From Methylomonas aurea (GTDB taxonomy: Bacteria; Pseudomonadota; Gammaproteobacteria; Methylococcales; Methylomonadaceae): a DNA stretch of 64,000 bases. Numbering within the stretch: position 1 is the first letter of the stretch; each line of letters begins with the position of its first letter. Positions 1 through 64,000 of this stretch are shown here, piece by piece. The stretch covers positions 310,001 through 374,000 of the forward strand of contig NZ_JANIBM010000001.1 of assembly GCF_024505045.1 (NCBI RefSeq), in the 5' to 3' direction. The notes beneath the pieces were generated by a model. It had not been told where the DNA came from. It saw only the letters and a program-made list of their open reading frames with translations, and ran no database searches. A program made the position numbers and the translations under genes.

Positions 1-426
1 CCGCCTCCGGCGCCGCGCTTTTCAACCCGGGGCATCGTCTATCAGGGCCATGACTATCGCGCGGAGCAACATCCGGCCGCTGCTGAACTCTCTTCGGATG
101 AACTGAGCGGTCTGGGCTGTTGCGCCGGCAAAGTTCAGGGAGTGGTACATGTGGTCAGAGATCCCGGCCAGACCCGCCTAAGTCCCGGCGAGATCTTGGT
201 CGCGGAATTCACCGATCCGGGCTGGATAATGCTGTTTCCGGCGGCGGCCGGCATCGTCGTCGAACGCGGCAGCCTGTTGTCGCATTCGGCCATCGTTGCC
301 CGCGAGTTGGGAATTCCGGCAATTGTGGGGGTAAACAATGCCACCCAATTGCTGAAGGATGGTGACCGGATAACAATGGACGGCGCGACGGGTCTGATTC
401 ATCGTTTGGCCGACGCATCGCCATGA
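1..426 (+). CDS. PEP-utilising enzyme, swivelling phosphohistidine domain (5' partial)
   Basis: The frame is open from the first base and the start lies outside the window; 141 residues are visible. Around visible residues 90-110 sits the PEP-utilising mobile-domain signature, G-S-L-L-S-H-S-A-I-V-A-R-E-L-G-I-P-A, with the phospho-accepting His encoded at 283-285. This domain swings between an ATP-grasp site and a second active site and carries phosphate on that His. Here it ends the protein. In PEP synthase and pyruvate phosphate dikinase it is central and followed by a TIM barrel. A C-terminal position is known from rifampicin phosphotransferase-type enzymes, so that architecture is the more likely one; the substrate is unknown. 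The stop overlaps the next start (ATGA), so the two genes are translationally coupled. Confidence 0.85.
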   Translation, partial: PPPAPRFSTRGIVYQGHDYRAEQHPAAAELSSDELSGLGCCAGKVQGVVHVVRDPGQTRLSPGEILVAEFTDPGWIMLFPAAAGIVVERGSLLSHSAIVARELGIPAIVGVNNATQLLKDGDRITMDGATGLIHRLADASP

Positions 427-1520
427 CTACCGAAATTGCCGCCAATGCCGATTTCAGCACCATCCGTTACGCGCAGTGTTGGGAGGATGCCGACGTATTG
501 TTGAAAGCACTGGCGATTCGGCCGGGGGATGTTTGCTTATCGATCGCCTCGGCCGGCGATAACTGTCTGGCCATGCTCGCTCACGACCCCAGCCGGGTGA
601 TTGCGCTGGATATCAGCCCGGCCCAATTGTACTGTCTGGAACTACGCATCGCGGCCTACCGCAACCTGGAACATCCGGAACTCCTGGAACTGATCGGGTC
701 CCGTCCCAGCATCAGGCGCTTGCAGCTTTACCAACACTGTCGCCCGTCATTAAGCCAAAATGCCCGCTGTTTCTGGGACGAGCGTCGAACGGCGATCGAA
801 CAAGGCATAGGCAGCGCCGGCAAATTCGAACGCTACTTTAGTTTGTTTAGACGTTATATCTTGCCGCTGATACACGGGCGCACCACTGTGGTTCAAATGC
901 TGCGAGGCGGCAACGCTAGCGAGCGGGAGGCGTTTTATTCGAGGATTTGGGATAACCGGCGCTGGCGCTTATTGTTTCGTTTGTTCTTTTCCCGGCTGGT
1001 GATGGGTCGTCTCGGGCGCGATCCGAGTTTTTTCCGTTATGTTGAAGGTGGAATCGCCGAGCGCCTAATGGAACGGACTCGTCACGCGCTGGTGGCATTA
1101 AATCCCAAGGACAATCCTTATCTGCACTGGATCGTGACCGGCCGCCACGGCGAGGCATTGCCGTTCGCTTTGCGCGCGGAAAACTTCGCTACCATCCGCA
1201 ACAACCTGGATCGCCTGGAATGGCGTTGCTGCGCGTTGGAAGACTTTCTATCATCAAACGACCGGCCGACTATCCAGCGCTTTAATCTCAGCGACATTTT
1301 CGAATATATGGCCGAATCGCAGTATCTGGCCTTGCTGCGTGACCTTGTTTCGGCAGCATCGCCCGGAGCGCGGCTGGTTTACTGGAACCTGTTGGCTCCG
1401 CGCCGAAGACCCCAAAGCATGGCTGAGCAACTGCACTCGCTGGACGAACTGGCGGTATCGTTGCATGGCCAGGATAAGGCTTTTTTTTATGGGGCGTTGA
1501 TCGTGGAGGAAGTGTTTTGA
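423..1520 (+). CDS. DUF3419 / BtaA-like SAM aminocarboxypropyl transferase
   Basis: A 365-residue protein of the DUF3419 family, whose characterised member BtaA moves the 3-amino-3-carboxypropyl group of SAM onto diacylglycerol in betaine-lipid synthesis. Family hallmarks are IRYAQCWEDADVLL at about 14-27 and LSIASAGDNCLAML at about 39-52, followed by VIALDISPAQL, which corresponds to the Rossmann SAM-binding region. No BtaB-type N-methyltransferase is visible beside it, so the product may be a homoserine-type lipid or something different; that is inference. It overlaps the gene before it by 4 bases, and the next gene starts inside its stop codon. Both junctions point to one operon. Confidence 0.85.
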   Translation: MTTEIAANADFSTIRYAQCWEDADVLLKALAIRPGDVCLSIASAGDNCLAMLAHDPSRVIALDISPAQLYCLELRIAAYRNLEHPELLELIGSRPSIRRLQLYQHCRPSLSQNARCFWDERRTAIEQGIGSAGKFERYFSLFRRYILPLIHGRTTVVQMLRGGNASEREAFYSRIWDNRRWRLLFRLFFSRLVMGRLGRDPSFFRYVEGGIAERLMERTRHALVALNPKDNPYLHWIVTGRHGEALPFALRAENFATIRNNLDRLEWRCCALEDFLSSNDRPTIQRFNLSDIFEYMAESQYLALLRDLVSAASPGARLVYWNLLAPRRRPQSMAEQLHSLDELAVSLHGQDKAFFYGALIVEEVF

Positions 1521-2866
1521 TCGTAGGATCTTGGCCGGCAATGGCTCTGGTGCTGGCGGTATTGATCGCCTTATTCATGGCGGTAAACCACTTCCGCCAA
1601 CGATTGAAATTGCAGCCGGAAATCAGCCGAAAAATGTTGCACATTGGTATGGGGCCCATCATCCTCGCCTTTCCATGGCTATTTGCTTCGGCATGGCCGG
1701 TATTGGCCTTGTGCGCCTGCGTGCTCGTCACCCTGTCGATATTGCGTTCACGGCTCGCGGTGGGTGTATTCGCCGATTGGGGCCATAGCCTGAACGACAT
1801 TCAAAGATCGTCCTGGGGAGATTTTTGTTATCCATTGGCGACGGCTATCTTGTTTGTTGCCGCCGATCAAGAGCCGCTGCTGTTTGTGATTCCGATGCTG
1901 CTGCTGATCATCGCCGATGCGGCAGCGGCGTTGATCGGCCAGAGTTACGGCATGCATGCCTACCAAACCTTGGACGGGACCAAGACCATCGAAGGCTCGT
2001 TTGCGTTTTTTCAGTTTGCCTTTCTAAGCGTATTACTGCCACTGATTCTGTTTACCGAAGTCGGCCGACGGGAAACGGTGCTGATCGCGCTGATGCTCGG
2101 GCTGCTGGTGACCTTATTCGAAGCGGTCGCCTGGCGCGGCCTGGATAATTTGTTCGTGCCGCTGGGCGGATACTTGCTGTTAAAAATCTATTTGGCGCTG
2201 GACATGTCGCAATTATTTGCCAGAGCCTTGGTACTGTGCACGCTGCTCGCCGTCATCTTCTTCCTGCGCCGCCGCACCACGTTGAACGACAGCGGTGTCA
2301 TCGGCTCGGTATTAGCCGGCTATGTCAGTTGGGCCATTGGCGGTTGGCATTGGCTGCTGCCGCCCGTCATCACGCTGTGCTTTTATTCGTTGATCGTCCC
2401 TCGGCCTCGCAATCGACAGGGGCGTCACTCCGACGTGCAGTCGGTGTTTTACGTGACCGCGCCCGGCCTGTTCTGGCTATTTTTAGGCCATACCCTGAAT
2501 AAACCCTTCTTGGTATTGCCCTACACCATCGCTTACGGTTTGCAGTTGTCGATGAGCTCGGTTGCGAGGCGCCGTTTTCTCGGCAATCCCGCGCTCATCG
2601 CCGTAGTCGGTAACAGCGCTTTGGAGGGCTGGTTGTTGATGCTAATTCCTGTGTTATTGCTACAGGAAGCTACTAGCGCAACGCTTTGGGCGCTACTGCC
2701 GATCAATGGTTTGGTGGCGTGGTTTTTTGCTTGCTCGCAAGCGCCTCGGCCAGACTATCCAATGGATATGCCGCGGCTCCGCGTCCAAACCTGGATCGCG
2801 TTGGCGATTTCCATAATTTGCTGGTTTCTGTTGGATGTTTGGCAAAAGTCATGGAACGCCTATTAA
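1517..2866 (+). CDS. polytopic phytol/dolichol-kinase-like membrane protein with DUF92-like second half
   Basis: A 449-residue inner-membrane protein with roughly a dozen hydrophobic helices. The N-terminal half has the polyprenol/phytol kinase and CDP-diacylglycerol synthase-type motif E-I-S-R-K-M-L-H-I-G (about residues 35-44) and a D-G-T-K-T-I-E-G-S loop. The second half (T-L-N-D-S-G-V-I-G-S-V-L-A-G-Y) resembles DUF92 membrane proteins. This suggests a fusion of two related lipid-phosphate modules. The start chosen is TTG at 1517: a GGAGG sits 7-8 bases upstream and the codon overlaps the previous TGA. An ATG at 1541 is the alternative. Likely role: phosphorylation or cytidylation of an isoprenoid or glyceride lipid in this operon, inferred from family and context. 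Confidence 0.75.
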   Translation: MIVGSWPAMALVLAVLIALFMAVNHFRQRLKLQPEISRKMLHIGMGPIILAFPWLFASAWPVLALCACVLVTLSILRSRLAVGVFADWGHSLNDIQRSSWGDFCYPLATAILFVAADQEPLLFVIPMLLLIIADAAAALIGQSYGMHAYQTLDGTKTIEGSFAFFQFAFLSVLLPLILFTEVGRRETVLIALMLGLLVTLFEAVAWRGLDNLFVPLGGYLLLKIYLALDMSQLFARALVLCTLLAVIFFLRRRTTLNDSGVIGSVLAGYVSWAIGGWHWLLPPVITLCFYSLIVPRPRNRQGRHSDVQSVFYVTAPGLFWLFLGHTLNKPFLVLPYTIAYGLQLSMSSVARRRFLGNPALIAVVGNSALEGWLLMLIPVLLLQEATSATLWALLPINGLVAWFFACSQAPRPDYPMDMPRLRVQTWIALAISIICWFLLDVWQKSWNAY

Positions 2867-3861
2867 CCCTCAATCACCCTCAACAGCTGGCGGATTTTCC
2901 GACCACGGGAGTGCTTAGCGATTTTCAACCAAGTCACTTGATTTTGAATAAGCCGGATCAAATTTTACTGGCTTTGGACGAAAATCAAGTACCGCTCGCC
3001 CGTTGTTCGCTATGGTGGACCAATTTACCGTCTTATGGCTCCGAACGGCTGGGGTACATCGGCCACTATGCTGCATCCAGCCGCGCAGTTTCGGATTTAC
3101 TGCTACGCTCGGCGTGCCGAGGCTTGGCTGCCCAAGGGTGCACACTGGCCATCGGGCCAATAGATGGCAATACCTGGCATCATTACCGATTTGTCACCGA
3201 GCCTGGAAATCGGCCGCCATTTTTTCTAGAACCCTTCAATCCGGCAATTTGGCCGCAATTCTGGCTGGATGCGGGTTTCTCTGCGTTGGCCGGTTATACG
3301 TCAGCGATCAGCACCGAACTTGGAAAGTCGGCTCGTGATTTGAATCATGCTGCCCAGCGCTTCACGAGACTGGGTATCAAGGTTCGCCAACTGCAAATGA
3401 CCCGTTACGAGAGGGAGTTGAGCGCTATCTACCGGATTTCCGTCAGCGCTTTTGCCAACAATTTTCTGTATACGCCATTAGCTGAGAACGAATTTTTGGA
3501 CCTCTATGCTCCAATCAAAGCTTACATTCGTCCGGAAATGGTGTTGCTGGCGGAAGACGAGCAAGGCCCACTTGCTTTCTTGTTCACCGTACCGGACATC
3601 TTGCAACGACGCCGAGGAGAAATCATTGATACGGCTGTCATTAAAACGGTTGCCGCGATTCCGTCAAGCAAGACCCAAGGCTTGGGTGCGTTTCTGGTCG
3701 CCCAGGCCATGCCTATTTACCATGATTTGGGCTACCGGTGTGCTATTCATGCCCTGATGCATGAACACAACGCGTCGCGGAATGTCAGCCGTCATCAAGC
3801 CAACGTTCAAACCATACGGCGCTACTCGCTGTTCGCCAAGCACCTTGGATCGGAAACATGA
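2851..3861 (+). CDS. GNAT-like acyltransferase, function unknown
   Basis: A 336-residue protein. The start is placed at ATG 2851, 16 bases inside the previous gene; an upstream in-frame codon at 2686 would lie deep inside that gene and is rejected. The C-terminal half looks like a GNAT acyl-CoA N-acyltransferase fold: a core strand near LLAEDEQGPLAFLFTV, then S-K-T-Q-G-L-G-A-F-L corresponding to the pyrophosphate-binding Q/R-x-x-G-x-G/A loop, then a helix and a final strand. The N-terminal half is not recognisable. It could add an acyl group to the amino group installed by the BtaA-like enzyme; that is speculation from position. It overlaps the ligase downstream by 4 bases (ATGA). Confidence 0.65.
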   Translation: MERLLTLNHPQQLADFPTTGVLSDFQPSHLILNKPDQILLALDENQVPLARCSLWWTNLPSYGSERLGYIGHYAASSRAVSDLLLRSACRGLAAQGCTLAIGPIDGNTWHHYRFVTEPGNRPPFFLEPFNPAIWPQFWLDAGFSALAGYTSAISTELGKSARDLNHAAQRFTRLGIKVRQLQMTRYERELSAIYRISVSAFANNFLYTPLAENEFLDLYAPIKAYIRPEMVLLAEDEQGPLAFLFTVPDILQRRRGEIIDTAVIKTVAAIPSSKTQGLGAFLVAQAMPIYHDLGYRCAIHALMHEHNASRNVSRHQANVQTIRRYSLFAKHLGSET

Positions 3862-5447
3862 ATCTCACCGAATTATTCATGGAGCGGGTTACGCTGTCGC
3901 CCCGGCAAATCGCGCTGATCGCATCCGGTGCGAGGAAAGCCCGAAGCCTTAGTTTTGCCGATTTGGAGGCGGCATCGGCGAATGTTGCTCAATGCTTGCA
4001 ACGCTGCGGCCTGGGCAAGGGCGACAAGATTTTGCTGTTACTGCCGGTTTCGATAGAGTTGTATGTGGTGCTGTTGGCGATATTTCGCTTAGGATTGGTC
4101 GCGGTGTTTCCATCTCCGTCAGGGGGAATGACAGGCGTCGGAAGCTGCTGCCGGCGGGTAAAGCCCAAGGGACTCATCGGCACTGCGGGTGCACTAAGTC
4201 TTCAGTTATTGTCGACTGAGCTATGGCGGATTCCATTGAAATTTTCTTGCGGCCTGCCTTTTCCGGGCGCCACCTCATTGTCGATGGCAGCAAAAAAACC
4301 ATCAGCGGTAAGTCTTGTCGATTGTGATCGTGATCACCCGGCCTTGATTACCTTCACCAGTGGCAGTAGCGGTGTCGCCAAGGGCACGATTCGCAGTCAC
4401 GGTTTACTGATCGCTCAGTACCAAGCGCTCGTCGACGCAACACAATTGAAAGCCGGTGAAATCGATTTGGCAACCTTGCCGGTATTTGTGCTGGCCAATC
4501 TTGCCGCCGGGGTTACCACATTGATTGCGGATACCGATCTGCGCCATCCCGGCAAGGTCAACGCCAAAGCCGTGCTGAAACAAATTGAAACTTTTGGCCC
4601 CACGCGCGCGACGGCATCGCCTGCATTTTTTGCCGGTCTAGCCAAAGCCTGTCTGGAAAAAAACGTTCGGCTATCCAGTTTAAACAAGATTTACACCGGC
4701 GGCGCGCCGGTATTCCCGGATATCATCGACCAATTGACGACATTGGCGCCTGCGGCCGATATCGTCTGTTTGTACGGTTCCACCGAAGCGGAACCCATCG
4801 CACTGGTGCGTTATTCACAGTTGACCACCAACGACAAAGCCGCTATCGGCGCCGGCGCCGGCTTGCCGGCGGGATATCCGGTACCGCAGATAGACCTTAG
4901 AATATTGCCCGACCGCTGGGGACAGCCCATAGGCCCGTTTTCAGCCGAAAGTTTCGCCAGCGAAATTCTGCCTGCCAATGCCTGCGGCGAAATCGTGGTC
5001 GGTGGCGATCACGTCCTCGCGGGCTATCTGGATGGCCTGGGCGATGAAGAAAGCAAATTTGCCGTCGCCGGGCGAATCTGGCATCGAACCGGCGATGCAG
5101 GTTATCTGGACGAACAGGGACGGCTATGGTTGGTTGGCAAGTGTGTTGCCCGCATTTGCGACGATCGGGGTGAACTCTATCCTTTGACGGTCGAAGCCGC
5201 CTGCAGAAGCTTTACCGAGATTCGCAATGTCGCGATGGTCTCTCATCGAGGCCGGCGATTATTGCTGCTGGAAAGCGATGCAGACCGTCAAGCCGATTTG
5301 GCCGTAATCCGGGACAAACTTGGTTGGGCGTGTGTCGACGCCGTTCGGACTGTTCCGTTGATTCCACTCGACTCGCGGCATAATGCCAAGATCGACTATC
5401 AGGCGTTGTTTAAACTACTGTCGAAACTCCACTTCGATGGTGCCTGA
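3858..5447 (+). CDS. AMP-forming acyl ligase, OleC-like
   Basis: A 529-residue member of the ANL superfamily (acyl-CoA synthetases, NRPS adenylation domains), which activate a carboxylate as acyl-AMP. Visible motifs are the phosphate loop T-F-T-S-G-S-S-G-V-A-K-G, Y-G-S-T-E-A-E-P (A5), H-R-T-G-D-A-G-Y-L-D (A7) and a C-terminal N-A-K-I-D that supplies the catalytic Lys. The region reading S-P-A-F-F-A-G-L ... G-G-A-P-V followed by Y-G-S-T-E-A is reminiscent of OleC beta-lactone synthetases, though no oleA, oleB or oleD lies nearby. A fatty-acid activating role feeding the neighbouring acyltransferase is equally possible. It is coupled to the upstream gene by a 4-base overlap. Confidence 0.85.
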   Translation: MNLTELFMERVTLSPRQIALIASGARKARSLSFADLEAASANVAQCLQRCGLGKGDKILLLLPVSIELYVVLLAIFRLGLVAVFPSPSGGMTGVGSCCRRVKPKGLIGTAGALSLQLLSTELWRIPLKFSCGLPFPGATSLSMAAKKPSAVSLVDCDRDHPALITFTSGSSGVAKGTIRSHGLLIAQYQALVDATQLKAGEIDLATLPVFVLANLAAGVTTLIADTDLRHPGKVNAKAVLKQIETFGPTRATASPAFFAGLAKACLEKNVRLSSLNKIYTGGAPVFPDIIDQLTTLAPAADIVCLYGSTEAEPIALVRYSQLTTNDKAAIGAGAGLPAGYPVPQIDLRILPDRWGQPIGPFSAESFASEILPANACGEIVVGGDHVLAGYLDGLGDEESKFAVAGRIWHRTGDAGYLDEQGRLWLVGKCVARICDDRGELYPLTVEAACRSFTEIRNVAMVSHRGRRLLLLESDADRQADLAVIRDKLGWACVDAVRTVPLIPLDSRHNAKIDYQALFKLLSKLHFDGA

Positions 5448-5465
5448 CCCCGTACCACCGCTAAA

Positions 5466-6161
5466 ATGGAAAACCTTATGAACACTATAGATTCTCCTCT
5501 TTACAGCATTCGGGACGTGAGATTTTCTTACGATTTTGGCAACCTCAAGGCGCCGGCCCTCAATGGTGTATCCCTGGACATCCGGCAAGGCGACTTTATT
5601 TGCCTGACAGGCCCTTCGGGTTCGGGAAAAACCACGTTGCTGAATCTGCTCGGCCTGATCGAAGCGGTGCAGGATGGCGATATCCACTTCAATACCAACA
5701 GCCTGAAGACATTGACGGAACGAGAAAAAAATCGGGTCCGCCGCTATCAAATCGGCTTTGTATTCCAGACTTTTCAGCTATTTCCGGTGTTAACGGCGGC
5801 CGAGAACGTCGAATATTTCCTCACCCGGCAGGGTATCCCGACCACGGAACGCAAAAACCGAGTCAAAGACGCCTTAGCCGCCGTCGGCATCTTGGATCAG
5901 TCCGACAAGAAACCGGCTGAAATGAGTGGCGGCCAGCGGCAAAGGGTAGCAATAGCCAGAGCTATTGCTAAACGTCCTCGGGTGATCATCGCCGATGAAC
6001 CCACCGCCAATCTGGATCAGGCTACTGGCAAAGGGGTGATGGAAATTTTTGCCAAGTTGAACCACGATCACCAAATCAGCTTGATCATTTCGAGCCATGA
6101 TCCGATGGTACAAAGTTATTCACGTCATCAAGTTCGGCTGGTAGACGGAAAAATATGTTAA
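5466..6161 (+). CDS. ABC transporter ATP-binding protein, LolD/MacB class
   Basis: A 231-residue ATPase of the LolD/MacB/FtsE class. Walker A G-P-S-G-S-G-K-T lies at 49-56, the signature M-S-G-G-Q at 153-157, and Walker B V-I-I-A-D-E-P at 173-179. These ATPases power mechanotransmission rather than classical substrate translocation, often moving lipids or lipoproteins. A second ATG at 5478 has a GGAAA 7-8 bases before it and may be the true start. The gene lies 18 bases after the ligase and overlaps the permease, so it is probably part of the same operon and drives export of its product. Confidence 0.9.
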   Translation: MENLMNTIDSPLYSIRDVRFSYDFGNLKAPALNGVSLDIRQGDFICLTGPSGSGKTTLLNLLGLIEAVQDGDIHFNTNSLKTLTEREKNRVRRYQIGFVFQTFQLFPVLTAAENVEYFLTRQGIPTTERKNRVKDALAAVGILDQSDKKPAEMSGGQRQRVAIARAIAKRPRVIIADEPTANLDQATGKGVMEIFAKLNHDHQISLIISSHDPMVQSYSRHQVRLVDGKIC

Positions 6162-7360
6162 TTAAACTGGCAACCCGTAACCTGTTCCGCAATCCCAGAC
6201 GCACGTTGGCTGTTCTTTTGACCATTGCCATGGGAACCGGATCTTTGTTCATTTTTCACGGCTTCAACAACGGTATCATGAACCAGTATCGGGATAACTG
6301 CATTCATGCCCGTTACGGCCACGGTCAGATCAACACACGTGGCTATCGCGATCAGGTATTCGCAAAGCCCTGGGAACATTGGATAGCCGACTGGGCTCCC
6401 TTGGCGGAGCGCCTCCGCACAATTACGGGCGTTGAACTGCTGTTTCCTAGACTGGAGTTTTCCGCCTTGTTGACCAATGGGACTGTCACGATCAGCGGCC
6501 ACGGCCAAGCTATCGACGGTGAAGCTGAATCCGGCTTTTTCAATACCCTGAATATCGTAGAAGGACAAACCTTGGGCGCACAAGTTGACGGAATTTTGTT
6601 GGGTAAAGGCTTGGCTAGTGGGCTCGATGCCCATCCTGGCAAGGTATTGACCGTTATGGTTCAGGACATCAACGGCCAGCTGCAGCAGGCAAATCTGACG
6701 GTGACCGGGATCTTTCATACCGGATCCAAGGAATTCGACGATGTGATGTTTCGCGTGCCTTTACGTCATGGCCAAAAGTTGCTGAAAACCAACCGTATCG
6801 AGACCTTGGCCTTGGGCTTAAGTTCGCTGGACGACTGGCCGGCAGTCGCCAATTTAGTCAATGAAGAATTTGTTGACCTGGAAGCGGTGCCGTTTGCGAA
6901 ACTCGACGAAGTCTATTACCAGCATTCGGTCGATTGGTTGGCAGCCCAGTTTGGCGTGATTCATTTGATCATTCTGGGTATCGTCATTTTGGGCATTTTC
7001 AATACGGTTTCCACTTCCGTCTTGGAGCGTAAACAAGAAATCGGTAATTTGCGCGCTAATGGCGAATCTAAATCCGATATCATGCTGCTGTTGGTTTGGG
7101 AAGGGATTACGCTGGGCGTACTCGGCGCCGGACTCGGATTGATCGTTGCACTGGGGTTGGATTTTTTCCTTTTGCGCGAAGGCATCCTGATGCCGCCCGC
7201 GCCAGGCTTGACCAGACAATTTCGAGTACTGATTGAATTTCAACCATCGATGGCTTTAATCACATTTGGTCTTGGTTCGTCCTCGGCATTGCTTGCAACG
7301 ATGCTTGCGAGCGCACGGGTAGTACGGGCTAGTATCGGCGACGCTTTACGATCGGTATAA
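6155..7360 (+). CDS. FtsX-family ABC permease, LolE/MacB class
   Basis: A 401-residue permease that overlaps its ATPase by 7 bases. The topology is that of the FtsX/MacB superfamily: one N-terminal membrane helix (about 12-34), a large periplasmic domain (about 40-260) and three C-terminal helices (about 265-290, 305-335, 365-390). The cytoplasmic loop L-E-R-K-Q-E-I-G-N-L-R-A-N-G-E is the coupling segment that contacts the ATPase. Family members extract lipoproteins or lipids from the outer leaflet of the inner membrane. As last gene of the operon it most likely exports the lipid-like product made upstream. The dedicated lol system should be elsewhere, so this is probably a specialised paralogue. 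Confidence 0.88.
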   Translation: MLIKLATRNLFRNPRRTLAVLLTIAMGTGSLFIFHGFNNGIMNQYRDNCIHARYGHGQINTRGYRDQVFAKPWEHWIADWAPLAERLRTITGVELLFPRLEFSALLTNGTVTISGHGQAIDGEAESGFFNTLNIVEGQTLGAQVDGILLGKGLASGLDAHPGKVLTVMVQDINGQLQQANLTVTGIFHTGSKEFDDVMFRVPLRHGQKLLKTNRIETLALGLSSLDDWPAVANLVNEEFVDLEAVPFAKLDEVYYQHSVDWLAAQFGVIHLIILGIVILGIFNTVSTSVLERKQEIGNLRANGESKSDIMLLLVWEGITLGVLGAGLGLIVALGLDFFLLREGILMPPAPGLTRQFRVLIEFQPSMALITFGLGSSSALLATMLASARVVRASIGDALRSV

Positions 7361-8013
7361 CCGGAAGTTGTCAGGCCAATATTGTGATTTGATCCACTGC
7401 AACCCTTGGGTATTGACTCATTAGCCGTTTAGTTGCTGGCTTTTGTGGGTATCCAGTATCTGTTTTCTCTGTAAAGAGTCCAACGGCAGCTTACTATGTT
7501 TGTTCTGCCGCTGGATCTTCTCGAGTGGCAGGTTTGGGTCGCCTAGCGACCGTCAGTTCTTCAGCTTCGTCGCCGGATAGCGGTCATTGAATTCCAATTC
7601 CATAAAGCGGCCAGTCCAACCGACCCTTTCGAGCCAGTCGAGCTTCTCTAATCCGGTCAGTCACAATCCGTATTCTGGAAACTGGAAGGCTACAAAGCAG
7701 CCATTTGGAATTTCAGCCGATCGAACATTTGATGTCGCACTTTGCTTCCTTAAAGTGGTCATCTGAGTGACCGTTGAAAACTATGATCTGATAGGCGCCT
7801 CATGCAATATGCGGTTTAGCGGCCAGTGGGGTATTTTTAACTATCAATCAGTAACGCCACTCGTTGGCATGGTCTGGTTAGCTTCAAAAGACCCCATCCA
7901 TCATTTAACACATAATGTAGGAGGCGCATTTTCCAGCAATGATCTTGAGTGTAGGGCCTTAAGGCGCCAATAAGAAACCCACCTTAGAGTGCAGGCTCCC
8001 CCAAAACACAGGT
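7361..8013. other. non-coding spacer with degenerate repeat-like text
   Basis: I see no gene with credible start, codon use and length here. Short related phrases recur: a GCGGTCATTGAA at about 7580, GTGGTCATCTGAGTGACCG at about 7756 (a small GGTCA/TGACC hairpin) and two AGCGGCCAGT copies near 7607 and 7818. This is typical of decayed intergenic repeats. An open frame at 7767-7973 has no ribosome site or domain and is not called. Confidence 0.4.
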
Positions 8014-8208
8014 TTGACCGAAATGGATTCGACAACCCACAAACACCCCAGTCAGCAGGCCAAGGCATCGAAGCAGATCTATATTGCCACCGACGGTTCG
8101 TTGAAATCTTGTATCACCGGGCCGGTATTGGAATTGCCCATCGACTTTCACGAATGGCCGAAATCGGATACCCGCAACGTCGTGTTGTTTGCCAGCAAAG
8201 CAGCTTGA
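8014..8208 (+). CDS. hypothetical small protein
   Basis: A 64-residue frame starting at ATG 8014. The amino-terminal third is polar and rich in Gln, Lys and His; the remainder contains I-Y-I-A-T-D-G-S and L-P-I-D-F-H-E-W-P. I recognise no family, and no convincing Shine-Dalgarno site is present. It could be a real accessory gene or a fragment of a larger one. It converges on two minus-strand genes in the same sparsely coding stretch. Confidence 0.25.
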   Translation: MTEMDSTTHKHPSQQAKASKQIYIATDGSLKSCITGPVLELPIDFHEWPKSDTRNVVLFASKAA

Positions 8209-8233
8209 TCGCGCTTAATACCACCCAGCGATA

Positions 8234-8506
8234 TTAAGTGGATTGTGGCGCCGATGAGTGATCGCTGATCGTAATACGGACACCGATAGATGCTGCCAAC
8301 GCCTCCATTTTCGCAATGATTTGATCGCGTTGTTCGGTTTGCCACGCCGGCTGGTGATGGCTTGGTTCATCAGACGGCGCCGAAGCTTCCGATGTTAGAT
8401 TTGTAACGCTCTTAAGACGCTGCTGTTGCGATAAAAAATAGGCTTGGTAGGACCAGTTGGACTGTGCTTTGCGGGGTTCGGGTTTTACGGAAATGGGTTG
8501 TTTCAT
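8234..8506 (-). CDS. hypothetical 90-residue protein
   Basis: The frame is longer, but the ATG at 8506 is the more natural start and gives 90 residues, beginning M-K-Q-P-I-S-V-K-P-E-P-R-K-A-Q. It is polar, with a W-S-Y-Q-A-Y-F-L-S-Q-Q-Q segment and an amphipathic C-terminal helix; there are no membrane helices and no Cys pairs. It follows the 174-residue gene at 8574-9098 on the same strand after about 67 bases, so the two may be co-transcribed. Function unknown. Confidence 0.4.
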   Translation of the reverse strand: MKQPISVKPEPRKAQSNWSYQAYFLSQQQRLKSVTNLTSEASAPSDEPSHHQPAWQTEQRDQIIAKMEALAASIGVRITISDHSSAPQST

Positions 8507-8573
8507 GGAACTGCATTCTAAAATGTGTCGAATCCAGGCCGTGATGGGTACGACCGGACCACATTTCAATGGC

Positions 8574-9098
8574 TCAGTGAAAAGACGTATTCTGATGGGA
8601 GCTGGCGGCGTCATAAAGCGCGTCGAACAACTGCACCGTGGTGAAGATCATGGTTTTGGCTAAGCGCACCGCGTCTTTGGAGTTACACGTTTGCTGGTCA
8701 ATGGCGGCATGTAAAAACCTCACGAGTCCCGTTTGATGTTCCTGATCAAAGGCATGGTCTGGAACGCTTGGCTTTGTCTGCTTCATCGCCATTTTCATCT
8801 CTCGATCCAGCCGTTCGGCGCGTTGTTCAAACCAGCGATTGCCGACCAGACGATGATCGGGGACTTTGCCAAATACCTGCTCATAAACGGCAATGACATC
8901 AAAGCACAGATCCATAAATAAATGGGCCATCGCTTGATCCAAGTCGACCATCACCGATGGAAACACACCCAAGATCGTTTGGGCAAAGGCCGGTTGAAGG
9001 GTTTGGAATCGTTCCAAAATAGCCCGGCCTGCCTGTTCGTCCTGGCTTCTGGCGTATTGAAGAGCGGCAAAGAGTTGCTGGTCGGAGAGTTCTTGCAT
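8574..9098 (-). CDS. hypothetical all-helical 174-residue protein
   Basis: The start is placed at ATG 9098 (M-Q-E-L-S-D-Q-Q-L-F-A-A-L); the longer upstream frame adds a low-quality leader. Composition is consistent with a soluble, mostly helical protein: repeated Phe/Leu/Ala heptads, a F-P-S-V-M-V-D-L-D-Q-A-M segment, R-W-F-E-Q-R-A-E-R-L-D-R in the centre, and F-T-T-V-Q-L-F-D-A-L-Y-D at the end. No catalytic motif is seen. It sits in a stretch that lacks conserved chromosomal genes, suggesting accessory origin. I cannot assign a family. Confidence 0.55.
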   Translation of the reverse strand: MQELSDQQLFAALQYARSQDEQAGRAILERFQTLQPAFAQTILGVFPSVMVDLDQAMAHLFMDLCFDVIAVYEQVFGKVPDHRLVGNRWFEQRAERLDREMKMAMKQTKPSVPDHAFDQEHQTGLVRFLHAAIDQQTCNSKDAVRLAKTMIFTTVQLFDALYDAASSHQNTSFH

Positions 9099-9161
9099 GA
9101 TGATGGCTAGCCCAAAACCGCTTATCAAATCATCACCGGCTCGCCGATGCAAGCCAAGCAA

Positions 9162-9529
9162 AAAATGTAGGTCAGCTCAGATAGTGGGGGGGAATTATCA
9201 ATCATCGTTCGGTTGAAACGGACACCAAGTCCGCGGGAATGGGTGCAGACCCTCCAATATTGCTCCAGGGCAGCAATATGAAGGTTATGGAATGCCGGTT
9301 CAGATAACAGACCATTCAAAAGACACCGCCACCGAGTTAACAGTGATGAAAAACGTGGATGAACAATACCTAAATGCGTTCTTCCTGGCTGATCTAGCTG
9401 AACTAGCTGTCGTAGATGGCATCTTGTCCGCGCATGGGGGCTTTTCCAATTTTACAGAATATCGCTGTGGTTAGATGTGGATAAAAACACTCAGTAGAAT
9501 ACCCAATAACTTTGTGGTAGAAATCACAA
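9162..9529. other. intergenic stretch before the riboswitch, no gene seen
   Basis: Frames of about 60 codons exist on both strands but none has a ribosome site or recognisable protein. The promoter of the riboswitch transcript should lie near its right end; a TAGAAT at 9495-9500 could be a -10 element but lacks a good -35 partner. Confidence 0.35.
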
Positions 9530-9612
9530 AACACGAGCAGCTAAACCTATCGTGAGGTAGAGACGGAAAGTCACGGGTCCCTAAATTCGGAAAGCCGGAA
9601 TGCCGAATTCGA
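9530..9612 (+). ncRNA. GEMM-I type cyclic-dinucleotide riboswitch aptamer (candidate)
   Basis: The core matches the GEMM-I (c-di-GMP-I) pattern. A TAAACC is followed by the stem CTATC/GGTAG (9547-9551 with 9556-9560) capped by a GTGA tetraloop of the GNRA class. Next comes GAC-GGAAA-GTC (9562-9572), equivalent to the conserved GACGCAAAGCC hairpin, then ACGGGTC-CCTAA and a second arm AATTCGG/CCGAATT (9584-9590 with 9603-9609). The closing P1 helix is weak (ACGA near 9532 with TCGT near 9615 is possible). GEMM-I RNAs bind c-di-GMP, and a variant class binds cGAMP. The specificity base cannot be judged with certainty here. It lies about 150 bases ahead of a lipoprotein operon on the same strand. 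Confidence 0.72.
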
Positions 9613-9658
9613 CGTCGTTAACGTCATTTTTGGTAGTCCGGCTTTTTACTGCCGAATT
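9584..9658 (+). promoter_or_regulatory. riboswitch expression platform: competing stem/terminator-like hairpin
   Basis: AAAGCCGGA (9591-9599), which lies in the loop of the aptamer's second arm, is perfectly complementary to TCCGGCTTT (9637-9645), followed by more T. The pairing extends: AATTCGG (9584-9590) can also pair with CCGAATT at 9652-9658 after a 6-base bulge. A nested GACGT/ACGTC hairpin (9611-9625) lies inside. The left arm therefore chooses between the aptamer arm and a long terminator-like stem. Ligand binding should favour the first, which predicts an ON switch. The structure is read directly; the direction of control is inferred. Confidence 0.6.
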
Positions 9659-9758
9659 GAAAGTATGGCGATTCACACGCTAGCTATTAAACCGTTTTAG
9701 ATTCATGTTATTTACCCGGCTGGCTTTTGTGCTAGCCACTGACTCCAAAGGTAACCGT

Positions 9759-10439
9759 ATGAAATATGCCTTCGCACTGGTATTGACAGCCTCATTGATC
9801 AGCTTTACCGGTTGTGTCAGTCGAGACATCCATGAAGCCGTCGAAGACCGCGGCCCGCAAGTGGCCTTTGCACCGTTGCCGCAAGCCAGCCGCCTGACGG
9901 TGGCGGTGTCCCGCTTTACCAACGAATCGGTCTATGGCAGCGGCTTGTTTACCGATCAATCCGGCGATCGGATTGGCAAGCAGGCGGCCGATTTGTTGTC
10001 GCGCCATCTGATGGCAACCCAGCATTTCAATGTCGTGGAGCGGCAGGACATCAGCAAACTCAAATCCGAAGCCGAATTGATGGGCAAGAGCGAACCGGAA
10101 TTCAAACAAAATCTGCTCGGCGTCGATGCCTTGATCATGGGCTCGGTGGTGGAGTTGGGACGCGATACCACCGGCGGTGTCTGGCTGATCGGTAAGGAAA
10201 AAACTCAACGGGCGCGGGCGCGGGTGGTGTTGCGCTTGGTCGATCCGAAAACCGGCCAAGTGTTCTATAGCCAGGAAGGCAGCGGCGAAGCGTCGATTTC
10301 CTCGACCGCGACGCTGGGATTTGGCGGCACGGCAGGCTTTGATTCGACGCTGGAAGGCAAGGCCATCGATGCGGCCATTGTGAATATGATCAACAACGTG
10401 GTCAGTACCTTGGAAGCACGCGGCAAAGCCCAGCCGTAA
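9759..10439 (+). CDS. CsgG/HfaB-like outer-membrane lipoprotein
   Basis: A 226-residue lipoprotein. ATG 9759 is preferred because an AAAGGT lies about 7 bases before it and the product begins with a lipoprotein signal ending S-F-T-G-C (Cys19); the longer frame from 9705 would disrupt this. The body, with L-T-V-A-V-S-R-F-T-N-E-S, L-S-R-H-L-M-A-T-Q-H-F-N-V-V-E-R and V-D-A-L-I-M-G-S-V-V-E-L, matches the CsgG fold, whose prototype forms the curli secretion pore. No curli subunit gene is nearby. It is the first gene of a lipoprotein trio with DUF4810 and DUF799 proteins, a recurrent bacterial arrangement, and lies behind the riboswitch candidate. Confidence 0.85.
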   Translation: MKYAFALVLTASLISFTGCVSRDIHEAVEDRGPQVAFAPLPQASRLTVAVSRFTNESVYGSGLFTDQSGDRIGKQAADLLSRHLMATQHFNVVERQDISKLKSEAELMGKSEPEFKQNLLGVDALIMGSVVELGRDTTGGVWLIGKEKTQRARARVVLRLVDPKTGQVFYSQEGSGEASISSTATLGFGGTAGFDSTLEGKAIDAAIVNMINNVVSTLEARGKAQP

Positions 10440-10461
10440 ACCTTTCAAAGTAGGGAAGCGG

Positions 10462-10890
10462 ATGATGCTTAACCGTCTTGGGACAAGGTATGTTGGCGAG
10501 TCCGCTATTGGAATCGCCATGTCGTTGGTGCTTTCCGGCTGCGCACCGCAAGGCTTGTTTTATTGGGGCGACTACGAAAGCAGTCTCTACGAACGCTATG
10601 TCGACAATAACAGCCAGCATACCGATGCCTATTTGCGCGATACGATTACCGCAGCCGAGCAGCATCAGCGCCGCGTGCCGCCGGGTGTGTATGCCGACTA
10701 CGGTTTTTTATTGTACACCCGCGGCGATAAAGCCCGCGCCATCGCCTACTTTCAGAAAGAACGCACGCTGTATCCGGAATCCACGGCGTTGATGAACAAA
10801 TTGATCGAGAAAATTCAGCAGCAAGAAAAAACGCCGGAGCCGAACAGCGAAACCGCCGTACTTCCCACGCAACAGCGGGCCGCGCCATGA
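10462..10890 (+). CDS. DUF4810 lipoprotein
   Basis: A 142-residue lipoprotein with lipobox L-S-G-C (Cys27) and the DUF4810 signature right after it, G-L-F-Y-W-G-D-Y-E-S-S-L-Y. The middle resembles a single TPR-like helical hairpin (Y-G-F-L-L-Y-T-R-G-D-K-A-R-A-I-A-Y-F), followed by a low-complexity tail. Two adjacent ATGs (10462, 10465) are possible starts, with an AGGGA about 8 bases upstream. It lies 22 bases after the CsgG-like gene and overlaps the next gene by 4 bases (ATGA), so the three are one operon. DUF4810 has no established biochemical role; a chaperone or adaptor role for the CsgG-like pore is inference. Confidence 0.85.
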   Translation: MMLNRLGTRYVGESAIGIAMSLVLSGCAPQGLFYWGDYESSLYERYVDNNSQHTDAYLRDTITAAEQHQRRVPPGVYADYGFLLYTRGDKARAIAYFQKERTLYPESTALMNKLIEKIQQQEKTPEPNSETAVLPTQQRAAP

Positions 10891-11513
10891 GAATTGGGTT
10901 TAGTCTGTTAATCGTCTGCCTGTTGCAAGCGTGCGTCGCGCCGCAGCATCTTAATTTGGACGCGTTTTATGCACATCCGCCCCGTTCGATCGTGGTGGTG
11001 CCGGTGGTCAACGAGTCGCCGGAAGTAACCGCCAATTCGGTTTTCATCACCACTATCACTCAACCGCTGGCCGAACGCGGCTATTACGTGTTTCCGGTGT
11101 ATTTGACCGACATGATTCTGCGCGATTTCGGGCTGGTAGAAGCGGGACATATTCACTTATTACCGGCCGAACGCTTCTACGAACTGTTCGGCGCCGACGC
11201 GGTGCTGTTGGTGACGATCAAGGATTGGAGTACCAAGTATCTGGTACTGGCATCGTCGGTGGTGGTCGAAATGGAATATGTCCTGAAAGACACCAGGACC
11301 GGCACCGTGCTTTGGCAGAACAAGCAAACTTATGCGCAGAATTCCGGTGGCGGCGATCCTATCGCGATGGCGATTTCAGCGGCAATCAATGCGCTGATCA
11401 CCGATTATTTGCCGCTGGCCAGGCAAGCCAATTTCATGGCGTTGCAACCGCCAAAGGGTCTTCCCGCCGGGCCTTACCATCCGGAGTATCAGCAAGACAA
11501 AGGCAAGTTTTGA
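10887..11513 (+). CDS. DUF799 (GNA1162-family) lipoprotein
   Basis: A 208-residue lipoprotein with signal peptide ending L-Q-A-C (Cys16). The DUF799/GNA1162 signature is clear: P-R-S-I-V-V-V-P-V-V-N-E-S-P-E-V near residues 32-47, then P-L-A-E-R-G-Y-Y-V-F-P-V and L-F-G-A-D-A-V-L-L-V-T-I. GNA1162 is known as a surface-exposed neisserial lipoprotein. The fold, as in CsgG, has an alternating strand and helix pattern. It is the last gene of the riboswitch operon, so a cyclic dinucleotide would set the level of all three envelope lipoproteins together. Confidence 0.87.
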   Translation: MRIGFSLLIVCLLQACVAPQHLNLDAFYAHPPRSIVVVPVVNESPEVTANSVFITTITQPLAERGYYVFPVYLTDMILRDFGLVEAGHIHLLPAERFYELFGADAVLLVTIKDWSTKYLVLASSVVVEMEYVLKDTRTGTVLWQNKQTYAQNSGGGDPIAMAISAAINALITDYLPLARQANFMALQPPKGLPAGPYHPEYQQDKGKF

Positions 11514-11514
11514 C

Positions 11515-11582
11515 GTTCTGTAAGGGAGCTCTGAATTGTCCGTTTTTGATGGTGGGGATCATTCCCCTGAAGCCTTACGAAC
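11515..11582 (+). other. imperfect hairpin after the lipoprotein operon
   Basis: GTTC(T)GTAAGG at 11515-11525 is complementary to CCTTACGAAC at 11573-11582, and a GGGGATCATTCCCC hairpin (about 11555-11568) is nested inside. No T-run follows, so it is not a classical intrinsic terminator; it may stabilise the 3' end of the mRNA. Confidence 0.3.
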
Positions 11583-11703
11583 TTAAGCAAGTCTCTTAGC
11601 AATCTGTCTGCGGAACTTAAGGCAAGATCAATTCCGTTTCCGGCCGATTTTCATATATTTAACTGCGACAGACCCGGTCAAGTGGTGGCAGTTGCGGCAG
11701 CGA

Positions 11704-13215
11704 TCAGCCGCAATACACCTCGTCCTGTTCGATCAGAAACAAAACCCAGGAAAATTGGCCGGTGCTGATTTTGCTGCCGCAGTAACCGCACTCGCCGCTT
11801 TGACCCATGTTGTCGGCCGGCGCGCCGCAGCTGGGGCATTGGCTCAGGCTGTAGGGTTTGTCCTGGCGCTCCTTACCGCTACGGCGGACGAAGGTCCAGT
11901 ATTCGGAAAAACGCCTGAGCGATGTTTTCGAACCGCCGACGATCTTGCCGCCGGCGTCTTCGGTGTAGTCGTTACAGGCGGCGAAGATGCGTACCGTGAT
12001 AGCCTCGTAAAATTTGTCGCTGTCGATTTTCGCCAGCACGATTTGTTCGATGCGCAGATGGTCCAGCCGGTTGAACCAGCCGCGCTCGACGTACATTTTC
12101 TGCCAGAAGGCATTGGTCTCGTAAAGCCGGTCGGATAACAGGTGCCGCGCCGCCTGCCAGTCGCGCCGGCTCCAGTGGCCGTATATGGCCGTAAAATAAT
12201 TGCCTACCACGTCGTTCTCGAACGGCAACCAAAACTGCTGCCACTCGCCGATCCCGTAACGCTGCTGCCAGCGGTTCATCTGTTCGATCAGGTCGGCTTG
12301 CTTGATCGTGATGGCTTGCGTGCCCTGTTCTTCGGCGTAAGCCGCCAGTCCTGCCACAGCCGGCACGGCATGGGTGGCGACCACGACGCGTTTGCCCAAG
12401 CACCACTGCGCGTCGCCCTTTTGTACGTTGGCGCCGCAATAACCGCAGACGCCGGCGTCGGTGAAATGGGCCGGTGCGCCGCATTGCGGACAATTTACGC
12501 TTTGCATTTTCTCCGGTTCCGCCGACAACAGGCCTTTACGCCGGTAAAACTGCCAGCGTTCGACCACGGCATAGCGCGAACGCTGATCCTGCAAATCCAA
12601 TGTGTAATTGGCGTCGAATTCGACGGTAATGGTCTCGGTATCGCTGCCCGCAGTGTTGATCTCCAGCCAACGCAGGCTGTTGACGACGATTTCGCTGACG
12701 GTCCAGGGTTGCGAGCGTTGGAAATGGCCTTGCAACTCGGTGCTCAAGAACGGCGAAAGGTAGCTGAATTCCGGCTTGGTCGAATATTCGTAGAATTTGC
12801 AGTACAGCGAATGGGCAAAATCCAAAAACACCACGGCGGAGAAATTGGCGTCGGCCTGTTTCAATGCCGCGATTTGCTCGGCAATGCTTTGTTGGCGTTG
12901 GGCGCGGTATTGCGCCGGCGGCGCCGTCACGACGCTGCGCGCCCCGGCTTGGCTGCGAATCAGGATAATGACGATCACGACGACGATAATGAACAAAATC
13001 AAGGCTTCCAGCGACGACATCGGATGGGCGGTGCCGGACGAGCTGCTGGAGCTGTCGTGGGTACTCCAACTGGAGCCGGAATGCGACCAGCCGCCGGAAC
13101 TGTGCGAGCTCGACGAGCTGTGCGAGCTGCTGGAATGGCCGCCGCCGGGCCGGGCCGGCAACGGTTGGGAAACGGCCAGGCCGGCCAACATTAGGACCAA
13201 TAGCAGCTTTTTCAT
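11704..13215 (-). CDS. secreted/membrane protein with two Tim44-like domains and two zinc ribbons
   Basis: A 503-residue protein with a signal peptide (about 1-22), a long Ser/His/Gly-rich segment (about 24-62) and one membrane helix rich in Ile/Val (about 70-87). Two similar units follow. Each has a Tim44/NTF2-like fold (about 100-245 and 315-455) and ends in a zinc ribbon, C-P-Q-C-G-A-P ... C-G-Y-C-G at about 252-271 and C-P-S-C-G-A-P ... C-G-Y-C-G near 462-482. The repetition suggests internal duplication. Tim44-like domains in bacteria are associated with membrane binding; function here is unknown. It is translationally coupled (4-base overlap) to the TPM-type gene upstream. Confidence 0.75.
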   Translation of the reverse strand: MKKLLLVLMLAGLAVSQPLPARPGGGHSSSSHSSSSSHSSGGWSHSGSSWSTHDSSSSSSGTAHPMSSLEALILFIIVVVIVIILIRSQAGARSVVTAPPAQYRAQRQQSIAEQIAALKQADANFSAVVFLDFAHSLYCKFYEYSTKPEFSYLSPFLSTELQGHFQRSQPWTVSEIVVNSLRWLEINTAGSDTETITVEFDANYTLDLQDQRSRYAVVERWQFYRRKGLLSAEPEKMQSVNCPQCGAPAHFTDAGVCGYCGANVQKGDAQWCLGKRVVVATHAVPAVAGLAAYAEEQGTQAITIKQADLIEQMNRWQQRYGIGEWQQFWLPFENDVVGNYFTAIYGHWSRRDWQAARHLLSDRLYETNAFWQKMYVERGWFNRLDHLRIEQIVLAKIDSDKFYEAITVRIFAACNDYTEDAGGKIVGGSKTSLRRFSEYWTFVRRSGKERQDKPYSLSQCPSCGAPADNMGQSGECGYCGSKISTGQFSWVLFLIEQDEVYCG

Positions 13216-13835
13216 AGATCAATATCCAGCCGGTCCGGCAGTTCGTTGATGTCGCCATCGCGCACCGGTAAGTAGCGGGCGAATGCGGCAGCCGTTGTTT
13301 CCAGCACCTGCAGCAGACTTTGTTCCGGTTGACTCTGGGCGAAGATATCGTCGAACTCGCTTTGCAATTCCTGCCATACCGCAAGCGGGATGGCCAGCTC
13401 CAAACCGCGGTCCGGCAACAGAAACACCCGCCGTTCCAGCAACGAGCAATACACCAGAAAGCCGGATTTATCCTGGGTATGCTGCATGCCGCCCTTTTGG
13501 AATATGGCCCTGGCCATGATTTCGACCTGCTTGTCCCGCGTCGCCCGCCTTATGCTGCCGCGTTTGACCGCCGGCAGCGAGCCGAAGCCGTAGCCAACCG
13601 TAAATGCTGCCAGCGGTGCGTAATAGACCAGCCAATTTTCGAAATAAACCGGCGCGTACATCATCAGGGTAAAAGCCGACCAGGCCGCGGCCAGGCCCCA
13701 TAACAACGGTACCGAGGCATAGTCGGCGGAGCGGGCGCGAAACACTACCACCGCTTCGGCCTGCGAACCGTTCTCCAGGTTTTTGATCGTGTTCCACAGC
13801 CGGCTTTGGTAGTCCGGCGCCAAATACTGTTTCAT
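13212..13835 (-). CDS. TPM-domain (YgcG-like) membrane protein
   Basis: A 207-residue protein starting at ATG 13835 (M-K-Q-Y-L-A-P-D-Y-Q); the longer frame to 14222 would cross into the divergent gene's leader. Two hydrophobic helices in the middle (W-G-L-A-A-A-W-S-A-F-T-L-M-M-Y and W-L-V-Y-Y-A-P-L-A-A-F-T-V) separate an N-terminal portion from a C-terminal TPM-like domain. Family-like motifs are H-T-Q-D-K-S-G-F-L-V-Y-C-S-L-L-E-R-R-V-F-L-L-P-D-R-G and a W-Q-E-L segment. TPM proteins have been linked to membrane-protein quality control and photosystem repair in plants. It overlaps the Tim44-like gene downstream, so they are one transcription unit. Confidence 0.7.
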   Translation of the reverse strand: MKQYLAPDYQSRLWNTIKNLENGSQAEAVVVFRARSADYASVPLLWGLAAAWSAFTLMMYAPVYFENWLVYYAPLAAFTVGYGFGSLPAVKRGSIRRATRDKQVEIMARAIFQKGGMQHTQDKSGFLVYCSLLERRVFLLPDRGLELAIPLAVWQELQSEFDDIFAQSQPEQSLLQVLETTAAAFARYLPVRDGDINELPDRLDIDL

Positions 13836-14009
13836 AGGCTTGTTCCAGCTTGATCTATACTCAGGTTTGCCTTCGGCGTGCCGAATAGCCGCGGCTACGG
13901 CCGGCAAATCCGTTCTGCGGCTAAGTCTAGTCGTTTTGACGAACGACGTGCCGATCGGCCTGCCTGCGTGCCAACGGGCACCCAATTCAAAAATCCACAG
14001 GAGACACTC

Positions 14010-15032
14010 ATGGGACTTTTCGACGGTTTGCAACGCCAGTTGCGTTCGGTCATCGAATGGCAAAATCCGGCGCCGAATGCGTTGTTCGAACAATGGAGCG
14101 ACAACGGCGACGAAATCAAAAATGCCTCGACGTTGATCGTCGGCCCCGGCCAGGGCTGCATATTCGTTTACCGCGGCAAGGTGCAGGCGGTATTCGATAG
14201 CGAGGGTTCCTATAACCTGCAAACCGATAACATCCCATTCTGGACCACGATTGCCAGCTTCATGCAGTTCTTCGAAAGCCAGTACAAGGTCGGGATTTAT
14301 TTCTACCGCAAGACCGTGATTCTGGATCAGAAGTGGGGCACCACCTCGCAGATCAAATATCTGGACCCGACCTATAAATTTCCGGTCGGACTACGCGCTT
14401 ACGGTAACTACAGTTATCGCCTGGCCGAACCGGCGCAGTTTTTCGTCAACGTGGTCGGCGAACAAAACCTGTTTACCACCGAGCAATTGCGCAGCGTCAT
14501 CGTCGCCCGCCTCAGCCAGCCGTTGGCCGATTTTCTGGCCACCAGCCGTTTCGGCTATCTGGATATCGATACCAACCGCGAGGAAATCTCTGCCGGCGTG
14601 CTGCAGAAGTTGCTGCCGCAGTTCGCCGAGCTCGGCTTTGCAATCACCGATTTTCGGATCGAAGGCACCGACTTCGACGAGGAAACCCTGAAGCGCGTCA
14701 ATCGTATCGCCGACATGACCGCCGAGGCCCAGGCGGCGAAAGAAGTCGGTCTGGATTACGCCCGCATCCAGCAATTGGAAGCGATGCGCGAAGCCGCCCG
14801 TAACGAAGGCGGCGGCGCCGGGGTCGGAATGGGCTTGGGCGCCGGTATCAGTTTTGGTCAAAATCTGGCGCAAGCGATGAATACTCCGGTGGCCGCGCCG
14901 GGCGCCGCCGCCCAGGCGGCATCTTCCGATCCGATGGAAAAACTGGCGCAACTGAAAAAACTGTTCGAAGCCGAGCTGATTACTGCCGAAGAATATGCGG
15001 AGAAGAAAAAAAGTATTTTGGACGGTTTGTGA
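14010..15032 (+). CDS. SPFH-domain protein with C-terminal SHOCT domain
   Basis: A 340-residue protein; ATG 14010 has an AGGAGA 7 bases before it, so the longer upstream frame is discarded. It carries an SPFH (stomatin/flotillin-like) domain of the YdjI/virion-core-protein type at about 30-240, with G-Q-G-C-I-F-V-Y-R-G-K-V and S-V-I-V-A-R-L-S-Q-P-L-A. A helical linker and a Gly/Ala-rich stretch (about 265-310) lead to a SHOCT helix hairpin at about 307-340 (L-K-K-L-F-E-A-E-L-I-T-A-E-E-Y). SPFH-SHOCT proteins form membrane-associated scaffolds and often travel with zinc-ribbon partners. Here the divergent gene pair encodes zinc ribbons and a TPM protein, supporting a shared envelope-maintenance role. 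Confidence 0.82.
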   Translation: MGLFDGLQRQLRSVIEWQNPAPNALFEQWSDNGDEIKNASTLIVGPGQGCIFVYRGKVQAVFDSEGSYNLQTDNIPFWTTIASFMQFFESQYKVGIYFYRKTVILDQKWGTTSQIKYLDPTYKFPVGLRAYGNYSYRLAEPAQFFVNVVGEQNLFTTEQLRSVIVARLSQPLADFLATSRFGYLDIDTNREEISAGVLQKLLPQFAELGFAITDFRIEGTDFDEETLKRVNRIADMTAEAQAAKEVGLDYARIQQLEAMREAARNEGGGAGVGMGLGAGISFGQNLAQAMNTPVAAPGAAAQAASSDPMEKLAQLKKLFEAELITAEEYAEKKKSILDGL

Positions 15033-15226
15033 TAGGAATTAACGTGCTGCCGCTGTTCCCGCCGCACCGCCGGCAATAAGGCGGTTCGAAGTCGGTTAAA
15101 CGGCAAAACCGCCATCTAAATACCGTTGAGCCGGCGCGTGGCCGGAAAAATGCGGTCCAGGCGGCAAGCCAGTTGCCATTTGTGTACTATCCTTGGCAAC
15201 GACATTTTCACCGTTGAGAATCGACC

Positions 15227-16264
15227 ATGGATATTGCCGAACTGTTGACGTTCTCCGTCAAGAATAAAGCCTCCGACTTGCATCTTTCCGCCGGTTTACC
15301 GCCGATGATTCGGGTGGACGGCGATATTCGCCGGATCAACATCCCGGCTCTGAACCACAAGGAAGTGCATGCGCTGATTTACGACATCATGAACGATAAG
15401 CAGCGCCGCGATTACGAGGAGTTTCTGGAAACCGACTTTTCGTTTGCCTTGCCCGGTGTGGCCCGGTTCCGGGTCAACGCCTTCAATCAGGACCGTGGCG
15501 CCGGTGCGGTATTCCGGACCATTCCGTCGAAAGTCTTGACTCTGGAAGAGTTGGATGCGCCGAAGTTTTTCCAGGAGCTGTGTACCAAACCGCGCGGTTT
15601 GATCCTGGTGACCGGACCGACCGGCTCGGGTAAGTCGACCACGTTGGCGGCGATGATCAACCACATCAACAACAACGATTACGCCCATATCCTTACTGTC
15701 GAGGATCCGATCGAGTTCGTCCACGAAAGCCAGAAATCGCTGATTAACCAGCGCGAGGTACACCGCGATACGCTGGGTTTCAACGAAGCGTTGCGCTCTG
15801 CGTTGCGGGAAGACCCGGACATCATCCTGGTCGGCGAGATGCGCGACCTGGAAACCATCCGTTTGGCGCTGACCGCGGCCGAAACCGGACACTTGGTATT
15901 CGGCACCTTGCACACCACCTCGGCCGCAAAAACCATAGACCGGATTATCGACGTATTCCCAGCCGCCGAGAAAGACATGATCCGGGCCATGTTGTCCGAG
16001 TCGCTGCAGGCGGTTATTTCGCAAACGCTATTGAAAAAAGTCGGCGGCGGCCGGATCGCCGCCCACGAGATCATGGTCGGTACCCCGGCGATCCGCAACC
16101 TGATTCGCGAAGCCAAGGTGGCGCAGATGTATTCGGCGATCCAGACCGGGCGCAAGGACGGCATGCAGACGTTGGACCAAAACTTAAAAGAGCTGGTCGA
16201 CAAGGGCCTGATTACCGCCAAGGCGGCGATGACCCGGGCCGTGAATAAAGACATGTTCCGCTGA
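15227..16264 (+). CDS. pilT: type IV pilus retraction ATPase PilT
   Basis: A 345-residue hexameric ATPase of the secretion-ATPase superfamily that depolymerises type IV pili and powers twitching. Residues 1-100 form the PAS-like N-terminal domain (K-A-S-D-L-H-L-S-A-G). Walker A G-P-T-G-S-G-K-S-T lies at about 130-138, followed by the Asp box I-L-T-V-E-D-P-I-E-F, Walker B I-I-L-V-G-E-M-R-D and the His box T-G-H-L-V-F-G-T-L-H. Length is typical of PilT. The paralogue pilU follows after 16 bases, the usual arrangement in pseudomonads and relatives. Confidence 0.97.
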   Translation: MDIAELLTFSVKNKASDLHLSAGLPPMIRVDGDIRRINIPALNHKEVHALIYDIMNDKQRRDYEEFLETDFSFALPGVARFRVNAFNQDRGAGAVFRTIPSKVLTLEELDAPKFFQELCTKPRGLILVTGPTGSGKSTTLAAMINHINNNDYAHILTVEDPIEFVHESQKSLINQREVHRDTLGFNEALRSALREDPDIILVGEMRDLETIRLALTAAETGHLVFGTLHTTSAAKTIDRIIDVFPAAEKDMIRAMLSESLQAVISQTLLKKVGGGRIAAHEIMVGTPAIRNLIREAKVAQMYSAIQTGRKDGMQTLDQNLKELVDKGLITAKAAMTRAVNKDMFR

Positions 16265-16280
16265 GGCATAAGGAGGCACC

Positions 16281-17414
16281 ATGGACTTTACCGCGCTATT
16301 GGCGTTAATGGTGGAAAAACGGGCGTCGGATTTGTTCATCACCGCCGGCCGGCCGCCGTCGATGAAAGTCAACGGCAAAGTCGTCGAAGTCTCGAAGACG
16401 CCGCTGACCAGCGAGCAAACCATGAAACTGGTGCTCAGCATCATGTCGCAGCGCCAGCGCGACGAATTCGAAAACACCAAGGAATGCCAATTTGCGTTAA
16501 GCGCACACAGCCTGGGCCGGTTCCGGGTCAGCGCCTTCACCCAGCGCGATTCGGCCGGCATGGTGTTGCGCCGCATCGAAACCACGATTCCGACCGCGGA
16601 AGAGCTGCATCTGCCGCCGGTGTTGAAAGAATTGATCATGCACAAACGCGGTCTGGTCATGTTCGTCGGCGCGACCGGTACCGGTAAATCGACCTCGCTG
16701 GCGGCCTTGATTCGCCACCGCAACGAAAACAGCAGCGGCCATATCATTTCCATCGAAGATCCGATCGAGTTCATTCACCCCCACCAGGGTTGCATCATTA
16801 CCCAGCGCGAAGTGGGGCTGGATACCGAATCGTTCGAAGTCGCTTTGAAAAACACGCTACGCCAGGCACCGGATGTGATTCTGATCGGCGAGGTCAGGAC
16901 CCGCGAGACGATGCAACACGCGATTACCTTCGCCGAGACCGGCCACCTGTGCGTCTGCACGTTACACGCCAACAACGCCAACCAGGCGCTGGACCGGATT
17001 CTGCATTTCTTTCCTGAGGACATGCACAGCCAGTTGTTCATGGATTTGTCGCTGAATCTGCGCGGCATCGTCGCCCAACAGTTGATACAGCGCGCCGACG
17101 GCAAAGGCCGCTATCCGGCCATCGAAATTCTATTGAATACGCCATTGGTCGCCGATTTGATTCGCAAAGGTGAGGTGCATAAATTAAAAGAATTGATGAA
17201 GAACTCGCGTGAGCACGGCATGCAGACTTTCGACCAAGCGCTTTACGATCTGTACACAGCCGGTAAAATTGGTTACGAAGATGCTCTGCACGCTGCCGAC
17301 TCCCGCAACGAAGTCCGCCTGATGATCAAATTGGGCGCCGAGAACGTCAACTTCGAAACTGCCGGCATGACGCTGGCCGAAAACGACGAAGACGGAGGCA
17401 GCCTTTATAAATAA
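16281..17414 (+). CDS. pilU: PilT-dependent retraction ATPase PilU
   Basis: A 377-residue paralogue of PilT that assists retraction under load. It has Walker A G-A-T-G-T-G-K-S-T, Asp box I-S-I-E-D-P-I-E-F, Walker B V-I-L-I-G-E-V-R and H-L-C-V-C-T-L-H. The longer C-terminus ending in an acidic A-E-N-D-E-D-G-G tail and the GAT in place of GPT in Walker A distinguish PilU from PilT. A strong AAGGAGG lies 5-6 bases before the ATG, and the gene directly follows pilT. Confidence 0.95.
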   Translation: MDFTALLALMVEKRASDLFITAGRPPSMKVNGKVVEVSKTPLTSEQTMKLVLSIMSQRQRDEFENTKECQFALSAHSLGRFRVSAFTQRDSAGMVLRRIETTIPTAEELHLPPVLKELIMHKRGLVMFVGATGTGKSTSLAALIRHRNENSSGHIISIEDPIEFIHPHQGCIITQREVGLDTESFEVALKNTLRQAPDVILIGEVRTRETMQHAITFAETGHLCVCTLHANNANQALDRILHFFPEDMHSQLFMDLSLNLRGIVAQQLIQRADGKGRYPAIEILLNTPLVADLIRKGEVHKLKELMKNSREHGMQTFDQALYDLYTAGKIGYEDALHAADSRNEVRLMIKLGAENVNFETAGMTLAENDEDGGSLYK

Positions 17415-17432
17415 ACCGCGGATTTAGCCGTT

Positions 17433-18608
17433 TTGCCACACTTAGTTACACCGAACTCGATACTCAAATTTTCCGCTGCCGCGGCGTTGGCCGCACTACT
17501 ATTCGGCTGCGCTTCCGAGCCGCCGCGTAGCCAACTCCGAACTTCGGCAGCGGTCAAACCCAACCCCCCCAGCCAATCGGCCAACGTCCAGCCCGACCTT
17601 AGACCCTTTGCCAGCGTCGGCGGCTATCGCGCCGGTGCGGTCAGCGGCGATTACGCCGGTTATCCGGCATTGGCGCAATTTATCGAGCAGATGGTGCAAA
17701 AGCACGGCTTCGATCGGGAATATTTAAACGGTCTGTTCTCGCAAGCCAAACGCAAACAATGGACCTTGGATTATCTGGCCAAATCCGACCAAGGCTTGAA
17801 AGGCAAGCCCAGCAAAGGCGGCTGGAGCCGCTACCGTTCCCAATTTCTGGATGCCCGGCATATCGATGCCGGCGTCGCGTTTTGGCGGACGCACCAGGCC
17901 GCTTTGCAGCGCGCCAGCCGGCAATACGGCGTTCCGGCCGAATACATTCTCGGCATCATGGCTGTGGAAACTACCTTCGGCAGCTTCGTCGGCAACCATC
18001 GGGTGATCGATGCGCTGACTACGCTCGGTTTCGACTACCAACGCCGCGGCGAATTTTTCCGTAGCGAGCTGGAGAGCTTTTTGGTGATGGCGCGCAGCGA
18101 AGGCATCGACCCCGGTAAGCCCGTCGGTTCCTTCGCCGGAGCCATGGGGCTCGGCCAATTCATGCCCAGCAGCTTTTTACAGTGGGCGGTCGATTTCAAC
18201 GGCGACGGCCGCCGGGATTTGTGGAATCCGGAGGATGCGATCGGCAGCGTTGCCAATTATTTTGCCCAGCACGGTTGGCGCAGCGGCCAACCGGTCGTGA
18301 GCCGGACTCGCGGCAGCTATAGCGGTATCGAAAGCCTGGCGCCGGGTATCGACCATGAATATCCGCTCGGCACGTTGGTTCAGGCCGGTATCGAACCGGT
18401 CGAGAATTGTGGTTGCGATTATCCGCTCCGGCTGTTGCTGCTCAGGCACCAAAGCAATGACGAGTATTTGCTGGGCCATCCAAATTTCTACGTGATTACT
18501 CGATACAACCACAGCACCCATTACGCGATGGCGGTTCACGAATTGGCGCAGGCGATTAAGCGCGACTATCAAAGAATTGCCGGCGACCAGTCCGGCGTCA
18601 ACGGATAG
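17433..18608 (+). CDS. mltB: lytic murein transglycosylase B
   Basis: A 391-residue lipoprotein of the MltB family (GH103), which cleaves the MurNAc-GlcNAc bond to give 1,6-anhydro ends. The lipobox L-F-G-C is at 23-26. The catalytic Glu is residue 179 in I-M-A-V-E-T-T-F-G, and the downstream signature G-A-M-G-L-G-Q-F-M-P-S-S plus D-F-N-G-D-G-R-R-D-L (a Ca-binding-like loop) agree with the family. The start appears to be TTG at 17433: no ATG or GTG gives an intact signal peptide, and an upstream ribosome site is weak, so expression may be low. It lies 18 bases after pilU. Confidence 0.9.
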   Translation: MPHLVTPNSILKFSAAAALAALLFGCASEPPRSQLRTSAAVKPNPPSQSANVQPDLRPFASVGGYRAGAVSGDYAGYPALAQFIEQMVQKHGFDREYLNGLFSQAKRKQWTLDYLAKSDQGLKGKPSKGGWSRYRSQFLDARHIDAGVAFWRTHQAALQRASRQYGVPAEYILGIMAVETTFGSFVGNHRVIDALTTLGFDYQRRGEFFRSELESFLVMARSEGIDPGKPVGSFAGAMGLGQFMPSSFLQWAVDFNGDGRRDLWNPEDAIGSVANYFAQHGWRSGQPVVSRTRGSYSGIESLAPGIDHEYPLGTLVQAGIEPVENCGCDYPLRLLLLRHQSNDEYLLGHPNFYVITRYNHSTHYAMAVHELAQAIKRDYQRIAGDQSGVNG

Positions 18609-18635
18609 CCGATAGTCTGGCGCCGTCTTAAATGG

Positions 18636-19730
18636 TCAGTAATTATCGAATAAATCCAGTTGCCGATAAGGCCTCACGTTGGCGTCGCCGTTATCCAGCC
18701 CGGATAGCGTGACCCCGAGCAAGCGGACTTTACTGGAACCCACCGGGGTGTTTTTGAGCAACTCGGTTAGCAGCAATACGCAGGTCGGGTTATCGGCAAC
18801 CGGCTCGTTTAGCGTGCGGCTGCGGGTGATTTGCACGAAATTCTGGAATTTTATTTTCACCGTCAGGGTATACGCGGCCATACCTTTCTCCGCTAGCCGT
18901 TGCAACGCGGTGCGCATCAAATCCTGTAACTGCCGCTGAATCGAACCGAGATCGGCCAAATCCTGTTCGAAAGTGGTTTCGACGCCAACTGACTTGCGAA
19001 CCCGGTCGGCGTTGACCGGGCGCATATCGATACCGCGGGCAATGTTGAAATAATGCCGGGCGGCCTTGCCGAAATGTTGCTGCAATATCGCCAACGGCAC
19101 TGCTTTTAAATCTTTGCCGGTATTGATACCCAAATCGCGCATTTTCTGTTCGGTGGCCGGACCGATGCCGTGAAACCGGCCGATGTCCAATTGCTCGGCA
19201 AATTCGGGGCCTTGTTCCGGAGTAATCAGATACAGCCCGTCCGGTTTGCCCATGTCCGAGGCAAGCTTGGCCAGAAACTTATTGTAGGAAATGCCGGCCG
19301 ACGCTATCAGGCCGGTTTGTTTCGAGATGTCTTGTTTGATTTGCTTCGCCAATAGCGTGGCGGAACCTTGGTAAAGCTCGGAATCGCTGACGTCCAGATA
19401 GGCCTCGTCGAGAGATGGCGGCTCGATACAGTCGCAATAGCGGGCGAAAATGCCGCGGATGATGGTCGAGGCCTCGCGGTAGGCGTCGAAACGCGGCTTA
19501 ATAAAGATCGCCTGCGGACACAGTCGGTAAGCATGGGCGGAAGGCATGGCCGAGCGCACGCCGAACTGGCGGGCTTCGTAGCTGCAGGTGGCTACCACGC
19601 CGCGCGAGTCAGGCCTGCCGCCGACGATGATCGGTTTATTTCGATATTGCGGGTGGTCGCGTTGTTCGACCGCCGCGTAAAACGCATCCATATCGATGTG
19701 GATGATTTTGCGCGGAGGGCGGTCCATCAA
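18636..19730 (-). CDS. dinB: DNA polymerase IV (Y family)
   Basis: A 364-residue translesion polymerase. The catalytic motifs I-H-I-D-M-D-A-F-Y-A-A-V-E (steric-gate region) and P-S-L-D-E-A-Y-L-D-V are intact. The helix-hairpin-helix G-I-G-P-A-T-E-Q-K-M and the little-finger domain follow, and the C-terminus Y-R-Q-L-D-L-F-D resembles a beta-clamp binding peptide (Q-L-x-L-F). Two adjacent Met codons are possible starts. It is the last gene of a minus-strand operon behind DUF2333 and DUF4389 genes and converges on mltB. I found no clear LexA box immediately upstream, as expected for an internal operon gene. Confidence 0.95.
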   Translation of the reverse strand: MMDRPPRKIIHIDMDAFYAAVEQRDHPQYRNKPIIVGGRPDSRGVVATCSYEARQFGVRSAMPSAHAYRLCPQAIFIKPRFDAYREASTIIRGIFARYCDCIEPPSLDEAYLDVSDSELYQGSATLLAKQIKQDISKQTGLIASAGISYNKFLAKLASDMGKPDGLYLITPEQGPEFAEQLDIGRFHGIGPATEQKMRDLGINTGKDLKAVPLAILQQHFGKAARHYFNIARGIDMRPVNADRVRKSVGVETTFEQDLADLGSIQRQLQDLMRTALQRLAEKGMAAYTLTVKIKFQNFVQITRSRTLNEPVADNPTCVLLLTELLKNTPVGSSKVRLLGVTLSGLDNGDANVRPYRQLDLFDNY

Positions 19731-19733
19731 CGG

Positions 19734-20036
19734 TCAGGGTTTGTCGAGCTGCTCCAGCTTGGCGGTTTCGTTCCAATCGGAAAACGGAAACGGCAATTGC
19801 TCGGTATTGAAAGTCAAAAACAGCAGGATATGGTAATGGTAGGTCGACAGGCTACGGCCGAAGGTGAGAATGTTGGCGTTGGCCGTGCCGGTAAACAGCA
19901 CCGAACCGACCTGTAGCAAAATTACCAGCCACAACAGCAGTTTGACCAAACTGTCTATCGCAGCGAAAACCAACATGAATATCACCCGCTTCCAGGTTTC
20001 GATTTTTTTCAAATTCTCGTTGATTTGTTCCTGCAT
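19734..20036 (-). CDS. DUF4389 small membrane protein
   Basis: A 100-residue protein matching DUF4389. It has a charged N-terminus (E-N-L-K-K-I-E-T-W-K-R), two membrane helices (about 18-45, containing S-L-V-K-L-L-L-W-L-V-I-L-L-Q) and the family segment F-G-R-S-L-S-T-Y-H-Y-H-I-L-L-F-L-T-F-N-T-E near 60-80. The C-terminus P-F-P-F-S-D-W is also characteristic. Its function is not established. It lies between the DUF2333 gene (10 bases) and dinB (4 bases) on the same strand, so the three are co-transcribed. Confidence 0.88.
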   Translation of the reverse strand: MQEQINENLKKIETWKRVIFMLVFAAIDSLVKLLLWLVILLQVGSVLFTGTANANILTFGRSLSTYHYHILLFLTFNTEQLPFPFSDWNETAKLEQLDKP

Positions 20037-20045
20037 AACCGCGAC

Positions 20046-21068
20046 TTAACCTCTGTTCATCACGTCGCGCAAGTCGAGCGCGGCAGCATTGGCACGGGCA
20101 ATGTAGTTGGCCATGGCCAGCGAGTAGTTGGCAAAAATGCCGAAGCCGTCGCCGTTCAATACCACCGGGCTCAGTGTCGGCGTCAATGCGTTTTCCAGTG
20201 CCTGAATCATGTTATCCAGCGTGTTCATCGCCCGCTTGTCCAGCAGAATGTCGGAAAAATCGTGTTTGATGGCTCGCAGGATGTGCAGCAAGGCCCAGCA
20301 GGAACCGCGCGCTTCGTAGAATACGTTGTCGATTTCCATCCAAGGCGTCTGGCCGATGGTCGGCATGTTGATATCGACCGGATTCGAGGGATCGCCGTGC
20401 GCGGCGCCGGCAAATTTATCGGTACTGGCGGCGAGACGGGTCGATAGGCCCCCCAAGCGCTTGATCACGACCTCGGTGTATTGCCACAAGTTGTCGGCGC
20501 GGGAATGGAATTGGGCCGCTTTCGAGGTTGACGACGGGTTTTGCAGTCGCGACATATAGGCGTGTAAGGCCTCTATACCCTTAATATATTCGGATTCCGT
20601 CGAAGGCAAGGCCCAGGAATTGCGTTCGTAATAAAAATAAGGTTCCGCTTTCGCCAAATCCGGGTCTTCCGCCGATTGCGACTGGTCGCGGGCAAAGTGG
20701 TTACGCAGCGCTGTGGTGCCGTCGCGCAGCATGACCAACGCACCGTATTCGAAGTTTTGAATGTTGTCGCAGAACAGGCCGGGGGGGGCGACGTCGTTGG
20801 ACAGGTAGCCGCCGGCCTTGAACAGGATGACGTCGGCGATATGGGCCAGCGTATTGGCGTAAACATAACCGATCGGCATCTGGTCGGTATGAGTCACATT
20901 CATCCGCTCGATTGCTTCATCCTGCACATTGAACTGTTCGGGTTCGCGGCTCCACCATTCGCCCAAAATCAGCATGACCACGACGACAATGCCGACCAGC
21001 GTACCGAATCCCCAGAGTATGCCTTTAGACTTAGCGTCTTCTTCGAGTGCGAATGAATTGTCTGACAT
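20046..21068 (-). CDS. DUF2333 family protein
   Basis: A 340-residue protein with one N-terminal membrane helix (about 18-40, L-V-G-I-V-V-V-V-M-L-I-L) and a large soluble domain facing the periplasm. The sequence fits DUF2333: P-I-G-Y-V-Y-A-N-T-L, D-V-I-L-F-K-A-G-G-Y-L-S-N-D and G-S-C-W-A-L-L-H-I-L-R-A-I are conserved-looking segments. The role is unknown. It starts a three-gene operon with the DUF4389 and dinB genes. Confidence 0.88.
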   Translation of the reverse strand: MSDNSFALEEDAKSKGILWGFGTLVGIVVVVMLILGEWWSREPEQFNVQDEAIERMNVTHTDQMPIGYVYANTLAHIADVILFKAGGYLSNDVAPPGLFCDNIQNFEYGALVMLRDGTTALRNHFARDQSQSAEDPDLAKAEPYFYYERNSWALPSTESEYIKGIEALHAYMSRLQNPSSTSKAAQFHSRADNLWQYTEVVIKRLGGLSTRLAASTDKFAGAAHGDPSNPVDINMPTIGQTPWMEIDNVFYEARGSCWALLHILRAIKHDFSDILLDKRAMNTLDNMIQALENALTPTLSPVVLNGDGFGIFANYSLAMANYIARANAAALDLRDVMNRG

Positions 21069-21152
21069 GTGTTACGTATCCGGATGAGAACAAAAAGGCC
21101 CTAGCGGCCGAATGCCGGCATGTTAGCACGGATTGTGATGGCTAGCTCGCTT

Positions 21153-21425
21153 TCAGTGCAGATACCGGGCTGCAGTAGGAAGGACTGCGGAGAACACAGT
21201 TGGCGGCATCTGCACGAAAAAGCCCTTGGCTTGCAGGCTGGCGATGACTTTGGCTGAATCGACCCGCGCCAGCTTGCGTTGTGGCGTCAGTTCCAGCTCC
21301 ATGACAAACTCCAATCGGCCAAAACTCTTGTATAGTTCGGCCGGAATAGCCGAAAAATCGTCCTTTCTATCCAAATACAGGTAAAGTTCGTCCTTCTTCA
21401 GGCTTTTGTAGATAAAACAGTTCAT
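21153..21425 (-). CDS. YcgL domain protein
   Basis: A 90-residue YcgL-family protein found in many gammaproteobacteria, small alpha/beta fold, biochemical function not known. Start chosen at ATG 21425 (M-N-C-F-I-Y-K-S) because an AGGAG lies 8 bases before it; the GTG at 21434 is too close to that site. Typical segments are D-E-L-Y-L-Y-L-D, L-E-F-V-M-E-L-E-L and G-F-F-V-Q-M-P-P. It is divergent from the protease gene and probably monocistronic. Confidence 0.92.
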   Translation of the reverse strand: MNCFIYKSLKKDELYLYLDRKDDFSAIPAELYKSFGRLEFVMELELTPQRKLARVDSAKVIASLQAKGFFVQMPPTVFSAVLPTAARYLH

Positions 21426-21511
21426 GTCTGCCACTCCTGATGTAACCCTGCCAATTCTAACGGTTTTTGTTTAGAATTTTCAGCCCTTGTCGATCTAAGC
21501 CGTTTCCGCAA

Positions 21512-22111
21512 ATGAAATCCAGCCCGTTCTCTACTGAAAACTTTTTTAACGCGGCTTGTTATTTCGAGTCGGCATTAGCGGGATTGGCCATGCTGTTCGG
21601 CTGGATGGCTGATGTCGACCCGTTTCAGGACTTGTATATTTCGGAAAGCGCGGTGGCGATCGGGTTGTTGGCGACCTTGCCCTTACTGTTGTTGTTTTTT
21701 GCGCTGCAGCATCTGGCGTATCCGCCGCTCCAAGCAATCCGCGAATTATTGCTGGAAACTCTGGGTGCCAGGTTGAGCGACCGGCATTGGGCCGACTTGC
21801 TGGTTTTGGCTTGTATTGCCGGCTTCGCTGAAGAGGCGCTGTTTCGCGGTTTTTTGCAACCCTGGTTGGAATTGCGCTGGAATGCCGAACTCGGCCTGCT
21901 GTTCAGCAACGTGGTATTTGCCCTGGTACACGCCGTAACACCTTTGTACGCGCTGTTGGCGTTTCTGATGGGATTGTATTTGGGAACCCTGCTGGACTAT
22001 GGCGGCGGTCGCAATCTGCTGACCCCGATCGTAATCCACGCGGCGTACGATTTCGTGGCCTTTGTTGTTATTCTGCGCGATTACCGTAATCGCCTCGACA
22101 GGAGCGTTTGA
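21512..22111 (+). CDS. CPBP family intramembrane metalloprotease
   Basis: A 199-residue protein with about six membrane helices, assigned to the CPBP (CAAX protease and bacteriocin-processing, Rce1-like) family. The diagnostic motif E-E-A-L-F-R-G-F-L-Q holds the catalytic Glu pair and Arg. A second motif, F-A-L-V-H, supplies the metal-binding His and a third, V-I-H-A-A-Y-D-F, the last His. ATG 21512 is preferred over an upstream TTG at 21467. Substrate is unknown. The stop codon overlaps the following gene, so the two are coupled. Confidence 0.88.
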   Translation: MKSSPFSTENFFNAACYFESALAGLAMLFGWMADVDPFQDLYISESAVAIGLLATLPLLLLFFALQHLAYPPLQAIRELLLETLGARLSDRHWADLLVLACIAGFAEEALFRGFLQPWLELRWNAELGLLFSNVVFALVHAVTPLYALLAFLMGLYLGTLLDYGGGRNLLTPIVIHAAYDFVAFVVILRDYRNRLDRSV

Positions 22112-22587
22112 TGTCCGCCACCGCCCCAACGCCGCCCGCCGCTTTGCGCAGCCATTGGCTGGTTTGCGCGGCCATGCTACTCATGCTGATTGTTTACAAC
22201 GTCGTTTGCCACATCTGGGGCGCTGAACTGCAGATTAGCGTCAGCGAAGAGCGCCGCGTGTTGCTGCGTAGCGTGCTGTACGGCGTCGCGATCGTATTGT
22301 TTCCGTTGACCAATCTGACCAAGCATGTCTTGTTGCGGCTGAACCAGACCATGCCCGGCCCGAGAACGGCGGCGCAACGCTATTTCACGACCATCACCGT
22401 CAGCCAGGCGCTGATCGAATGGGTCGGCCTGTTCGGGCCGATCATGATCGTACTAGGGGACGGCTTCAACACCTTATACATATTCAGCACGATGCATGCC
22501 TTGGGTATATTCCTGCATCGACCGAAAATGGCGGAGTATCATTCGATTGTTGCGGCGCTTCCGGCGCGAAACGGCCGGGGCGAGTAA
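22111..22587 (+). CDS. small polytopic inner-membrane protein, unknown function
   Basis: A 158-residue protein starting at ATG 22111 within the previous stop (TGATG) with an AGGAG 7 bases upstream. Four hydrophobic helices are apparent (about 15-35, 50-68, 85-105, 112-132). No catalytic motif is visible; N-L-T-K-H-V-L-L-R-L-N forms a basic cytoplasmic loop. Its coupling to the CPBP protease suggests it is a partner or a substrate of that protease, which is inference. Confidence 0.75.
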   Translation: MSATAPTPPAALRSHWLVCAAMLLMLIVYNVVCHIWGAELQISVSEERRVLLRSVLYGVAIVLFPLTNLTKHVLLRLNQTMPGPRTAAQRYFTTITVSQALIEWVGLFGPIMIVLGDGFNTLYIFSTMHALGIFLHRPKMAEYHSIVAALPARNGRGE

Positions 22588-22591
22588 GTCC

Positions 22592-22635
22592 TTGACTATT
22601 TCCGGTTTTTAGGAACCTCAGTAAAGTTGTACAAT
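22592..22635 (+). promoter_or_regulatory. candidate guaB promoter
   Basis: A TACAAT at 22630-22635 is a good -10 element about 38 bases before the guaB ATG. The best-spaced -35 is a weak TTTTAG (22607-22612); a better TTGACT (22592-22597) is too far away. No PurR-like palindrome was recognised. Confidence 0.35.
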
Positions 22636-22669
22636 GGCTGGCTTATCCACGATTAGCCCCCAGGTGTGA

Positions 22670-24139
<1,470 letters not shown>

Positions 24140-24215
24140 ACCGGCCGTGCCGGTCTGCGCATCGGATCCAACCTGGTCCGGTGCGAATCTCAACCCTCGA
24201 ACCTCTGTAAGCGCA

Positions 24216-25178
24216 ATGTCAGAAACTTCTTCGACCCCCTGCAATTTATGCGGCAATCACCATGTCAGCGTGCTGTCCATGCGTAGCCGAAGCGGCGCCC
24301 AATTACGCACTGTGATCTGCGACCACTGCGGCTTGGTCTGGAGCGATCCGTTTCCGCACGACCCGCGCCAGTTTTACGAGGAGGAGTACCGGCTGGATTA
24401 CAAAAAGACCTATGCGCCGCAAGCCAAGCACATATTGCGTGCCGGCCGAGTGGCGATCGAACGCCACGACAAGATCAAGCATTTGCTGCAAAGCCGGAAA
24501 AACATGCTCGACGTCGGCACCGGCGGCGGCGAGTTCGCTTACCTGATGAAGGCCCTCGGCCACGACATTCAAGGTATCGAACCGAATAAAGGCTATGCCG
24601 AATACTCCAAAGCCCAGTACCAGTTGAACTTGCAGGTCGGCTTTGTCCAGGACGGCGACTTTACCGATGCCAGCTTCGACTTGATTACCATCTGGCATGT
24701 GCTGGAACACACCGCGGACCCTGGTTCGGTACTCGGCATTTTGCGCAAGTTATTGAAACCCGACGCGACGTTGGTCGTGGAAGTACCGAATGTCGAAGCG
24801 GTGTGCCAATCGCCGGCCAGCAGTTTCCACGAAGCGCATCTGTTCAACTTCAATGTGCAAACGCTGCAAAAAATGGGCGAAAAAGCCGGCCTGCATGCGG
24901 TCGGCCATTTGCTGTCGGCGGACGGCGGCAACCTGACCATGTTCTTCCAGCCTACCGATACCGCTGCCGAGACGGATTGGCGGCTGCCGGGCAATGCCGA
25001 GCGGATCAGCGCTGTGGTCAAAGGCCATACCAATTTACGCCATTACATGCGAGCGGCGCCGTATTTGCGATTTGTGAAAAAGTTGCAACGTACCATTGCC
25101 GAGCGCAACTTGAGCCAGCAAGTCGCAGACAGTAAAACCTTGCTCGATCAACTTTACCGCGAGCATCGGCTGCTGTGA
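24216..25178 (+). CDS. class I SAM methyltransferase with N-terminal zinc-ribbon
   Basis: A 320-residue protein; ATG 24216 is preferred over an upstream frame start at 24147. Residues 9-36 carry C-N-L-C ... C-D-H-C-G-L-V, a four-Cys zinc site. Methyltransferase motif I is L-D-V-G-T-G-G-G-E-F at about 95-104, and W-H-V-L-E-H-T-A-D-P is the family's post-IV motif. Such proteins often act on sugar nucleotides, lipids or quinone-like substrates; none can be assigned. It is inserted between guaB and guaA, 76 bases after guaB, and may be co-transcribed with them. Confidence 0.85.
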   Translation: MSETSSTPCNLCGNHHVSVLSMRSRSGAQLRTVICDHCGLVWSDPFPHDPRQFYEEEYRLDYKKTYAPQAKHILRAGRVAIERHDKIKHLLQSRKNMLDVGTGGGEFAYLMKALGHDIQGIEPNKGYAEYSKAQYQLNLQVGFVQDGDFTDASFDLITIWHVLEHTADPGSVLGILRKLLKPDATLVVEVPNVEAVCQSPASSFHEAHLFNFNVQTLQKMGEKAGLHAVGHLLSADGGNLTMFFQPTDTAAETDWRLPGNAERISAVVKGHTNLRHYMRAAPYLRFVKKLQRTIAERNLSQQVADSKTLLDQLYREHRLL

Positions 25179-25252
25179 CAGCCGGCGCCAATAGCCAATA
25201 TTATCGGGCCTTAACCGGTTAAGGCCTCTCCAGCATCATCGAAGGTTACACC

Positions 25253-26842
25253 GTGACGAATCCTGCCGCCGCCAACATCCATTCCGACAAAATCCTTATC
25301 CTCGACTTCGGTTCGCAATACACGCAATTGATCGCCCGCCGCATCCGCGAAATCGGCGTTTATTGCGAAATTTACTCCTGCGATAGTTCCGATGCCGAAG
25401 TCACAGCTTTCGGCGCCAAGGGCATCATCCTGTCCGGCGGCCCGGAGACCGTGACCAGCAGCGACACGCCGCGCGCACCGCAAGCCGTGTTCGAACTGGG
25501 CGTGCCGGTACTGGGGATTTGCTACGGCATGCAGACCATGGCCGAGCAATTGGGCGGCAAGGTCGAGTCCTCCGACCACCGCGAATTCGGTTACGCCCAA
25601 ATCCGTGCCCGCGGCCACTCCAAACTGTTGAAGGACATCGAAGACCACGTCTCGGCGGAAGGTTACGGCCTGCTGGACGTCTGGATGAGCCACGGCGACC
25701 GCGTGGTCGAACTGCCGGCAGGCTTCAAGCTGATCGCTAGTTCCGACGGCGCACCGATTGCCGGCATCGCCGACGAAGAGCGCAACTTTTACGCGCTGCA
25801 ATTCCATCCGGAAGTCACGCATACCAAACAGGGCGGCCGCATCCTGGGCCGCTTTGCTTTGGAGATCTGCGGCTGCCAAGCCTTATGGAACGCGAGCAAC
25901 ATCATCGAGGACAGTATCAAGGCGGTGCGGGAAAAAGTCGGCAGCGACCAAGTCATTCTCGGCTTGTCCGGCGGCGTCGACTCGTCGGTGGTTGCCGCGT
26001 TATTGCATCGCGCCATCGGCGAACAACTGACCTGCGTTTTTGTCGATACCGGCTTGTTACGCCTGCACGAAGGCGACCAAGTCATGGCAATGTTCGCCCA
26101 GCACATGGGCATCAAAGTGATTCGTGTCGACGCAGAGGCCCGTTACATGGCGGCTTTGGCCGGCATCAACGACCCGGAACAAAAACGCAAGATCATCGGC
26201 GGCCTGTTCGTCGAAATCTTCGACGAGGAAGCCGGCAAACTGACCGATGCCAAATGGCTGGCGCAAGGCACCATCTACCCGGACGTGATCGAATCGGCCG
26301 GCGCCAAAAGCGGCAAGGCGCATCTGATCAAATCCCATCACAACGTCGGCGGTCTGCCGGAAAACATGACCTTGAAACTGGTCGAACCGCTGCGCGAATT
26401 GTTCAAGGACGAAGTGCGCAAGCTCGGCCTGGAACTGGGCCTGCCGGCCGACATGATCCACCGCCATCCCTTCCCCGGCCCCGGTTTGGGCGTACGTATC
26501 CTCGGCGAAGTCAGAAAGGAATACGCTGACCTGTTGCGCAAGGCTGACGACATCTTCATCGCCGAACTGCGCAACCACGGCCTGTACGACAAAGTCAGCC
26601 AAGCCTTCGCGGTTTTCTTGCCGGTCAAATCCGTCGGCGTGATGGGCGACGGCCGCAAATACGACTACGTTGTGGCACTGCGCGCCGTGGAAACCATAGA
26701 CTTCATGACCGCCCGCTGGGCGCATCTGCCCTACGACTTTTTGGACTTGGTCTCAAGACGCGTCATCAACGAAGTGCCAGGGATTTCGCGGGTGACTTAC
26801 GACATTTCGGGCAAGCCGCCGGCAACGATCGAGTGGGAGTAG
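25253..26842 (+). CDS. guaA: GMP synthase, glutamine-hydrolysing
   Basis: A 529-residue enzyme converting XMP to GMP with glutamine and ATP. The class I amidotransferase domain (about 14-205) has the catalytic Cys in G-I-C-Y-G-M-Q and the His/Glu pair in F-H-P-E-V-T-H-T. The ATP pyrophosphatase domain has the PP-loop L-S-G-G-V-D-S-S-V, and the dimerisation domain with H-P-F-P-G-P-G-L follows. Translation starts at GTG 25253, about 75 bases after the methyltransferase. Family length is normal. Confidence 0.98.
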
Positions 26843-26886
26843 TGGCTTAACGTGAACTATTGCAATAATTGCTGATTCAAGATTCA

Positions 26887-26917
26887 CACAGCAAAAACAG
26901 CCGTTGTTTCTGCTGTG
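26887..26917 (+). terminator. hairpin after guaA, possible terminator
   Basis: CACAGCAAAAACA pairs with TGTTTCTGCTGTG with a single mismatch around a short GCCGT loop. The following CCTTTCC is a poor U-tract. It sits 45 bases after the guaA stop, where a terminator is expected. Confidence 0.5.
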
Positions 26918-27433
26918 CCTTTCCATAAAGTTACACAAAAACTGAAAAAATGTGACTACTGAAAGCCAGAGTCACCTTGTTTGTGCATCGGTTTGACGGA
27001 TGCGTTCATCGGTCGGCTCCCGAGGTGTGAAAATGAAAGGGTGCACCGCCAGTCGAACGGGCAGACGCCGAAACCGATAAACACGGCATATTTTTCCCAA
27101 CTGTTCCCGTTCCGGCCGAATGCCATTGTCCGGCCGCGTAGCGGTGATGCCACCCTCCGCCCGGAGGCCGCGGCATCGCCGAATAGCGCAGAGCCGGATC
27201 CTGTCAACTGAGCCCGGATGCATTCCGGAAAATAAATACGTCTGCCATAACAAAGACTCCGTTCCGCATAAATCCGCAGCGGGTTAAACCGATAAGATAG
27301 CCCGCGGCCAACCCAGCAAACATCGCCTATTAACAGACTGATTTTACTGGCGATTAATGCCGTGAGCCATCCGGCGGAACTGGCCGGTTATTCATTCCGG
27401 ACATAACTAAAACTGATTCGACAAGGACTCCTT
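26918..27433. other. gene-free spacer between guaA and the amidohydrolase
   Basis: About 500 bases without a supportable gene. Frames at 26956-27207 (minus) and 26981-27211 (plus) are mutually antisense and lack ribosome sites. The text looks like eroded coding or repeat sequence. I found no known RNA motif. Confidence 0.4.
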
Positions 27434-28714
27434 ATGCCACGCACCCCGCTATCGTTTACTTTAAATACCCTGGCCCTCGCTTTCTTGGCAGGCTCGGCGC
27501 CGAGCTACGCCGCCACCGCTCCGGTATCCTGCAAATTAATCAGCGCCGCCCGCCTGTTCGATGGCAACGAAGTGCAATTCAACAAAAGCGTGCTGGTGGT
27601 CGGCGACAAAGTAAAGGCCGTCGGCGATTACGCCAGCCTGAGCGGCCAATGCGCGACTCGTTACAACCTGGGCGACGCGACGATTCTGCCGGGCTTCATC
27701 GAGTCGCACGCCCACGTCACGTTTCAGAACGTCAGCAAGGACAAAATCCTGGAACACGGTATTACCACCGTGCAGGATACCGGCGGGCCATTGATGCCTC
27801 CTCAAGGCGGCAACGGCAGCCTGCGCCTGTTGAGCACCGGACCGATTCTGCAAGCGCAGGGCGGTTATCCGCTAAATGTATTCACGCCGGACGATACCGG
27901 CGGCGGTTTCGATAAGGTCGGTTTGGCCATCGCCGCCAACGCCACGGAAAGCCAGGTTAGGGCCGTGGTGCAGAATCTGGTAGCCGGCGGCGCCTCGGCG
28001 ATCAAGATCGCGTTGGAACCGGGCGGCGAAGCCGGTGCGCCGTGGATGATGTCGCACGGCCACGGCGACGTCCCGGCGGCTCCCTGGCCGATATTGTCGC
28101 AGCAGCAAGTGGCTTGGATCGTCAGCGAGGCGCATAACCACGGCAAACGGGTACTGGCTCATGTCGGCGAAAACGCCGGTTTCGAGATCGCCTACGCGGC
28201 CGGCGTTGACATGTTGGCCCATATGCCCTGCGCGGCGCTCGACGCCAATCTGCTGCACTCCGCGGTACACGATGGCATGGAATTCATGACCACGATCGAC
28301 ACCTTGGCCTCATGCGGCGCCGGCCTTTACCAAAACGCCCATACGGTGGGCCACGTTTACCAGGAGCATGCCGGCGAGGGCTTGGCCTTTCCAATGGTTT
28401 ACGGCTCCGAAATCGCCCACGATAACGTGCCGTGGGGCATCAACGGCGAGGAATTGCATCTGATGTTGCACATGGGTAGCGGCGATTCTATCGATTTCGG
28501 CGACGTATTGAACGTACTGCGCTCGGCTACCTCGGCCGCCGCTGCGCGCCTGGCCACCGGCATTCCCGGACTCGGCACGCTATCTGCGAATGCACCGGCC
28601 GATTTGATCGCGGTCAAGGGCAATGCGCTGGAACGCTTCAAATTGCTGGAATACCCGGATTTGGTCATGTCCGGCGGCAAACTGGTGGTGAATAAATTCT
28701 CGCCGACCCGCTAA
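27434..28714 (+). CDS. exported amidohydrolase-superfamily protein
   Basis: A 426-residue protein with a Sec signal peptide (about 1-26, ending S-Y-A-A-T). The metal-dependent hydrolase fold is indicated by L-P-G-F-I-E-S-H-A-H-V (the H-x-H that binds the first metal), I-K-I-A-L-E-P-G-G-E (carboxylated-Lys position), A-H-V-G-E-N-A-G and M-L-A-H-M-P-C. Related proteins are imidazolonepropionase- and prolidase-like enzymes, but no substrate can be named, and the C-terminal Asp ligand is not obvious. It starts a fresh unit with an AAGGA-like site before the ATG; the next gene follows after 94 bases. Confidence 0.85.
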   Translation: MPRTPLSFTLNTLALAFLAGSAPSYAATAPVSCKLISAARLFDGNEVQFNKSVLVVGDKVKAVGDYASLSGQCATRYNLGDATILPGFIESHAHVTFQNVSKDKILEHGITTVQDTGGPLMPPQGGNGSLRLLSTGPILQAQGGYPLNVFTPDDTGGGFDKVGLAIAANATESQVRAVVQNLVAGGASAIKIALEPGGEAGAPWMMSHGHGDVPAAPWPILSQQQVAWIVSEAHNHGKRVLAHVGENAGFEIAYAAGVDMLAHMPCAALDANLLHSAVHDGMEFMTTIDTLASCGAGLYQNAHTVGHVYQEHAGEGLAFPMVYGSEIAHDNVPWGINGEELHLMLHMGSGDSIDFGDVLNVLRSATSAAAARLATGIPGLGTLSANAPADLIAVKGNALERFKLLEYPDLVMSGGKLVVNKFSPTR

Positions 28715-28808
28715 CCGTCGCGCTACCGACTACCAGTCGGCGCAGCGCCATCGCGGCGGCGGGTATCCACCGGTTTCCATTCTTTAATCGCTTTTATCTG
28801 ATACGGCC

Positions 28809-29411
28809 ATGAATAAACTTCATCTCGCATTATTTTGTTTCGCTTTATCCATTCTTAGAGTCGGCAACGCCGACGCCGCCATTTTGAATTTCGACGACGT
28901 GACCGCCGATGCCGAAGCGGCGATCGCCGACGGCTACGCCGGACTGAATTGGTCCAATTTCTGGGTACAGAACCCGCAATTGGCCCAGGTCGCGGATTTC
29001 GATTCCGGCTTTTACCACGGCGTCGTGTCGCCCGATTATTCGGCTTTCAACGCCGATGGCGGCCCGGCCAGCATACGGTCAAACAGCCTGTTCGATTTCC
29101 GCTCCGCATATTTCGCTGCCGCTTTTCGCTGGGGCATGCAGATTACCGCGACCGGTTACCGGGACGGCGACCTGCTTTACCAACAGCAATTGCTGGTCAA
29201 CACCGACGCCGCACAGTTGTTCAACCTGAACTTTGCCGGCATCGACAGGCTGGAATTCATTGCCAGCGGCGGCGAGGACTATCTCGGCGCCGGTTTCCAT
29301 TTCACGCTGGACAACGCCGACATCGCGGCGCCGGTGCCGCTTCCGGCGGCAGCATGGCTATTCGGCTCGGCCTTGGCGGGACTGCTGGGATTGCAGCGGC
29401 GTAACGCATAG
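28809..29411 (+). CDS. PEP-CTERM-like exported protein
   Basis: A 200-residue protein with an N-terminal signal peptide (about 1-23), a beta-rich middle and the C-terminal sorting signal V-P-L-P-A-A-A-W-L-F-G-S-A-L followed by a hydrophobic helix and Arg-Arg (about 175-198). V-P-L-P-A-A-x-W-L-F is the common gammaproteobacterial form of the PEP-CTERM signal, cut by an exosortase and linked to exopolysaccharide export. The middle (I-L-N-F-D-D-V-T-A-D near the start) resembles carbohydrate-binding-like exported proteins. No exosortase gene lies in this window. Confidence 0.85.
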   Translation: MNKLHLALFCFALSILRVGNADAAILNFDDVTADAEAAIADGYAGLNWSNFWVQNPQLAQVADFDSGFYHGVVSPDYSAFNADGGPASIRSNSLFDFRSAYFAAAFRWGMQITATGYRDGDLLYQQQLLVNTDAAQLFNLNFAGIDRLEFIASGGEDYLGAGFHFTLDNADIAAPVPLPAAAWLFGSALAGLLGLQRRNA

Positions 29412-29436
29412 ATTGCTGAAGATTCCGTATAAGTTG

Positions 29437-29461
29437 AAACCGCCTTCGGGCGGTTTTTTAT
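29437..29461 (+). terminator. intrinsic terminator
   Basis: AAACCGCC-TTCG-GGCGGTTTTTT: a perfect GC stem with a UUCG tetraloop and a T6 run, 26 bases after the PEP-CTERM-like gene. Confidence 0.92.
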
Positions 29462-29577
29462 GCAGCTTGCTGCCGTTGCCGCCGGCAATTCGAAGCCTCG
29501 GCCTTGACAATTCGGCCGGTTGCGGCCACTTTTCGATGGCGCACTTCGTTCAACTCCCCTTTTTCAAGGACATAGCC

Positions 29578-30393
29578 ATGCCGGCCGCACGCATCTTCAA
29601 CCGATATTTCGTTTATGGCGCCAGCGATCCGGGTCGGGTGCGCGCGGCCAACGAGGACGCCATGTTGCTAAATGCTGCAACCGGCCTTTGTTTGCTGGCC
29701 GACGGCATGGGCGGCCACGGCCGGGGCGATATCGCCAGCCAACGCACCGTCGCCGAAGTCGACCGGCTGATCGCCCGGCATTTACCGGTGGCGCCGGTAA
29801 GTAACGGCTCGACCTGGCTCGGCCGTTGGCTCAAGCGTCCGAGCGGAACCGACAACGGCCTGCCGGCAAGGCAACTCGAGGTATTGGCCGACATCGTGCG
29901 GGAAGCCAACCGCGCACTGTACTTGAGCAACCGGGAGAACGGGGCGGTCGACGGCATCGGGAGCGGCACCACCTTGGTCGGTTGCCGCTTCCTGCCCGGC
30001 ATTGCGCAGCTGCAGATATTCCACGTCGGCGACAGCCGCTTGTACCGCTGGCGCGGCAACGCTTTGCAACTGTTGACCGCAGACCACTCGCTGTATCGGC
30101 AGTGGCGCGACGGCGGCCAAATCGGCGAGCAACCGGCTGCAAACCAGTTATATCAAGCTATCGGCCCCAATCCGGCGATCGAACCGGAAACGCAACTGGT
30201 CGAAATCGCGCCCGGCGACGGTTTCCTGATGTGTTCCGACGGTTTGACCGGCATGTTGGGGGATGCTGAAATCGCGGCCTTGTTGTCGGGCCTGGCTCCG
30301 GACAACCTGGAAGCCAAAACCCGGGCCCTGGTCGCTGCCGCCAATGCCGCCGGCGGCAAAGACAACATCACGGTGGTTTTGATCTGCCAGTAA
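29578..30393 (+). CDS. PP2C-family Ser/Thr protein phosphatase
   Basis: A 271-residue metal-dependent phosphatase of the PppA/Stp1 type. Start at ATG 29578 has an AAGGA 7 bases upstream; the longer frame and an ATG at 29536 are less likely. Metal-ligand motifs are R-A-A-N-E-D-A, L-L-A-D-G-M-G-G-H-G, S-G-T-T-L-V, H-V-G-D-S-R-L-Y, L-M-C-S-D-G-L-T and G-G-K-D-N-I-T-V. It converges on an FHA-domain gene, and such a pair usually belongs to a phosphothreonine signalling circuit with a Ser/Thr kinase; no kinase is within this window. Confidence 0.92.
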   Translation: MPAARIFNRYFVYGASDPGRVRAANEDAMLLNAATGLCLLADGMGGHGRGDIASQRTVAEVDRLIARHLPVAPVSNGSTWLGRWLKRPSGTDNGLPARQLEVLADIVREANRALYLSNRENGAVDGIGSGTTLVGCRFLPGIAQLQIFHVGDSRLYRWRGNALQLLTADHSLYRQWRDGGQIGEQPAANQLYQAIGPNPAIEPETQLVEIAPGDGFLMCSDGLTGMLGDAEIAALLSGLAPDNLEAKTRALVAAANAAGGKDNITVVLICQ

Positions 30394-30400
30394 CGCCGCG

Positions 30401-31093
30401 CTATTGCTCGACGAATTTCAGCAGCACCTTTTTCACCAAAATATTGTCGTCGTTACTCAAGCGCACCTGATGGCCGACTTCGCGTCCGTTCAAACGGATG
30501 CGCTTGTTGACGACCGGGGTCAGGTAATAATGGTCGCCGAGGCGGATGATTTCGGCGATCAGTTTCGGCGTAAACCAGCCGCCCACCCGCACGTTACACT
30601 GCGCGCCCTTGCCGATCGTGTAGTAATCCTTGTTCAGCAGCAGTTTGTTGATGTTGCGGGCTTCGCCGTGTATCAGTAGCGCATGGTTGCCGGGTCGAGC
30701 CGCCGGTGCGGCCTGCCCGGAAGCGGCCGCCGGGTTGACCAGCAGCGTCCGGTCGAAATCCGCCGCTTGCCCGGCTTGGGCGACATTGCCGGCGGGAGAG
30801 GTGGGTTGGTCGACGAATTTCAAATCGTGCTTGCCGACGCTAATCACGTCGCCGAAGCGCAGTTTTTGCCGGCCGGCGATCTTGGTCCCGTTCAAATAGG
30901 TACCGTTGGTGCTGTTCATATCCTCCAGCCACCATTCGCCGCCCTGGCGGGAAATCGCCGCATGCACCAGAGATACGCCCTTATTGCCGATATGCACCTG
31001 GTTGTAGCTGGCTCGGCCGATGCTGCAGGCCTGATCGCCGATCTCGACCACGTTTTGCAACGAACTGTTGAAGTAAATCTCGACAAAACTCAT
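30401..31093 (-). CDS. protein with two FHA domains
   Basis: A 230-residue protein starting at ATG 31093 (M-S-F-V-E-I-Y-F-N); the upstream part of the frame is not coding-like. The first FHA domain (about 25-95) has the phosphothreonine-binding residues in C-S-I-G-R-A-S-Y-N, V-S-L-V-H-A-A-I and N-S-T-N-G-T-Y-L-N-G. A second, divergent FHA fold (about 150-230; Y-T-I-G-K-G-A-Q-C-N ... I-R-L-N-G-R-E-V) lacks the Ser and Asn-Gly-Thr residues and may be structural. The PP2C gene ends 7 bases from this gene's stop on the other strand. Confidence 0.88.
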   Translation of the reverse strand: MSFVEIYFNSSLQNVVEIGDQACSIGRASYNQVHIGNKGVSLVHAAISRQGGEWWLEDMNSTNGTYLNGTKIAGRQKLRFGDVISVGKHDLKFVDQPTSPAGNVAQAGQAADFDRTLLVNPAAASGQAAPAARPGNHALLIHGEARNINKLLLNKDYYTIGKGAQCNVRVGGWFTPKLIAEIIRLGDHYYLTPVVNKRIRLNGREVGHQVRLSNDDNILVKKVLLKFVEQ

Positions 31094-31440
31094 GTATCCA
31101 CCCTGCATTGATTGCGCAAACAGGACAAGTATTGGTCGGAGTCGGCAAAATGTCATGCTCTAATTTGCGACGTAGCGGTCAAGCTTGCTTTCGAACATGC
31201 TGCTTGCCCGGAACTTTGGCGGCCGAAATTTGAACGTGCGCACAAATATTGGCCGGCGCAGCGGCCTCCGCTATATCGGTGTCTTGCGCATGATCGGGTT
31301 AAACCGTAATACTCGCGGCAAAAATTGTGCGCCAATATCGGTAGCGCTATTGAAAAACCGGGACGACGCCCCCATATTACCGGGCCGGCCCCAGATCAAG
31401 CTGAGTAGCCTCGAAGATTTAGACTTAACGGAGAAAATAT
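31094..31440. other. intergenic region, no gene seen
   Basis: It separates the double-FHA gene from the divergent small zinc-ribbon gene and must carry both promoters. Overlapping frames on both strands have no supporting ribosome site. I recognised no RNA motif. Confidence 0.4.
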
Positions 31441-31605
31441 ATGTTGAAGAAATGCCCTCATTGCAACCGCGTCAGCGACACCGACGATTTTTGCACGTTA
31501 CACGGCAAGGCCCGGGTGACGATGAAACCGGTGATCGATTTCAAATCCACGGCCATTCAAGAGCCTAAAGTGCAAAAATCGGCTGCGGAGCAAGAAGTAC
31601 TTTAA
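31441..31605 (+). CDS. 54-residue zinc-ribbon protein
   Basis: ATG 31441 is preceded by CGGAG at an ideal 7-base distance. The protein begins M-L-K-K-C-P-H-C-N-R and continues D-D-F-C-T-L-H-G-K-A, giving Cys-x2-Cys-x9-Cys-x2-His. This matches the short zinc ribbons that head many FHA, kinase and TPR proteins (C-P-x-C ... F-C-x-x-x-G). The remainder is polar and probably disordered. It may be a stand-alone relic or partner of the double-FHA protein on the other side of the intergenic region. Function unknown. Confidence 0.7.
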   Translation: MLKKCPHCNRVSDTDDFCTLHGKARVTMKPVIDFKSTAIQEPKVQKSAAEQEVL

Positions 31606-31630
31606 TCCGACCGGCAAACATCGCTTCAAT

Positions 31631-31655
31631 GCCGCCGGACGGCGGGTCCGGCGGC
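31631..31655 (+). other. strong GC hairpin between the zinc-ribbon gene and hemL
   Basis: GCCGCCGGAC-GGCGG-GTCCGGCGGC is a perfect 10-base-pair stem in the 119 bases between two convergent genes. There is no T-run on either side, so it is not a classical terminator, but it may block both transcripts. Confidence 0.5.
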
Positions 31656-31724
31656 GCCTATGTCGCTCACCGAAGCGGTTCTCAGTGTTTCTGATAACCG
31701 CAAATGGTGCAGCGGATAATTAGT

Positions 31725-33008
31725 TTAGGCAGAAGCCTTAAACACCGCGGCGGCAGCCTCCACTGTGGCCTGCAAATCCCGCTCGTTATGGGCGGCGGAA
31801 ACGAAGCCGGCCTCGAACGCCGACGGCGCCAAGTACACTCCCCGATCCAGCATCCCATGGAAGAAGCGCTTGAAGCGCTCGACATCGCAAGCCATGACTT
31901 GAGCGAAGCGGGTGATGGATTTTTCCGCGCTGAAGAACAGACCGAACATGCCGCCGACCTGGTTGGTGGTGAACGGGATACCGGCTTGATCGGCTGCGGC
32001 TTGCAGGCCAGCTAGCAGTTCGGCGGTTTTGGCGGCCAACTCTTCGTAAAAATCCGGCGCTGAAATCAATTCCAGCGTTTTCAATCCCGCCGCCATTGCC
32101 ACCGGGCAACCGGACAAGGTGCCGGCCTGGTAAACCGGGCCTAATGGCGCCAGATACTCCATGATCTTGCGGCTGCCGCCGAAGGCGCCGACCGGCAGGC
32201 CGCCGCCGATGATTTTGCCCAGCGTAGTCAGGTCCGGTTTGATGCCATACAGACCTTGCGCGCCTTGCAGGCCGACGCGAAAGCCGGTCATCACTTCGTC
32301 GAAAATCAGCACGCTGCCATAGTGGTCGCAGACGTCGCGCAGGGATTGCAAAAAGCCCGGTTCGGGCGGGATGCAATTCATGTTACCGGCCACTGGCTCG
32401 ACGATGATGCAGGCGATTTGCTCGCCGAGTTCGGCGAAGGTTTGTTTGACGGCGTCGCTGTCGTTGTAGGCCAAGGTGATGGTGTCGGCGGCCAATGCGG
32501 CCGGAACGCCCGGCGAACTGGGTACGCCCAGGGTCAACGCGCCCGAGCCGGCTTTGACCAGCAAAGAGTCGGAATGGCCGTGGTAGCAGCCTTCGAACTT
32601 GACGATCTTGTCGCGGCCGGTGTAGCCGCGCGCCAAGCGCAGCGCGCTCATCGTCGCTTCGGTGCCGGAGCTGACCATGCGTACCATATCGATCGACGGC
32701 AGCAGCTCGCAGACTTTTTGCGCCATGACGGTTTCGATTTCGGTCGGCGCGCCGAAACTGAGGCCTTTTTCGGCGCTGTGCTTGACCGCATCAATCACGG
32801 CCGGATGAGCGTGGCCGAGAATCATCGGCCCCCAGGAGCCGACATAATCGATATAGCGCTTGCCTTCGCTGTCCCAGACGTAGGCGCCTTGGGCGCGATC
32901 GAAATACACCGGCGTGCCGCCGACGCCCTTGAAGGCGCGTACCGGCGAGTTGACGCCGCCGGGAATGACTTTTTGGGCTTGGGAAAACAGTTCGCTGGAT
33001 AATGTCAT
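31725..33008 (-). CDS. hemL: glutamate-1-semialdehyde 2,1-aminomutase
   Basis: A 427-residue PLP enzyme making 5-aminolevulinate for haem and tetrapyrrole synthesis. ATG 33008 gives the usual N-terminus [11 protein letters not shown] and the typical length. The PLP-binding Lys lies in [14 protein letters not shown], the Asp in [11 protein letters not shown], and the [11 protein letters not shown] motif is near the start. It is monocistronic here, convergent with the small zinc-ribbon gene. Confidence 0.97.
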
Positions 33009-33200
33009 GGTCTGTGAAATCGGGTTGGGTTTGACCGAGCCTAAAGCGCAAGGCCGGCGGGAATATTTTGGGGGTCGACAAGCGGAAATACCGCCGGTTT
33101 TCCGCGATCGGCGGCCGGCCATGGCCGCTAACAGCAGCCGGGTCGAATCGGGCCGCCGGCGCCGGCGGTGCTGCCGGACGCACTCGCGGCCCGTTTGCCG

Positions 33201-33665
33201 TTAGTTGGCGGAATTATCCGAAGGTTTGCCGAACAAATGCGGACCTTTCGGCTGCGGTTTGTTTTGCAAACAGAAATATGCGGCGGCATCGAATTTGATG
33301 CCCAGAGTCTGGGTATCTTCGTGGTCCTCGATATATTTTTCGGCATCGATTTCCGACAGGTCCTTCATGATGTGCTCGGCGATGCAATCGCAGGTTTGCT
33401 TGAAGCGCGGTTCGTCGACATCCTTGTTGGTCGAATTTTTCAATTCGCGCTCGACGCATTTGGCCGAGAACTCCTTTTCGAACAGGCGTTTTTCCGAACC
33501 GGAGGCTTCGCCGGTATCGTCGCGGTGCACGGATTTCTTCGCGGCAGTCGATTTGGCGGTTTTCGGGGCTTCAGCATCGGCTTTATCGTCCGAGCATGCC
33601 GATAACAGCAACAAAGCAGGAAGCAGAGCGAGGGCGCAAGCCCGTTTCAAGGAAATGTTTTTCAT
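33201..33665 (-). CDS. small Cys-containing lipoprotein, unknown function
   Basis: A 154-residue lipoprotein with lipobox L-S-A-C (Cys24) after a hydrophobic signal. A Lys/Ala/Asp-rich linker (about 27-60) leads to a helical domain with four Cys (K-C-V-E-R, T-C-D-C and Y-F-C), likely two disulfides in the periplasm. A segment D-L-S-E-I-D-A-E-K-Y-I-E-D-H-E-D is acidic. I cannot name a family. It follows gmk by 18 bases on the minus strand, so they are likely co-transcribed. Confidence 0.8.
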   Translation of the reverse strand: MKNISLKRACALALLPALLLLSACSDDKADAEAPKTAKSTAAKKSVHRDDTGEASGSEKRLFEKEFSAKCVERELKNSTNKDVDEPRFKQTCDCIAEHIMKDLSEIDAEKYIEDHEDTQTLGIKFDAAAYFCLQNKPQPKGPHLFGKPSDNSAN

Positions 33666-33683
33666 GGTGTGTGCTAGGTAATT

Positions 33684-34298
<615 letters not shown>

Positions 34299-34374
34299 TT
34301 ATTTATTCAGGGTTATCCATGCGGCCGCCATTCTTTTCTGATAACGCCCAAGAGTCAAGCCCCGCCGCGTGCTG

Positions 34375-34383
34375 TGGTATGAT
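34375..34383 (+). promoter_or_regulatory. extended -10 promoter of dnaA (candidate)
   Basis: TG-G-TATGAT at 34375-34383 matches the extended -10 consensus, about 30 bases before the dnaA start. The -35 position has no good hexamer, which extended -10 promoters do not need. TTATCCATG at about 34312 resembles a DnaA box but has mismatches; no cluster is present. Confidence 0.5.
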
Positions 34384-34411
34384 GCAGAGCCTTGCTAAGC
34401 CCCCTTCTTGA

Positions 34412-35734
34412 ATGCCGATGAGTGTGATTTGGAACAACTGCCTGGCCAAACTGGAACATGAAATCCCAAGCGCGGATTTCAGTACCTGGATCAGGCCGCT
34501 GCAAGCGGTGGAGTCGGACAGCCAACTGAAGTTGCTCGCTCCCAACCGTTTCATTATCGACCATATCAAACAACACTTTTTTTCGATCATTGAAGACGCG
34601 GTCAACGAGTTCTCGAATGCGACGCTGTCCGTGCATTTCGAGATCGGCTCCAAAAAGTCGCCGGCCATCAAGGCGCCGACCTTGAGCAAGAGTTCGACGC
34701 AGAAAAAAAACCAGCCCAATTTTCTGAACAAGGCCTTTACCTTCGAGAGCTTCGTCGAAGGTAAATCCAACCAGTTGGCGCGGGCGGCGTCGGTCACGGT
34801 TTCGGACAATATCGGCAAGGTCTACAACCCGCTGTTCATTTACGGCAGCTCCGGCTTGGGCAAAACCCATTTGATGCATGCCATCGGCAACGCGGTGCTG
34901 TTGAAAAAGCCGGACGCCAACATCGTCTATCTGCATTCGGAAAAATTCGTGCAGGACATGGTCAAGGCCCTGCAACAGAACAGCATCAACCAGTTTAAAG
35001 AGTACTACCGCAGCATCGACATCTTGTTGATGGACGACATCCAGTTTCTGGCCGGCAAGGAGCGTTCGCAGGAGGAGTTTTTCCATACCTTCAACAATCT
35101 GCTGGATAACAAGCATCAGGTGGTTCTGACCTGCGACAAATACCCGAAGGAAATCGACGGCCTGGAAGACCGGCTGAAATCGCGCTTCGGCTGGGGCTTG
35201 CCGGTGGCGATCGAGCCGCCCGATTTGGAAACCCGTACCGCAATTCTGATCAAAAAAGCCTTGCAGGTCGGCGTCGAGCTGGACCAGGAAATCGCTTTTT
35301 TCATCGCCAAACGCATCCCGTCCAACGTGCGCGACCTGGAAGGCGCGCTGCGGCGGGTAGTGGCCAACTCCCAATTCACCGGCCGCGAAATCACGTTGGA
35401 GTTCACCAAGGAAGCGCTGCACGATTTGATCAGCCTGCAGGACAAGCTAATCAGCATCGACAACATCCAGAAAACTGTGGCGGAGTATTTCAAGATTCGG
35501 GTCGCCGATTTGTCGTCGAAAAACCGCAAGCAATCCATCACCCGACCGCGGCAGGTCGCGATGAGCCTGGCGCGCGAGTTGACCTCCCACAGTTATCCGG
35601 AAATCGGCGACGCCTTCGGCGGCCGCGACCATACCACCGTGATCAACGCCTGCAAACGCGTCGCCGAACTGAAGGAAGAGGATGTGAAAATGGCGGAAGA
35701 TTACAAAAACCTGCTGCGGACCCTGTCGCATTGA
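34412..35734 (+). CDS. dnaA: chromosomal replication initiator DnaA
   Basis: A 440-residue AAA+ initiator that opens the origin. Domain I starts [10 protein letters not shown]; a short basic domain II (about 80-108) is followed by the ATPase with Walker A G-S-S-G-L-G-K-T at 145-152 and I-L-L-M-D-D-I-Q-F (Walker B). The C-terminal DNA-binding signature [11 protein letters not shown] is intact. The start may be ATG 34412 or 34418. dnaN, recF and gyrB are not downstream, and no DnaA-box cluster was seen, so the gene is probably detached from oriC or this is a second copy. Confidence 0.96.
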
Positions 35735-35771
35735 CCTGCCAGACTGGCTGCAGCGAGAAACCGGCTGCGCG

Positions 35772-35948
35772 ATGAAACGCCATCTGCTCAGTGCCGCGAT
35801 TTTTCTGGCCGCAACCTTGCTTTATCTGGTAGGTTATTCCAAAGCCAGCGCTGCCGCGGCGATTGCCGGAGGCGTATTCGAAGCTTGGTTTTGGCTCAGA
35901 ATGTTCGAGCAGCAGCAGAACGACGATATCGACCCGGCGAACCGATAA
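35772..35948 (+). CDS. 58-residue membrane protein after dnaA
   Basis: M-K-R-H-L-L-S-A-A-I-F-L-A-A-T-L-L-Y-L-V-G-Y opens a first membrane helix (about 4-22), and a second, weaker helix (about 27-43) ends in W-F-W-L-R-M-F before a polar tail of Gln, Asn and Asp. It lies 37 bases after dnaA on the same strand and may be co-transcribed. Its ribosome site is weak. Codon use resembles its neighbours. Function unknown. Confidence 0.6.
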   Translation: MKRHLLSAAIFLAATLLYLVGYSKASAAAAIAGGVFEAWFWLRMFEQQQNDDIDPANR

Positions 35949-36049
35949 AGTTAGCCACAGCCCGGCTACGAGCGCCTCGATCCGCGCTCATGGAAAACGG
36001 CGGAAAGGAACCGAGTAACCGATAAGGAACAGATCATCAAGGATTCAAC

Positions 36050-36856
36050 ATGAACGGCCCGCAACGCATTGTTTGTCTGACCGGCGAAACCACCGAAGTA
36101 CTGTATCTGCTGAACCAGCAATGGCGCGTCGTCGGCATTTCCGGTTACACCACCCGCCCGGCGGCGGCGCGCAAGGAAAAACCCAAGGTTGCCGCATTCA
36201 CCTCGGCCGACATCGGCAAAATCGTGGCGTTGGCTCCCGATCTGGTGTTGACCTGCACCAATCTGCAGGCCGACATTGCCGCAGCGTTGATCAAAGCCGG
36301 CATCGAAGTGCATGCCTTCAACCAACGCTCGCTGGCCGGCATCCTGCAAATGGTTTCTACGCTGGGGGCGCTGGTCGACGCCGCCGAAGCTGCAGCCGCA
36401 TTGCGTGCGGAGCTGGAACGGTTGGCGGCCGCTGCTCGCGCCGAGGCCGAATCGGTAACGGCTAAACCCAGAGTCTACTTCGAGGAATGGAACGATCCGC
36501 TGATCAGCGGTATCGGCTGGGTCTCCGAACTGATCGAGTTGGCCGGCGGCAGCGATTGCTTCGCGGAATTGGGCCGCCAAGCCGCGGCCAAGGACCGAAT
36601 CATTGCCGACCCGAACCAAGTCGTCGCACGCCAACCCGACATCATCGTCGGCTCCTGGTGCGGCAAGAAGTTCCGGCCCGAGCAAGTCGCGGCCCGCCCC
36701 GGCTGGGCCGATATTCCTGCTGTACGCAACGGCTTCGTCCGCGAAATTAAATCGGCCGACATTTTACAACCCGGACCGGCGGTGTTTCAGCACGGCCTGC
36801 GGCAGCTGCAGGATATCGTCCGGCAATGGTCGGCATCGCGAGCCGCGCATGGTTAA
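36050..36856 (+). CDS. BtuF-like cobalamin/ferrisiderophore-binding-fold protein, apparently cytoplasmic
   Basis: A 268-residue protein with the class III substrate-binding fold used by vitamin B12 and siderophore importers: R-I-V-C-L-T-G-E-T-T-E-V-L-Y at the N-terminus, I-V-A-L-A-P-D-L-V-L-T in the first lobe and Q-P-D-I-I-V-G-S-W-C-G in the second. There is no signal peptide or lipobox from ATG 36050, unlike true BtuF. Cytoplasmic homologues exist as annotated cobalamin-binding proteins of unknown role. It is apparently monocistronic; the next gene starts about 105 bases later. Confidence 0.8.
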   Translation: MNGPQRIVCLTGETTEVLYLLNQQWRVVGISGYTTRPAAARKEKPKVAAFTSADIGKIVALAPDLVLTCTNLQADIAAALIKAGIEVHAFNQRSLAGILQMVSTLGALVDAAEAAAALRAELERLAAAARAEAESVTAKPRVYFEEWNDPLISGIGWVSELIELAGGSDCFAELGRQAAAKDRIIADPNQVVARQPDIIVGSWCGKKFRPEQVAARPGWADIPAVRNGFVREIKSADILQPGPAVFQHGLRQLQDIVRQWSASRAAHG

Positions 36857-36962
36857 TCCCGCTCTTCAACGCAAATCTTCGGCCGCAGCCAAACCGCTGC
36901 CGCAGTTCCGGACTGCAACGAGCCGCGGCTCGGCTATCTCACAGACATTCAACTGACCTCCC

Positions 36963-38270
36963 GTGGCTACTTTATTTCAAATTCCGCCCAACCATCCGCA
37001 ACGCTTCGTGCTGCATAACGAAGTCCACGCCCGCGCCTCGTCGATTCGCAGCCTGCCGGTGCGCGCCAGCTACCTGGCCTTGGCTTTGTCCGGCGAAGAA
37101 AAACTGCGCGAACGCCAGCATCTGGTTGCGCTGTGCCAACGCTACGGTGCCGCGCCGCCCGATAACGATGCCGACCATTTCGGCGCCGTGTTCGATGCGT
37201 TTCAAATGAGTTGGGAACAGCACGGCGAATTCAGCACCTACACCTTTTACGCCTACGACGGCGAGATCGAACCCTTCAGCGAACCGGCCCTGAAAAAAGT
37301 ACCGGTGGACTGGCTGGCGAAAATCGGCGGGCAAACCATGGTCGCTGCGCATGCCAGCGTGGTTTCGGCTGCCGATGCGGATTACCAGGATGGCATGGAT
37401 TTAAGCCCGCTATCGGCCTATTTTGCCGGTAACCCTATCGTCGGCTCCAAGGTGACCGGCGGTGCGGCGTCGGTCTTCACCGATTTTCGGATTCACGTCG
37501 ACGGTTTCAGCCGCTTCCTGGTCGTCGACCAAAACCTGAAAACCGCCCAGGCCGGACGCCTGCTGCACCGCCTGTTCGACATCGAGGTTTACCGGGTACT
37601 GGCATTGCTGGCGTTTCCGATCGCCCGCAAACTCTATCCGGAACTGAAAAAAGCCGACCGCCAGTTGTACGCGATCACCAATTCGATGACCCAGCCGGAT
37701 GCCGACGACGCCAAATTGCTCGACGAACTGACCGCACTGGCGGCTGAAGTGGAAAACCACATTTCGTCGCACCAGTTTCGGTTCGCCGCGGCCAGCGCTT
37801 ATTACCATCTGGTCGGACAACGGCTGGAGGATTTGCGCGAAGCGCGGATTCAAGGCATCCAGACGCTAGGCGAGTTCATCAAGCGCCGGCTGGAACCGGC
37901 GATGAACACCTGCGCCTCGACCTCGCACCGCTTCAACTTGATTTCGGAACGGGTCAGCAACGCCAGCCAGTTGCTGCGCACCAAGGTCGATATCATCATC
38001 GAACGCCAGAACCAGGGCCTGCTGTCGTCGATGGCCTTGCGCGCCAAAATGCAACTGCGCATGCAACAAACGGTCGAAGGCATCTCGATGGTGGCGATCA
38101 CGTATTATGCCGCCAGCCTGGTCGGCAAAATCGCCGAAGCGTTGCACGAGGCCGGGTGGCACGTCGATCCGGAAATTGCCGAGGGCGTAGCGATTCCGTT
38201 CATTTTCATTGTGGTCGGCCTCGCCACCAAACGCATCCACCGCATTATCGAAAATACGACGGACTTATGA
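36963..38270 (+). CDS. DUF3422 family membrane protein
   Basis: A 435-residue protein of the DUF3422 family. Typical signals are F-V-L-H-N-E-V-H-A-R at about 15-24, an internal S-R-F-L-V-V-D segment and a coiled, helical middle (about 230-350) rich in Gln, Arg and Ala. Two membrane helices close the chain (V-A-I-T-Y-Y-A-A-S-L-V-G and I-P-F-I-F-I-V-V-G-L-A). GTG at 36963 is the likely start. Biochemical function is not known. Homologues are common in proteobacteria. Confidence 0.88.
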   Translation: MATLFQIPPNHPQRFVLHNEVHARASSIRSLPVRASYLALALSGEEKLRERQHLVALCQRYGAAPPDNDADHFGAVFDAFQMSWEQHGEFSTYTFYAYDGEIEPFSEPALKKVPVDWLAKIGGQTMVAAHASVVSAADADYQDGMDLSPLSAYFAGNPIVGSKVTGGAASVFTDFRIHVDGFSRFLVVDQNLKTAQAGRLLHRLFDIEVYRVLALLAFPIARKLYPELKKADRQLYAITNSMTQPDADDAKLLDELTALAAEVENHISSHQFRFAAASAYYHLVGQRLEDLREARIQGIQTLGEFIKRRLEPAMNTCASTSHRFNLISERVSNASQLLRTKVDIIIERQNQGLLSSMALRAKMQLRMQQTVEGISMVAITYYAASLVGKIAEALHEAGWHVDPEIAEGVAIPFIFIVVGLATKRIHRIIENTTDL

Positions 38271-38410
38271 ATTTTGCGGAACCGAATGCCTGAGAGTTTA
38301 TGGAGAGTTCTATACTTTGCGGGTCGAGATTGGCGCCACAACCGATTCGAAACTGCCGCCGATTAACTTGGTATAAGCCGATAAAATAAAATCTTCGAAT
38401 TGAAATTAAA

Positions 38411-38860
38411 ATGAAACTTCGCGTTGTTCTAAAAAGATTCTCGCATCCGCAAGTTAGAAGGCGATTGAAAATAGGCCTGTCGCTTTGGGCCGCCGCTATC
38501 GTTTTGAGTTTGATTTCCAAAATATCCTACGATATCGGTTATTTCAAAGCCCAATCCCTGATCGAACAAAAGAACGCTGCAATGCCGGTGGCGCGCCAGT
38601 TTCTGACTCAGGAGGCGGCGCAGCGCATCGTCTCCGGGGCATTGAAGGAAGATCCGAACTACCCGAAAACTGTGGTGCTGCAAGTTACCGACAACAACCC
38701 GAAACTATCGACGATTATCGTCGAAAATAACAAGCAAAAGCACATTGCCTGGATTATCGACATGCGCTTGTATTTCACCGGCGATCTGTTCAGCGATAAT
38801 GGCTACAATTTAACCCAGGCCATGGAATATCAAAATAACATTACCGCCGGTCCGCGTTGA
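38411..38860 (+). CDS. hypothetical protein with one membrane helix
   Basis: A 149-residue protein with a basic N-terminus (K-L-R-V-V-L-K-R-F ... R-R-R-L-K), one helix (about 22-40) and an exported domain of about 100 residues. The exported part has no Cys and no recognisable motif; V-V-L-Q-V-T-D-N-N-P-K-L-S-T-I-I-V-E-N-N-K looks like beta strands. The region before the ATG is A-rich with no ribosome site, so the start is uncertain. It may be a stress- or envelope-linked protein; no partner gene is obvious. Confidence 0.55.
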   Translation: MKLRVVLKRFSHPQVRRRLKIGLSLWAAAIVLSLISKISYDIGYFKAQSLIEQKNAAMPVARQFLTQEAAQRIVSGALKEDPNYPKTVVLQVTDNNPKLSTIIVENNKQKHIAWIIDMRLYFTGDLFSDNGYNLTQAMEYQNNITAGPR

Positions 38861-39072
38861 TTAATTGCGCCGGATAAATTGAAGCGGAATTTCGCCGAGA
38901 TAAAATCCGAAACAGCTCGATTCGAATGGTTTGTTGCCACACCGGTCGCTCGATTGCCTGCTGCCTGTCATACTCCGGTCATACACCTGTGGTCGAATAG
39001 CCCTAGTCCGACCGCGGCCAAGGTCCGCCTGTCGGCCCTACCCAACCAGCAACCGATTACTCAGCCAAACCG

Positions 39073-39747
39073 ATGCTTAGCCAGTCGAAGATATTCGCCA
39101 TTTTGTTGGTATTGGCGTTGAGCGTCGCCGCATTCAGGCACGGCACACCCGGTTTACAGGATATCCAGAACCACAAACAGGCCATAGGCCTGTTCGTCGG
39201 CAGCCACTATGGAGTTTCAGTGGCTTTATTCTTTGCGTTGTGTGTGATCTTTATCAACTCGCCGCTACCGTTGGCGGCGGCGATGAAAATCCTATCCGGC
39301 TATTTATTCGGCTTCTACTTGGGCACGGTTTACAACGTCGGCGCGACCCTGCTGGCCTGTTTGGTCGGATTTTGGCTCAGCCGCTATGCCTTCCGCCGCC
39401 GCTTCGAGCAATTGTTTTACGCCCGGCTGGAAAGCATCGAACACGAAATCGAACGTAATGGCCTGTACTATTTCTTCAGTCTGCGCGTCGCCATGGTGGT
39501 GCCTTACTTCCTGATCAACATCGTCGCCGGGTTGTCGCGGTTATCGTTCAGGGATTATCTGCTCAGCACCGTACTCGGCGTACTGCCGGCCTCATTGATT
39601 TACGCCAACGGCGGCGAACGTTTGGAACGGATCCGTTCCGCCGCAGAATTGTTCGAGTGGCAAACGGCCTGCTCGCTGGCGCTAGTAGCCGCCGCCAGTC
39701 TGCTTCCGGTATGGTTACGCCGCGGCGACCGCCGTTCGGACTATTAA
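39073..39747 (+). CDS. TVP38/TMEM64 (DedA-like) membrane protein
   Basis: A 224-residue integral membrane protein of the SNARE-associated/TVP38 family, related to DedA proteins that move lipids or protect membrane energisation. About five helices are visible. The family core is I-L-S-G-Y-L-F-G-F-Y-L-G-T near residues 73-85, followed by F-W-L-S-R-Y, the reentrant-loop region, and R-V-A-M-V-V-P-Y-F-L-I-N. A C-terminal helix precedes a basic tail. It is preceded by 200 bases without a gene and is probably monocistronic. Confidence 0.85.
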   Translation: MLSQSKIFAILLVLALSVAAFRHGTPGLQDIQNHKQAIGLFVGSHYGVSVALFFALCVIFINSPLPLAAAMKILSGYLFGFYLGTVYNVGATLLACLVGFWLSRYAFRRRFEQLFYARLESIEHEIERNGLYYFFSLRVAMVVPYFLINIVAGLSRLSFRDYLLSTVLGVLPASLIYANGGERLERIRSAAELFEWQTACSLALVAAASLLPVWLRRGDRRSDY

Positions 39748-39892
39748 CCAGGCCGTTAAATACCGTTCGCCTGAATGTTCTCGGAGTACCTGGAGTGTCG
39801 AAGGGCGCGTCCCATCGGGCTTCGACCGCCTGCGCGGAGTACCAGCAATAATTCAGGCCGGGTCGATAAGCCCGATGCATTAGTGCGGAGAC

Positions 39893-40300
39893 GTGCCGCA
39901 TCCGCACCGCGATTCGCTGACCGCCGACAGCGCGGTGCTGGAGGAAGAGCCGAGCCGAATGCAAACTGCTTCCGATATATTGCAGCGCCAGGGCGAACAA
40001 CTGACGGCGCAACCAAGCGCATTGCGCGAAACCGGGCGGTCCTTGAGGGGTGAAATCAAGGAAAGCGGTTTCACCGAACGGCGCAAACAGGCCGCCGACG
40101 TCACATTGGCAGAGACTGTCGAGATGGTGCGCGAAGCCGGCTATGCCCGCGCTGCGCATTGCCCTGCTTTGAAAACGATGCCCGGCGAAGTCCTGGCCGA
40201 ACGGCAGATCAAGGTCGATTCCTACGACAACCGCGAACGGGAAATGCACGATTGGTTGCTAGCGGACGTCGACGCCGAAGCCACGAAACTGCGGCGATAG
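39893..40300 (+). CDS. hypothetical 135-residue protein (uncertain)
   Basis: A frame beginning with GTG at 39893; an ATG at 39959 gives a shorter version. The product is hydrophilic and helical, rich in Glu, Arg and Ala, with E-R-R-K-Q-A-A-D-V-T-L and N-R-E-R-E-M-H-D-W-L near the end. No homology recognised. A long open frame on the opposite strand over the same bases makes this a weak call, although charge pattern and strand direction agree with the flanking genes. Confidence 0.3.
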   Translation: MPHPHRDSLTADSAVLEEEPSRMQTASDILQRQGEQLTAQPSALRETGRSLRGEIKESGFTERRKQAADVTLAETVEMVREAGYARAAHCPALKTMPGEVLAERQIKVDSYDNREREMHDWLLADVDAEATKLRR

Positions 40301-40496
40301 CTTAGGCCAAAATGTCGGGCTGGAGCAGGAGTGTGTCGATTTCGGCCGCTTGCTGTCACAGCTCGCGGCATTGTGCCTAGAGCCGAAATAGCGGGTGCGT
40401 CGGGCAAATCGGGGCTCGGGCAGTTGGTGGGAATATCGATCCGATGCTAGCATTTCGAGAGAATAGTCTCGGACCACATAACCGCGGAGGCCCTAC

Positions 40497-41426
40497 ATGC
40501 ATTCGGACATTCAGGACGTTTTCACCCAGCTTCACATCGACATCGCCCGCAATTCCACGGACGATTTCAATCTGTTTCACGATCCGCACAAGTGGCAGCG
40601 GATCAAAGACAATCCGTTCGGCGGGCCGATATCGCTGGGTTTTCAATTGGAGTCTCTGATCGAAGGCAGAATTGCCCGGTTGCGTGCCAGCCGGGAGGAG
40701 ACTGATGTCATCGAGCAGCACGGATTGCATTTCAGCAACTATCAATTTACCTTCGCCAATGTGGTCAAACCCGGCCAGATTTTGCAGGTCGAGATTAAAG
40801 ACAGCCAGTTCAAAACCGAGCCAGAGCCGGTATTGAGCAACCGTATCGTGGTCAAAGCCGACGGCAACCTAGCCTTGATGGGCTACAAAAAAGAAACGGC
40901 CGAGCCGTTGTTTTTGCCGAACCCGAACCTGGCGCGCATCGGCGAATTGAAAATCCAGCCCGATCGCTGCTTTTTACCTAACGGCTTTTTCCTGAAGCGC
41001 AAATTCATGATGACCAGCAATGCCAAGAATTTTCTGTGTGCGTCGCTGCGCGACCAAACCGAATATTTCGACGAGTTGCAGGATAAAGTCAAATTTCCGG
41101 AAATGTTCCCCTGTGCCTTGCTGTCCAGCGCGCTGTTGGAAAAAGCCCTGAAATGGTTGCACGATTTCGAGCGCAATCCGATGGTCTATACTTCCCACAA
41201 GATCAGTATCGACCGGCGCTTGCTGGCGCAACTGAGGAGTAACGACGCGTTGCATATCCTGATCAAGCCTGCGCAGGATTGCGCCGCCCACGATTTCGGC
41301 GATCTGAAGGCGACTCCGCTGGATTACGAATGTTACGGCTTGTTCGGCTCGGATAACCTGGTGTTGTTTCGGGCTTCGATTTCCTTAACGCCTTTGGAAC
41401 TGATCACTAAAGCGGTGCAGAAATGA
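40497..41426 (+). CDS. hot-dog-fold-like hypothetical protein
   Basis: A 309-residue protein with a clear GGAGG 8 bases before the ATG. The N-terminus N-S-T-D-D-F-N-L-F-H-D followed by F-G-G-P-I-S-L-G-F-Q-L resembles the MaoC-like hydratase/thioesterase hot-dog signature (D-x-N-x-x-H ... G-x-x-x-x-G). The protein is long enough for two hot-dog units. Members of this group process acyl-CoA or acyl-ACP. The assignment is weak and the catalytic residues need a structure-based alignment. It is followed 40 bases later by the RND adaptor gene on the same strand. Confidence 0.5.
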   Translation: MHSDIQDVFTQLHIDIARNSTDDFNLFHDPHKWQRIKDNPFGGPISLGFQLESLIEGRIARLRASREETDVIEQHGLHFSNYQFTFANVVKPGQILQVEIKDSQFKTEPEPVLSNRIVVKADGNLALMGYKKETAEPLFLPNPNLARIGELKIQPDRCFLPNGFFLKRKFMMTSNAKNFLCASLRDQTEYFDELQDKVKFPEMFPCALLSSALLEKALKWLHDFERNPMVYTSHKISIDRRLLAQLRSNDALHILIKPAQDCAAHDFGDLKATPLDYECYGLFGSDNLVLFRASISLTPLELITKAVQK

Positions 41427-41465
41427 TGATTGGCAATCCCGCGGAGTTTTTTTCAAGGAGAATCA

Positions 41466-42530
41466 ATGAAAGTCTTTTTGACGATGTCGCTCTTGTTGCT
41501 CGGCGCCTGCCAACAAGAAGTTGCGACATCGCCGAAACCGCGTCCGGCGGAGGTGGTTGAAGTCGGCGAACAAACCCGGGCGGCACCGACCGTGTTGGTC
41601 GGAGAGGTGCGTTCCCGTTACGAAAGCGGGCAAGGATTCCGGATCGCCGGCAAAATCGTACAGCGTTTGGTCGAACGCGGAAGCCTGGTCCGCAAAGGGC
41701 AGGTGCTAGCCAGATTGGACGATACCGACACCAGCCTGTCCGCGCGGGCCGTGCAAGCCGAACTGCGCGTTGCCGAGGCCGATCTGGCGCTGGCGCAGGC
41801 GGAATTGGACCGGCAGCGCCGCTTGTTCGAACGCAAATTCGTTTCCGGCCAAGCATTGGATATTCAGGAGGCCAAATTCAAATCCGCCCAAGCCCGCGTC
41901 AAACAAGCCGGCGCCGAAGCCGCCGTCAGTGGCAACCAATCCCGCTATACCCAATTGCAGGCCGACCGCGACGGCGTGGTCACCGAAATCCGCGCCGAAC
42001 CGGGGCAGGTGGTCGAAGCCGGCGAAGTGGTGGTACGAATTGCGGCGACCGACAGCCTGGAAGTAGCGATTTCCGCGCCGGAGTCGCACATCGGCGGCGT
42101 AGCCGTTGGTGCGGCGGCCGAGGTCAGGCTCTGGGCTTTACCGAATAAAACTTACCGCGGATCGGTGCGGGAAGTGGCGCCGGCCGCCGACAGCGTGACG
42201 CGGACCTTCCAATTGCGGGTGGCTTTGGCCGACGCCGATGCCGGCGTGCATCTGGGCATGACCGCCGGAGTTCGCTTCGACGCGGCAACCGACCAGGTCT
42301 GGTTGTTGCCGTCCACCGCCGTGACCCAGCGCGACGGCCGCACCGTGGTCTGGGTGGTGGAACCTGCGACCGGCGCCGTGGCGCCGCGCCCGGTGCAGAC
42401 CGGTCCGTTCCGCGAGGACGGCACCATCGTCAGCCAGGGCTTGCAGGGCGGCGAGTTGGTGGTTGCCGTCGGTACGCAGACTCTGGTGCCGGGCCAGATC
42501 GTGCTACCGGTCAGCAGGGAGCGGCCATGA
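41466..42530 (+). CDS. RND efflux periplasmic adaptor lipoprotein
   Basis: A 354-residue membrane-fusion protein. ATG 41466 has a CAAGGAG 5-6 bases upstream, and the signal ends with L-G-A-C (Cys15), so the adaptor is lipid-anchored. The lipoyl halves (F-R-I-A-G-K-I-V-Q-R-L-V-E-R-G ... D-R-D-G-V-V-T-E-I) flank a coiled hairpin at about 90-150. A beta-barrel and a membrane-proximal domain follow. The stop overlaps the pump gene by 4 bases. No outer-membrane factor gene is adjacent, so a shared TolC-like channel is likely. Confidence 0.92.
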   Translation: MKVFLTMSLLLLGACQQEVATSPKPRPAEVVEVGEQTRAAPTVLVGEVRSRYESGQGFRIAGKIVQRLVERGSLVRKGQVLARLDDTDTSLSARAVQAELRVAEADLALAQAELDRQRRLFERKFVSGQALDIQEAKFKSAQARVKQAGAEAAVSGNQSRYTQLQADRDGVVTEIRAEPGQVVEAGEVVVRIAATDSLEVAISAPESHIGGVAVGAAAEVRLWALPNKTYRGSVREVAPAADSVTRTFQLRVALADADAGVHLGMTAGVRFDAATDQVWLLPSTAVTQRDGRTVVWVVEPATGAVAPRPVQTGPFREDGTIVSQGLQGGELVVAVGTQTLVPGQIVLPVSRERP

Positions 42531-45500
42531 GCGGACGCTTCAACCTGTCCGAGTGGTCGTTACGCCACCCGGTTTTGGTGTTATATGCCTTATTGGCGTT
42601 AACGCTGATCGGCGCCGTTTCCTACAGTCGGCTCGGCCAATCCGAGGATCCGCCGTTTACCTTCAAGTTGATGGTGGTGCGCACCGGTTGGCCGGGTGCC
42701 AGCGCCCGCGAAGTCGAGCAGCAAGTCACCGACAAGCTGGAAAAAAAACTGCAGGAAGTGCCGTGGCTGGACAACCTGCGCAGTTATTCGCGGCCGGGAG
42801 AATCGCTGATTTTCGTGCTGGCCAAGGATTCGACGCCGCCGGCGGAAGTGCCGAATATTTTTTACCAGGTGCGGAAAAAAATTTTCGATATCCGCCATAC
42901 CTTGCCCGACGGTGTCGAGGGGCCGACCTTCAACGACGAATTCGGCGACGTCTACGGCAATCTGTATGCCCTGGCCGGCGAAGGTTACGACTATGGCGCG
43001 CTGAAACGCTACGCCGAATCGGTGCGCGCCGAGTTGTTGCGGGTCGCGGACGTGGCGAAAGTCGATTTCTTCGGCGAGCAGAAGCAGCGGATTTATATCG
43101 ATTTGTCCAACGCCAAACTGGCGACGCTCGGCATCGACACTGCGACGCTGATCCGTACCTTGCAGACCCAGAATCTGGTGGCCGGCAGCGGCAGTTTCGA
43201 TTTTCACGACGAGCATGTCCGGGTGTCGGTCAGCGGCCGCTACGATAGCCTCGACCAGTTGCGCGACCTCAGATTGCGCGCCAATAACCACGAATTCAGA
43301 TTGGGCGACGTCGCCAGCGTCAGCCGCGGTTTCGAGGAGCCGCCGCACGACCGGGTGCGTTATAAAGGCCGCGACACATTGTTGATCGGCGTGTCGATGC
43401 GCGACGGCGGCGATATCATCCAACTGGGCCGTAATCTGGACGCGGCGGCCGCGGCGGTACAAACCCAATTGCCGGTCGGATTGGAATTGCATCCGGTGTC
43501 GTCGCAACCGCACGCGGTGCAGCGCTCGGTCAACGAATTCGTCAAATCGCTGGCCGAAGCCTTGGTCATCGTGCTGGGCGTCAGCCTGATGTCTTTGGGG
43601 CTGCGGACCGGCGTCGTCGTCGCGATCAGCATTCCGGTGGTATTGGCGGCGACGTTTTGGCTGATGCATTTGTTCGGCGTCGGTTTGCACAAGATTTCGC
43701 TGGGAGCGCTGATTCTGGCGCTGGGCTTGTTGGTAGACGATGCCATTATCGCGGTGGAGATGATGGCCTCGAAACTGGAGCAGGGCTGGGAGCGGACCCG
43801 CGCCGCGGCCTTTACTTACACCTCGACGGCAATGCCGATGTTGAGCGGGACTCTGGTCACGGCGGCCGGTTTTCTGCCGATCGCGACCGCGGCATCGTCG
43901 ACCGGCGAATATACCCGTTCCATGTTCCAGGTGGTAGTGATTGCGTTGCTGGTGTCCTGGCTGGCCGCGGTGGTGTTTGTGCCGTATTTGGGTTTCCATT
44001 TGCTGCCGGAATGGCGCGACGGACGGCAGCCGGACTCGGCCTGGCGCCGATTATGGTCAAGATGGGCCGGAGTCGAGCCGCCCGGCGCCGTCCACGCGGA
44101 TTTGTATCAAACCCCGTTTTACCGGCGTTTTCGCGCGTTGGTGGCAGCTTGCGTGGTACACCGCGGCTGGGTGATTCTGCTGACGCTGGCCCTGTTTGCC
44201 GCGGCGATTTTCGGATTCAAGTTCGTCCAGCAGCAGTTTTTTCCGGATTCGACCCGGCCGGAACTGATCGTCGATTTGCGGCTGGCCGAAGGCGCGTCCT
44301 ATGCCGCGACCGAAAGCGAGGTGAAAAAGCTGGAGGCCTGGCTGGAGCAGCAGGACGGCATCGACAATTACGTGGCCTATGTCGGCACCGGCAGCCCGCG
44401 TTTCTATCTGCCGCTGGACCAACAATTGGCGCAACGCAGTTTTGCGCAATTGGTGGTTTTGACCCAAGGTCCGGTCGAACGCGAGGCGCTACGGGAAAAA
44501 TTGATCCGTTTGTTCGAACAGGATTTTCCAGGCTTGCGCGGCAGCGTGTTGCGTTTGGAAAACGGGCCGCCGGTCGGCTTTCCGGTGCAGTTTCGCGTGT
44601 CCGGGCCGGATTTGCCGACCCTGCAGGCCATCGCCCGCCAAGTCGCCGACGTGATGCGCGCCAACCCGCATCTGTCGAATGTGCAGCACGATTGGGAAGA
44701 GCCGGTGAAAGTGGTGCGGATCGATGTCGACCAGTCCAAAGCCCGCTTGCTCGGCGTGGCATCCAGCGACATCGCCAATCTGGTCAATGGCGCCTCGCAG
44801 GGTTTATACGTCAGCGAGTTTCGCGAGGGCATCGAACGCATCGATTTGCTGGTGCGCGGCACCGCCACCGAGCGCAAGCACTTGTCGCGGCTGGAAAATC
44901 TGATGATCCCGTCCGCCGACGGCCACAGCGTGCCGCTGTCGCAGATTGCCAAGCTGCAATACGTTTTCGAAGAGGGCGTGATCTGGCGCAGGAATCGGTT
45001 GCCGACCGTGACGGTGCGCGCCAATCTGTACGGCAATATCCAGGCGCCGGTAGTGTCGGCCCAGGTCGAAGGCCAACTGGAAGGTATCAAGCGGCAATTG
45101 CCGCTCGGTTACCGCTTGGAAGTCGGCGGCGCGGTGGAGGAATCGGCCAAGGGCGGCGAATCGGTGGCTGCCGGCATGCCGCTGTTTTTGTTCAGCGTAT
45201 TGACGGTGTTGATTATCCAGTTGCAAAGTTTTTCGCGGATGTTGCTGGTGCTGCTGACCGCACCGTTGGGCATGATCGGCGTGACCTTGTTCCTGTTGGT
45301 GTTCCACCAGCCGTTCGGCTTCGTGGCGATGTTGGGTACGATCGCGTTGTCCGGCATGATCATGCGCAATTCGGTGATCCTGGTCGATCAGATCGAGCAG
45401 GACAAGCGCGCCGGGAGCTCGGACTTCAATGCCATCGTCGATTCCACCGTGCGCCGGTTCCGGCCTATCGTGCTGACCGCGGCGGCGGCGATTCTGGCAA

Positions 45501-45655
45501 TGATTCCGTTGACCCGTAGCGCGTTTTTCGGGCCGATGGCCGTTGCGATCATGGGTGGTTTGACCGTAGCCACCATTTTGACTTTGTTGTTTCTGCCGGC
45601 GCTGTATGCTGCCTGGTTCCGGGTTGCAGTCCCCGGCGCGCAAATCGATTCTTGA
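42527..45655 (+). CDS. RND-superfamily efflux pump (HAE family)
   Basis: A 1042-residue inner-membrane transporter, normal length for the HAE/AcrB family. Proton-relay Asp residues lie in L-L-V-D-D-A-I-I-A-V-E-M-M (TM4), and the TM10 region M-L-G-T-I-A-L-S-G-M-I-M-R-N-S-V carries the partner motif. Two duplicated halves each have a periplasmic pore/porter domain and six TM helices. It shares an operon with its lipid-anchored adaptor and, possibly, the preceding hot-dog-like gene. Substrate unknown; drugs, fatty acids or hopanoid-like lipids are all possible. Confidence 0.95.
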   Translation: MSGRFNLSEWSLRHPVLVLYALLALTLIGAVSYSRLGQSEDPPFTFKLMVVRTGWPGASAREVEQQVTDKLEKKLQEVPWLDNLRSYSRPGESLIFVLAKDSTPPAEVPNIFYQVRKKIFDIRHTLPDGVEGPTFNDEFGDVYGNLYALAGEGYDYGALKRYAESVRAELLRVADVAKVDFFGEQKQRIYIDLSNAKLATLGIDTATLIRTLQTQNLVAGSGSFDFHDEHVRVSVSGRYDSLDQLRDLRLRANNHEFRLGDVASVSRGFEEPPHDRVRYKGRDTLLIGVSMRDGGDIIQLGRNLDAAAAAVQTQLPVGLELHPVSSQPHAVQRSVNEFVKSLAEALVIVLGVSLMSLGLRTGVVVAISIPVVLAATFWLMHLFGVGLHKISLGALILALGLLVDDAIIAVEMMASKLEQGWERTRAAAFTYTSTAMPMLSGTLVTAAGFLPIATAASSTGEYTRSMFQVVVIALLVSWLAAVVFVPYLGFHLLPEWRDGRQPDSAWRRLWSRWAGVEPPGAVHADLYQTPFYRRFRALVAACVVHRGWVILLTLALFAAAIFGFKFVQQQFFPDSTRPELIVDLRLAEGASYAATESEVKKLEAWLEQQDGIDNYVAYVGTGSPRFYLPLDQQLAQRSFAQLVVLTQGPVEREALREKLIRLFEQDFPGLRGSVLRLENGPPVGFPVQFRVSGPDLPTLQAIARQVADVMRANPHLSNVQHDWEEPVKVVRIDVDQSKARLLGVASSDIANLVNGASQGLYVSEFREGIERIDLLVRGTATERKHLSRLENLMIPSADGHSVPLSQIAKLQYVFEEGVIWRRNRLPTVTVRANLYGNIQAPVVSAQVEGQLEGIKRQLPLGYRLEVGGAVEESAKGGESVAAGMPLFLFSVLTVLIIQLQSFSRMLLVLLTAPLGMIGVTLFLLVFHQPFGFVAMLGTIALSGMIMRNSVILVDQIEQDKRAGSSDFNAIVDSTVRRFRPIVLTAAAAILAMIPLTRSAFFGPMAVAIMGGLTVATILTLLFLPALYAAWFRVAVPGAQIDS

Positions 45656-45830
45656 TTCGCATTTTCCATTCCGGCCGTTGGTCGCCTTCGGCCACGGACG
45701 GTCCCTTAGCCTTACCGGCTCAAATATCTAATTTTCTGATAACTATATGCCGATATAGCATTAATAGTTTGATCGCTTGCGCTGGCATAATGCAGCCGTT
45801 ATCGAATTTTACGAATTGAAAAGGTAAAAA

Positions 45831-46640
45831 ATGAATTTGATGTATACCTTGTCCGGCTTCGCGGTCGGTTTGCTGGTCGGTATTACCGGCGTCGGCGGCG
45901 GCTCTTTGATGACGCCGTTATTGGTGTTTTTGTTCGGCTTCAAACCGGCGGTTGCGGTCGGCACCGACTTGCTCTACGCCTCGATCACCAAAACCGCCGG
46001 CGTATTTGTCCACCACGGCAAACACGGCTCGGTGGATTGGAAAATCGTCGGCTGGCTGGGGCTGGGTAGCTTGCCGTTTGCCGGCGCGACCTTGTATGTC
46101 TTGAAAAACCTGATGGCGGTCGGCAAGGAAACCACCGGCGCGATTACGTTTACCTTGGGCGTGGCGTTGCTGTTGACGGCATGCGCCTTGTTGGTGCGCA
46201 GTTTTCTGTTGCGCAAAGCCGCCAAACAGCAGATCGACGACGACCATAGCACTCAGGAAAACAGCGGCCGGTTTTCGCCGCGTTGGGAGAAAATCGCGAC
46301 GGTGCTGACCGGTGCGGTACTCGGCGTGCTAGTTACCTTGTCCTCGGTTGGTGCCGGTGCGCTGGGTACGGTCGCTTTGTTGTTCTTGTATCCGAAGATG
46401 TCGACCTTGAAAATCGTCGGTACCGATCTGGCGCATGCGATTCCGTTGACCGCGGTGGCCGGCCTCGGCCATTTGAGTTTGGGCAATTTCGATTTGGATT
46501 TGCTGATTAGCTTGTTGTTGGGGTCGGTGCCGGGGATTTGGATCGGCAGCCATTTGAGCGCGAAAATTCCGGAACAGGTGTTGCGGCCGGTATTGGCGAC
46601 TTTGCTGCTGGTGATCGGCACCAAATTCGTGTTGCAGTAA
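45831..46640 (+). CDS. TauE/SafE family permease
   Basis: A 269-residue protein with about eight helices. The paired family repeats are G-L-L-V-G-I-T-G-V-G-G-G-S-L (about 14-27) and V-T-L-S-S-V-G-A-G-A-L-G. Such permeases export sulfite, sulfoacetate or other anions and are still poorly assigned. A short basic loop (about 130-150) sits between the repeats. The 175 bases before it follow the RND gene; the promoter should be there. It converges on nrtR. Confidence 0.85.
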   Translation: MNLMYTLSGFAVGLLVGITGVGGGSLMTPLLVFLFGFKPAVAVGTDLLYASITKTAGVFVHHGKHGSVDWKIVGWLGLGSLPFAGATLYVLKNLMAVGKETTGAITFTLGVALLLTACALLVRSFLLRKAAKQQIDDDHSTQENSGRFSPRWEKIATVLTGAVLGVLVTLSSVGAGALGTVALLFLYPKMSTLKIVGTDLAHAIPLTAVAGLGHLSLGNFDLDLLISLLLGSVPGIWIGSHLSAKIPEQVLRPVLATLLLVIGTKFVLQ

Positions 46641-46648
46641 TTCTTAGG

Positions 46649-46687
46649 ACCAAGGCCGCCTTATCCGGATCGGAGGCGCGCCTTGGT
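46649..46687. other. inverted repeat between convergent genes
   Basis: ACCAAGGC at 46649-46656 and GCCTTGGT at 46680-46687 form a stem between the TauE-type gene and nrtR, with GC-rich inner pairing. T-runs are lacking on both strands, so its terminator function is uncertain. Confidence 0.35.
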
Positions 46688-46696
46688 GCGATGCGG

Positions 46697-47365
46697 TCAT
46701 AATCCCCGCTGCAACAACTTCAAGGCATTGGCAAATTCGGCTTTCAGCCGGTAGACCTGCGCCGGCCGGTGGGCGCCGTTGGCTTCGGTTTGCCCCGCTA
46801 TTTCCTCCAACACCCCCAGTTCGTCCATTTTTCGGCGGAAGCTGACCTTATTCAAGGTCTCGCCCAGGCAGGCTTCGTAGATTTTTTGCAATTTCGGCAA
46901 GGTGAAGCGTTCCCCGGCCAAGTGGCAGGGTAACGAAGAATATTGCGATTTGTTGCGGATGCGTTCGACCGCGGCCTGGACAATGTCGTTATGGTCGAAG
47001 GGTAAGCGACGCAGCGCATCGACCGGGCAAATCGACAATCCGGGATGCCCGGCCTGCAGCAGCAATTCGGCGTTGACCAACGCAAAATAAGCGATCGAAA
47101 TCGACCAGCCCCTGGGGTCGCGGGCGCAGCCGTCGAAGGTACGCAACTGTTCCAGGTAAGGCGGATTCACTCCGGTTTTCCGGCGCAGAATGCGCAGTGC
47201 CGCATCCAGGCTGTCGCGGTCGGTCTCGGCGTGGATGTAGCCGCCCGGCAAGGCATCCAGGCCGGTGAAAGGCTCGTGTTCGCGCCTGGCCAAAGCCACG
47301 CTCAATTGTTGCTGTTGAATCGTCAGCAGCACCACATCTATCGTTGCAATCATCCGCTCGGACAT
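46697..47365 (-). CDS. nrtR: NrtR-type Nudix-wHTH regulator of NAD metabolism
   Basis: A 222-residue two-domain regulator: an N-terminal Nudix fold (about 1-140) and a C-terminal winged helix (about 150-222). NrtR proteins repress NAD salvage genes and release DNA when ADP-ribose binds. The Nudix box is degenerate here: G-G-Y-I-H-A-E-T-D-R-D-S-L is followed by I-L-R-R-K-T-G in place of R-E-x-x-E-E-x-G, so hydrolysis is probably lost and the domain acts as a sensor. It is divergent from pncA-pncB-nadE, exactly the expected context. Confidence 0.9.
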   Translation of the reverse strand: MSERMIATIDVVLLTIQQQQLSVALARREHEPFTGLDALPGGYIHAETDRDSLDAALRILRRKTGVNPPYLEQLRTFDGCARDPRGWSISIAYFALVNAELLLQAGHPGLSICPVDALRRLPFDHNDIVQAAVERIRNKSQYSSLPCHLAGERFTLPKLQKIYEACLGETLNKVSFRRKMDELGVLEEIAGQTEANGAHRPAQVYRLKAEFANALKLLQRGL

Positions 47366-47455
47366 GGAGGGCGTTTATCCTTCAGGCTGTTTAGTAACAA
47401 AATGTGAAGTTTATCAATGTAAGTCTTATTTTATAGGTATTTTTCGTTATTTTAA

Positions 47456-47474
47456 TAGTTGCAATATGTAACTA
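47456..47474. promoter_or_regulatory. candidate NrtR operator
   Basis: TAGTT-GCAATATGT-AACTA is a 19-base palindrome with a 9-base centre in the 156-base spacer between nrtR and pncA. It sits 48 bases before the pncA ATG and overlaps a possible -35 (TTGCAA). Location, symmetry and neighbouring genes make it the best operator candidate. Confidence 0.55.
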
Positions 47475-47521
47475 ACAGGAATAAGCTAAGCCTGTCCCGA
47501 TTTTATAGCCGGAGCAGGCTT

Positions 47522-48352
47522 ATGAATGCGATCCAATTGTTGATCATCGACGCCCAAAACGATTTTTGCGACCGTCCCTTCGCCGGCGCATTGCCGGCTT
47601 TGCCGGTTCCCGGCGCCTATCAGGACTGTCTGCGCCTGGTCCGGTTGGTAGATCGGCTGGCCGAGGCGATAGATTCGGTCATCGTCAGCCTCGATTTGCA
47701 CCACAGTATCGATCTGGCGCATCACACGATGTGGCGCGACGCGAACGGCGCCTTGCCGCCGCCGTTTACCCAGGTCACGGCGGCGGACGTCCGCCACGGC
47801 CGTTACCGCGCGTTGGCGGCAGCAATATCCGCCTACGCCGAGCAGTACATTCTGGAATATTTGCAAAATCTGGAGCAGCTCGGTTTGGCGTTGACGCTGT
47901 GGCCGCCGCATTGTCTGGTCGGCTCGCCGGGCGCAAATTTGAACGCCGAACTTGCCGGCGCGCTGCAACGCTGGGAGTCCAAGCGCTTTAAGGCTATCGA
48001 TGTGATCGAAAAAGGCCGCAACATGTGGACCGAAAGCTTTTCGGCACTGAAAGCGGTGATTCCCTACCCCGGCGACGCCGATACCGATTTGAACCGGCAT
48101 TTGCTCGACCTGTTGGCCGGTCCGCAACCGGTCTGGGTTGCCGGCCAGGCCAGCAGCCACTGCGTCAGGCAAACCGTGTTGGACCTGTTGCAATACGGCC
48201 CGGCCGATATCGCCGGGCGCTTGACGCTGCTGACCGATTGCATGAGCCCGGTGCCGGGTTGCGAAGCATTGGCCGAGCAATTTTTTGACGATGTGCGGCA
48301 GCGGGGCGTCCGCTTGGCCGCCACTAGCGAACTCGGCCGCTGCTGGCCGTAA
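47522..48352 (+). CDS. pncA: nicotinamidase (isochorismatase family)
   Basis: A 276-residue hydrolase turning nicotinamide into nicotinate. ATG 47522 is chosen; the upstream frame start at 47459 would overlap the operator. The catalytic triad can be read as Asp10 (L-L-I-I-D-A-Q-N-D-F), Lys164 (I-E-K-G) and Cys214 (A-S-S-H-C-V-R). W-P-P-H-C (His130) and S-L-D-L-H match metal-binding positions. It is about 65 residues longer than typical PncA because of inserts around 80-120. It is followed by pncB after 11 bases. Confidence 0.88.
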   Translation: MNAIQLLIIDAQNDFCDRPFAGALPALPVPGAYQDCLRLVRLVDRLAEAIDSVIVSLDLHHSIDLAHHTMWRDANGALPPPFTQVTAADVRHGRYRALAAAISAYAEQYILEYLQNLEQLGLALTLWPPHCLVGSPGANLNAELAGALQRWESKRFKAIDVIEKGRNMWTESFSALKAVIPYPGDADTDLNRHLLDLLAGPQPVWVAGQASSHCVRQTVLDLLQYGPADIAGRLTLLTDCMSPVPGCEALAEQFFDDVRQRGVRLAATSELGRCWP

Positions 48353-48363
48353 CGGAGGAAGCG

Positions 48364-49551
48364 ATGGCCCCGATTGTAAAAAGCTTGTTGGAAAACGATC
48401 TGTATAAATTTCCGATGTGGCAAACCATGCTGCATAAACGCCCCGAAGCCACGGCGGAATACGGTTTCGTCTGCCGCAATACGCCGGAATATCCGCTGGC
48501 CGAACTGGTTGCCGACGTCAAGCGCGAGTTGGAGCAGTTGTGCGCACTGCAATTCGCTGACCACGAACTCGAGTATTTAAGCGGGCTTAGTTATTTGAAG
48601 CCGGATTTCATCGAGTTTTTATCGCTGTTCCGCTTCAAACCCAAATATCTGCAAGTCTATGCCGAGGGTGACCGGCTTAGAATCGATGCCGCCGGCCCGC
48701 AAGTTCACGTGATGAATTTCGAGATTTTTGTTTTATACATCGTCTCGGAACTGTATTTCCGCCGCTTCGATCAAGCCGCCTTGTTGGCCGAAGGCCGGCG
48801 CCGCCTGCAACAAAAAATCGCGATGCTGAAAGACTTTGCCGAACAGCCGGCCGAAACCCATCCGTTCGAGTTTTTCGACTTCGGTCTGCGCCGCCGGGCC
48901 TGGGGCAGTTGGCAGGAAGAAGTGGTGCAGACCTTGTCGTCCGAGGTGCCGAATCTGTTCAAAGGTACTTCGAATGTCTATCTAGCGCAAAAATACGGCC
49001 TGAAACCGATCGGCACGATGGCGCACGAATATTTACAGTCTTACCAGGCGCATGTCGTCCGCTTGCGCGAGTTCCAACGCACGGCGCTGGAGGATTGGGC
49101 GCAGGAGTTCCGCGGCAATTTGGGGATAGCCTTGACCGATACCATCGGCATGGATGCGTTTTTGCGCGATTTCGATCTGTATTTTGCCAAGCTGTTCGAC
49201 GGTTTGCGCCACGATTCCGGCGATCCGGGCATTTGGGGCGAAAAAGCCATCGCCCATTACCAGGTGCTAAAAATCGATCCGCACACCAAGCGTCTGGTGT
49301 TCTCCGACGGTCTGGACATGCCGAAAGCGATCGCGCTGTACCGCCAATTTGCCGGCCGGATCCAGCTGGGGTTCGGCATCGGCACGAATTTGACTAACGA
49401 TCTCGGCGTCAAAGCGCTGAATATCGTCATGAAACTGATGCGCTGCAACGGCGACCCGGTGGCCAAATTATCGGACGCGCCGGGTAAGACCTTGTGCGAC
49501 GACCCGACCTTCGTCGCCTATTTGCGGCAGATTTTCAACCACTACGTCTGA
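48364..49551 (+). CDS. pncB: nicotinate phosphoribosyltransferase
   Basis: A 395-residue enzyme of the Preiss-Handler pathway, forming nicotinate mononucleotide from nicotinate and PRPP. Typical segments are L-E-N-D-L-Y-K-F-P-M-W near the start, F-F-D-F-G-L-R-R-R-A (about 170), F-K-G-T-S-N-V with the downstream active-site H-E, and H-D-S-G-D-P-G-I-W-G for the phosphate. An AGGAAG precedes the ATG. It is second in the pncA-pncB-nadE operon, with nadE 14 bases after its stop. Confidence 0.96.
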   Translation: MAPIVKSLLENDLYKFPMWQTMLHKRPEATAEYGFVCRNTPEYPLAELVADVKRELEQLCALQFADHELEYLSGLSYLKPDFIEFLSLFRFKPKYLQVYAEGDRLRIDAAGPQVHVMNFEIFVLYIVSELYFRRFDQAALLAEGRRRLQQKIAMLKDFAEQPAETHPFEFFDFGLRRRAWGSWQEEVVQTLSSEVPNLFKGTSNVYLAQKYGLKPIGTMAHEYLQSYQAHVVRLREFQRTALEDWAQEFRGNLGIALTDTIGMDAFLRDFDLYFAKLFDGLRHDSGDPGIWGEKAIAHYQVLKIDPHTKRLVFSDGLDMPKAIALYRQFAGRIQLGFGIGTNLTNDLGVKALNIVMKLMRCNGDPVAKLSDAPGKTLCDDPTFVAYLRQIFNHYV

Positions 49552-49565
49552 AGCGGGAATCAGTT

Positions 49566-51257
49566 ATGCCGGGACAAACACCATTGCGTATCGCCGTCGC
49601 CCAAACCAATCCGACCGTCGGCGATTTTGCCGGCAACCTGCGCATCGCCGAGCAGGCGTTTCGCGACGCCGAGCGGCTGCAAGCGCAGTTGCTGGTATTT
49701 CCGGAGCTTTCGTTGTGCGGCTACTATCCGGGAGATTTGCTGAACGACTCGGCGTTCATCCGTCAGGCTGAGCGGGCTCTGGCAGAGTTGGCGGAATTTT
49801 CCTGCGGGTTTCCGGGTATTAGCGTTATCGCCGGTTTGCCGCAAACCCGATCCGGGCCGGGCAAGCCGCTGCATAACTCGTTGCTTGCGCTGGCAAACGG
49901 CCAAGTGCTCGCCGCATACCATAAACAATTGTTACCGACCTACAACATTTTCGACGAGCGCCGGCATTTCGAGCCGGGGCCGGCCACCGCCGCCAGTATC
50001 GAAGTCGCTGGCTATAAAGTAGGTTTGATGATTTGCGAAGACGGCTGGAACGACGCTGCCAACGATTATCCGGTCAATCCTTACCAGGCTTTGGCCGCGA
50101 TCGGGCCGGACCTGGTGGTCAGCATCAACGCCAGCCCGTCCAATATCGGCAAGCGCGACCAACGCCACCGGATTATCGCCGGTGCCGCGCAACGCCACCG
50201 GTTGCCGATTCTGTACGTAAACCAAGTCGGCGGCCAGGATAGCATCGTGTTCGACGGCGCCTCGTTCGCGGTAAATGCGGACGGAAAGCTTGCGTTCGAA
50301 TTACCGGCTTTCGAAGCGGGGGTCGAGCCGGTCGAGTTTAGCGCCGGCGCGTTTCATGGCGTCGGCTCTGGCCTGCCTTTGCCGGAGCCGGAGTTTGTCA
50401 TTCGGCATATCCTTATGGGGTTGCGCGATTACGCCCGCCGCTGCGGTTTCCGGCAGGTTGTGGTCGGTTCCTCGGGCGGTATCGATTCGGCGTTGACCAT
50501 CGCCTTGGCGGCCGAAGCGCTCGGCCCGGACAACGTGATTGCCGTGACGATGCCTTCCGAATATTCCAGCGCCGGTTCCGTCACCGATTCACAGTTGTTG
50601 TGCGACGCGTTGGGGGTAAGTTTACTGACGCATCCGATTCGGGAACAGGTCGACGCCTTCAAAGCCCAGTTTCAAGCCAGCTTCGCCGCGCCGCTGGCGG
50701 GTCTGCCGCTGGAAAATTTACAGGCGCGGATACGCGGCACCGTGTTGATGGCGTATTCCAACCAGTCCGGCGCGTTGGTATTGACGACCGGAAACAAGAG
50801 CGAAATCTCGGTCGGCTATTGCACGTTGTACGGCGACACCAACGGCGGCTTGGGTTTGATCGGCGATTTGTACAAAACCGAGGTTTACGGCTTGGCGGAC
50901 TATATGAACCGGCGCGCCGGCAGGCCGTTGATTCCGGAGTCGATTCTGATCAAGGAGCCTTCGGCCGAATTAGCGTTCGACCAGAAAGATACCGACAGTT
51001 TGCCGCCGTATCCGGTGCTGGACGAAATATTGAAACTATTGATCGAGGGCGATTTGCTGGCTGAAGCGGAATACCGCCGAGCCCGCGATTTTGTTAGCGA
51101 TTATCGGCGTTCGGCCGAAGGCGAGGCGGTGTTCCAACGCATCGGCAGGATGGTGACGCGGAACGAATACAAGCGGCGTCAGGCGCCGCCCATCATCCGG
51201 GTTCGCCCCCGAGCCTTCGGCGCCGGGCGGCAGATGCCGATTGCGGCCAAGTATTAG
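49566..51257 (+). CDS. nadE: glutamine-dependent NAD synthetase
   Basis: A 563-residue enzyme amidating deamido-NAD to NAD. ATG 49566 is chosen over an upstream frame start. The N-terminal nitrilase-like glutaminase (about 1-265) has the Glu in V-F-P-E-L-S-L-C-G-Y, the Lys in Y-H-K-Q-L-L-P-T-Y and the Cys in M-I-C-E-D-G-W. The C-terminal synthetase has PP-loop G-S-S-G-G-I-D-S-A-L and T-T-G-N-K-S-E-I-S-V-G-Y. It ends the operon and completes salvage from nicotinamide to NAD; a nadD gene is not in the window. Confidence 0.96.
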   Translation: MPGQTPLRIAVAQTNPTVGDFAGNLRIAEQAFRDAERLQAQLLVFPELSLCGYYPGDLLNDSAFIRQAERALAELAEFSCGFPGISVIAGLPQTRSGPGKPLHNSLLALANGQVLAAYHKQLLPTYNIFDERRHFEPGPATAASIEVAGYKVGLMICEDGWNDAANDYPVNPYQALAAIGPDLVVSINASPSNIGKRDQRHRIIAGAAQRHRLPILYVNQVGGQDSIVFDGASFAVNADGKLAFELPAFEAGVEPVEFSAGAFHGVGSGLPLPEPEFVIRHILMGLRDYARRCGFRQVVVGSSGGIDSALTIALAAEALGPDNVIAVTMPSEYSSAGSVTDSQLLCDALGVSLLTHPIREQVDAFKAQFQASFAAPLAGLPLENLQARIRGTVLMAYSNQSGALVLTTGNKSEISVGYCTLYGDTNGGLGLIGDLYKTEVYGLADYMNRRAGRPLIPESILIKEPSAELAFDQKDTDSLPPYPVLDEILKLLIEGDLLAEAEYRRARDFVSDYRRSAEGEAVFQRIGRMVTRNEYKRRQAPPIIRVRPRAFGAGRQMPIAAKY

Positions 51258-51280
51258 CCAGGCCGCAACGGGTTTAGCGC

Positions 51281-53104
51281 TTAGTCGCTGGCGCGCGAGG
51301 CGCGTTTGCGTTCGTTTTCGGTCAGCAGTTTTTTCCGCAACCGGATCGATTGCGGCGTGACTTCGACCAACTCGTCGTCGGCGATGAATTCCAGCGCTTG
51401 CTCCAGACTCATCTTGATCGGCGGGGTTAGCAGGATGTTCTCGTCGGAGCCGGCGGCGCGGATATTGGTCAACTGCTTGGCTTTGGTCGGGTTGACCACC
51501 AAGTCGTTATCGCGCGAGTGGATGCCGATCACCATGCCTTCGTAGACTTCGGTGGCGTGTTCGATGAACAGACGGCCGCGCTCCTGCAGATTGAACAGCG
51601 CATAACCCAGTGCCTTGCCTTGTACCATAGACACCAGCACGCCGTTGATGCGGCCGCCAACGCTGCCTTTTTTCATTGGGCCGTAGTGGTCGTAGACGTG
51701 ATAGAACAAGCCGGAACCGGAAGTAGCGGTTAGAAACTCGGTTTGAAAACCGATCAGGCCGCGTGACGGCACCATGTATTCCAAGCGGGTACGGCCCTTA
51801 CCGTCCGGCACCATGTTCAGCAGGTCGCCCTTGCGTTCGCCCAACTTTTCCATGATCGCGCCCTGGTGTTCGTCTTCCAGTTCGATGGTCACCATTTCGA
51901 ACGGTTCGTGCATCTCGCCGTCGACTTCCTTCAAAATCACCTCCGGACGCGATACGCCCAGTTCGTAACCTTCGCGGCGCATGTTTTCGATCAGGATCGA
52001 CAAATGCAGTTCGCCTCGGCCGGAAACCTTGAATTTGTCCGGGTCCTCGGTGTCTTCGACGCGCAACGCCACGTTATGCTGCAATTCTTTTTGTAAACGG
52101 TCGCGAATCTGCCTTGAGGTGACGAACTTGCCTTCCTTGCCGGCGAACGGCGAGGTGTTGACCTGGAAGGTCATGCTGACGGTGGGCTCGTCGACTTTTA
52201 GGGGCGGCAGTGCTTCGACCGCGTCTTGCTGGCACAGGGTGTCGGAAATCTCCAACTTGTCGATACCGGTAAAGGCAATAATGTCGCCGGCTTGGGCTTG
52301 CGGCACTTCGATTCGTTCCAGACCCTTGAAGCCGAAGATTTGCAGCATCCGCACGTTGCGGGTAGTGCCTTCGCGGTTGATCAAGGTCAGTTGCTGGTTG
52401 GATTTGACGGTACCGCGCTGAATGCGGCCGATACCGATCACGCCAACGTAGCTGTTGTAGTCCAGGCTGATCACCTGCATTTGAAACGGGCCGTCGATGT
52501 TGACCGGTGGCGGGCTGACTTTGTCGACGATGGTTTGAAACAACGGCGTCATGTCGCCCCCTTCGACCGTACTTTCCAGGTCCAAGCCGGCATAACCTTT
52601 CAACGCCGAGGCGTAAACGATGGGGAAGTCCAGTTGTTCGTCGGTCGCGCCCAAGCGGTCGAACAAATCGAAGGTTTGGTCGATCACCCAATCCGGGCGA
52701 GCGCCGGGCCGGTCGACCTTGTTAATCACGACGATGGGTTTCAAACCCAAGGCAAAGGCTTTCTGAGTCACGAAGCGGGTTTGCGGCATCGGGCCGTCAA
52801 CCGCATCGACCAGCAGCAGCACTGAATCGACCATCGACAATACCCGTTCGACTTCGCCGCCAAAGTCGGCGTGGCCCGGGGTGTCGACGATGTTGATGTG
52901 GTAGCCGTTCCAATCGATGGCGGTGTTTTTCGCCAGGATCGTAATCCCGCGTTCTTTTTCCAGGGCATTGGAGTCCATCACCCGCTCGTCGACTTTTTCG
53001 TGGGCGTCGAAGGTGCCGGATTGTTGCAACAATTGATCGACGAGGGTGGTTTTGCCATGGTCGACGTGGGCGATGATGGCGATATTTCTGAGTTTTTCTA
53101 TCAC
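51281..53104 (-). CDS. typA: translational GTPase TypA/BipA
   Basis: A 607-residue ribosome-binding GTPase involved in large-subunit assembly and cold or stress growth. The G domain has [10 protein letters not shown] (G1, about 11-20), D-T-P-G-H-A-D-F (G3) and N-K-V-D-R (G4). EF-G-like domains II, III and V and the BipA-specific C-terminal domain follow, ending [14 protein letters not shown]. Family length is normal. It is transcribed alone on the minus strand. Confidence 0.97.
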
Positions 53105-53205
53105 GGGATTTATTAAGTTTTTTACAAAAGAACGTGCGCCAGCTTTGCTAAAAACGCGAGCCGGCGCGGAAATGGGTGGCTATGGGTTTACAGTGAATGG
53201 GGGGA

Positions 53206-53598
53206 TTAGCTTTGGCTCCAAGGCAGGCCGTGGAAACGCCAGCCGCCGAGGTTACCGCGATGCTGGTTGGCGTCGAGCGGACCTTCAAAGCCTTCCAGAA
53301 TATTGACCAAATGCTGGTAGCCGGCGGCTTCCAGGGCTTTGGCGGCGTCTACAGAACGCTGTCCGCTGCGGCATAACAGCAGTACCGGCGCCGCTTTATC
53401 CGGAGCGTGTTGCTGGACCTGGGCAATGAAATCGGCGTTCAACTGCATCCCTGGGAATTCTTTCCAGGCGACGTGGATGGCCTTTGGCGGATGGCCGACG
53501 AAGCCGTGTTCGATGGCAGTGCGGACGTCGATCAGCACGGCGTTGGGATCGGTTTGCAACAAGTCCCAGGCTTGTTTGGGGTCGAGATTTTCTATCAT
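53206..53598 (-). CDS. rhodanese-domain protein
   Basis: A 130-residue single-domain rhodanese that moves sulfane sulfur. The active-site loop is L-L-L-C-R-S-G-Q-R-S with the catalytic Cys near residue 76. The N-terminal D-V-R-T-A-I-E-H-G-F-V-G-H (CH2A motif) is intact. It has no signal peptide. It lies just before a methyltransferase gene and the LysR gene on the minus strand; co-transcription with the methyltransferase is possible because only 10 bases separate them. Confidence 0.9.
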   Translation of the reverse strand: MIENLDPKQAWDLLQTDPNAVLIDVRTAIEHGFVGHPPKAIHVAWKEFPGMQLNADFIAQVQQHAPDKAAPVLLLCRSGQRSVDAAKALEAAGYQHLVNILEGFEGPLDANQHRGNLGGWRFHGLPWSQS

Positions 53599-53608
53599 GG
53601 GTTACCGC

Positions 53609-54181
53609 TCAAGTTTTTTGCCCGATGAAACAGGCTTCGTTTCGGTTGCCGAGCCGCGTGTCACCGATCCTGGCGTATTCCTGGTAAAAAACCACGCTCA
53701 GGGGCTGAAACAGCTCGAGAAGCTCGTTGCGCGCCAATAGGTAATCGGGATTGCTGGGGCCGTGTTGGTCAAGCTTGTCGCGGGTAAATGTTTGATAAAA
53801 CAGCAGGCCGCCCGGATTCAAGGCCGCCATTATCGCATTACACAGGGTGCGGTCAAGAAAACGGCAGATGACAATCACATCGTAGCGGTGATCCGCTAAC
53901 GATTCGCTGCCGATTTGGCAGTGCCGGGTATTGATGCTGAGGCTTTGCCGATCGGCATAGTGGCGGAGTTTATCCAGCGCTACCGACGACACGTTCCAGG
54001 CGTCAACGCTTAGTCCTGATTTAGCCAATGACAGTGCGTTACCGCCCAGGCCGCAGGCCAAATCTAGCGCTTTGCCCTGAGGCGGGAGCAAATGCAAGTG
54101 GTTGGCGAGTACTTCGGATGCCGTTGGCGTATCCGCAGAGCAGCTATAGATAGCGTCCCACTTGTTTTGTAGCTCGCTCAC
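53609..54181 (-). CDS. class I SAM-dependent methyltransferase
   Basis: A 190-residue protein with start GTG at 54181, overlapping the LysR stop (GTGA). The longer frame upstream runs antisense-like through the LysR gene and is rejected. Motif I is A-L-D-L-A-C-G-L-G-G-N-A-L, motif II the Asp in L-S-V-D-A-W-N-V, and D-V-I-V-I-C-R-F-L-D-R is motif IV; L-N-P-G-G-L-L-F-Y-Q-T-F-T is typical of the tellurite-resistance TehB-like group. Substrate unknown. Coupled translation indicates co-expression with the LysR regulator. Confidence 0.85.
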   Translation of the reverse strand: MSELQNKWDAIYSCSADTPTASEVLANHLHLLPPQGKALDLACGLGGNALSLAKSGLSVDAWNVSSVALDKLRHYADRQSLSINTRHCQIGSESLADHRYDVIVICRFLDRTLCNAIMAALNPGGLLFYQTFTRDKLDQHGPSNPDYLLARNELLELFQPLSVVFYQEYARIGDTRLGNRNEACFIGQKT

Positions 54182-55080
54182 GGATTCATGCCGATCCGGT
54201 GCGGCAGCCAGGCCTGGATGAACTCCAGGAAGGAACGGACTTTGGCGGACAAATACTTGCGGTGCGGATAGACCGCGTAGATTTCCAATGGGGCGATGCC
54301 GTATTGCTCCATCACCACTTGCAAACGGCCTTGTTCGATGTCGCGGCCGACGATATAGCGCGGCAGCATGATCAGGCCCAGGCCGTTGACCGCGGCATTG
54401 CGGATCGGGTCGGCCATGTTGGCCTGCATCCGGCCGGTTACTGTGACGGTGCGCTCGCCGAGAATGCCTTTGAAGCGCCATTTGTTGCGCGGCGGAATCG
54501 CCCAGTTGATCAGGCAGCTGTGGTCTTCCAGGTCTTCCGGGTCTTGCGGGATGCCGTGGTTTTTCAGGTATTCCGGCGAGGCGCAGACCACCAATGACGA
54601 ACTGGCCAACTTGCGGGCGACCAGGCTGGTGTCGTTGAGTTGGCCCAAGTAGATTGCCAGATCGACGCCCTCGTCGATCAAATCCACCTGGCCGCCTTTT
54701 AGCACCATCTCCACCGACAGATCCGGGTAGTTTTTCAGATACTCGGTCAGACCCGGCGAGATATGGCTGGCGCCAATCACCGGCGGCGCCAAAATTTTCA
54801 ACGTGCCGCGCGGTTCGGTTTGCAAATGGGTGATGGCCGATTCCATTTCTGCAACGTCTAGCAGCACTTGTTGGCAACGCTCCAGATAAGCCTCGCCGGC
54901 TTCCGTCAGGCTTAAGCTGCGGGTCGTACGGTTGAACAGGCGCGTATTCAACTCGCTCTCCAGTTGCATGATGTGCTTGGTGGCCATGGCGCGGGAGATG
55001 TCCAAATCCTTGGCGGCGCCGGCGAAGCTGCCGGCCTTGGCGACGCGGACAAAAACATTCATGCTGGTTAGTTTGTCCAT
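54178..55080 (-). CDS. LysR-family transcriptional regulator
   Basis: A 300-residue regulator with an N-terminal winged helix (about 1-60; F-V-R-V-A-K-A-G-S-F-A-G-A-A-K-D-L-D-I-S) and a C-terminal effector-binding domain (about 90-290). Residues after the helix, T-R-S-L-S-L-T-E-A-G-E, are the standard linker. The N-terminus M-D-K-L-T-S-M resembles the subgroup that controls efflux or quinone-type genes. Targets are unknown; the divergent small transcription unit at 55171-55535 is a candidate. Confidence 0.93.
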   Translation of the reverse strand: MDKLTSMNVFVRVAKAGSFAGAAKDLDISRAMATKHIMQLESELNTRLFNRTTRSLSLTEAGEAYLERCQQVLLDVAEMESAITHLQTEPRGTLKILAPPVIGASHISPGLTEYLKNYPDLSVEMVLKGGQVDLIDEGVDLAIYLGQLNDTSLVARKLASSSLVVCASPEYLKNHGIPQDPEDLEDHSCLINWAIPPRNKWRFKGILGERTVTVTGRMQANMADPIRNAAVNGLGLIMLPRYIVGRDIEQGRLQVVMEQYGIAPLEIYAVYPHRKYLSAKVRSFLEFIQAWLPHRIGMNP

Positions 55081-55170
55081 TCTGCCTCCGGGGACATTAT
55101 AAAGGGGCTAAAAAACGTTGACATTTTTATTGTTTCTTAACTTTATACAATTTATTTAATAAATGCCTAA

Positions 55171-55198
55171 TTGTAAACTTTTTTATCTCCGGTATAGT
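55171..55198 (+). promoter_or_regulatory. strong sigma70-type promoter for a small unit
   Basis: TTGTAA (55171-55176) and TATAGT (55193-55198) are separated by 16 bases in an AT-rich region. A second possible pair, TTGACA (55118-55123) and TTTATA (55142-55147), spaced 18, lies upstream. Transcription would begin near 55205 and run to the terminator at 55535. Confidence 0.6.
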
Positions 55199-55227
55199 GT
55201 GCAGCAACTTAACGAGAAAGCACAGAA

Positions 55228-55248
55228 AATCTTGGCAAATACAAGATT
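55228..55248 (+). other. 5' UTR hairpin
   Basis: AATCTTG-GCAAATA-CAAGATT is a perfect 7-base-pair stem between the promoter and the 50-residue frame. It may control ribosome access or RNA stability. Confidence 0.4.
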
Positions 55249-55268
55249 AAACAGAGGATTTGAGCACA

Positions 55269-55421
55269 ATGAACGAGTTTAAAAAAGATGTACTGGTCGG
55301 TACTTTGTTTGTCGCCGGTATTTTGAATTTTCTTTCCGGGCTGTTTGTGATTTCCACTGTCCTGTTTGCAGCGACGTCGATGTTCAGCAATATCTCGCTC
55401 GATACTCAAGCGAGCCGCTGA
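55269..55421 (+). CDS. 50-residue single-helix membrane protein
   Basis: M-N-E-F-K-K-D-V-L-V-G-T-L-F-V-A-G-I-L-N-F-L is followed by a long hydrophobic run (about 8-38) and a short polar tail ending Q-A-S-R. It could form one long or two short membrane helices. A GAGGA lies about 10 bases before the ATG. A promoter 70 bases upstream and a terminator 80 bases downstream enclose it, making a 330-base transcript. Function unknown; small membrane stress proteins, type I toxins and regulatory peptides are among the possibilities. Confidence 0.55.
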   Translation: MNEFKKDVLVGTLFVAGILNFLSGLFVISTVLFAATSMFSNISLDTQASR

Positions 55422-55500
55422 TCCCCCGAATTTGTAACTACCTCCTGGTGTTGTAATTAACGAGCGGTAACCTCCTTCCAAGCACTCCGCTGGTTTTCTT

Positions 55501-55535
55501 GCCTCCCTCTGCGCGAGCATTGGGAGGTTTTTTTT
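55501..55535 (+). terminator. intrinsic terminator
   Basis: CCTCCC (55502-55507) and GGGAGG (55522-55527) form the stem, followed by a T8 run. It ends the small unit before hisE. Confidence 0.88.
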
Positions 55536-55605
55536 GTCCGCAGTTTTTCCGGCACTTTGGGCGTCATGCTATGATTCAGCCCGTTCGCAATCGAGATCAA
55601 CAGTC

Positions 55606-55926
55606 ATGAACGACGTTTTACAGCAATTGGCATTGGTGCTGGAGCAGCGCAAACAACAATCCGCCGATCAATCTTATGTGGCCAGCTTGTATGCCAAAGG
55701 TTTGGACCATATTTTGAAAAAAATAGGTGAGGAAGCCACGGAAACGGTAATGGCTGCGAAAGACGGCGATAAAGATAAGATCGTTTATGAAGTGGCCGAT
55801 CTATGGTTTCACTCCATGGTCTTGTTAGCGCATCAGGAACTCGGGCCGGAACAGGTGATCAACGAGCTGCAGCGGCGTTTCGGTTTGTCCGGTCTGCAGG
55901 AAAAAGCGCAACGCAGCTCTTCATAG
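55606..55926 (+). CDS. hisE: phosphoribosyl-ATP pyrophosphatase
   Basis: A 106-residue enzyme of histidine synthesis hydrolysing PR-ATP to PR-AMP. ATG 55606 gives the normal length. The MazG-like helical fold is seen in [20 protein letters not shown] and the metal motif E-E-A-T-E-T ... D-L-W-F-H. It heads the hisE-tatA-tatB-tatC order found in many gammaproteobacteria, with tatA 20 bases downstream. hisI is not immediately upstream. Confidence 0.95.
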
Positions 55927-55946
55927 TCAAACAGCAGGAGTAAATA

Positions 55947-56162
55947 ATGGGTTTTAGTATTCCGCATTTATTGGTGGTGCTGATCATCGTCGTGTTGGTA
56001 TTCGGCACCAAGCGATTGAAAAATGTCGGCGCCGATCTCGGCGAGGCCATCCGGGGTTTCCGGAATGCCGTAAAGGAAGGCAGCGAAGACAAAACGCTGG
56101 CCAATAAGGAAGGCGATGTGCTGGAAGGCGAAGTCTCCAGTAACGAAAAAGACAAGGTGTAA
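55947..56162 (+). CDS. tatA: Tat translocase subunit TatA
   Basis: A 71-residue membrane protein with one N-terminal helix (about 5-20) and an amphipathic helix containing [17 protein letters not shown], the TatA hallmark. It polymerises to form the passage for folded proteins. The acidic C-terminal tail is unstructured. An AGGAG precedes the ATG. tatB follows after 7 bases. Confidence 0.95.
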
Positions 56163-56169
56163 CGCGGCT

Positions 56170-56493
56170 ATGTTCGACGTCGGTTTTTCCGAATTGCTGA
56201 TGGTCGGCTTGGTGGCCTTATTGGTATTGGGGCCGGAAAAATTGCCCAGAGCCGCCCGCTTGGCCGGGCTATGGGTCGGTAAGGCTCGTAGCGTGCTGGC
56301 AGTCGCCAAGGCGGAGATCAAGCAAGAGCTGGCGGCCGAAGAGATGCGGCAACTGATGCAGCAAAACATTATTGCCGGCGAAGTGCAAAAAGCCTTGGAC
56401 GACACCCGCTCGGCCGTAGAAGACATCAATTTCAATATTCAAGCAGCGACCGAAGCCGATCAACACGATGACAAACCACGTTCAGCCGGATAA
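56170..56493 (+). CDS. tatB: Tat translocase subunit TatB
   Basis: A 107-residue protein with start ATG 56170 (M-F-D-V-G-F-S-E-L-L); the longer frame begins inside tatA. The transmembrane helix is followed by L-G-P-E-K-L-P-R-A-A-R, the TatB hallmark with conserved Gly-Pro and Glu. The helical tail binds signal peptides with TatC. Its end overlaps tatC by 26 bases. Confidence 0.94.
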   Translation: MFDVGFSELLMVGLVALLVLGPEKLPRAARLAGLWVGKARSVLAVAKAEIKQELAAEEMRQLMQQNIIAGEVQKALDDTRSAVEDINFNIQAATEADQHDDKPRSAG

Positions 56494-57223
56494 CGAACAG
56501 TCATTTTTCAGCCATCTGGTCGAACTGCGCGACCGTCTGTTAAAGATGGTGCTCTGCGTACTGCTGGTGTTTGTCGGCACCGCCAGTTACGCTAACGAGA
56601 TCTACGCTTTTTTGGCAGATCCGCTGTTACAGCATATGCCGAAAAACAGCTCTATGATCGCGATAGACGTGGCTTCGCCGTTTTTTACCCCGTTTAAACT
56701 GGCATTCGTCGTCGCCGTGTTTGCCAGTATCCCTTTCATTCTTTACCAGTTTTGGGGCTTCGTCGCGCCGGGTTTGTACCGCCACGAGAAAATGATGGTT
56801 GCTCCGCTGTTGCTGGCCAGCACGGTATTATTCTACGGCGGCGCGGCGTTCGCTTATTTTCTGGTGTTCCCGTTGGTGTTTTCCTATCTGACGGCCGCAG
56901 CACCGGCCGGCGTCGCCGTGATGACCGACATCGCCACCTATTTGGATTTCGTCTTGGCGATGTTTTTTGCATTCGGCCTGGCCTTCGAAATTCCGGTGTT
57001 GACCATCGTGCTGGTCTGGACCGGCATCATCAGTCCGGAATCCTTGGCGGAAAAACGGCCTTACGTGATCGTCGGCGTATTCGTGGTGGCGATGTTTCTG
57101 ACGCCGCCCGATGCGCTGTCGCAGACCTTGTTAGCCGTGCCAATGTGGTTGTTGTTCGAATCCGGACTACTGTTCTCGAGATTGATAACCCGGCGCGACC
57201 GCGCAGCCGAGAACGATGGTTAG
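56468..57223 (+). CDS. tatC: Tat translocase subunit TatC
   Basis: A 251-residue protein with six membrane helices that recognises twin-arginine signal peptides. N-terminal F-F-S-H-L-V-E-L-R-D-R-L and the conserved Q-F-W-G-F-V-A-P-G-L region are present; F-G-L-A-F-E-I-P-V-L precedes helix five. It overlaps tatB by 26 bases and yggS by 8. The complete tatABC set means this cell exports folded, cofactor-containing proteins. Confidence 0.96.
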   Translation: MTNHVQPDNEQSFFSHLVELRDRLLKMVLCVLLVFVGTASYANEIYAFLADPLLQHMPKNSSMIAIDVASPFFTPFKLAFVVAVFASIPFILYQFWGFVAPGLYRHEKMMVAPLLLASTVLFYGGAAFAYFLVFPLVFSYLTAAAPAGVAVMTDIATYLDFVLAMFFAFGLAFEIPVLTIVLVWTGIISPESLAEKRPYVIVGVFVVAMFLTPPDALSQTLLAVPMWLLFESGLLFSRLITRRDRAAENDG

Positions 57224-57899
57224 TATTGCCGGACGTTTTGCAGCGGTCCGCGCCCAATTGCGCGATGCCGAAAACGCCGCCGGGCGCCTGCCGGGTAGCG
57301 TGCAACTGCTTGCCGTCAGCAAAACCAAACCGGCAGCCGACTTGGCCGCGGTTTACCGATTGGGCCAGCGCCATTTCGGCGAGAATTATCTGCAGGAGGC
57401 TTTGAAGAAGCAGCAGCAACTGGCTGCGTTCGATATCAGTTGGCATTTCATCGGCCCGATCCAATCCAACAAAACCCGGCCGATAGCGGAGAATTTCGCC
57501 TGGGTGCACAGCGTCGACCGTTTGAAAATCGCCGAGCGTCTCAGCGAGCAACGCCCGGACCATTTGCCGCCGCTGAATATCTGCCTGCAAGTCAATATCA
57601 GCGACGAAGCTACCAAATCCGGCATCAGCTTGGCCGAGTTGCCGGATTTGGTTCGGCAAGTGGAACAATTGCCGCGCCTGCGTCTGCGCGGCGTAATGGC
57701 AATACCGGAACCGGCGGCCGATTTCGAAGCGCAGCGTATACCCTATCGACGTCTCTACCAGGCGGCGACGGCATTGCATCGGCCGCAGCTGGACACGTTT
57801 TCGTTCGGCATGAGCGGCGACTTGCTCGCCGCAGTCACCGAGGGTGCGACGCTGGTTAGGATCGGCACCGCGCTGTTCGGCGCGCGTCCTAGCCAATAA
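57216..57899 (+). CDS. YggS-family PLP homeostasis protein
   Basis: A 227-residue PLP-binding protein of the YggS/PROSC family, which manages free pyridoxal phosphate. The PLP Lys is residue 36 in A-V-S-K-T-K-P, and H-F-I-G-P-I-Q-S-N-K, S-V-D-R-L and F-S-F-G-M-S-G-D are conserved. In most relatives it sits near pilT or proC; here it is translationally coupled to tatC and followed by argS after 57 bases. Confidence 0.93.
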   Translation: MVSIAGRFAAVRAQLRDAENAAGRLPGSVQLLAVSKTKPAADLAAVYRLGQRHFGENYLQEALKKQQQLAAFDISWHFIGPIQSNKTRPIAENFAWVHSVDRLKIAERLSEQRPDHLPPLNICLQVNISDEATKSGISLAELPDLVRQVEQLPRLRLRGVMAIPEPAADFEAQRIPYRRLYQAATALHRPQLDTFSFGMSGDLLAAVTEGATLVRIGTALFGARPSQ

Positions 57900-57956
57900 A
57901 TTGTTTTTCATGGATAATGCGGGGAATTTTCCGACAAATCCCCATTCTTCGAAGCG

Positions 57957-59717
57957 ATGAAACAAAAGCTGGAGTCCCTTTTACAACAGGCAGTTGCAGG
58001 TATCAAAACCCAAGGTATTCTCGAAAGCGATTTCATTGCCCAAATTCAATTAGAACGCACCAAAGACCCGCAACACGGCGATTTCGCTACCAATCTGGCG
58101 ATGTTGTTGGCCAAGCCGGCCAAACAAAACCCGCGGCAGCTCGCCGAAAAAATCGTCGCCGCATTGCCGGCCGACCCGGCAGTGGTCAAAGTAGAGATCG
58201 CCGGGCCTGGATTCATCAACTTTTTCATAAATCCCGATAGCCAGTTCCAGATCGTACGCCAAGTGCTGGAACAAGGCAGCGCCTTCGGCTTGAGCCGGAT
58301 CGGGGCCGGACAACGAGTGCAAGTCGAGTTTGTCTCGGCTAATCCGACCGGGCCGTTGCATGTCGGCCACGGCCGTGGTGCTGCCTACGGTTCCGCCGTA
58401 GCCGATTTGCTGGAAGCGGCCGGTTTCAGTGTCGAGCGCGAATACTACGTCAACGATGCCGGTCGGCAAATGGATATCTTGGCGACCAGCGTCTGGTTGC
58501 GTTATTTGGAAGCCTGCGGCGAGGTATTGCCTTTTCCGAGTAACGGCTACCGTGGCGAGTACGTTAGAGATATTTCAGCCAATTTGCACAGAAGCGCCGG
58601 CGACAAGTACCGCAAGCCCTCCGCTCAGGTTTTGGCGGATTTACCGGCCGACGAAGCGCAAGGCGGCGATAAGGAAAAGCATATCGATGCGCTGATCGAA
58701 CGCGCTAAAACGCTGTTGGGGCCGGAAGCTTACGAGCAGGTGTTTCAGGCCGGTCTTGACGAGATTCTGCAGGATATCAAAGACGACCTAGCCGAGTTCG
58801 GCGTCGGCTACCAACGCTGGTTCTCGGAACGCTCGTTGATGGACGACCAATCCATTGACCGGGCGTTACGGCGCTTGGACGAGGCCGGGTTTTTGTACCG
58901 GCAGGAAGGTGCGACCTGGTTCGCCTCCAGCCGATTGGGCGACGAGAAAGACCGGGTGGTGGTGCGCGACAACGGCCAAACCACGTATTTTGCGTCCGAT
59001 ATCGCTTACCACATGAACAAGCTGGATCGGGGCTTCGACAAAATCATCAATATCTGGGGTGCCGACCACCACGGCTATATTCCAAGGGTTAAAGCCGCGA
59101 TGCAGGCCCTGGGTGCCGACGATTCCAAACTGAAGGTCTTGTTGGTGCAATTTGCCGTGCTTTACCGCGGCGACGAAAAGGTGCAAATGTCGACCCGATC
59201 CGGCGAATTCGTCACCTTGCGCCAACTGCGTAACGAAGTCGGCAAAGACGCCTGCCGTTTTTTCTACGTGATGCGCAAGTCCGAGCAGCACATGGATTTC
59301 GACTTGAAACTGGCGACCTCCAAAACCAACGAGAATCCGGTTTATTACGTGCAGTACGCGCATGCCCGGGTGTGCAGCGTGTTGCGCCAACTGGACGAAA
59401 AAGGTCGGCAACGCGATCCCCTTCTGGGAATGCAGCATTTGCATTTGCTTACTGAGGAACAGGAAAGCGCGCTATTGACGACATTGTCCAGATATCCGGA
59501 AACCTTAGAACGGGCGGCGTTGAACTACGAGCCGCACCAATTGATTCAATATCTGCGCGAATTGGCCAACCAATTCCATAGTTACTATAACGCCCACCAA
59601 TTTTTGGTCGACGACGACAAGCTGTGCAATGCCCGGATTAACCTGGTTTGTGCGGTCCGGCAAGTGTTGGCCAACGCCATGTCTCTGCTGAAAATCAATA
59701 CACCCGAAGCGATGTAA
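57957..59717 (+). CDS. argS: arginyl-tRNA synthetase
   Basis: A 586-residue class Ia synthetase charging tRNA-Arg. The HIGH-type motif is H-V-G-H-G-R-G near 133-139. The KMSKS position reads K-V-Q-M-S-T-R, normal for ArgRS. The N-terminal additional domain and the C-terminal anticodon-binding helices (ending in I-N-T-P-E-A-M) are present. Its stop is immediately followed by the ATG of the SPOR protein, so they form one operon, an arrangement seen in other proteobacteria. Confidence 0.97.
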
Positions 59718-60344
59718 ATGGCCAGAGATTACAAGCACCGCGTACAAAGCCCCAATTACGGCGCCGGCCGGCGGAAGCCGAAGCAGTCGTCGGTTGCGTT
59801 ATGGCGCTGGTTGTTGGTGATCATGCTGATTGCAGCCTTCGTGGTATTTCTGAACATGATCGGCAAATTGGTGCCCGAGTTGGTCGCCGGCAAGCCCGTC
59901 CAGGAAACGCCGCCGGCCGCCGAACCGATAAAGCAGGAATTGCCGCTAAAACCGAAAACCGCCGCCGAAGCGGAGAAACCGGCCGAGCCGGTCGAACCTG
60001 AAGAGCCGCGCTACGACTTTTACACCATTCTGCCGCAGGCGGAAGTCGTGGTGCCGGACTACGAGATCAAAACCCGGGTCCGCGAGCAATTGGTCGGCAA
60101 AACTAAGGCAACCAAATACATCATGCAGGCAGGCTCGTTCAGGGAAGCTGCCGAAGCAGAACGCCACAAAGCGAAATTGGCGTTACTCGGTATCGAGTCG
60201 CGGGTCGAAAAAGCCAAGGTCGGCAATGTGATTTGGCATCGAGTCAAGGTGGGGCCGTACGATAATCCGGCCAGCGTTTCCACGATCAAGGAATTGCTGC
60301 AGAAAAACGGTATTGGCGTAATCGTCACCGAAAGCGGCCAATAA
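59718..60344 (+). CDS. SPOR-domain cell-division protein (FtsN-like)
   Basis: A 208-residue bitopic protein: basic cytoplasmic end, one membrane helix (about 33-50, W-L-L-V-I-M-L-I-A-A-F), a Pro/Glu/Ala-rich periplasmic linker (about 57-95) and a C-terminal SPOR domain (about 130-208; Y-I-M-Q-A-G-S-F-R-E-A-A-E-A-E-R). SPOR domains bind denuded glycan strands at the division septum. It begins directly after the argS stop. The FtsN essential-domain motif cannot be confirmed, so a DamX- or RlpA-like role is also possible. Confidence 0.88.
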   Translation: MARDYKHRVQSPNYGAGRRKPKQSSVALWRWLLVIMLIAAFVVFLNMIGKLVPELVAGKPVQETPPAAEPIKQELPLKPKTAAEAEKPAEPVEPEEPRYDFYTILPQAEVVVPDYEIKTRVREQLVGKTKATKYIMQAGSFREAAEAERHKAKLALLGIESRVEKAKVGNVIWHRVKVGPYDNPASVSTIKELLQKNGIGVIVTESGQ

Positions 60345-60465
60345 AATTTGCAGTCCGGAAAGGCCGGCAGACAAATATTTGCAGCCGATCGGGCGCATTT
60401 ATCGATTGACTGGCCTATAGTTTTAAGCTCTGATTAAAGCCCACAATTTCCAGGGGAGACGCTAC

Positions 60466-61017
60466 ATGCTCAATAAAAAAATAATGGTGTTGATGTTAGC
60501 AGGTTTGACGGCATTGAGTGGTTGCGGCCGGCTGTACTATTACTCCACCAGCATCGACGACGACGACTTGGTTGAAGTCAGCTACGACGCGGTCAGTTGG
60601 TTATTAACCGATCTGCGTCAACCGCTGCCTAAGGGCAGCTTGGTTGTAATCAACTCCCTGGTCAACGTCGACGACATGGGGCAAACCCTGCCGTTCGGCA
60701 GAATCATTTCCGACCAGCTTTCTTCAGCACTGCATCGTTCCGGGTATCGGGTGATGGGCATGGAGTTGCCGACCGAGATTTTCGCCAAAAACGAATCAGG
60801 TATTCTGGAATTGCCGGAAAAAACCAAGGAAGCCCTGAATAACGTCGGCGCTAAAGCCATTGTGATCGGTTCCTACGCTCCGGGGCGCGACAATATTTAC
60901 GTGTCGTTGCGCGTGGTGGATATCGCCAGCCAGAACGTGGTTTCGTCTACCGACTATTCGGTGGCGATGGGTCCGGATGCCAAAGTGCTGACGACCAAAC
61001 CGTTGCCTAAACAATAA
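60466..61017 (+). CDS. FlgO-like outer-membrane lipoprotein
   Basis: A 183-residue lipoprotein with lipobox L-S-G-C (Cys20) and a FlgO-type domain (I-S-D-Q-L-S-S-A-L-H-R-S-G-Y-R-V-M and A-I-V-I-G-S-Y-A-P). FlgO is known from the Vibrio flagellum, but no flagellar gene is close. The fold is related to that of TolB-N and CsgG-like domains. A GGGGAG lies 6 bases before the ATG. It might be an envelope assembly factor in this lineage. Confidence 0.85.
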   Translation: MLNKKIMVLMLAGLTALSGCGRLYYYSTSIDDDDLVEVSYDAVSWLLTDLRQPLPKGSLVVINSLVNVDDMGQTLPFGRIISDQLSSALHRSGYRVMGMELPTEIFAKNESGILELPEKTKEALNNVGAKAIVIGSYAPGRDNIYVSLRVVDIASQNVVSSTDYSVAMGPDAKVLTTKPLPKQ

Positions 61018-61064
61018 TTTGGCCAGGGAACCGGCCGCTGGACCGCGGCCGCTCCCACGCTTAT

Positions 61065-62090
61065 TCAGGCTGGCTGGACATGTTCGTAAGCCAGATCCTG
61101 CCGTAAAAACTCCGATATTTGTTCCGGCTCGGTAAAATGACCGAGCGCCAACAGCAGCTTGGCGTAAGCCACTTCCAACGTCATATTCCAAACCATCTCC
61201 GCCCCGGCAGCGATCAATTCCCGGGTCGAGGCGTAAGCGCTTTCCGAGTGCAGAGCCGGAGCCATATATATTTTCAGGCCGGATTGCCGGCATTTGTGAG
61301 CGAAGCCGGCCAGGCTGTACTCGCTGCCGGTTGCATCCGATGCGCAGGCCGTGCCGGAATGGTACAGGTCGTGCAGCACCGCGTCGAAGTTGCCCAGATT
61401 GAAGGCGTCGTAATCGAGGCCGGGATAGGGTCTGATCAACAAAACCCGTGCCGAAAAGTCGGGCTTCAACTCGGCCGGCTGGCGATGCGGGTTATCGGCG
61501 ATAGCCAAGGTTTCAAACTGTCCGCCGCGATAGCGCATAAACGGCCGGGATTGGGCGCTGATGAAATCGCTGCCTAACGGCAGACAGGAACTGAGCCGCG
61601 TTCCCAAGTGAACCAGCATATCCTGGCCAGGATTGCGGTATGGCACGAATACACCACTATGCCCGCCTTGCCGGATGAACTCCACCGCACAGCAAAAATT
61701 GGCAAGTCCGTTGGCTTGCGTGTTATCCAGTGGTAAATCGCTCGAGACCAGCAATAGCGGAATCGGTAATTTATGGAAATACAATCCCAATGCCGCGGCG
61801 CTAAATGCCAGGGTATCGGTGCCGTGGGTAACGATAATGCCGTCGAATCGGCGTAAATCCTCGGCTTCGATTGCGGCAACGATCTGTTGCCAGTGTTGGG
61901 TATGGAGATTTTCGCTGAGGATTTGCAATGGTTGTAGAGACTTGAACGTTATCGAAGTCGCATCGGGGTAGTGGTCGGCAAACAATGCCAGCAGTTTGAA
62001 GCCGGCGCTAGCCGAAGTGTCGACGGTGCCGCCCGCCAACTGCGAACCTATGGTGCCGCCGGTAAACACCAGCAGGATGTTTTTATTCAT
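61065..62090 (-). CDS. type I asparaginase-like protein
   Basis: A 341-residue protein with both asparaginase Thr motifs: F-T-G-G-T-I-G-S near the N-terminus and T-H-G-T-D-T-L near 90. L-P-L-D-N-T-Q-A-N-G-L resembles the family's substrate loop. ATG 62090 gives M-N-K-N-I-L-L-V-F-T-G-G, the better fit; an ATG at 62111 adds 7 residues. It may hydrolyse asparagine or glutamine in the cytoplasm, as no signal peptide is present. It is divergent from folA by 61 bases. Confidence 0.9.
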   Translation of the reverse strand: MNKNILLVFTGGTIGSQLAGGTVDTSASAGFKLLALFADHYPDATSITFKSLQPLQILSENLHTQHWQQIVAAIEAEDLRRFDGIIVTHGTDTLAFSAAALGLYFHKLPIPLLLVSSDLPLDNTQANGLANFCCAVEFIRQGGHSGVFVPYRNPGQDMLVHLGTRLSSCLPLGSDFISAQSRPFMRYRGGQFETLAIADNPHRQPAELKPDFSARVLLIRPYPGLDYDAFNLGNFDAVLHDLYHSGTACASDATGSEYSLAGFAHKCRQSGLKIYMAPALHSESAYASTRELIAAGAEMVWNMTLEVAYAKLLLALGHFTEPEQISEFLRQDLAYEHVQPA

Positions 62091-62151
62091 ATTCGGCGTT
62101 TCTAGTATCATGTCGGGTTACGGATTAAATCCGCATCTTAAATAATTTCGC

Positions 62152-62694
62152 ATGAAAATATCACTGATTGTGGCGATGGCCAGCAACAATGCCATTGGTC
62201 TCAACGGCCGGATGCCGTGGCATCTTTCTGCCGATTTGAAACGCTTCAAACGAATCACGATGGGCTTCCCGGTTTTGATGGGGCGTAAAACCTTCGAAGC
62301 CATAGGCAAGGCATTACCGGGTAGGGAAAATGTCGTGATCAGCCGGTCTTCGCCTTACAATGCTCCAGGATGTACAGTGTTCGGCGACATGGAGAGCGCA
62401 TTACAGGCTTTGGCAGCGCGCGAGGAAGTGTTCGTGATCGGCGGTGCCACGCTGTACCAAGCGCTTTTGCCTGTGGCCGATTATCTCTATCTTACTGAAA
62501 TCGACTGCAATTTTCCGGGAGACACGTTTTTTCCCGAGTTTGATCGGCGGCAATGGCAAGAACTAAGCCGCGAGACCATAGATAACGACGCCAGCGTCAA
62601 TTTCCACTATCGTTTTTTAAAGTTGCGGCGGGCCAATACCGGCGAGGCGGATACGGTTTTGGCTAAAATGCCGGTTGCGCTTACAATTCCTTAA
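62152..62694 (+). CDS. folA: dihydrofolate reductase
   Basis: A 180-residue enzyme reducing dihydrofolate to tetrahydrofolate with NADPH. Conserved residues are I-G-L-N-G-R-M-P-W-H-L-S-A-D-L, the catalytic Asp, L-M-G-R-K-T-F-E-A-I-G and V-F-V-I-G-G-A-T-L-Y. The C-terminus is about 15 residues longer than usual. thyA is not adjacent. Four Pho half-sites begin 4 bases after the stop. Confidence 0.96.
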   Translation: MKISLIVAMASNNAIGLNGRMPWHLSADLKRFKRITMGFPVLMGRKTFEAIGKALPGRENVVISRSSPYNAPGCTVFGDMESALQALAAREEVFVIGGATLYQALLPVADYLYLTEIDCNFPGDTFFPEFDRRQWQELSRETIDNDASVNFHYRFLKLRRANTGEADTVLAKMPVALTIP

Positions 62695-62697
62695 GTT

Positions 62698-62741
62698 TTG
62701 TCACAAAGCTGTCATATTTGCTTCATAGTATTGTCATGTCA
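62698..62741 (+). promoter_or_regulatory. tandem Pho boxes (PhoB binding site)
   Basis: Four 11-base units in register: TTGTCACAAAG, CTGTCATATTT, GCTTCATAGTA, TTGTCATGTCA. Three of them match the PhoB half-site C/T-T-G-T-C-A, and the third is degenerate. The array stands 45 bases before the pstS ATG and occupies the -35 region, as expected for PhoB-activated promoters. Confidence 0.88.
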
Positions 62742-62785
62742 CTTTGGCACACTGATCTTGGTTTTAAACATTTTCGAGAAAATAT

Positions 62786-63775
62786 ATGAATAAAACATTC
62801 AAGCTGAAATCGCTGGTCATGGGATTAGGTTTCGCCTCCGCCGCGCTTTTGGCCGGCGAAGTCGCCTCTGCCCCTGCAACTTTGGATGCGGCTCTTCCGG
62901 AATACTCCGCGGCGAGCGGTATTTCAGGCAACCTGTCCAGCGTCGGCTCTGATACTTTGGCGAACCTGATGACCTTGTGGGCCGAAGAATTCGGTAAGAT
63001 TTACCCCAACGTCAATATCCAGATTCAAGCCGCGGGTTCCTCTACCGCGCCGCCGGCCCTGACCGAAGGTACTTCCAATCTGGGGCCGATGAGCCGGAAA
63101 ATGAAAGACAACGAAATCGACGATTTCGAAAGCAAATACGGCTACAAACCGACCGCGATTCCGGTTGCGATCGACGCATTGGCTGTATTCGTCAACAAGG
63201 ACAATCCGGTAAAAGGCTTGAGCATCCCGCAAGTCGACGCGATCATGTCGTCAACCCGGAAATGTGGCGGCGCCAACGATATTACGACTTGGGGCCAAGC
63301 CGGCCTGACCGGCGCCTGGGCCAGCCGCCCGATTCAGTTGTACGGCCGTAACTCGGTTTCCGGTACTTACGGTTTCTTCAAAGACGAAGCGTTGTGCAAA
63401 GGCGATTTCAAAAGCAACGTCAACGAGCAACCCGGTTCCGCATCGGTGGTGCAATCTGTTACTACCTCTGCGAATGGTATCGGTTATTCAGGTATCGGCT
63501 ACTCCACTTCCGGCGTAAAAGCCGTGGCGCTGGCGCGTAAAGACGGCGAAGCCTTTGTCGAAGCCACTCCGGAAAATGCGACTTCCGGCGCTTATCCGCT
63601 GTCGCGCTTTCTATACGTCTACGTCAACAAAAAACCGAACGAACCGTTGGCGCCGCTGGAGAAGGAGTTCATCAAAATGGTGTTGTCCAAAACCGGTCAG
63701 CAGGTCGTGATCAAAGACGGCTACATTCCGTTGCCGGCCAAAGCAGTGGAAAAAGCGCTGACATTGATCCAGTAA
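62786..63775 (+). CDS. pstS: phosphate ABC transporter substrate-binding protein PstS
   Basis: A 329-residue periplasmic protein with signal peptide (about 1-28, L-A-G-E-V-A-S-A). Phosphate-binding loops appear as S-S-V-G-S-D-T-L and A-A-G-S-S-T-A, with [11 protein letters not shown] near residue 190. It belongs to the PstS-like branch found in many aquatic proteobacteria. Pho boxes upstream indicate induction by phosphate starvation. It is followed by a terminator; pstC, pstA and pstB could lie beyond the window. Confidence 0.93.
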
Positions 63776-63902
63776 TTCATCAAGCCAGGGACCGGCTTGA
63801 TCAGGGACAAATTATGCAGGGACGCTTCAAAGGATTGGCGCGAAGCATCGCCGCCCTTATTCGTAGCCGCCAATCAAATGCGGTTGATCTAGTATAATAA
63901 CG

Positions 63903-63937
63903 AAGCCGATAATTGCGCGTAAATTATCGGCTTTTTT
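63903..63937 (+). terminator. intrinsic terminator after pstS
   Basis: AAGCCGATAATT (63903-63914) and AATTATCGGCTT (63922-63933) form a perfect 12-base-pair stem with a 7-base loop, followed by a T-run. Confidence 0.93.
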
Positions 63938-63988
63938 GTTTTAAGCATTCCGGTGTGTTTCTTTCCGCAAATTTTGTGATGCCCAGTT

Positions 63989-64000
63989 ATGACTGAATCC
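63989..64000 (+). CDS. possible start of the next gene (3' partial)
   Basis: ATG ACT GAA TCC (M-T-E-S) at the window edge could open a downstream pst gene, but 12 bases cannot establish it. Confidence 0.15.

Follow-up and report, generated by a model that had tools for sequence, protein, structure and literature searches.

A conserved, undescribed-looking gene cluster with a reworked HMG-CoA reductase homologue in Methylomonas aurea and about 13 phyla

Which pathway is encoded by a run of tightly joined genes for lipid-like chemistry at one end of a 64,000-nucleotide stretch of the Methylomonas aurea genome (4.8 Mb, completeness 99.98%), and where does that run begin? The stretch, hereafter the window, is C1:310001-374000, with C1:310001 as window base 1. 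The host genome carries two AMO/PMO-family subunits, hence the organism is a methane or ammonia oxidiser, most likely a methanotroph, and GcpE of the MEP pathway is also present. A sequence-only reading of the window had described seven genes linked by overlaps of 4 to 16 bases or an 18-base gap, and these gene calls and joints were confirmed. The limits it gave for the operon were incomplete, as reading C1:296001-314000 placed the true start ~4.4 kb before the window edge, which cuts the PPS-like gene. An HMG-CoA reductase (HMGR) homologue and a UbiA prenyltransferase, both outside the window, had been missed, and their addition alters the inferred chemistry by introducing an isoprenoid part and a thioester reduction.

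Nine contiguous forward-strand genes, from the HMGR homologue through the LolE-like permease, span C1:305568 to C1:317360 (Table 1). They follow a glycogen phosphorylase gene on the same strand, with gaps of 77 bases before the HMGR homologue, 4 bases before UbiA and 10 bases before the PPS-like gene. Families were assigned with Pfam and NCBIfam profiles, and for the GNAT and kinase-like proteins AlphaFold models were also compared with the PDB. Scans of the locus for promoters and terminators found no enrichment over shuffled sequence.

Table 1. Genes of the cluster, in contig (C1) or window coordinates
Feature	Position	Strand	Remarks
HMGR homologue, 422 aa	C1:305568-306836	+	outside window, 5' of UbiA
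UbiA prenyltransferase, 304 aa	C1:306841-307755	+	outside window, directly 5' of PPS-like gene
PPS/rifampin-phosphotransferase-like, 886 aa	C1:307766-310426	+	PPDK_N 7e-59, PEP-utilizers 3e-28
PPS-like C-terminal His (swivelling) domain	window 1..426	+	gene start 2.2 kb before window
DUF3419 protein, presumed SAM 3-amino-3-carboxypropyl transferase	window 423..1520	+	PF11899 5e-71; 4-base overlap with PPS-like
Phytol-kinase-like membrane protein, 449 aa	window 1517..2866	+	TTG start; 4-base overlap with DUF3419
Tandem GNAT N-acyltransferase, 336 aa	window 2851..3861	+	ATG 2851; 16-base overlap with kinase-like gene
OleC-like adenylate-forming ligase	window 3858..5447	+	AMP-binding 1.5e-44; 4-base overlap with GNAT
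LolD/DevA-like ABC ATPase, accessory	window 5466..6161	+	ABC_tran 1.5e-35; 18-base gap after ligase
LolE/MacB-like FtsX-type permease, accessory	window 6155..7360	+	FtsX 7e-15, MacB_PCD 1.3e-10; 7-base overlap with LolD-like

Seven of the nine genes make up a single conserved cluster that looks undescribed and includes an altered HMGR. This conserved set comprises the HMGR, UbiA, PPS/RPH-like, DUF3419, phytol-kinase-like, tandem GNAT and OleC-like ligase genes. When 84,980 species genomes were scanned, 320 relatives of this DUF3419 type emerged, the best 80 of which were fetched, and reading of open reading frames, these 80 included, found all seven genes in 31 loci besides the window. Dozens more loci have most of the seven; most loci without the full set end at contig edges or lack the HMGR and/or kinase-like gene. 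As loci were picked via DUF3419, these counts are no guide to the frequency with which the other genes stand alone. Cluster loci cover about 13 phyla, as judged from record titles, which can be wrong for metagenome bins. The main gene order is HMGR-UbiA-PPS-DUF3419-kinase-GNAT-ligase, with a permuted order (GNAT-ligase-HMGR-UbiA-PPS-DUF3419-kinase) at L082, L087, L099 and L115, and the GNAT and ligase genes form a fixed pair. The recurrence of an identical order across phyla argues against a chance association. The central idea of the sequence-only reading, a single undescribed-looking pathway, is thereby upheld, homologues being collinear rather than scattered; the co-occurrence it predicted holds for the DUF3419, kinase, GNAT and ligase genes but not for the FtsX-type permease. 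It also knew of no described pathway with this combination, and our search of open-licence papers likewise found no published description, though one may exist elsewhere.

Not every locus carries the full set. Calothrix and some Verrucomicrobiota possess a five-gene form without the HMGR and kinase-like genes, hence those steps are not needed in every version, and in a few cyanobacteria the DUF3419 gene is solitary within 10 kb (L072, L076, L114). HMGR and the full-length kinase-like protein appeared linked (39/5 vs 2/13 loci, Fisher p = 1.8e-7 with kinship ignored), but only three independent changes fall on supported branches, so the association is not significant after allowing for kinship and the link was rejected. 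Among recurrent flanking genes, P450/PAP2 occurs in eight loci and the remainder mostly reflects synteny among close relatives. Other loci carry lipid-type accessory genes, namely an MGDG-synthase-like glycosyltransferase (L046) and a PAP2 fused to a P450 (L071), and variable tailoring genes (P450, 2OG dioxygenase, class-III aminotransferase, formyltransferase).

The cluster is rare in Pseudomonadota. Its UbiA was found in 1 of 398 sampled genomes of the phylum and its type of DUF3419 in 5 of 274 genomes of the host class, and of 37 genomes from the host genus one has the HMGR homologue. Four further gammaproteobacterial genomes and one Roseinatronobacter plasmid encode DUF3419 relatives with 46-62% identity. 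Their neighbours are the same at every locus whose contig reaches far enough, apart from L037 (PPS and DUF3419 matches only). In the DUF3419 tree, a quick tree with long branches among the non-cluster proteins, the window sequence pairs with one from Eremiobacterota (support 90), apart from other Gammaproteobacteria. Horizontal transfer is the likely cause of this patchy spread.

The exporter, which the sequence-only reading had counted as part of the set, is specific to this genome among the loci read. A match to the LolE-like permease was limited to the window locus, with no other in 84 further loci, and LolDE was accordingly rejected as part of the conserved core; its closest relative within the genus is a paralogue at 29% identity. 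Both proteins fall below the curated Lol cut-offs (LolD model 188 bits vs 307.75; lolCE model 84.6 bits vs 362.45), there is a single permease gene, and the best-scoring model for the ATPase is the DevA exporter. Elsewhere, MMPL transporters were detected by Pfam at L062, L091 and L119 and a similar protein by clustering at L077; L085 ends with a LolD-like ATPase, and further loci have no transporter. Export of the cluster product is plausible.

The DUF3419 (BtaA) domain is clearly present (PF11899 240 bits, cut-off 28.2). BtaB was found near none of 85 cluster loci but adjoins 15 of 21 BtaA-type loci (8 of those 15 were used to build the BtaB profile), which bears out the earlier statement that this is not an ordinary betaine-lipid operon. 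In the quick tree with its long branches among the non-cluster proteins, a single branch (SH-aLRT 99) splits 82 cluster DUF3419 sequences from the others, and Trp321 and other fixed differences set them apart from BtaA. SAM-core residues such as Ser43, Gly45, Asn47 and Asp63 are common to the cluster proteins and BtaB-linked BtaA, hence the cluster enzyme likely uses SAM; we infer that the group transferred is 3-amino-3-carboxypropyl. PDB sequence searches with the DUF3419 and kinase-like proteins returned nothing useful.

The HMGR homologue keeps its catalytic residues but has changes among those that hold the substrate. Its nearest solved structure is the archaeal class I HMGR 6hr7 (3e-83), and the catalytic tetrad Glu559/Lys691/Asp767/His866 (human numbering, as for all HMGR residues here) is invariant in 43/43 sequences. 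In human HMGR the HMG part is held by Arg590, Ser684, Asp690, Lys691, Lys692, Lys735 and Asn755, with Lys735 bridging the terminal HMG carboxylate (PMC9500038). Ser684 is replaced by Glu in 43/43 homologues and the Lys735 position is Met in 38 of 43 (Ile in 2; Phe, Ala and Val in 1 each; Lys in none), while the other HMG-contact residues are retained. The NADPH-loop motif DAMGMN reads DA[AS]GQN, and the protein scores 316.8 bits, under the NADPH-HMGR cut-off of 441.8. The cluster copy is the sole HMGR of the host genome, in which HMG-CoA synthase was not found; in a set of 40 genomes that encode this type of DUF3419, nearly every HMGR is the cluster copy (one genome has two copies) and HMG-CoA synthase gave only two weak matches over the cut-off. 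Where a locus lacks HMGR the genome usually does too, with the exceptions of Leptolyngbya and Roseofilum, which have a lone DUF3419 and HMGR elsewhere. A sole HMGR, no HMG-CoA synthase and the MEP pathway in the host, together with the residue changes read from the alignment, suggest that the homologue probably reduces a thioester other than HMG-CoA.

The remaining enzymes keep the active-site motifs of their families. The UbiA protein is a distant member of its superfamily, scores just above its profile cut-off (35.3 vs 34.2 bits), is 46-55% identical to cluster homologues across phyla with both Asp-rich motifs near-invariant, and has digeranylgeranylglyceryl phosphate synthase as its nearest solved relative (2e-4 by profile). 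In the PPS-like protein, ATP-grasp and His domains (PF01326 and PF00391) were the only Pfam matches, with none to the PEP/pyruvate-binding barrel of PEP synthase; active-site motifs are intact, with catalytic His840 invariant in 66 homologues. It scores 337 bits against the rifampin phosphotransferase equivalog (cut-off 999), and its nearest solved structures are 5fbs and 5hv1, entries filed as PEP synthase which we take to be rifampin phosphotransferase. The N-terminal half of the kinase-like protein resembles CTP-dependent phytol/dolichol kinases and CdsA, and some loci encode this half only; the C-terminal half is weakly DUF92 (15.7 bits, cut-off 27.5), and there is no Pfam kinase match. 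The top PDB match of its AlphaFold model (pLDDT 91.5) is CdsA (Z 9.1, 169 residues, rmsd 6.1), which is only suggestive since unrelated helical proteins score up to Z 7.5. Its active-site motifs are intact, and the conserved signatures ERK..H / D..A / K.EG / DN..P presumably fit CTP-dependent lipid-alcohol kinases.

The GNAT model (pLDDT 93.7) contains two GNAT domains in one chain, with full-length tandem-GNAT matches at Z 18-22, including MAB_4324 (Z 22.1 over 287 residues) and mycothiol synthase (Z 19.8). Acetyltransf_1 was detected in 44 of 49 homologues and the GNAT active-site motifs are intact. The ligase matches PRK09274 at 347 bits, retains all adenylate-forming motifs and has an invariant A10 lysine, Lys511; the likeness to OleC noted earlier stands, but identity with OleC does not (models at 213 and 202 bits, cut-offs 900 and 850).

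Taken together, we favour a reading in which the cluster is a horizontally spread operon for an undescribed isoprenoid-bearing, aminocarboxypropylated, N-acylated amino lipid, with a probability of about 0.5; its substrates, step order, product and exporter role are deduced from enzyme families. The HMGR homologue would form an alcohol by reducing an acyl thioester other than that of HMG, the phytol-kinase-like protein would phosphorylate a polyprenol or similar lipid alcohol, supplying UbiA, and UbiA would attach the prenyl chain. The PPS/RPH-like enzyme may carry out an ATP-driven phosphorylation of an intermediate through its His domain. The DUF3419 enzyme would move 3-amino-3-carboxypropyl from SAM to the hydroxyl of a lipid, the ligase would activate an acid, either fatty or hydroxy, whose acyl group the tandem GNAT would transfer to the newly introduced amine; this sequence of aminocarboxypropyl transfer and then acylation is plausible. 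In this genome, the LolDE-like pair would probably extract the product from the inner membrane. The acceptors of the DUF3419 and GNAT enzymes could instead be soluble small molecules, and for UbiA a cyclase function or an aromatic-ring substrate is also conceivable.

A rival product would be a secreted or cell-bound small molecule, for instance a meroterpenoid or prenylated amino acid, with the ABC pair as a MacB/Dev-type efflux pump. Patchy horizontal spread (1/37 genus genomes, the Eremiobacterota grouping of the window DUF3419), the variable tailoring genes and the DevA top score of the ATPase all suit this account, but the conserved set lacks a polyketide or peptide assembly line and includes the integral membrane enzymes UbiA and kinase-like protein, and MMPL and MGDG-synthase-like neighbours indicate lipids; we consider it possible but rather unlikely. 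A variant betaine-lipid pathway, in which DUF3419 makes a diacylglyceryl-homoserine-like lipid that is N-acylated rather than N-methylated, would fit the SAM core, the missing BtaB and the fixed GNAT-acyl ligase pair. It leaves the UbiA, HMGR homologue, PPS-like and kinase-like genes unexplained, however, and the cluster clade stands apart from BtaA, hence this reading is improbable, and a betaine lipid as the full account was rejected on the absence of BtaB and the extra genes. Least probable is a partial mevalonate or isoprenoid-salvage module, with HMGR forming mevalonate and the kinase recycling prenols that UbiA would use to make quinones or pigments. The intact catalytic tetrad and the linked phytol-kinase-like and UbiA genes are in its favour, but the replaced HMG carboxylate ligands, the near absence of HMG-CoA synthase and the GcpE of the host oppose it, and the mevalonate pathway itself was rejected because the synthase is missing and the HMGR pocket altered.

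Beyond this operon, the amino-lipid reading extends more tentatively to a new kind of isoprenoid-containing amino lipid, or of lipid-like cofactor, spread by horizontal transfer over ~13 bacterial phyla, for which the HMGR fold would have been recruited to a different thioester. If true, a widespread lipid or natural-product class would be added, some of whose producers can be cultured (Calothrix PCC 7103, Desulfobulbus rhabdoformis DSM 8777, Roseinatronobacter sp. S2), DUF3419 would gain a role outside betaine lipids, and the HMGR fold, the statin target, would do other chemistry in MEP-pathway bacteria. The mere presence of HMGR in a bacterial genome would then not prove a mevalonate pathway.

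Compared with known systems, the cluster shares with the BtaA/BtaB pathway the DUF3419 fold, SAM-core residues and presumed aminocarboxypropyl transfer, but differs in its separate DUF3419 clade, its six other enzymes and the lack of BtaB at all 85 loci examined. The HMGR homologue resembles class I HMGR (archaeal 6hr7, human 1dq8) over its full length, in the Glu/Lys/Asp/His tetrad and in Arg590, Lys692 and Asn755, and is unlike it in Ser684->Glu, Lys735->Met, DA[AS]GQN, a score below cut-off and a host without the mevalonate pathway. Rifampin phosphotransferase, the PigC-RedH ligases and PEP synthase share ATP-grasp and swivelling His domains and a similar length with the PPS-like protein, which resembles RPH in having no C-terminal PEP/pyruvate barrel but falls under every equivalog cut-off. 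The kinase-like protein may resemble VTE5/VTE6 (DUF92) in its N-terminal half, whose fold is suggestive of CdsA and whose signatures are conserved, and in a weakly DUF92-like C-terminal half, yet it fuses both halves in one chain and has no Pfam kinase match. OleC beta-lactone synthetase has the same adenylate-forming core with all motifs and an RHNAKI-type A10 motif, whereas the ligase scores only 202-213 bits against the 850-900 cut-offs, with no Ole neighbours noted. Finally, LolCDE likewise combines an ATPase with an FtsX/MacB-type permease, whereas the window pair has one permease, scores below the Lol cut-offs and is absent from other clusters.

A variant of the seven-gene cluster in another genome (L085:2358-12316) includes a formyltransferase-domain protein; no GNAT was found in this variant, and a LolD-like ATPase lies at the contig end. 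In some Verrucomicrobiota (loci L043:4634-9278 and L084:4650-9334) the cluster has two added genes, a second PPS-like gene and one for a class-III aminotransferase protein of 830-840 aa, whose long C-terminus has no family assignment. A cytochrome P450 fused with a PAP2 phosphatase domain is encoded at L071:2892-4880, immediately upstream of a cluster, and P450 or PAP2 occurred as separate genes near seven further clusters. Within the window, three neighbouring genes (9705-11513) resemble, by eye only, those for a CsgG-like lipoprotein and for two further proteins, one similar to DUF4810 and one to DUF799.

A DUF3419 protein of a different kind from that of the cluster is encoded at locus L040 (G299:C30); with the genes around it, it possibly belongs to another aminocarboxypropyl pathway.

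Gene neighbourhood of the L040 DUF3419 protein, with neighbours named by eye from sequence
Feature	Region	Strand	Genes
DUF3419 flanks	5183-10092	-	LuxI-like autoinducer synthase on one side, acyl-CoA-dehydrogenase-like gene on the other
Further neighbours	5183-10092	-	Adjoining AMP-ligase-like and ketoacyl-synthase-III-like genes

On Rhizobium plasmid pMK-2 (L123:835-5155) and in Shinella oryzae (L124:763-5152), BtaB is absent beside DUF3419, which sits next to a 'CoF synthetase'-type ligase and is also adjoined by an MBL-fold protein and an oxidoreductase. This arrangement is a third type of DUF3419 neighbourhood.

Follow-up and report, generated by a model that had tools for sequence, protein, structure and literature searches.

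The closest described system to the locus analysed here is the pilM riboswitch of Geobacter metallireducens, an experimentally tested ON-switch with a 25-nt binding window in which C75 is captured by the terminator (PMC9262584). The GEMM-I fold and a terminator that takes the 3′ strand of the aptamer, including the ligand-pairing C, are found both in pilM and here, and the binding window estimated here, about 30 nt, compares with the 25 nt reported there. The two differ in that pilM senses cGAMP and controls pili genes (PMC9262584), whereas the present switch has the c-di-GMP-type G at position 20 and stands before a trio of lipoprotein genes. In another methylotroph, Methylophaga nitratireducenticrescens, c-di-GMP riboswitches precede PEP-CTERM genes (PMC12530212), and the same type of riboswitch before surface-protein genes is likewise seen at many Methylomonas loci in this analysis; the lipoprotein trio and the terminator platform described below do not figure in the passages of that article consulted. 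In the literature searched, nothing was found that joins Methylomonas, c-di-GMP and riboswitches.

Here, we describe in a window of 64 kb, the whole stretch of Methylomonas aurea DNA that was analysed, a class-I c-di-GMP riboswitch that very probably acts as a transcriptional ON-switch for a three-lipoprotein operon. It constitutes a well-supported new case of a known kind of riboswitch.

The aptamer

The leader region contains the following features, all on the forward strand.

9515 to 9523: possible extended −10 element (TGGTAGAAA), weak, in the same place in a few close relatives
9530 to 9607: c-di-GMP-I (GEMM-I) riboswitch aptamer
9540: G equivalent to Vc2 G20 (c-di-GMP type) in the model alignment; G in 84 of 91 relatives and A in 7
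9546 to 9561: P1b hairpin with GNRA tetraloop GUGA (9552-9555), from the model alignment
9569 to 9580: 5′ strand of the aptamer arm P2
9584 to 9590: AATTCGG, the left arm of the preliminary description, able to pair with 9603-9609 or 9652-9658; idiosyncratic
9589 to 9601: 3′ strand of P2 and 5′ strand of the terminator (switching strand), with three-strand covariation
9589 to 9647: intrinsic terminator with U-tract 9643-9647; −30.8 kcal/mol for 9589-9648
9603: C equivalent to Vc2 C92 (ligand-pairing); C in 87 of 91 relatives, pairs with G9633 in the terminator

The preliminary description of this DNA had read a GEMM-I riboswitch from the letters, and the covariance search bears this out: RF01051 (c-di-GMP-I, GEMM-I) matches 9530-9607 on the forward strand at 42.7 bits (E 5e-5 over the full 64 kb), above the gathering cut-off of 35 bits, and is the sole Rfam match in the window. 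Like Vc2 and the other members of RF01051, the aptamer carries a GNRA tetraloop on P1b and retains the ligand-contact residues G20, A47 and C92, whose equivalents in the model alignment, in Vc2 numbering, are G9540, A9567 and C9603. It departs from the family in a short distal P2, in GGA-AAG in the 3′ strand in place of the usual receptor, and in its low score. The canonical tetraloop receptor CUAA...UAUG is absent from P2, and the altered internal loop is common to the whole subclass. P1b pairs 9546-9551 with 9556-9561. The covariance models place P2 at 9569-9580/9589-9601 (AGUC-A-CGG-GUCC / GGA-AAG-CCG-GAAU; 3′ strand GGAAAGCCGGA), with 9569-9572 and 9574-9576 paired to 9595-9601 and 9578-9580 to 9589-9591, and the second arm AATTCGG/CCGAATT assigned to the aptamer in the preliminary description was therefore misplaced.

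The window copy is a below-average aptamer: the outermost P1b pair (C9546-A9561) and G9570-A9600 in P2 are mismatched, position 18 is a C, as in just 5 of the 91 relatives, and the score is 42.7 bits. Even with the terminator not yet transcribed, the best fold is more stable than the bare aptamer by about 9 kcal/mol, in a nearest-neighbour model that counts neither tertiary contacts nor ligand. In a small search, RF03167 (c-di-GMP-I-GGC) was the preferred clan member for all five GEMM-I matches of the genome, the window copy included, which at 42.5 bits stays below that model's cut-off of 59. Function of the window copy is probable, with some decay possible.

The terminator and the proposed switch

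Folding of growing transcripts gave a terminator of three helices (9589-9599/9637-9647, 9601-9607/9629-9635 and 9611-9615/9621-9625), and the one long hairpin 9589-9647 appears once 9642-9648 has been transcribed. The competing stem AAAGCCGGA (9591-9599) / TCCGGCTTT (9637-9645) proposed earlier is part of it; that account misassigned some of the helices and overlooked the two elements that join the structure into one continuous hairpin, the inner hairpin 9611-9625 and the middle helix UGCCGAA (9601-9607)/UUUGGUA (9629-9635). The second CCGAATT to which it pointed is indeed present at 9652-9658 and able to pair with AATTCGG at 9584-9590, but it lies 3′ of the U-tract, so that this pairing can form only after the polymerase has moved beyond the site of termination.

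The 5′ strand of the terminator includes the entire 3′ strand of P2 plus the ligand-pairing C9603. Either the bound aptamer or the terminator can thus exist, but not both, as in terminator-capture ON-switches of the pilM type, and c-di-GMP is predicted to turn expression on, a direction that the preliminary description had not given. The predicted aptamer, the terminator and their mutual exclusion can all be read from the sequence, and a GEMM-I ON-switch is well supported by it. The full-length terminator is about 20 kcal/mol better than the constrained aptamer at equilibrium, in the nearest-neighbour model without tertiary contacts or ligand; a working switch must consequently decide kinetically, and such a decision is what we infer here. 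About 110 nt separate the end of the terminator from the start codon, a distance that fits control of transcription and not of translation.

In the absence of ligand, the strand 9629-9647 would invade P2 and capture 9589-9607, including C9603, and transcription would halt at the U-tract 9643-9647. The c-di-GMP would have to bind while about 30 nt are transcribed, after the aptamer is complete (9604) and before G9633 emerges; bound in time, it would hold P2, block the terminator and allow transcription of the csgG-like, DUF4810 and DUF799 genes. The output would presumably be more lipoprotein complex at high c-di-GMP. The ligand is likely c-di-GMP, judged by the residues equivalent to G20, A47 and C92, and the 63 GGDEF matches in the genome count in favour of a c-di-GMP ON-switch.

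A transcript from the possible extended −10 would begin near 9530. The scan for sigma-70 promoters gave no match at 9515-9523, and as a conserved promoter the element was rejected: it is common to a few close loci but over the 91 relatives does no better than shuffled sequence. A box like TTGACAAAAACACTCAGTAGAAA was observed 30-60 nt before the aptamer, at 9471-9500 in the window and in the relatives L097, L123, L135 and L136. These terminator-type loci have unrelated genes, which suggests that the promoter may travel with the switch.

Covariation among relatives

The same platform was found in five further Methylomonas loci, upstream of other genes. In an alignment of seven sequences (A2) the terminator is 94.7% paired, and three of its pairs have changed on both sides; slid controls reach at most 51% and have no such changes. 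The three-strand covariation can also be seen when the seven are aligned, unfitted, by MAFFT. A covariance model, R1, was built from the seven A2 sequences; it encodes P1b and the terminator, not P2. The window copy scores highest under this model of its own subclass, but is part of the training set. Of 237 genomes of the family, 117 have R1 matches, and many of these matches are generic aptamers; of 274 genomes in a sample of the class, only 5 have matches at E ≤ 1e-6, the window genome being among the five. The comparative set comprised 91 distinct loci, each scoring 60 bits or more and together representing 47 genomes of the family, after three opposite-strand palindrome matches had been dropped.

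P2, which is absent from the search model, was 96.4% paired in alignment A3, and 7 of its 10 pairs had two-sided changes, counted over 94 rows that include the three palindrome matches; slid controls reached at most 47%. The structure of R1 itself was 92.7% paired in the same 94 rows, a fitted value and hence biased towards structure. At the nine positions shared by both helices, 90.0% of the triples from the 91 relatives pair in both structures, and in 36 triples all three letters have changed. When either partner was slid by 1-2 positions, 19-60% were doubly paired, with 0-11 triple changes. Examples, counted as sequences and not as independent events, are 9574/9597/9639 (CGC to UAU in 6), 9576/9595/9641 (GCG to AUA in 6), 9572/9598/9638 (between C-G-C/U and U-A-U, 27) and 9571/9599/9637 (UAU to CGC in 2). 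This three-strand covariation is the strongest evidence for a switch, and with it across a bacterial family the earlier proposal that a ligand controls transcription by way of a competing stem gains support.

A minority of loci, mostly lower-scoring, have weak terminators, the weakest at −7.8 to −10.5 kcal/mol, and these may use another expression platform. L214, L230, L239 and L244 have aptamer and shared strand with the terminator weak or missing, possibly a different expression platform.

The operon and its association with the switch

Three genes follow on the forward strand.

9759 to 10439: CsgG-like lipoprotein, 226 aa from ATG 9759, lipobox SFTGC (Pfam CsgG PF03783, 1.1e-28)
10462 to 10890: DUF4810 lipoprotein with a TPR-like C-terminal part (Pfam DUF4810, 9.8e-27)
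10887 to 11513: GNA1162-like (DUF799) lipoprotein (Pfam, 1.4e-40)

The Pfam matches agree with the trio named in the preliminary description. The first product combines a CsgG domain with a lipoprotein signal, its lipobox read by eye; the signal peptide and an AAAGG upstream make ATG 9759 the likely start, which gives a leader of about 230 nt. The CsgG protein had no match among solved structures, the DUF4810 protein had weak matches to designed TPR chains, and the GNA1162-like protein has a solved relative (4hrv, E 1.8e-25). The curli partners csgA/B/E/F are not beside csgG in the operon, where the neighbours are the DUF4810 and GNA1162-like genes. The trio is defined only by these domain families, and the envelope secretion or assembly complex proposed in the preliminary description is at most a possible reading of it.

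CsgG homologues occur in 7 of 37 genomes of the genus and in 26 of 201 in the order. Of all trio loci examined, the switch precedes the trio only in the window genome and in a close relative, G016, and Rfam and R1 scans of some 35 other loci with a trio or a CsgG gene found it in G016 alone; other genomes of the genus have the trio alone in common. Homology to G016 begins upstream of the promoter region, at 9451, and runs at 97% identity to exactly the last stop codon of the trio (11513), while comparison of the DNA outside 9451-11513 shows unrelated flanks. Switch and trio therefore form one block within differing surroundings, and they may move as one. The two copies differ by six aptamer substitutions, all 5′ of the terminator, and by none from 9589 to 9658; one of them, A9549C, breaks a P1b pair. 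The sensor may thus be drifting while the terminator is retained.

GEMM-I riboswitches are widespread in the genus, in 30 of 37 Methylomonas genomes and up to 10 per genome, with five matches in the window genome. Examples are L001-L003, L029-L057 and L078-L134, many before PEP-CTERM and filamentous-haemagglutinin-type genes. Of 79 genes behind such matches, 20 have the Pfam PEP-CTERM motif, with further PEP-CTERM-type matches through NCBIfam, and 14 the TPS secretion domain of filamentous haemagglutinins. The first genes behind 72 terminator-type loci, chosen by a simple ORF rule, are diverse, and most look like genes for exported proteins (DUF4347 proteins, GDSL lipases, beta-propeller, PKD, cadherin-like and lectin domains). 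The same switch type stands before GDSL lipase genes at L160, L162, L175 and L195, in two genera of the family. The trio, the sole one seen behind terminator-type loci, fits a surface or export regulon. It is a tentative suggestion, and a rather doubtful one, that it is a c-di-GMP-induced outer-membrane device for export or assembly of methanotroph matrix proteins, and that it was recruited when it captured a cassette of promoter and riboswitch which has spread, as one piece, to the front of unrelated export genes in the family.

Alternative explanations

Ligand could instead favour termination, as in Cd1 of C. difficile, with the AATTCGG/CCGAATT hairpin or another fold as antiterminator. The hairpin exists and could compete with the terminator, but the terminator takes the 3′ strand of P2 and C9603, which is incompatible with a bound aptamer, and the full stem (9584-9590/9603-9609) is present in just 2 of 91 relatives, those in the window genome and G016, so it was rejected both as aptamer arm and as general antiterminator. 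An OFF-switch is accordingly quite improbable. Somewhat less so, yet still unlikely, is a decayed switch whose aptamer has lost binding and whose leader acts constitutively, as an attenuator or a partial terminator. The two mismatched pairs, the C at position 18 and the concentration of changes relative to G016 in the aptamer speak for it; the retention of G20, A47, C92, the GNRA loop and both helices speaks against it, as does a score above the gathering cut-off and the top score under its own subclass model, in whose training set it stands.

Sensing of cGAMP, as in GEMM-Ib, draws on the A at position 20 in 7 of 91 relatives, since G20A is known to shift preference to cGAMP (PMC6274999). The window copy and its closest relative have G at 9540 rather than the A20 of GEMM-Ib, which points to c-di-GMP rather than cGAMP, and we give a cGAMP sensor very little credence. 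Position 20 is A in L170 (G010), L177, L181, L198, L212, L227 and L229, and also in the GEMM-I relatives L041 (G009) and L086 (G017); in these methanotroph genomes cGAMP sensing outside Geobacter is possible. It is equally hard to credit that the working terminator is the hairpin 9611-9625 with the ATTTTT after it, acting independently of the aptamer. It was the sole match of a simple terminator scan, but that scan was limited to loops of 3-8 nt and blind to the long hairpin, of which 9611-9625 is the inner part. Moreover, its T-run is missing in relatives from G026, G036, G015 and G010, whereas the U-tract after 9642 is conserved.

Biological meaning

The predicted c-di-GMP ON-switch belongs to a heavy use of c-di-GMP riboswitches by methanotrophs for surface and exported proteins. 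The covariation over 91 loci provides direct comparative evidence for the GEMM-I ON-switch mechanism, and the covariance model is ready for finding further switches. The trio is little studied, and in the literature searched just three papers name DUF799 or DUF4810; the switch would put it under a specific signal in one lineage, and its role becomes testable by raising c-di-GMP.
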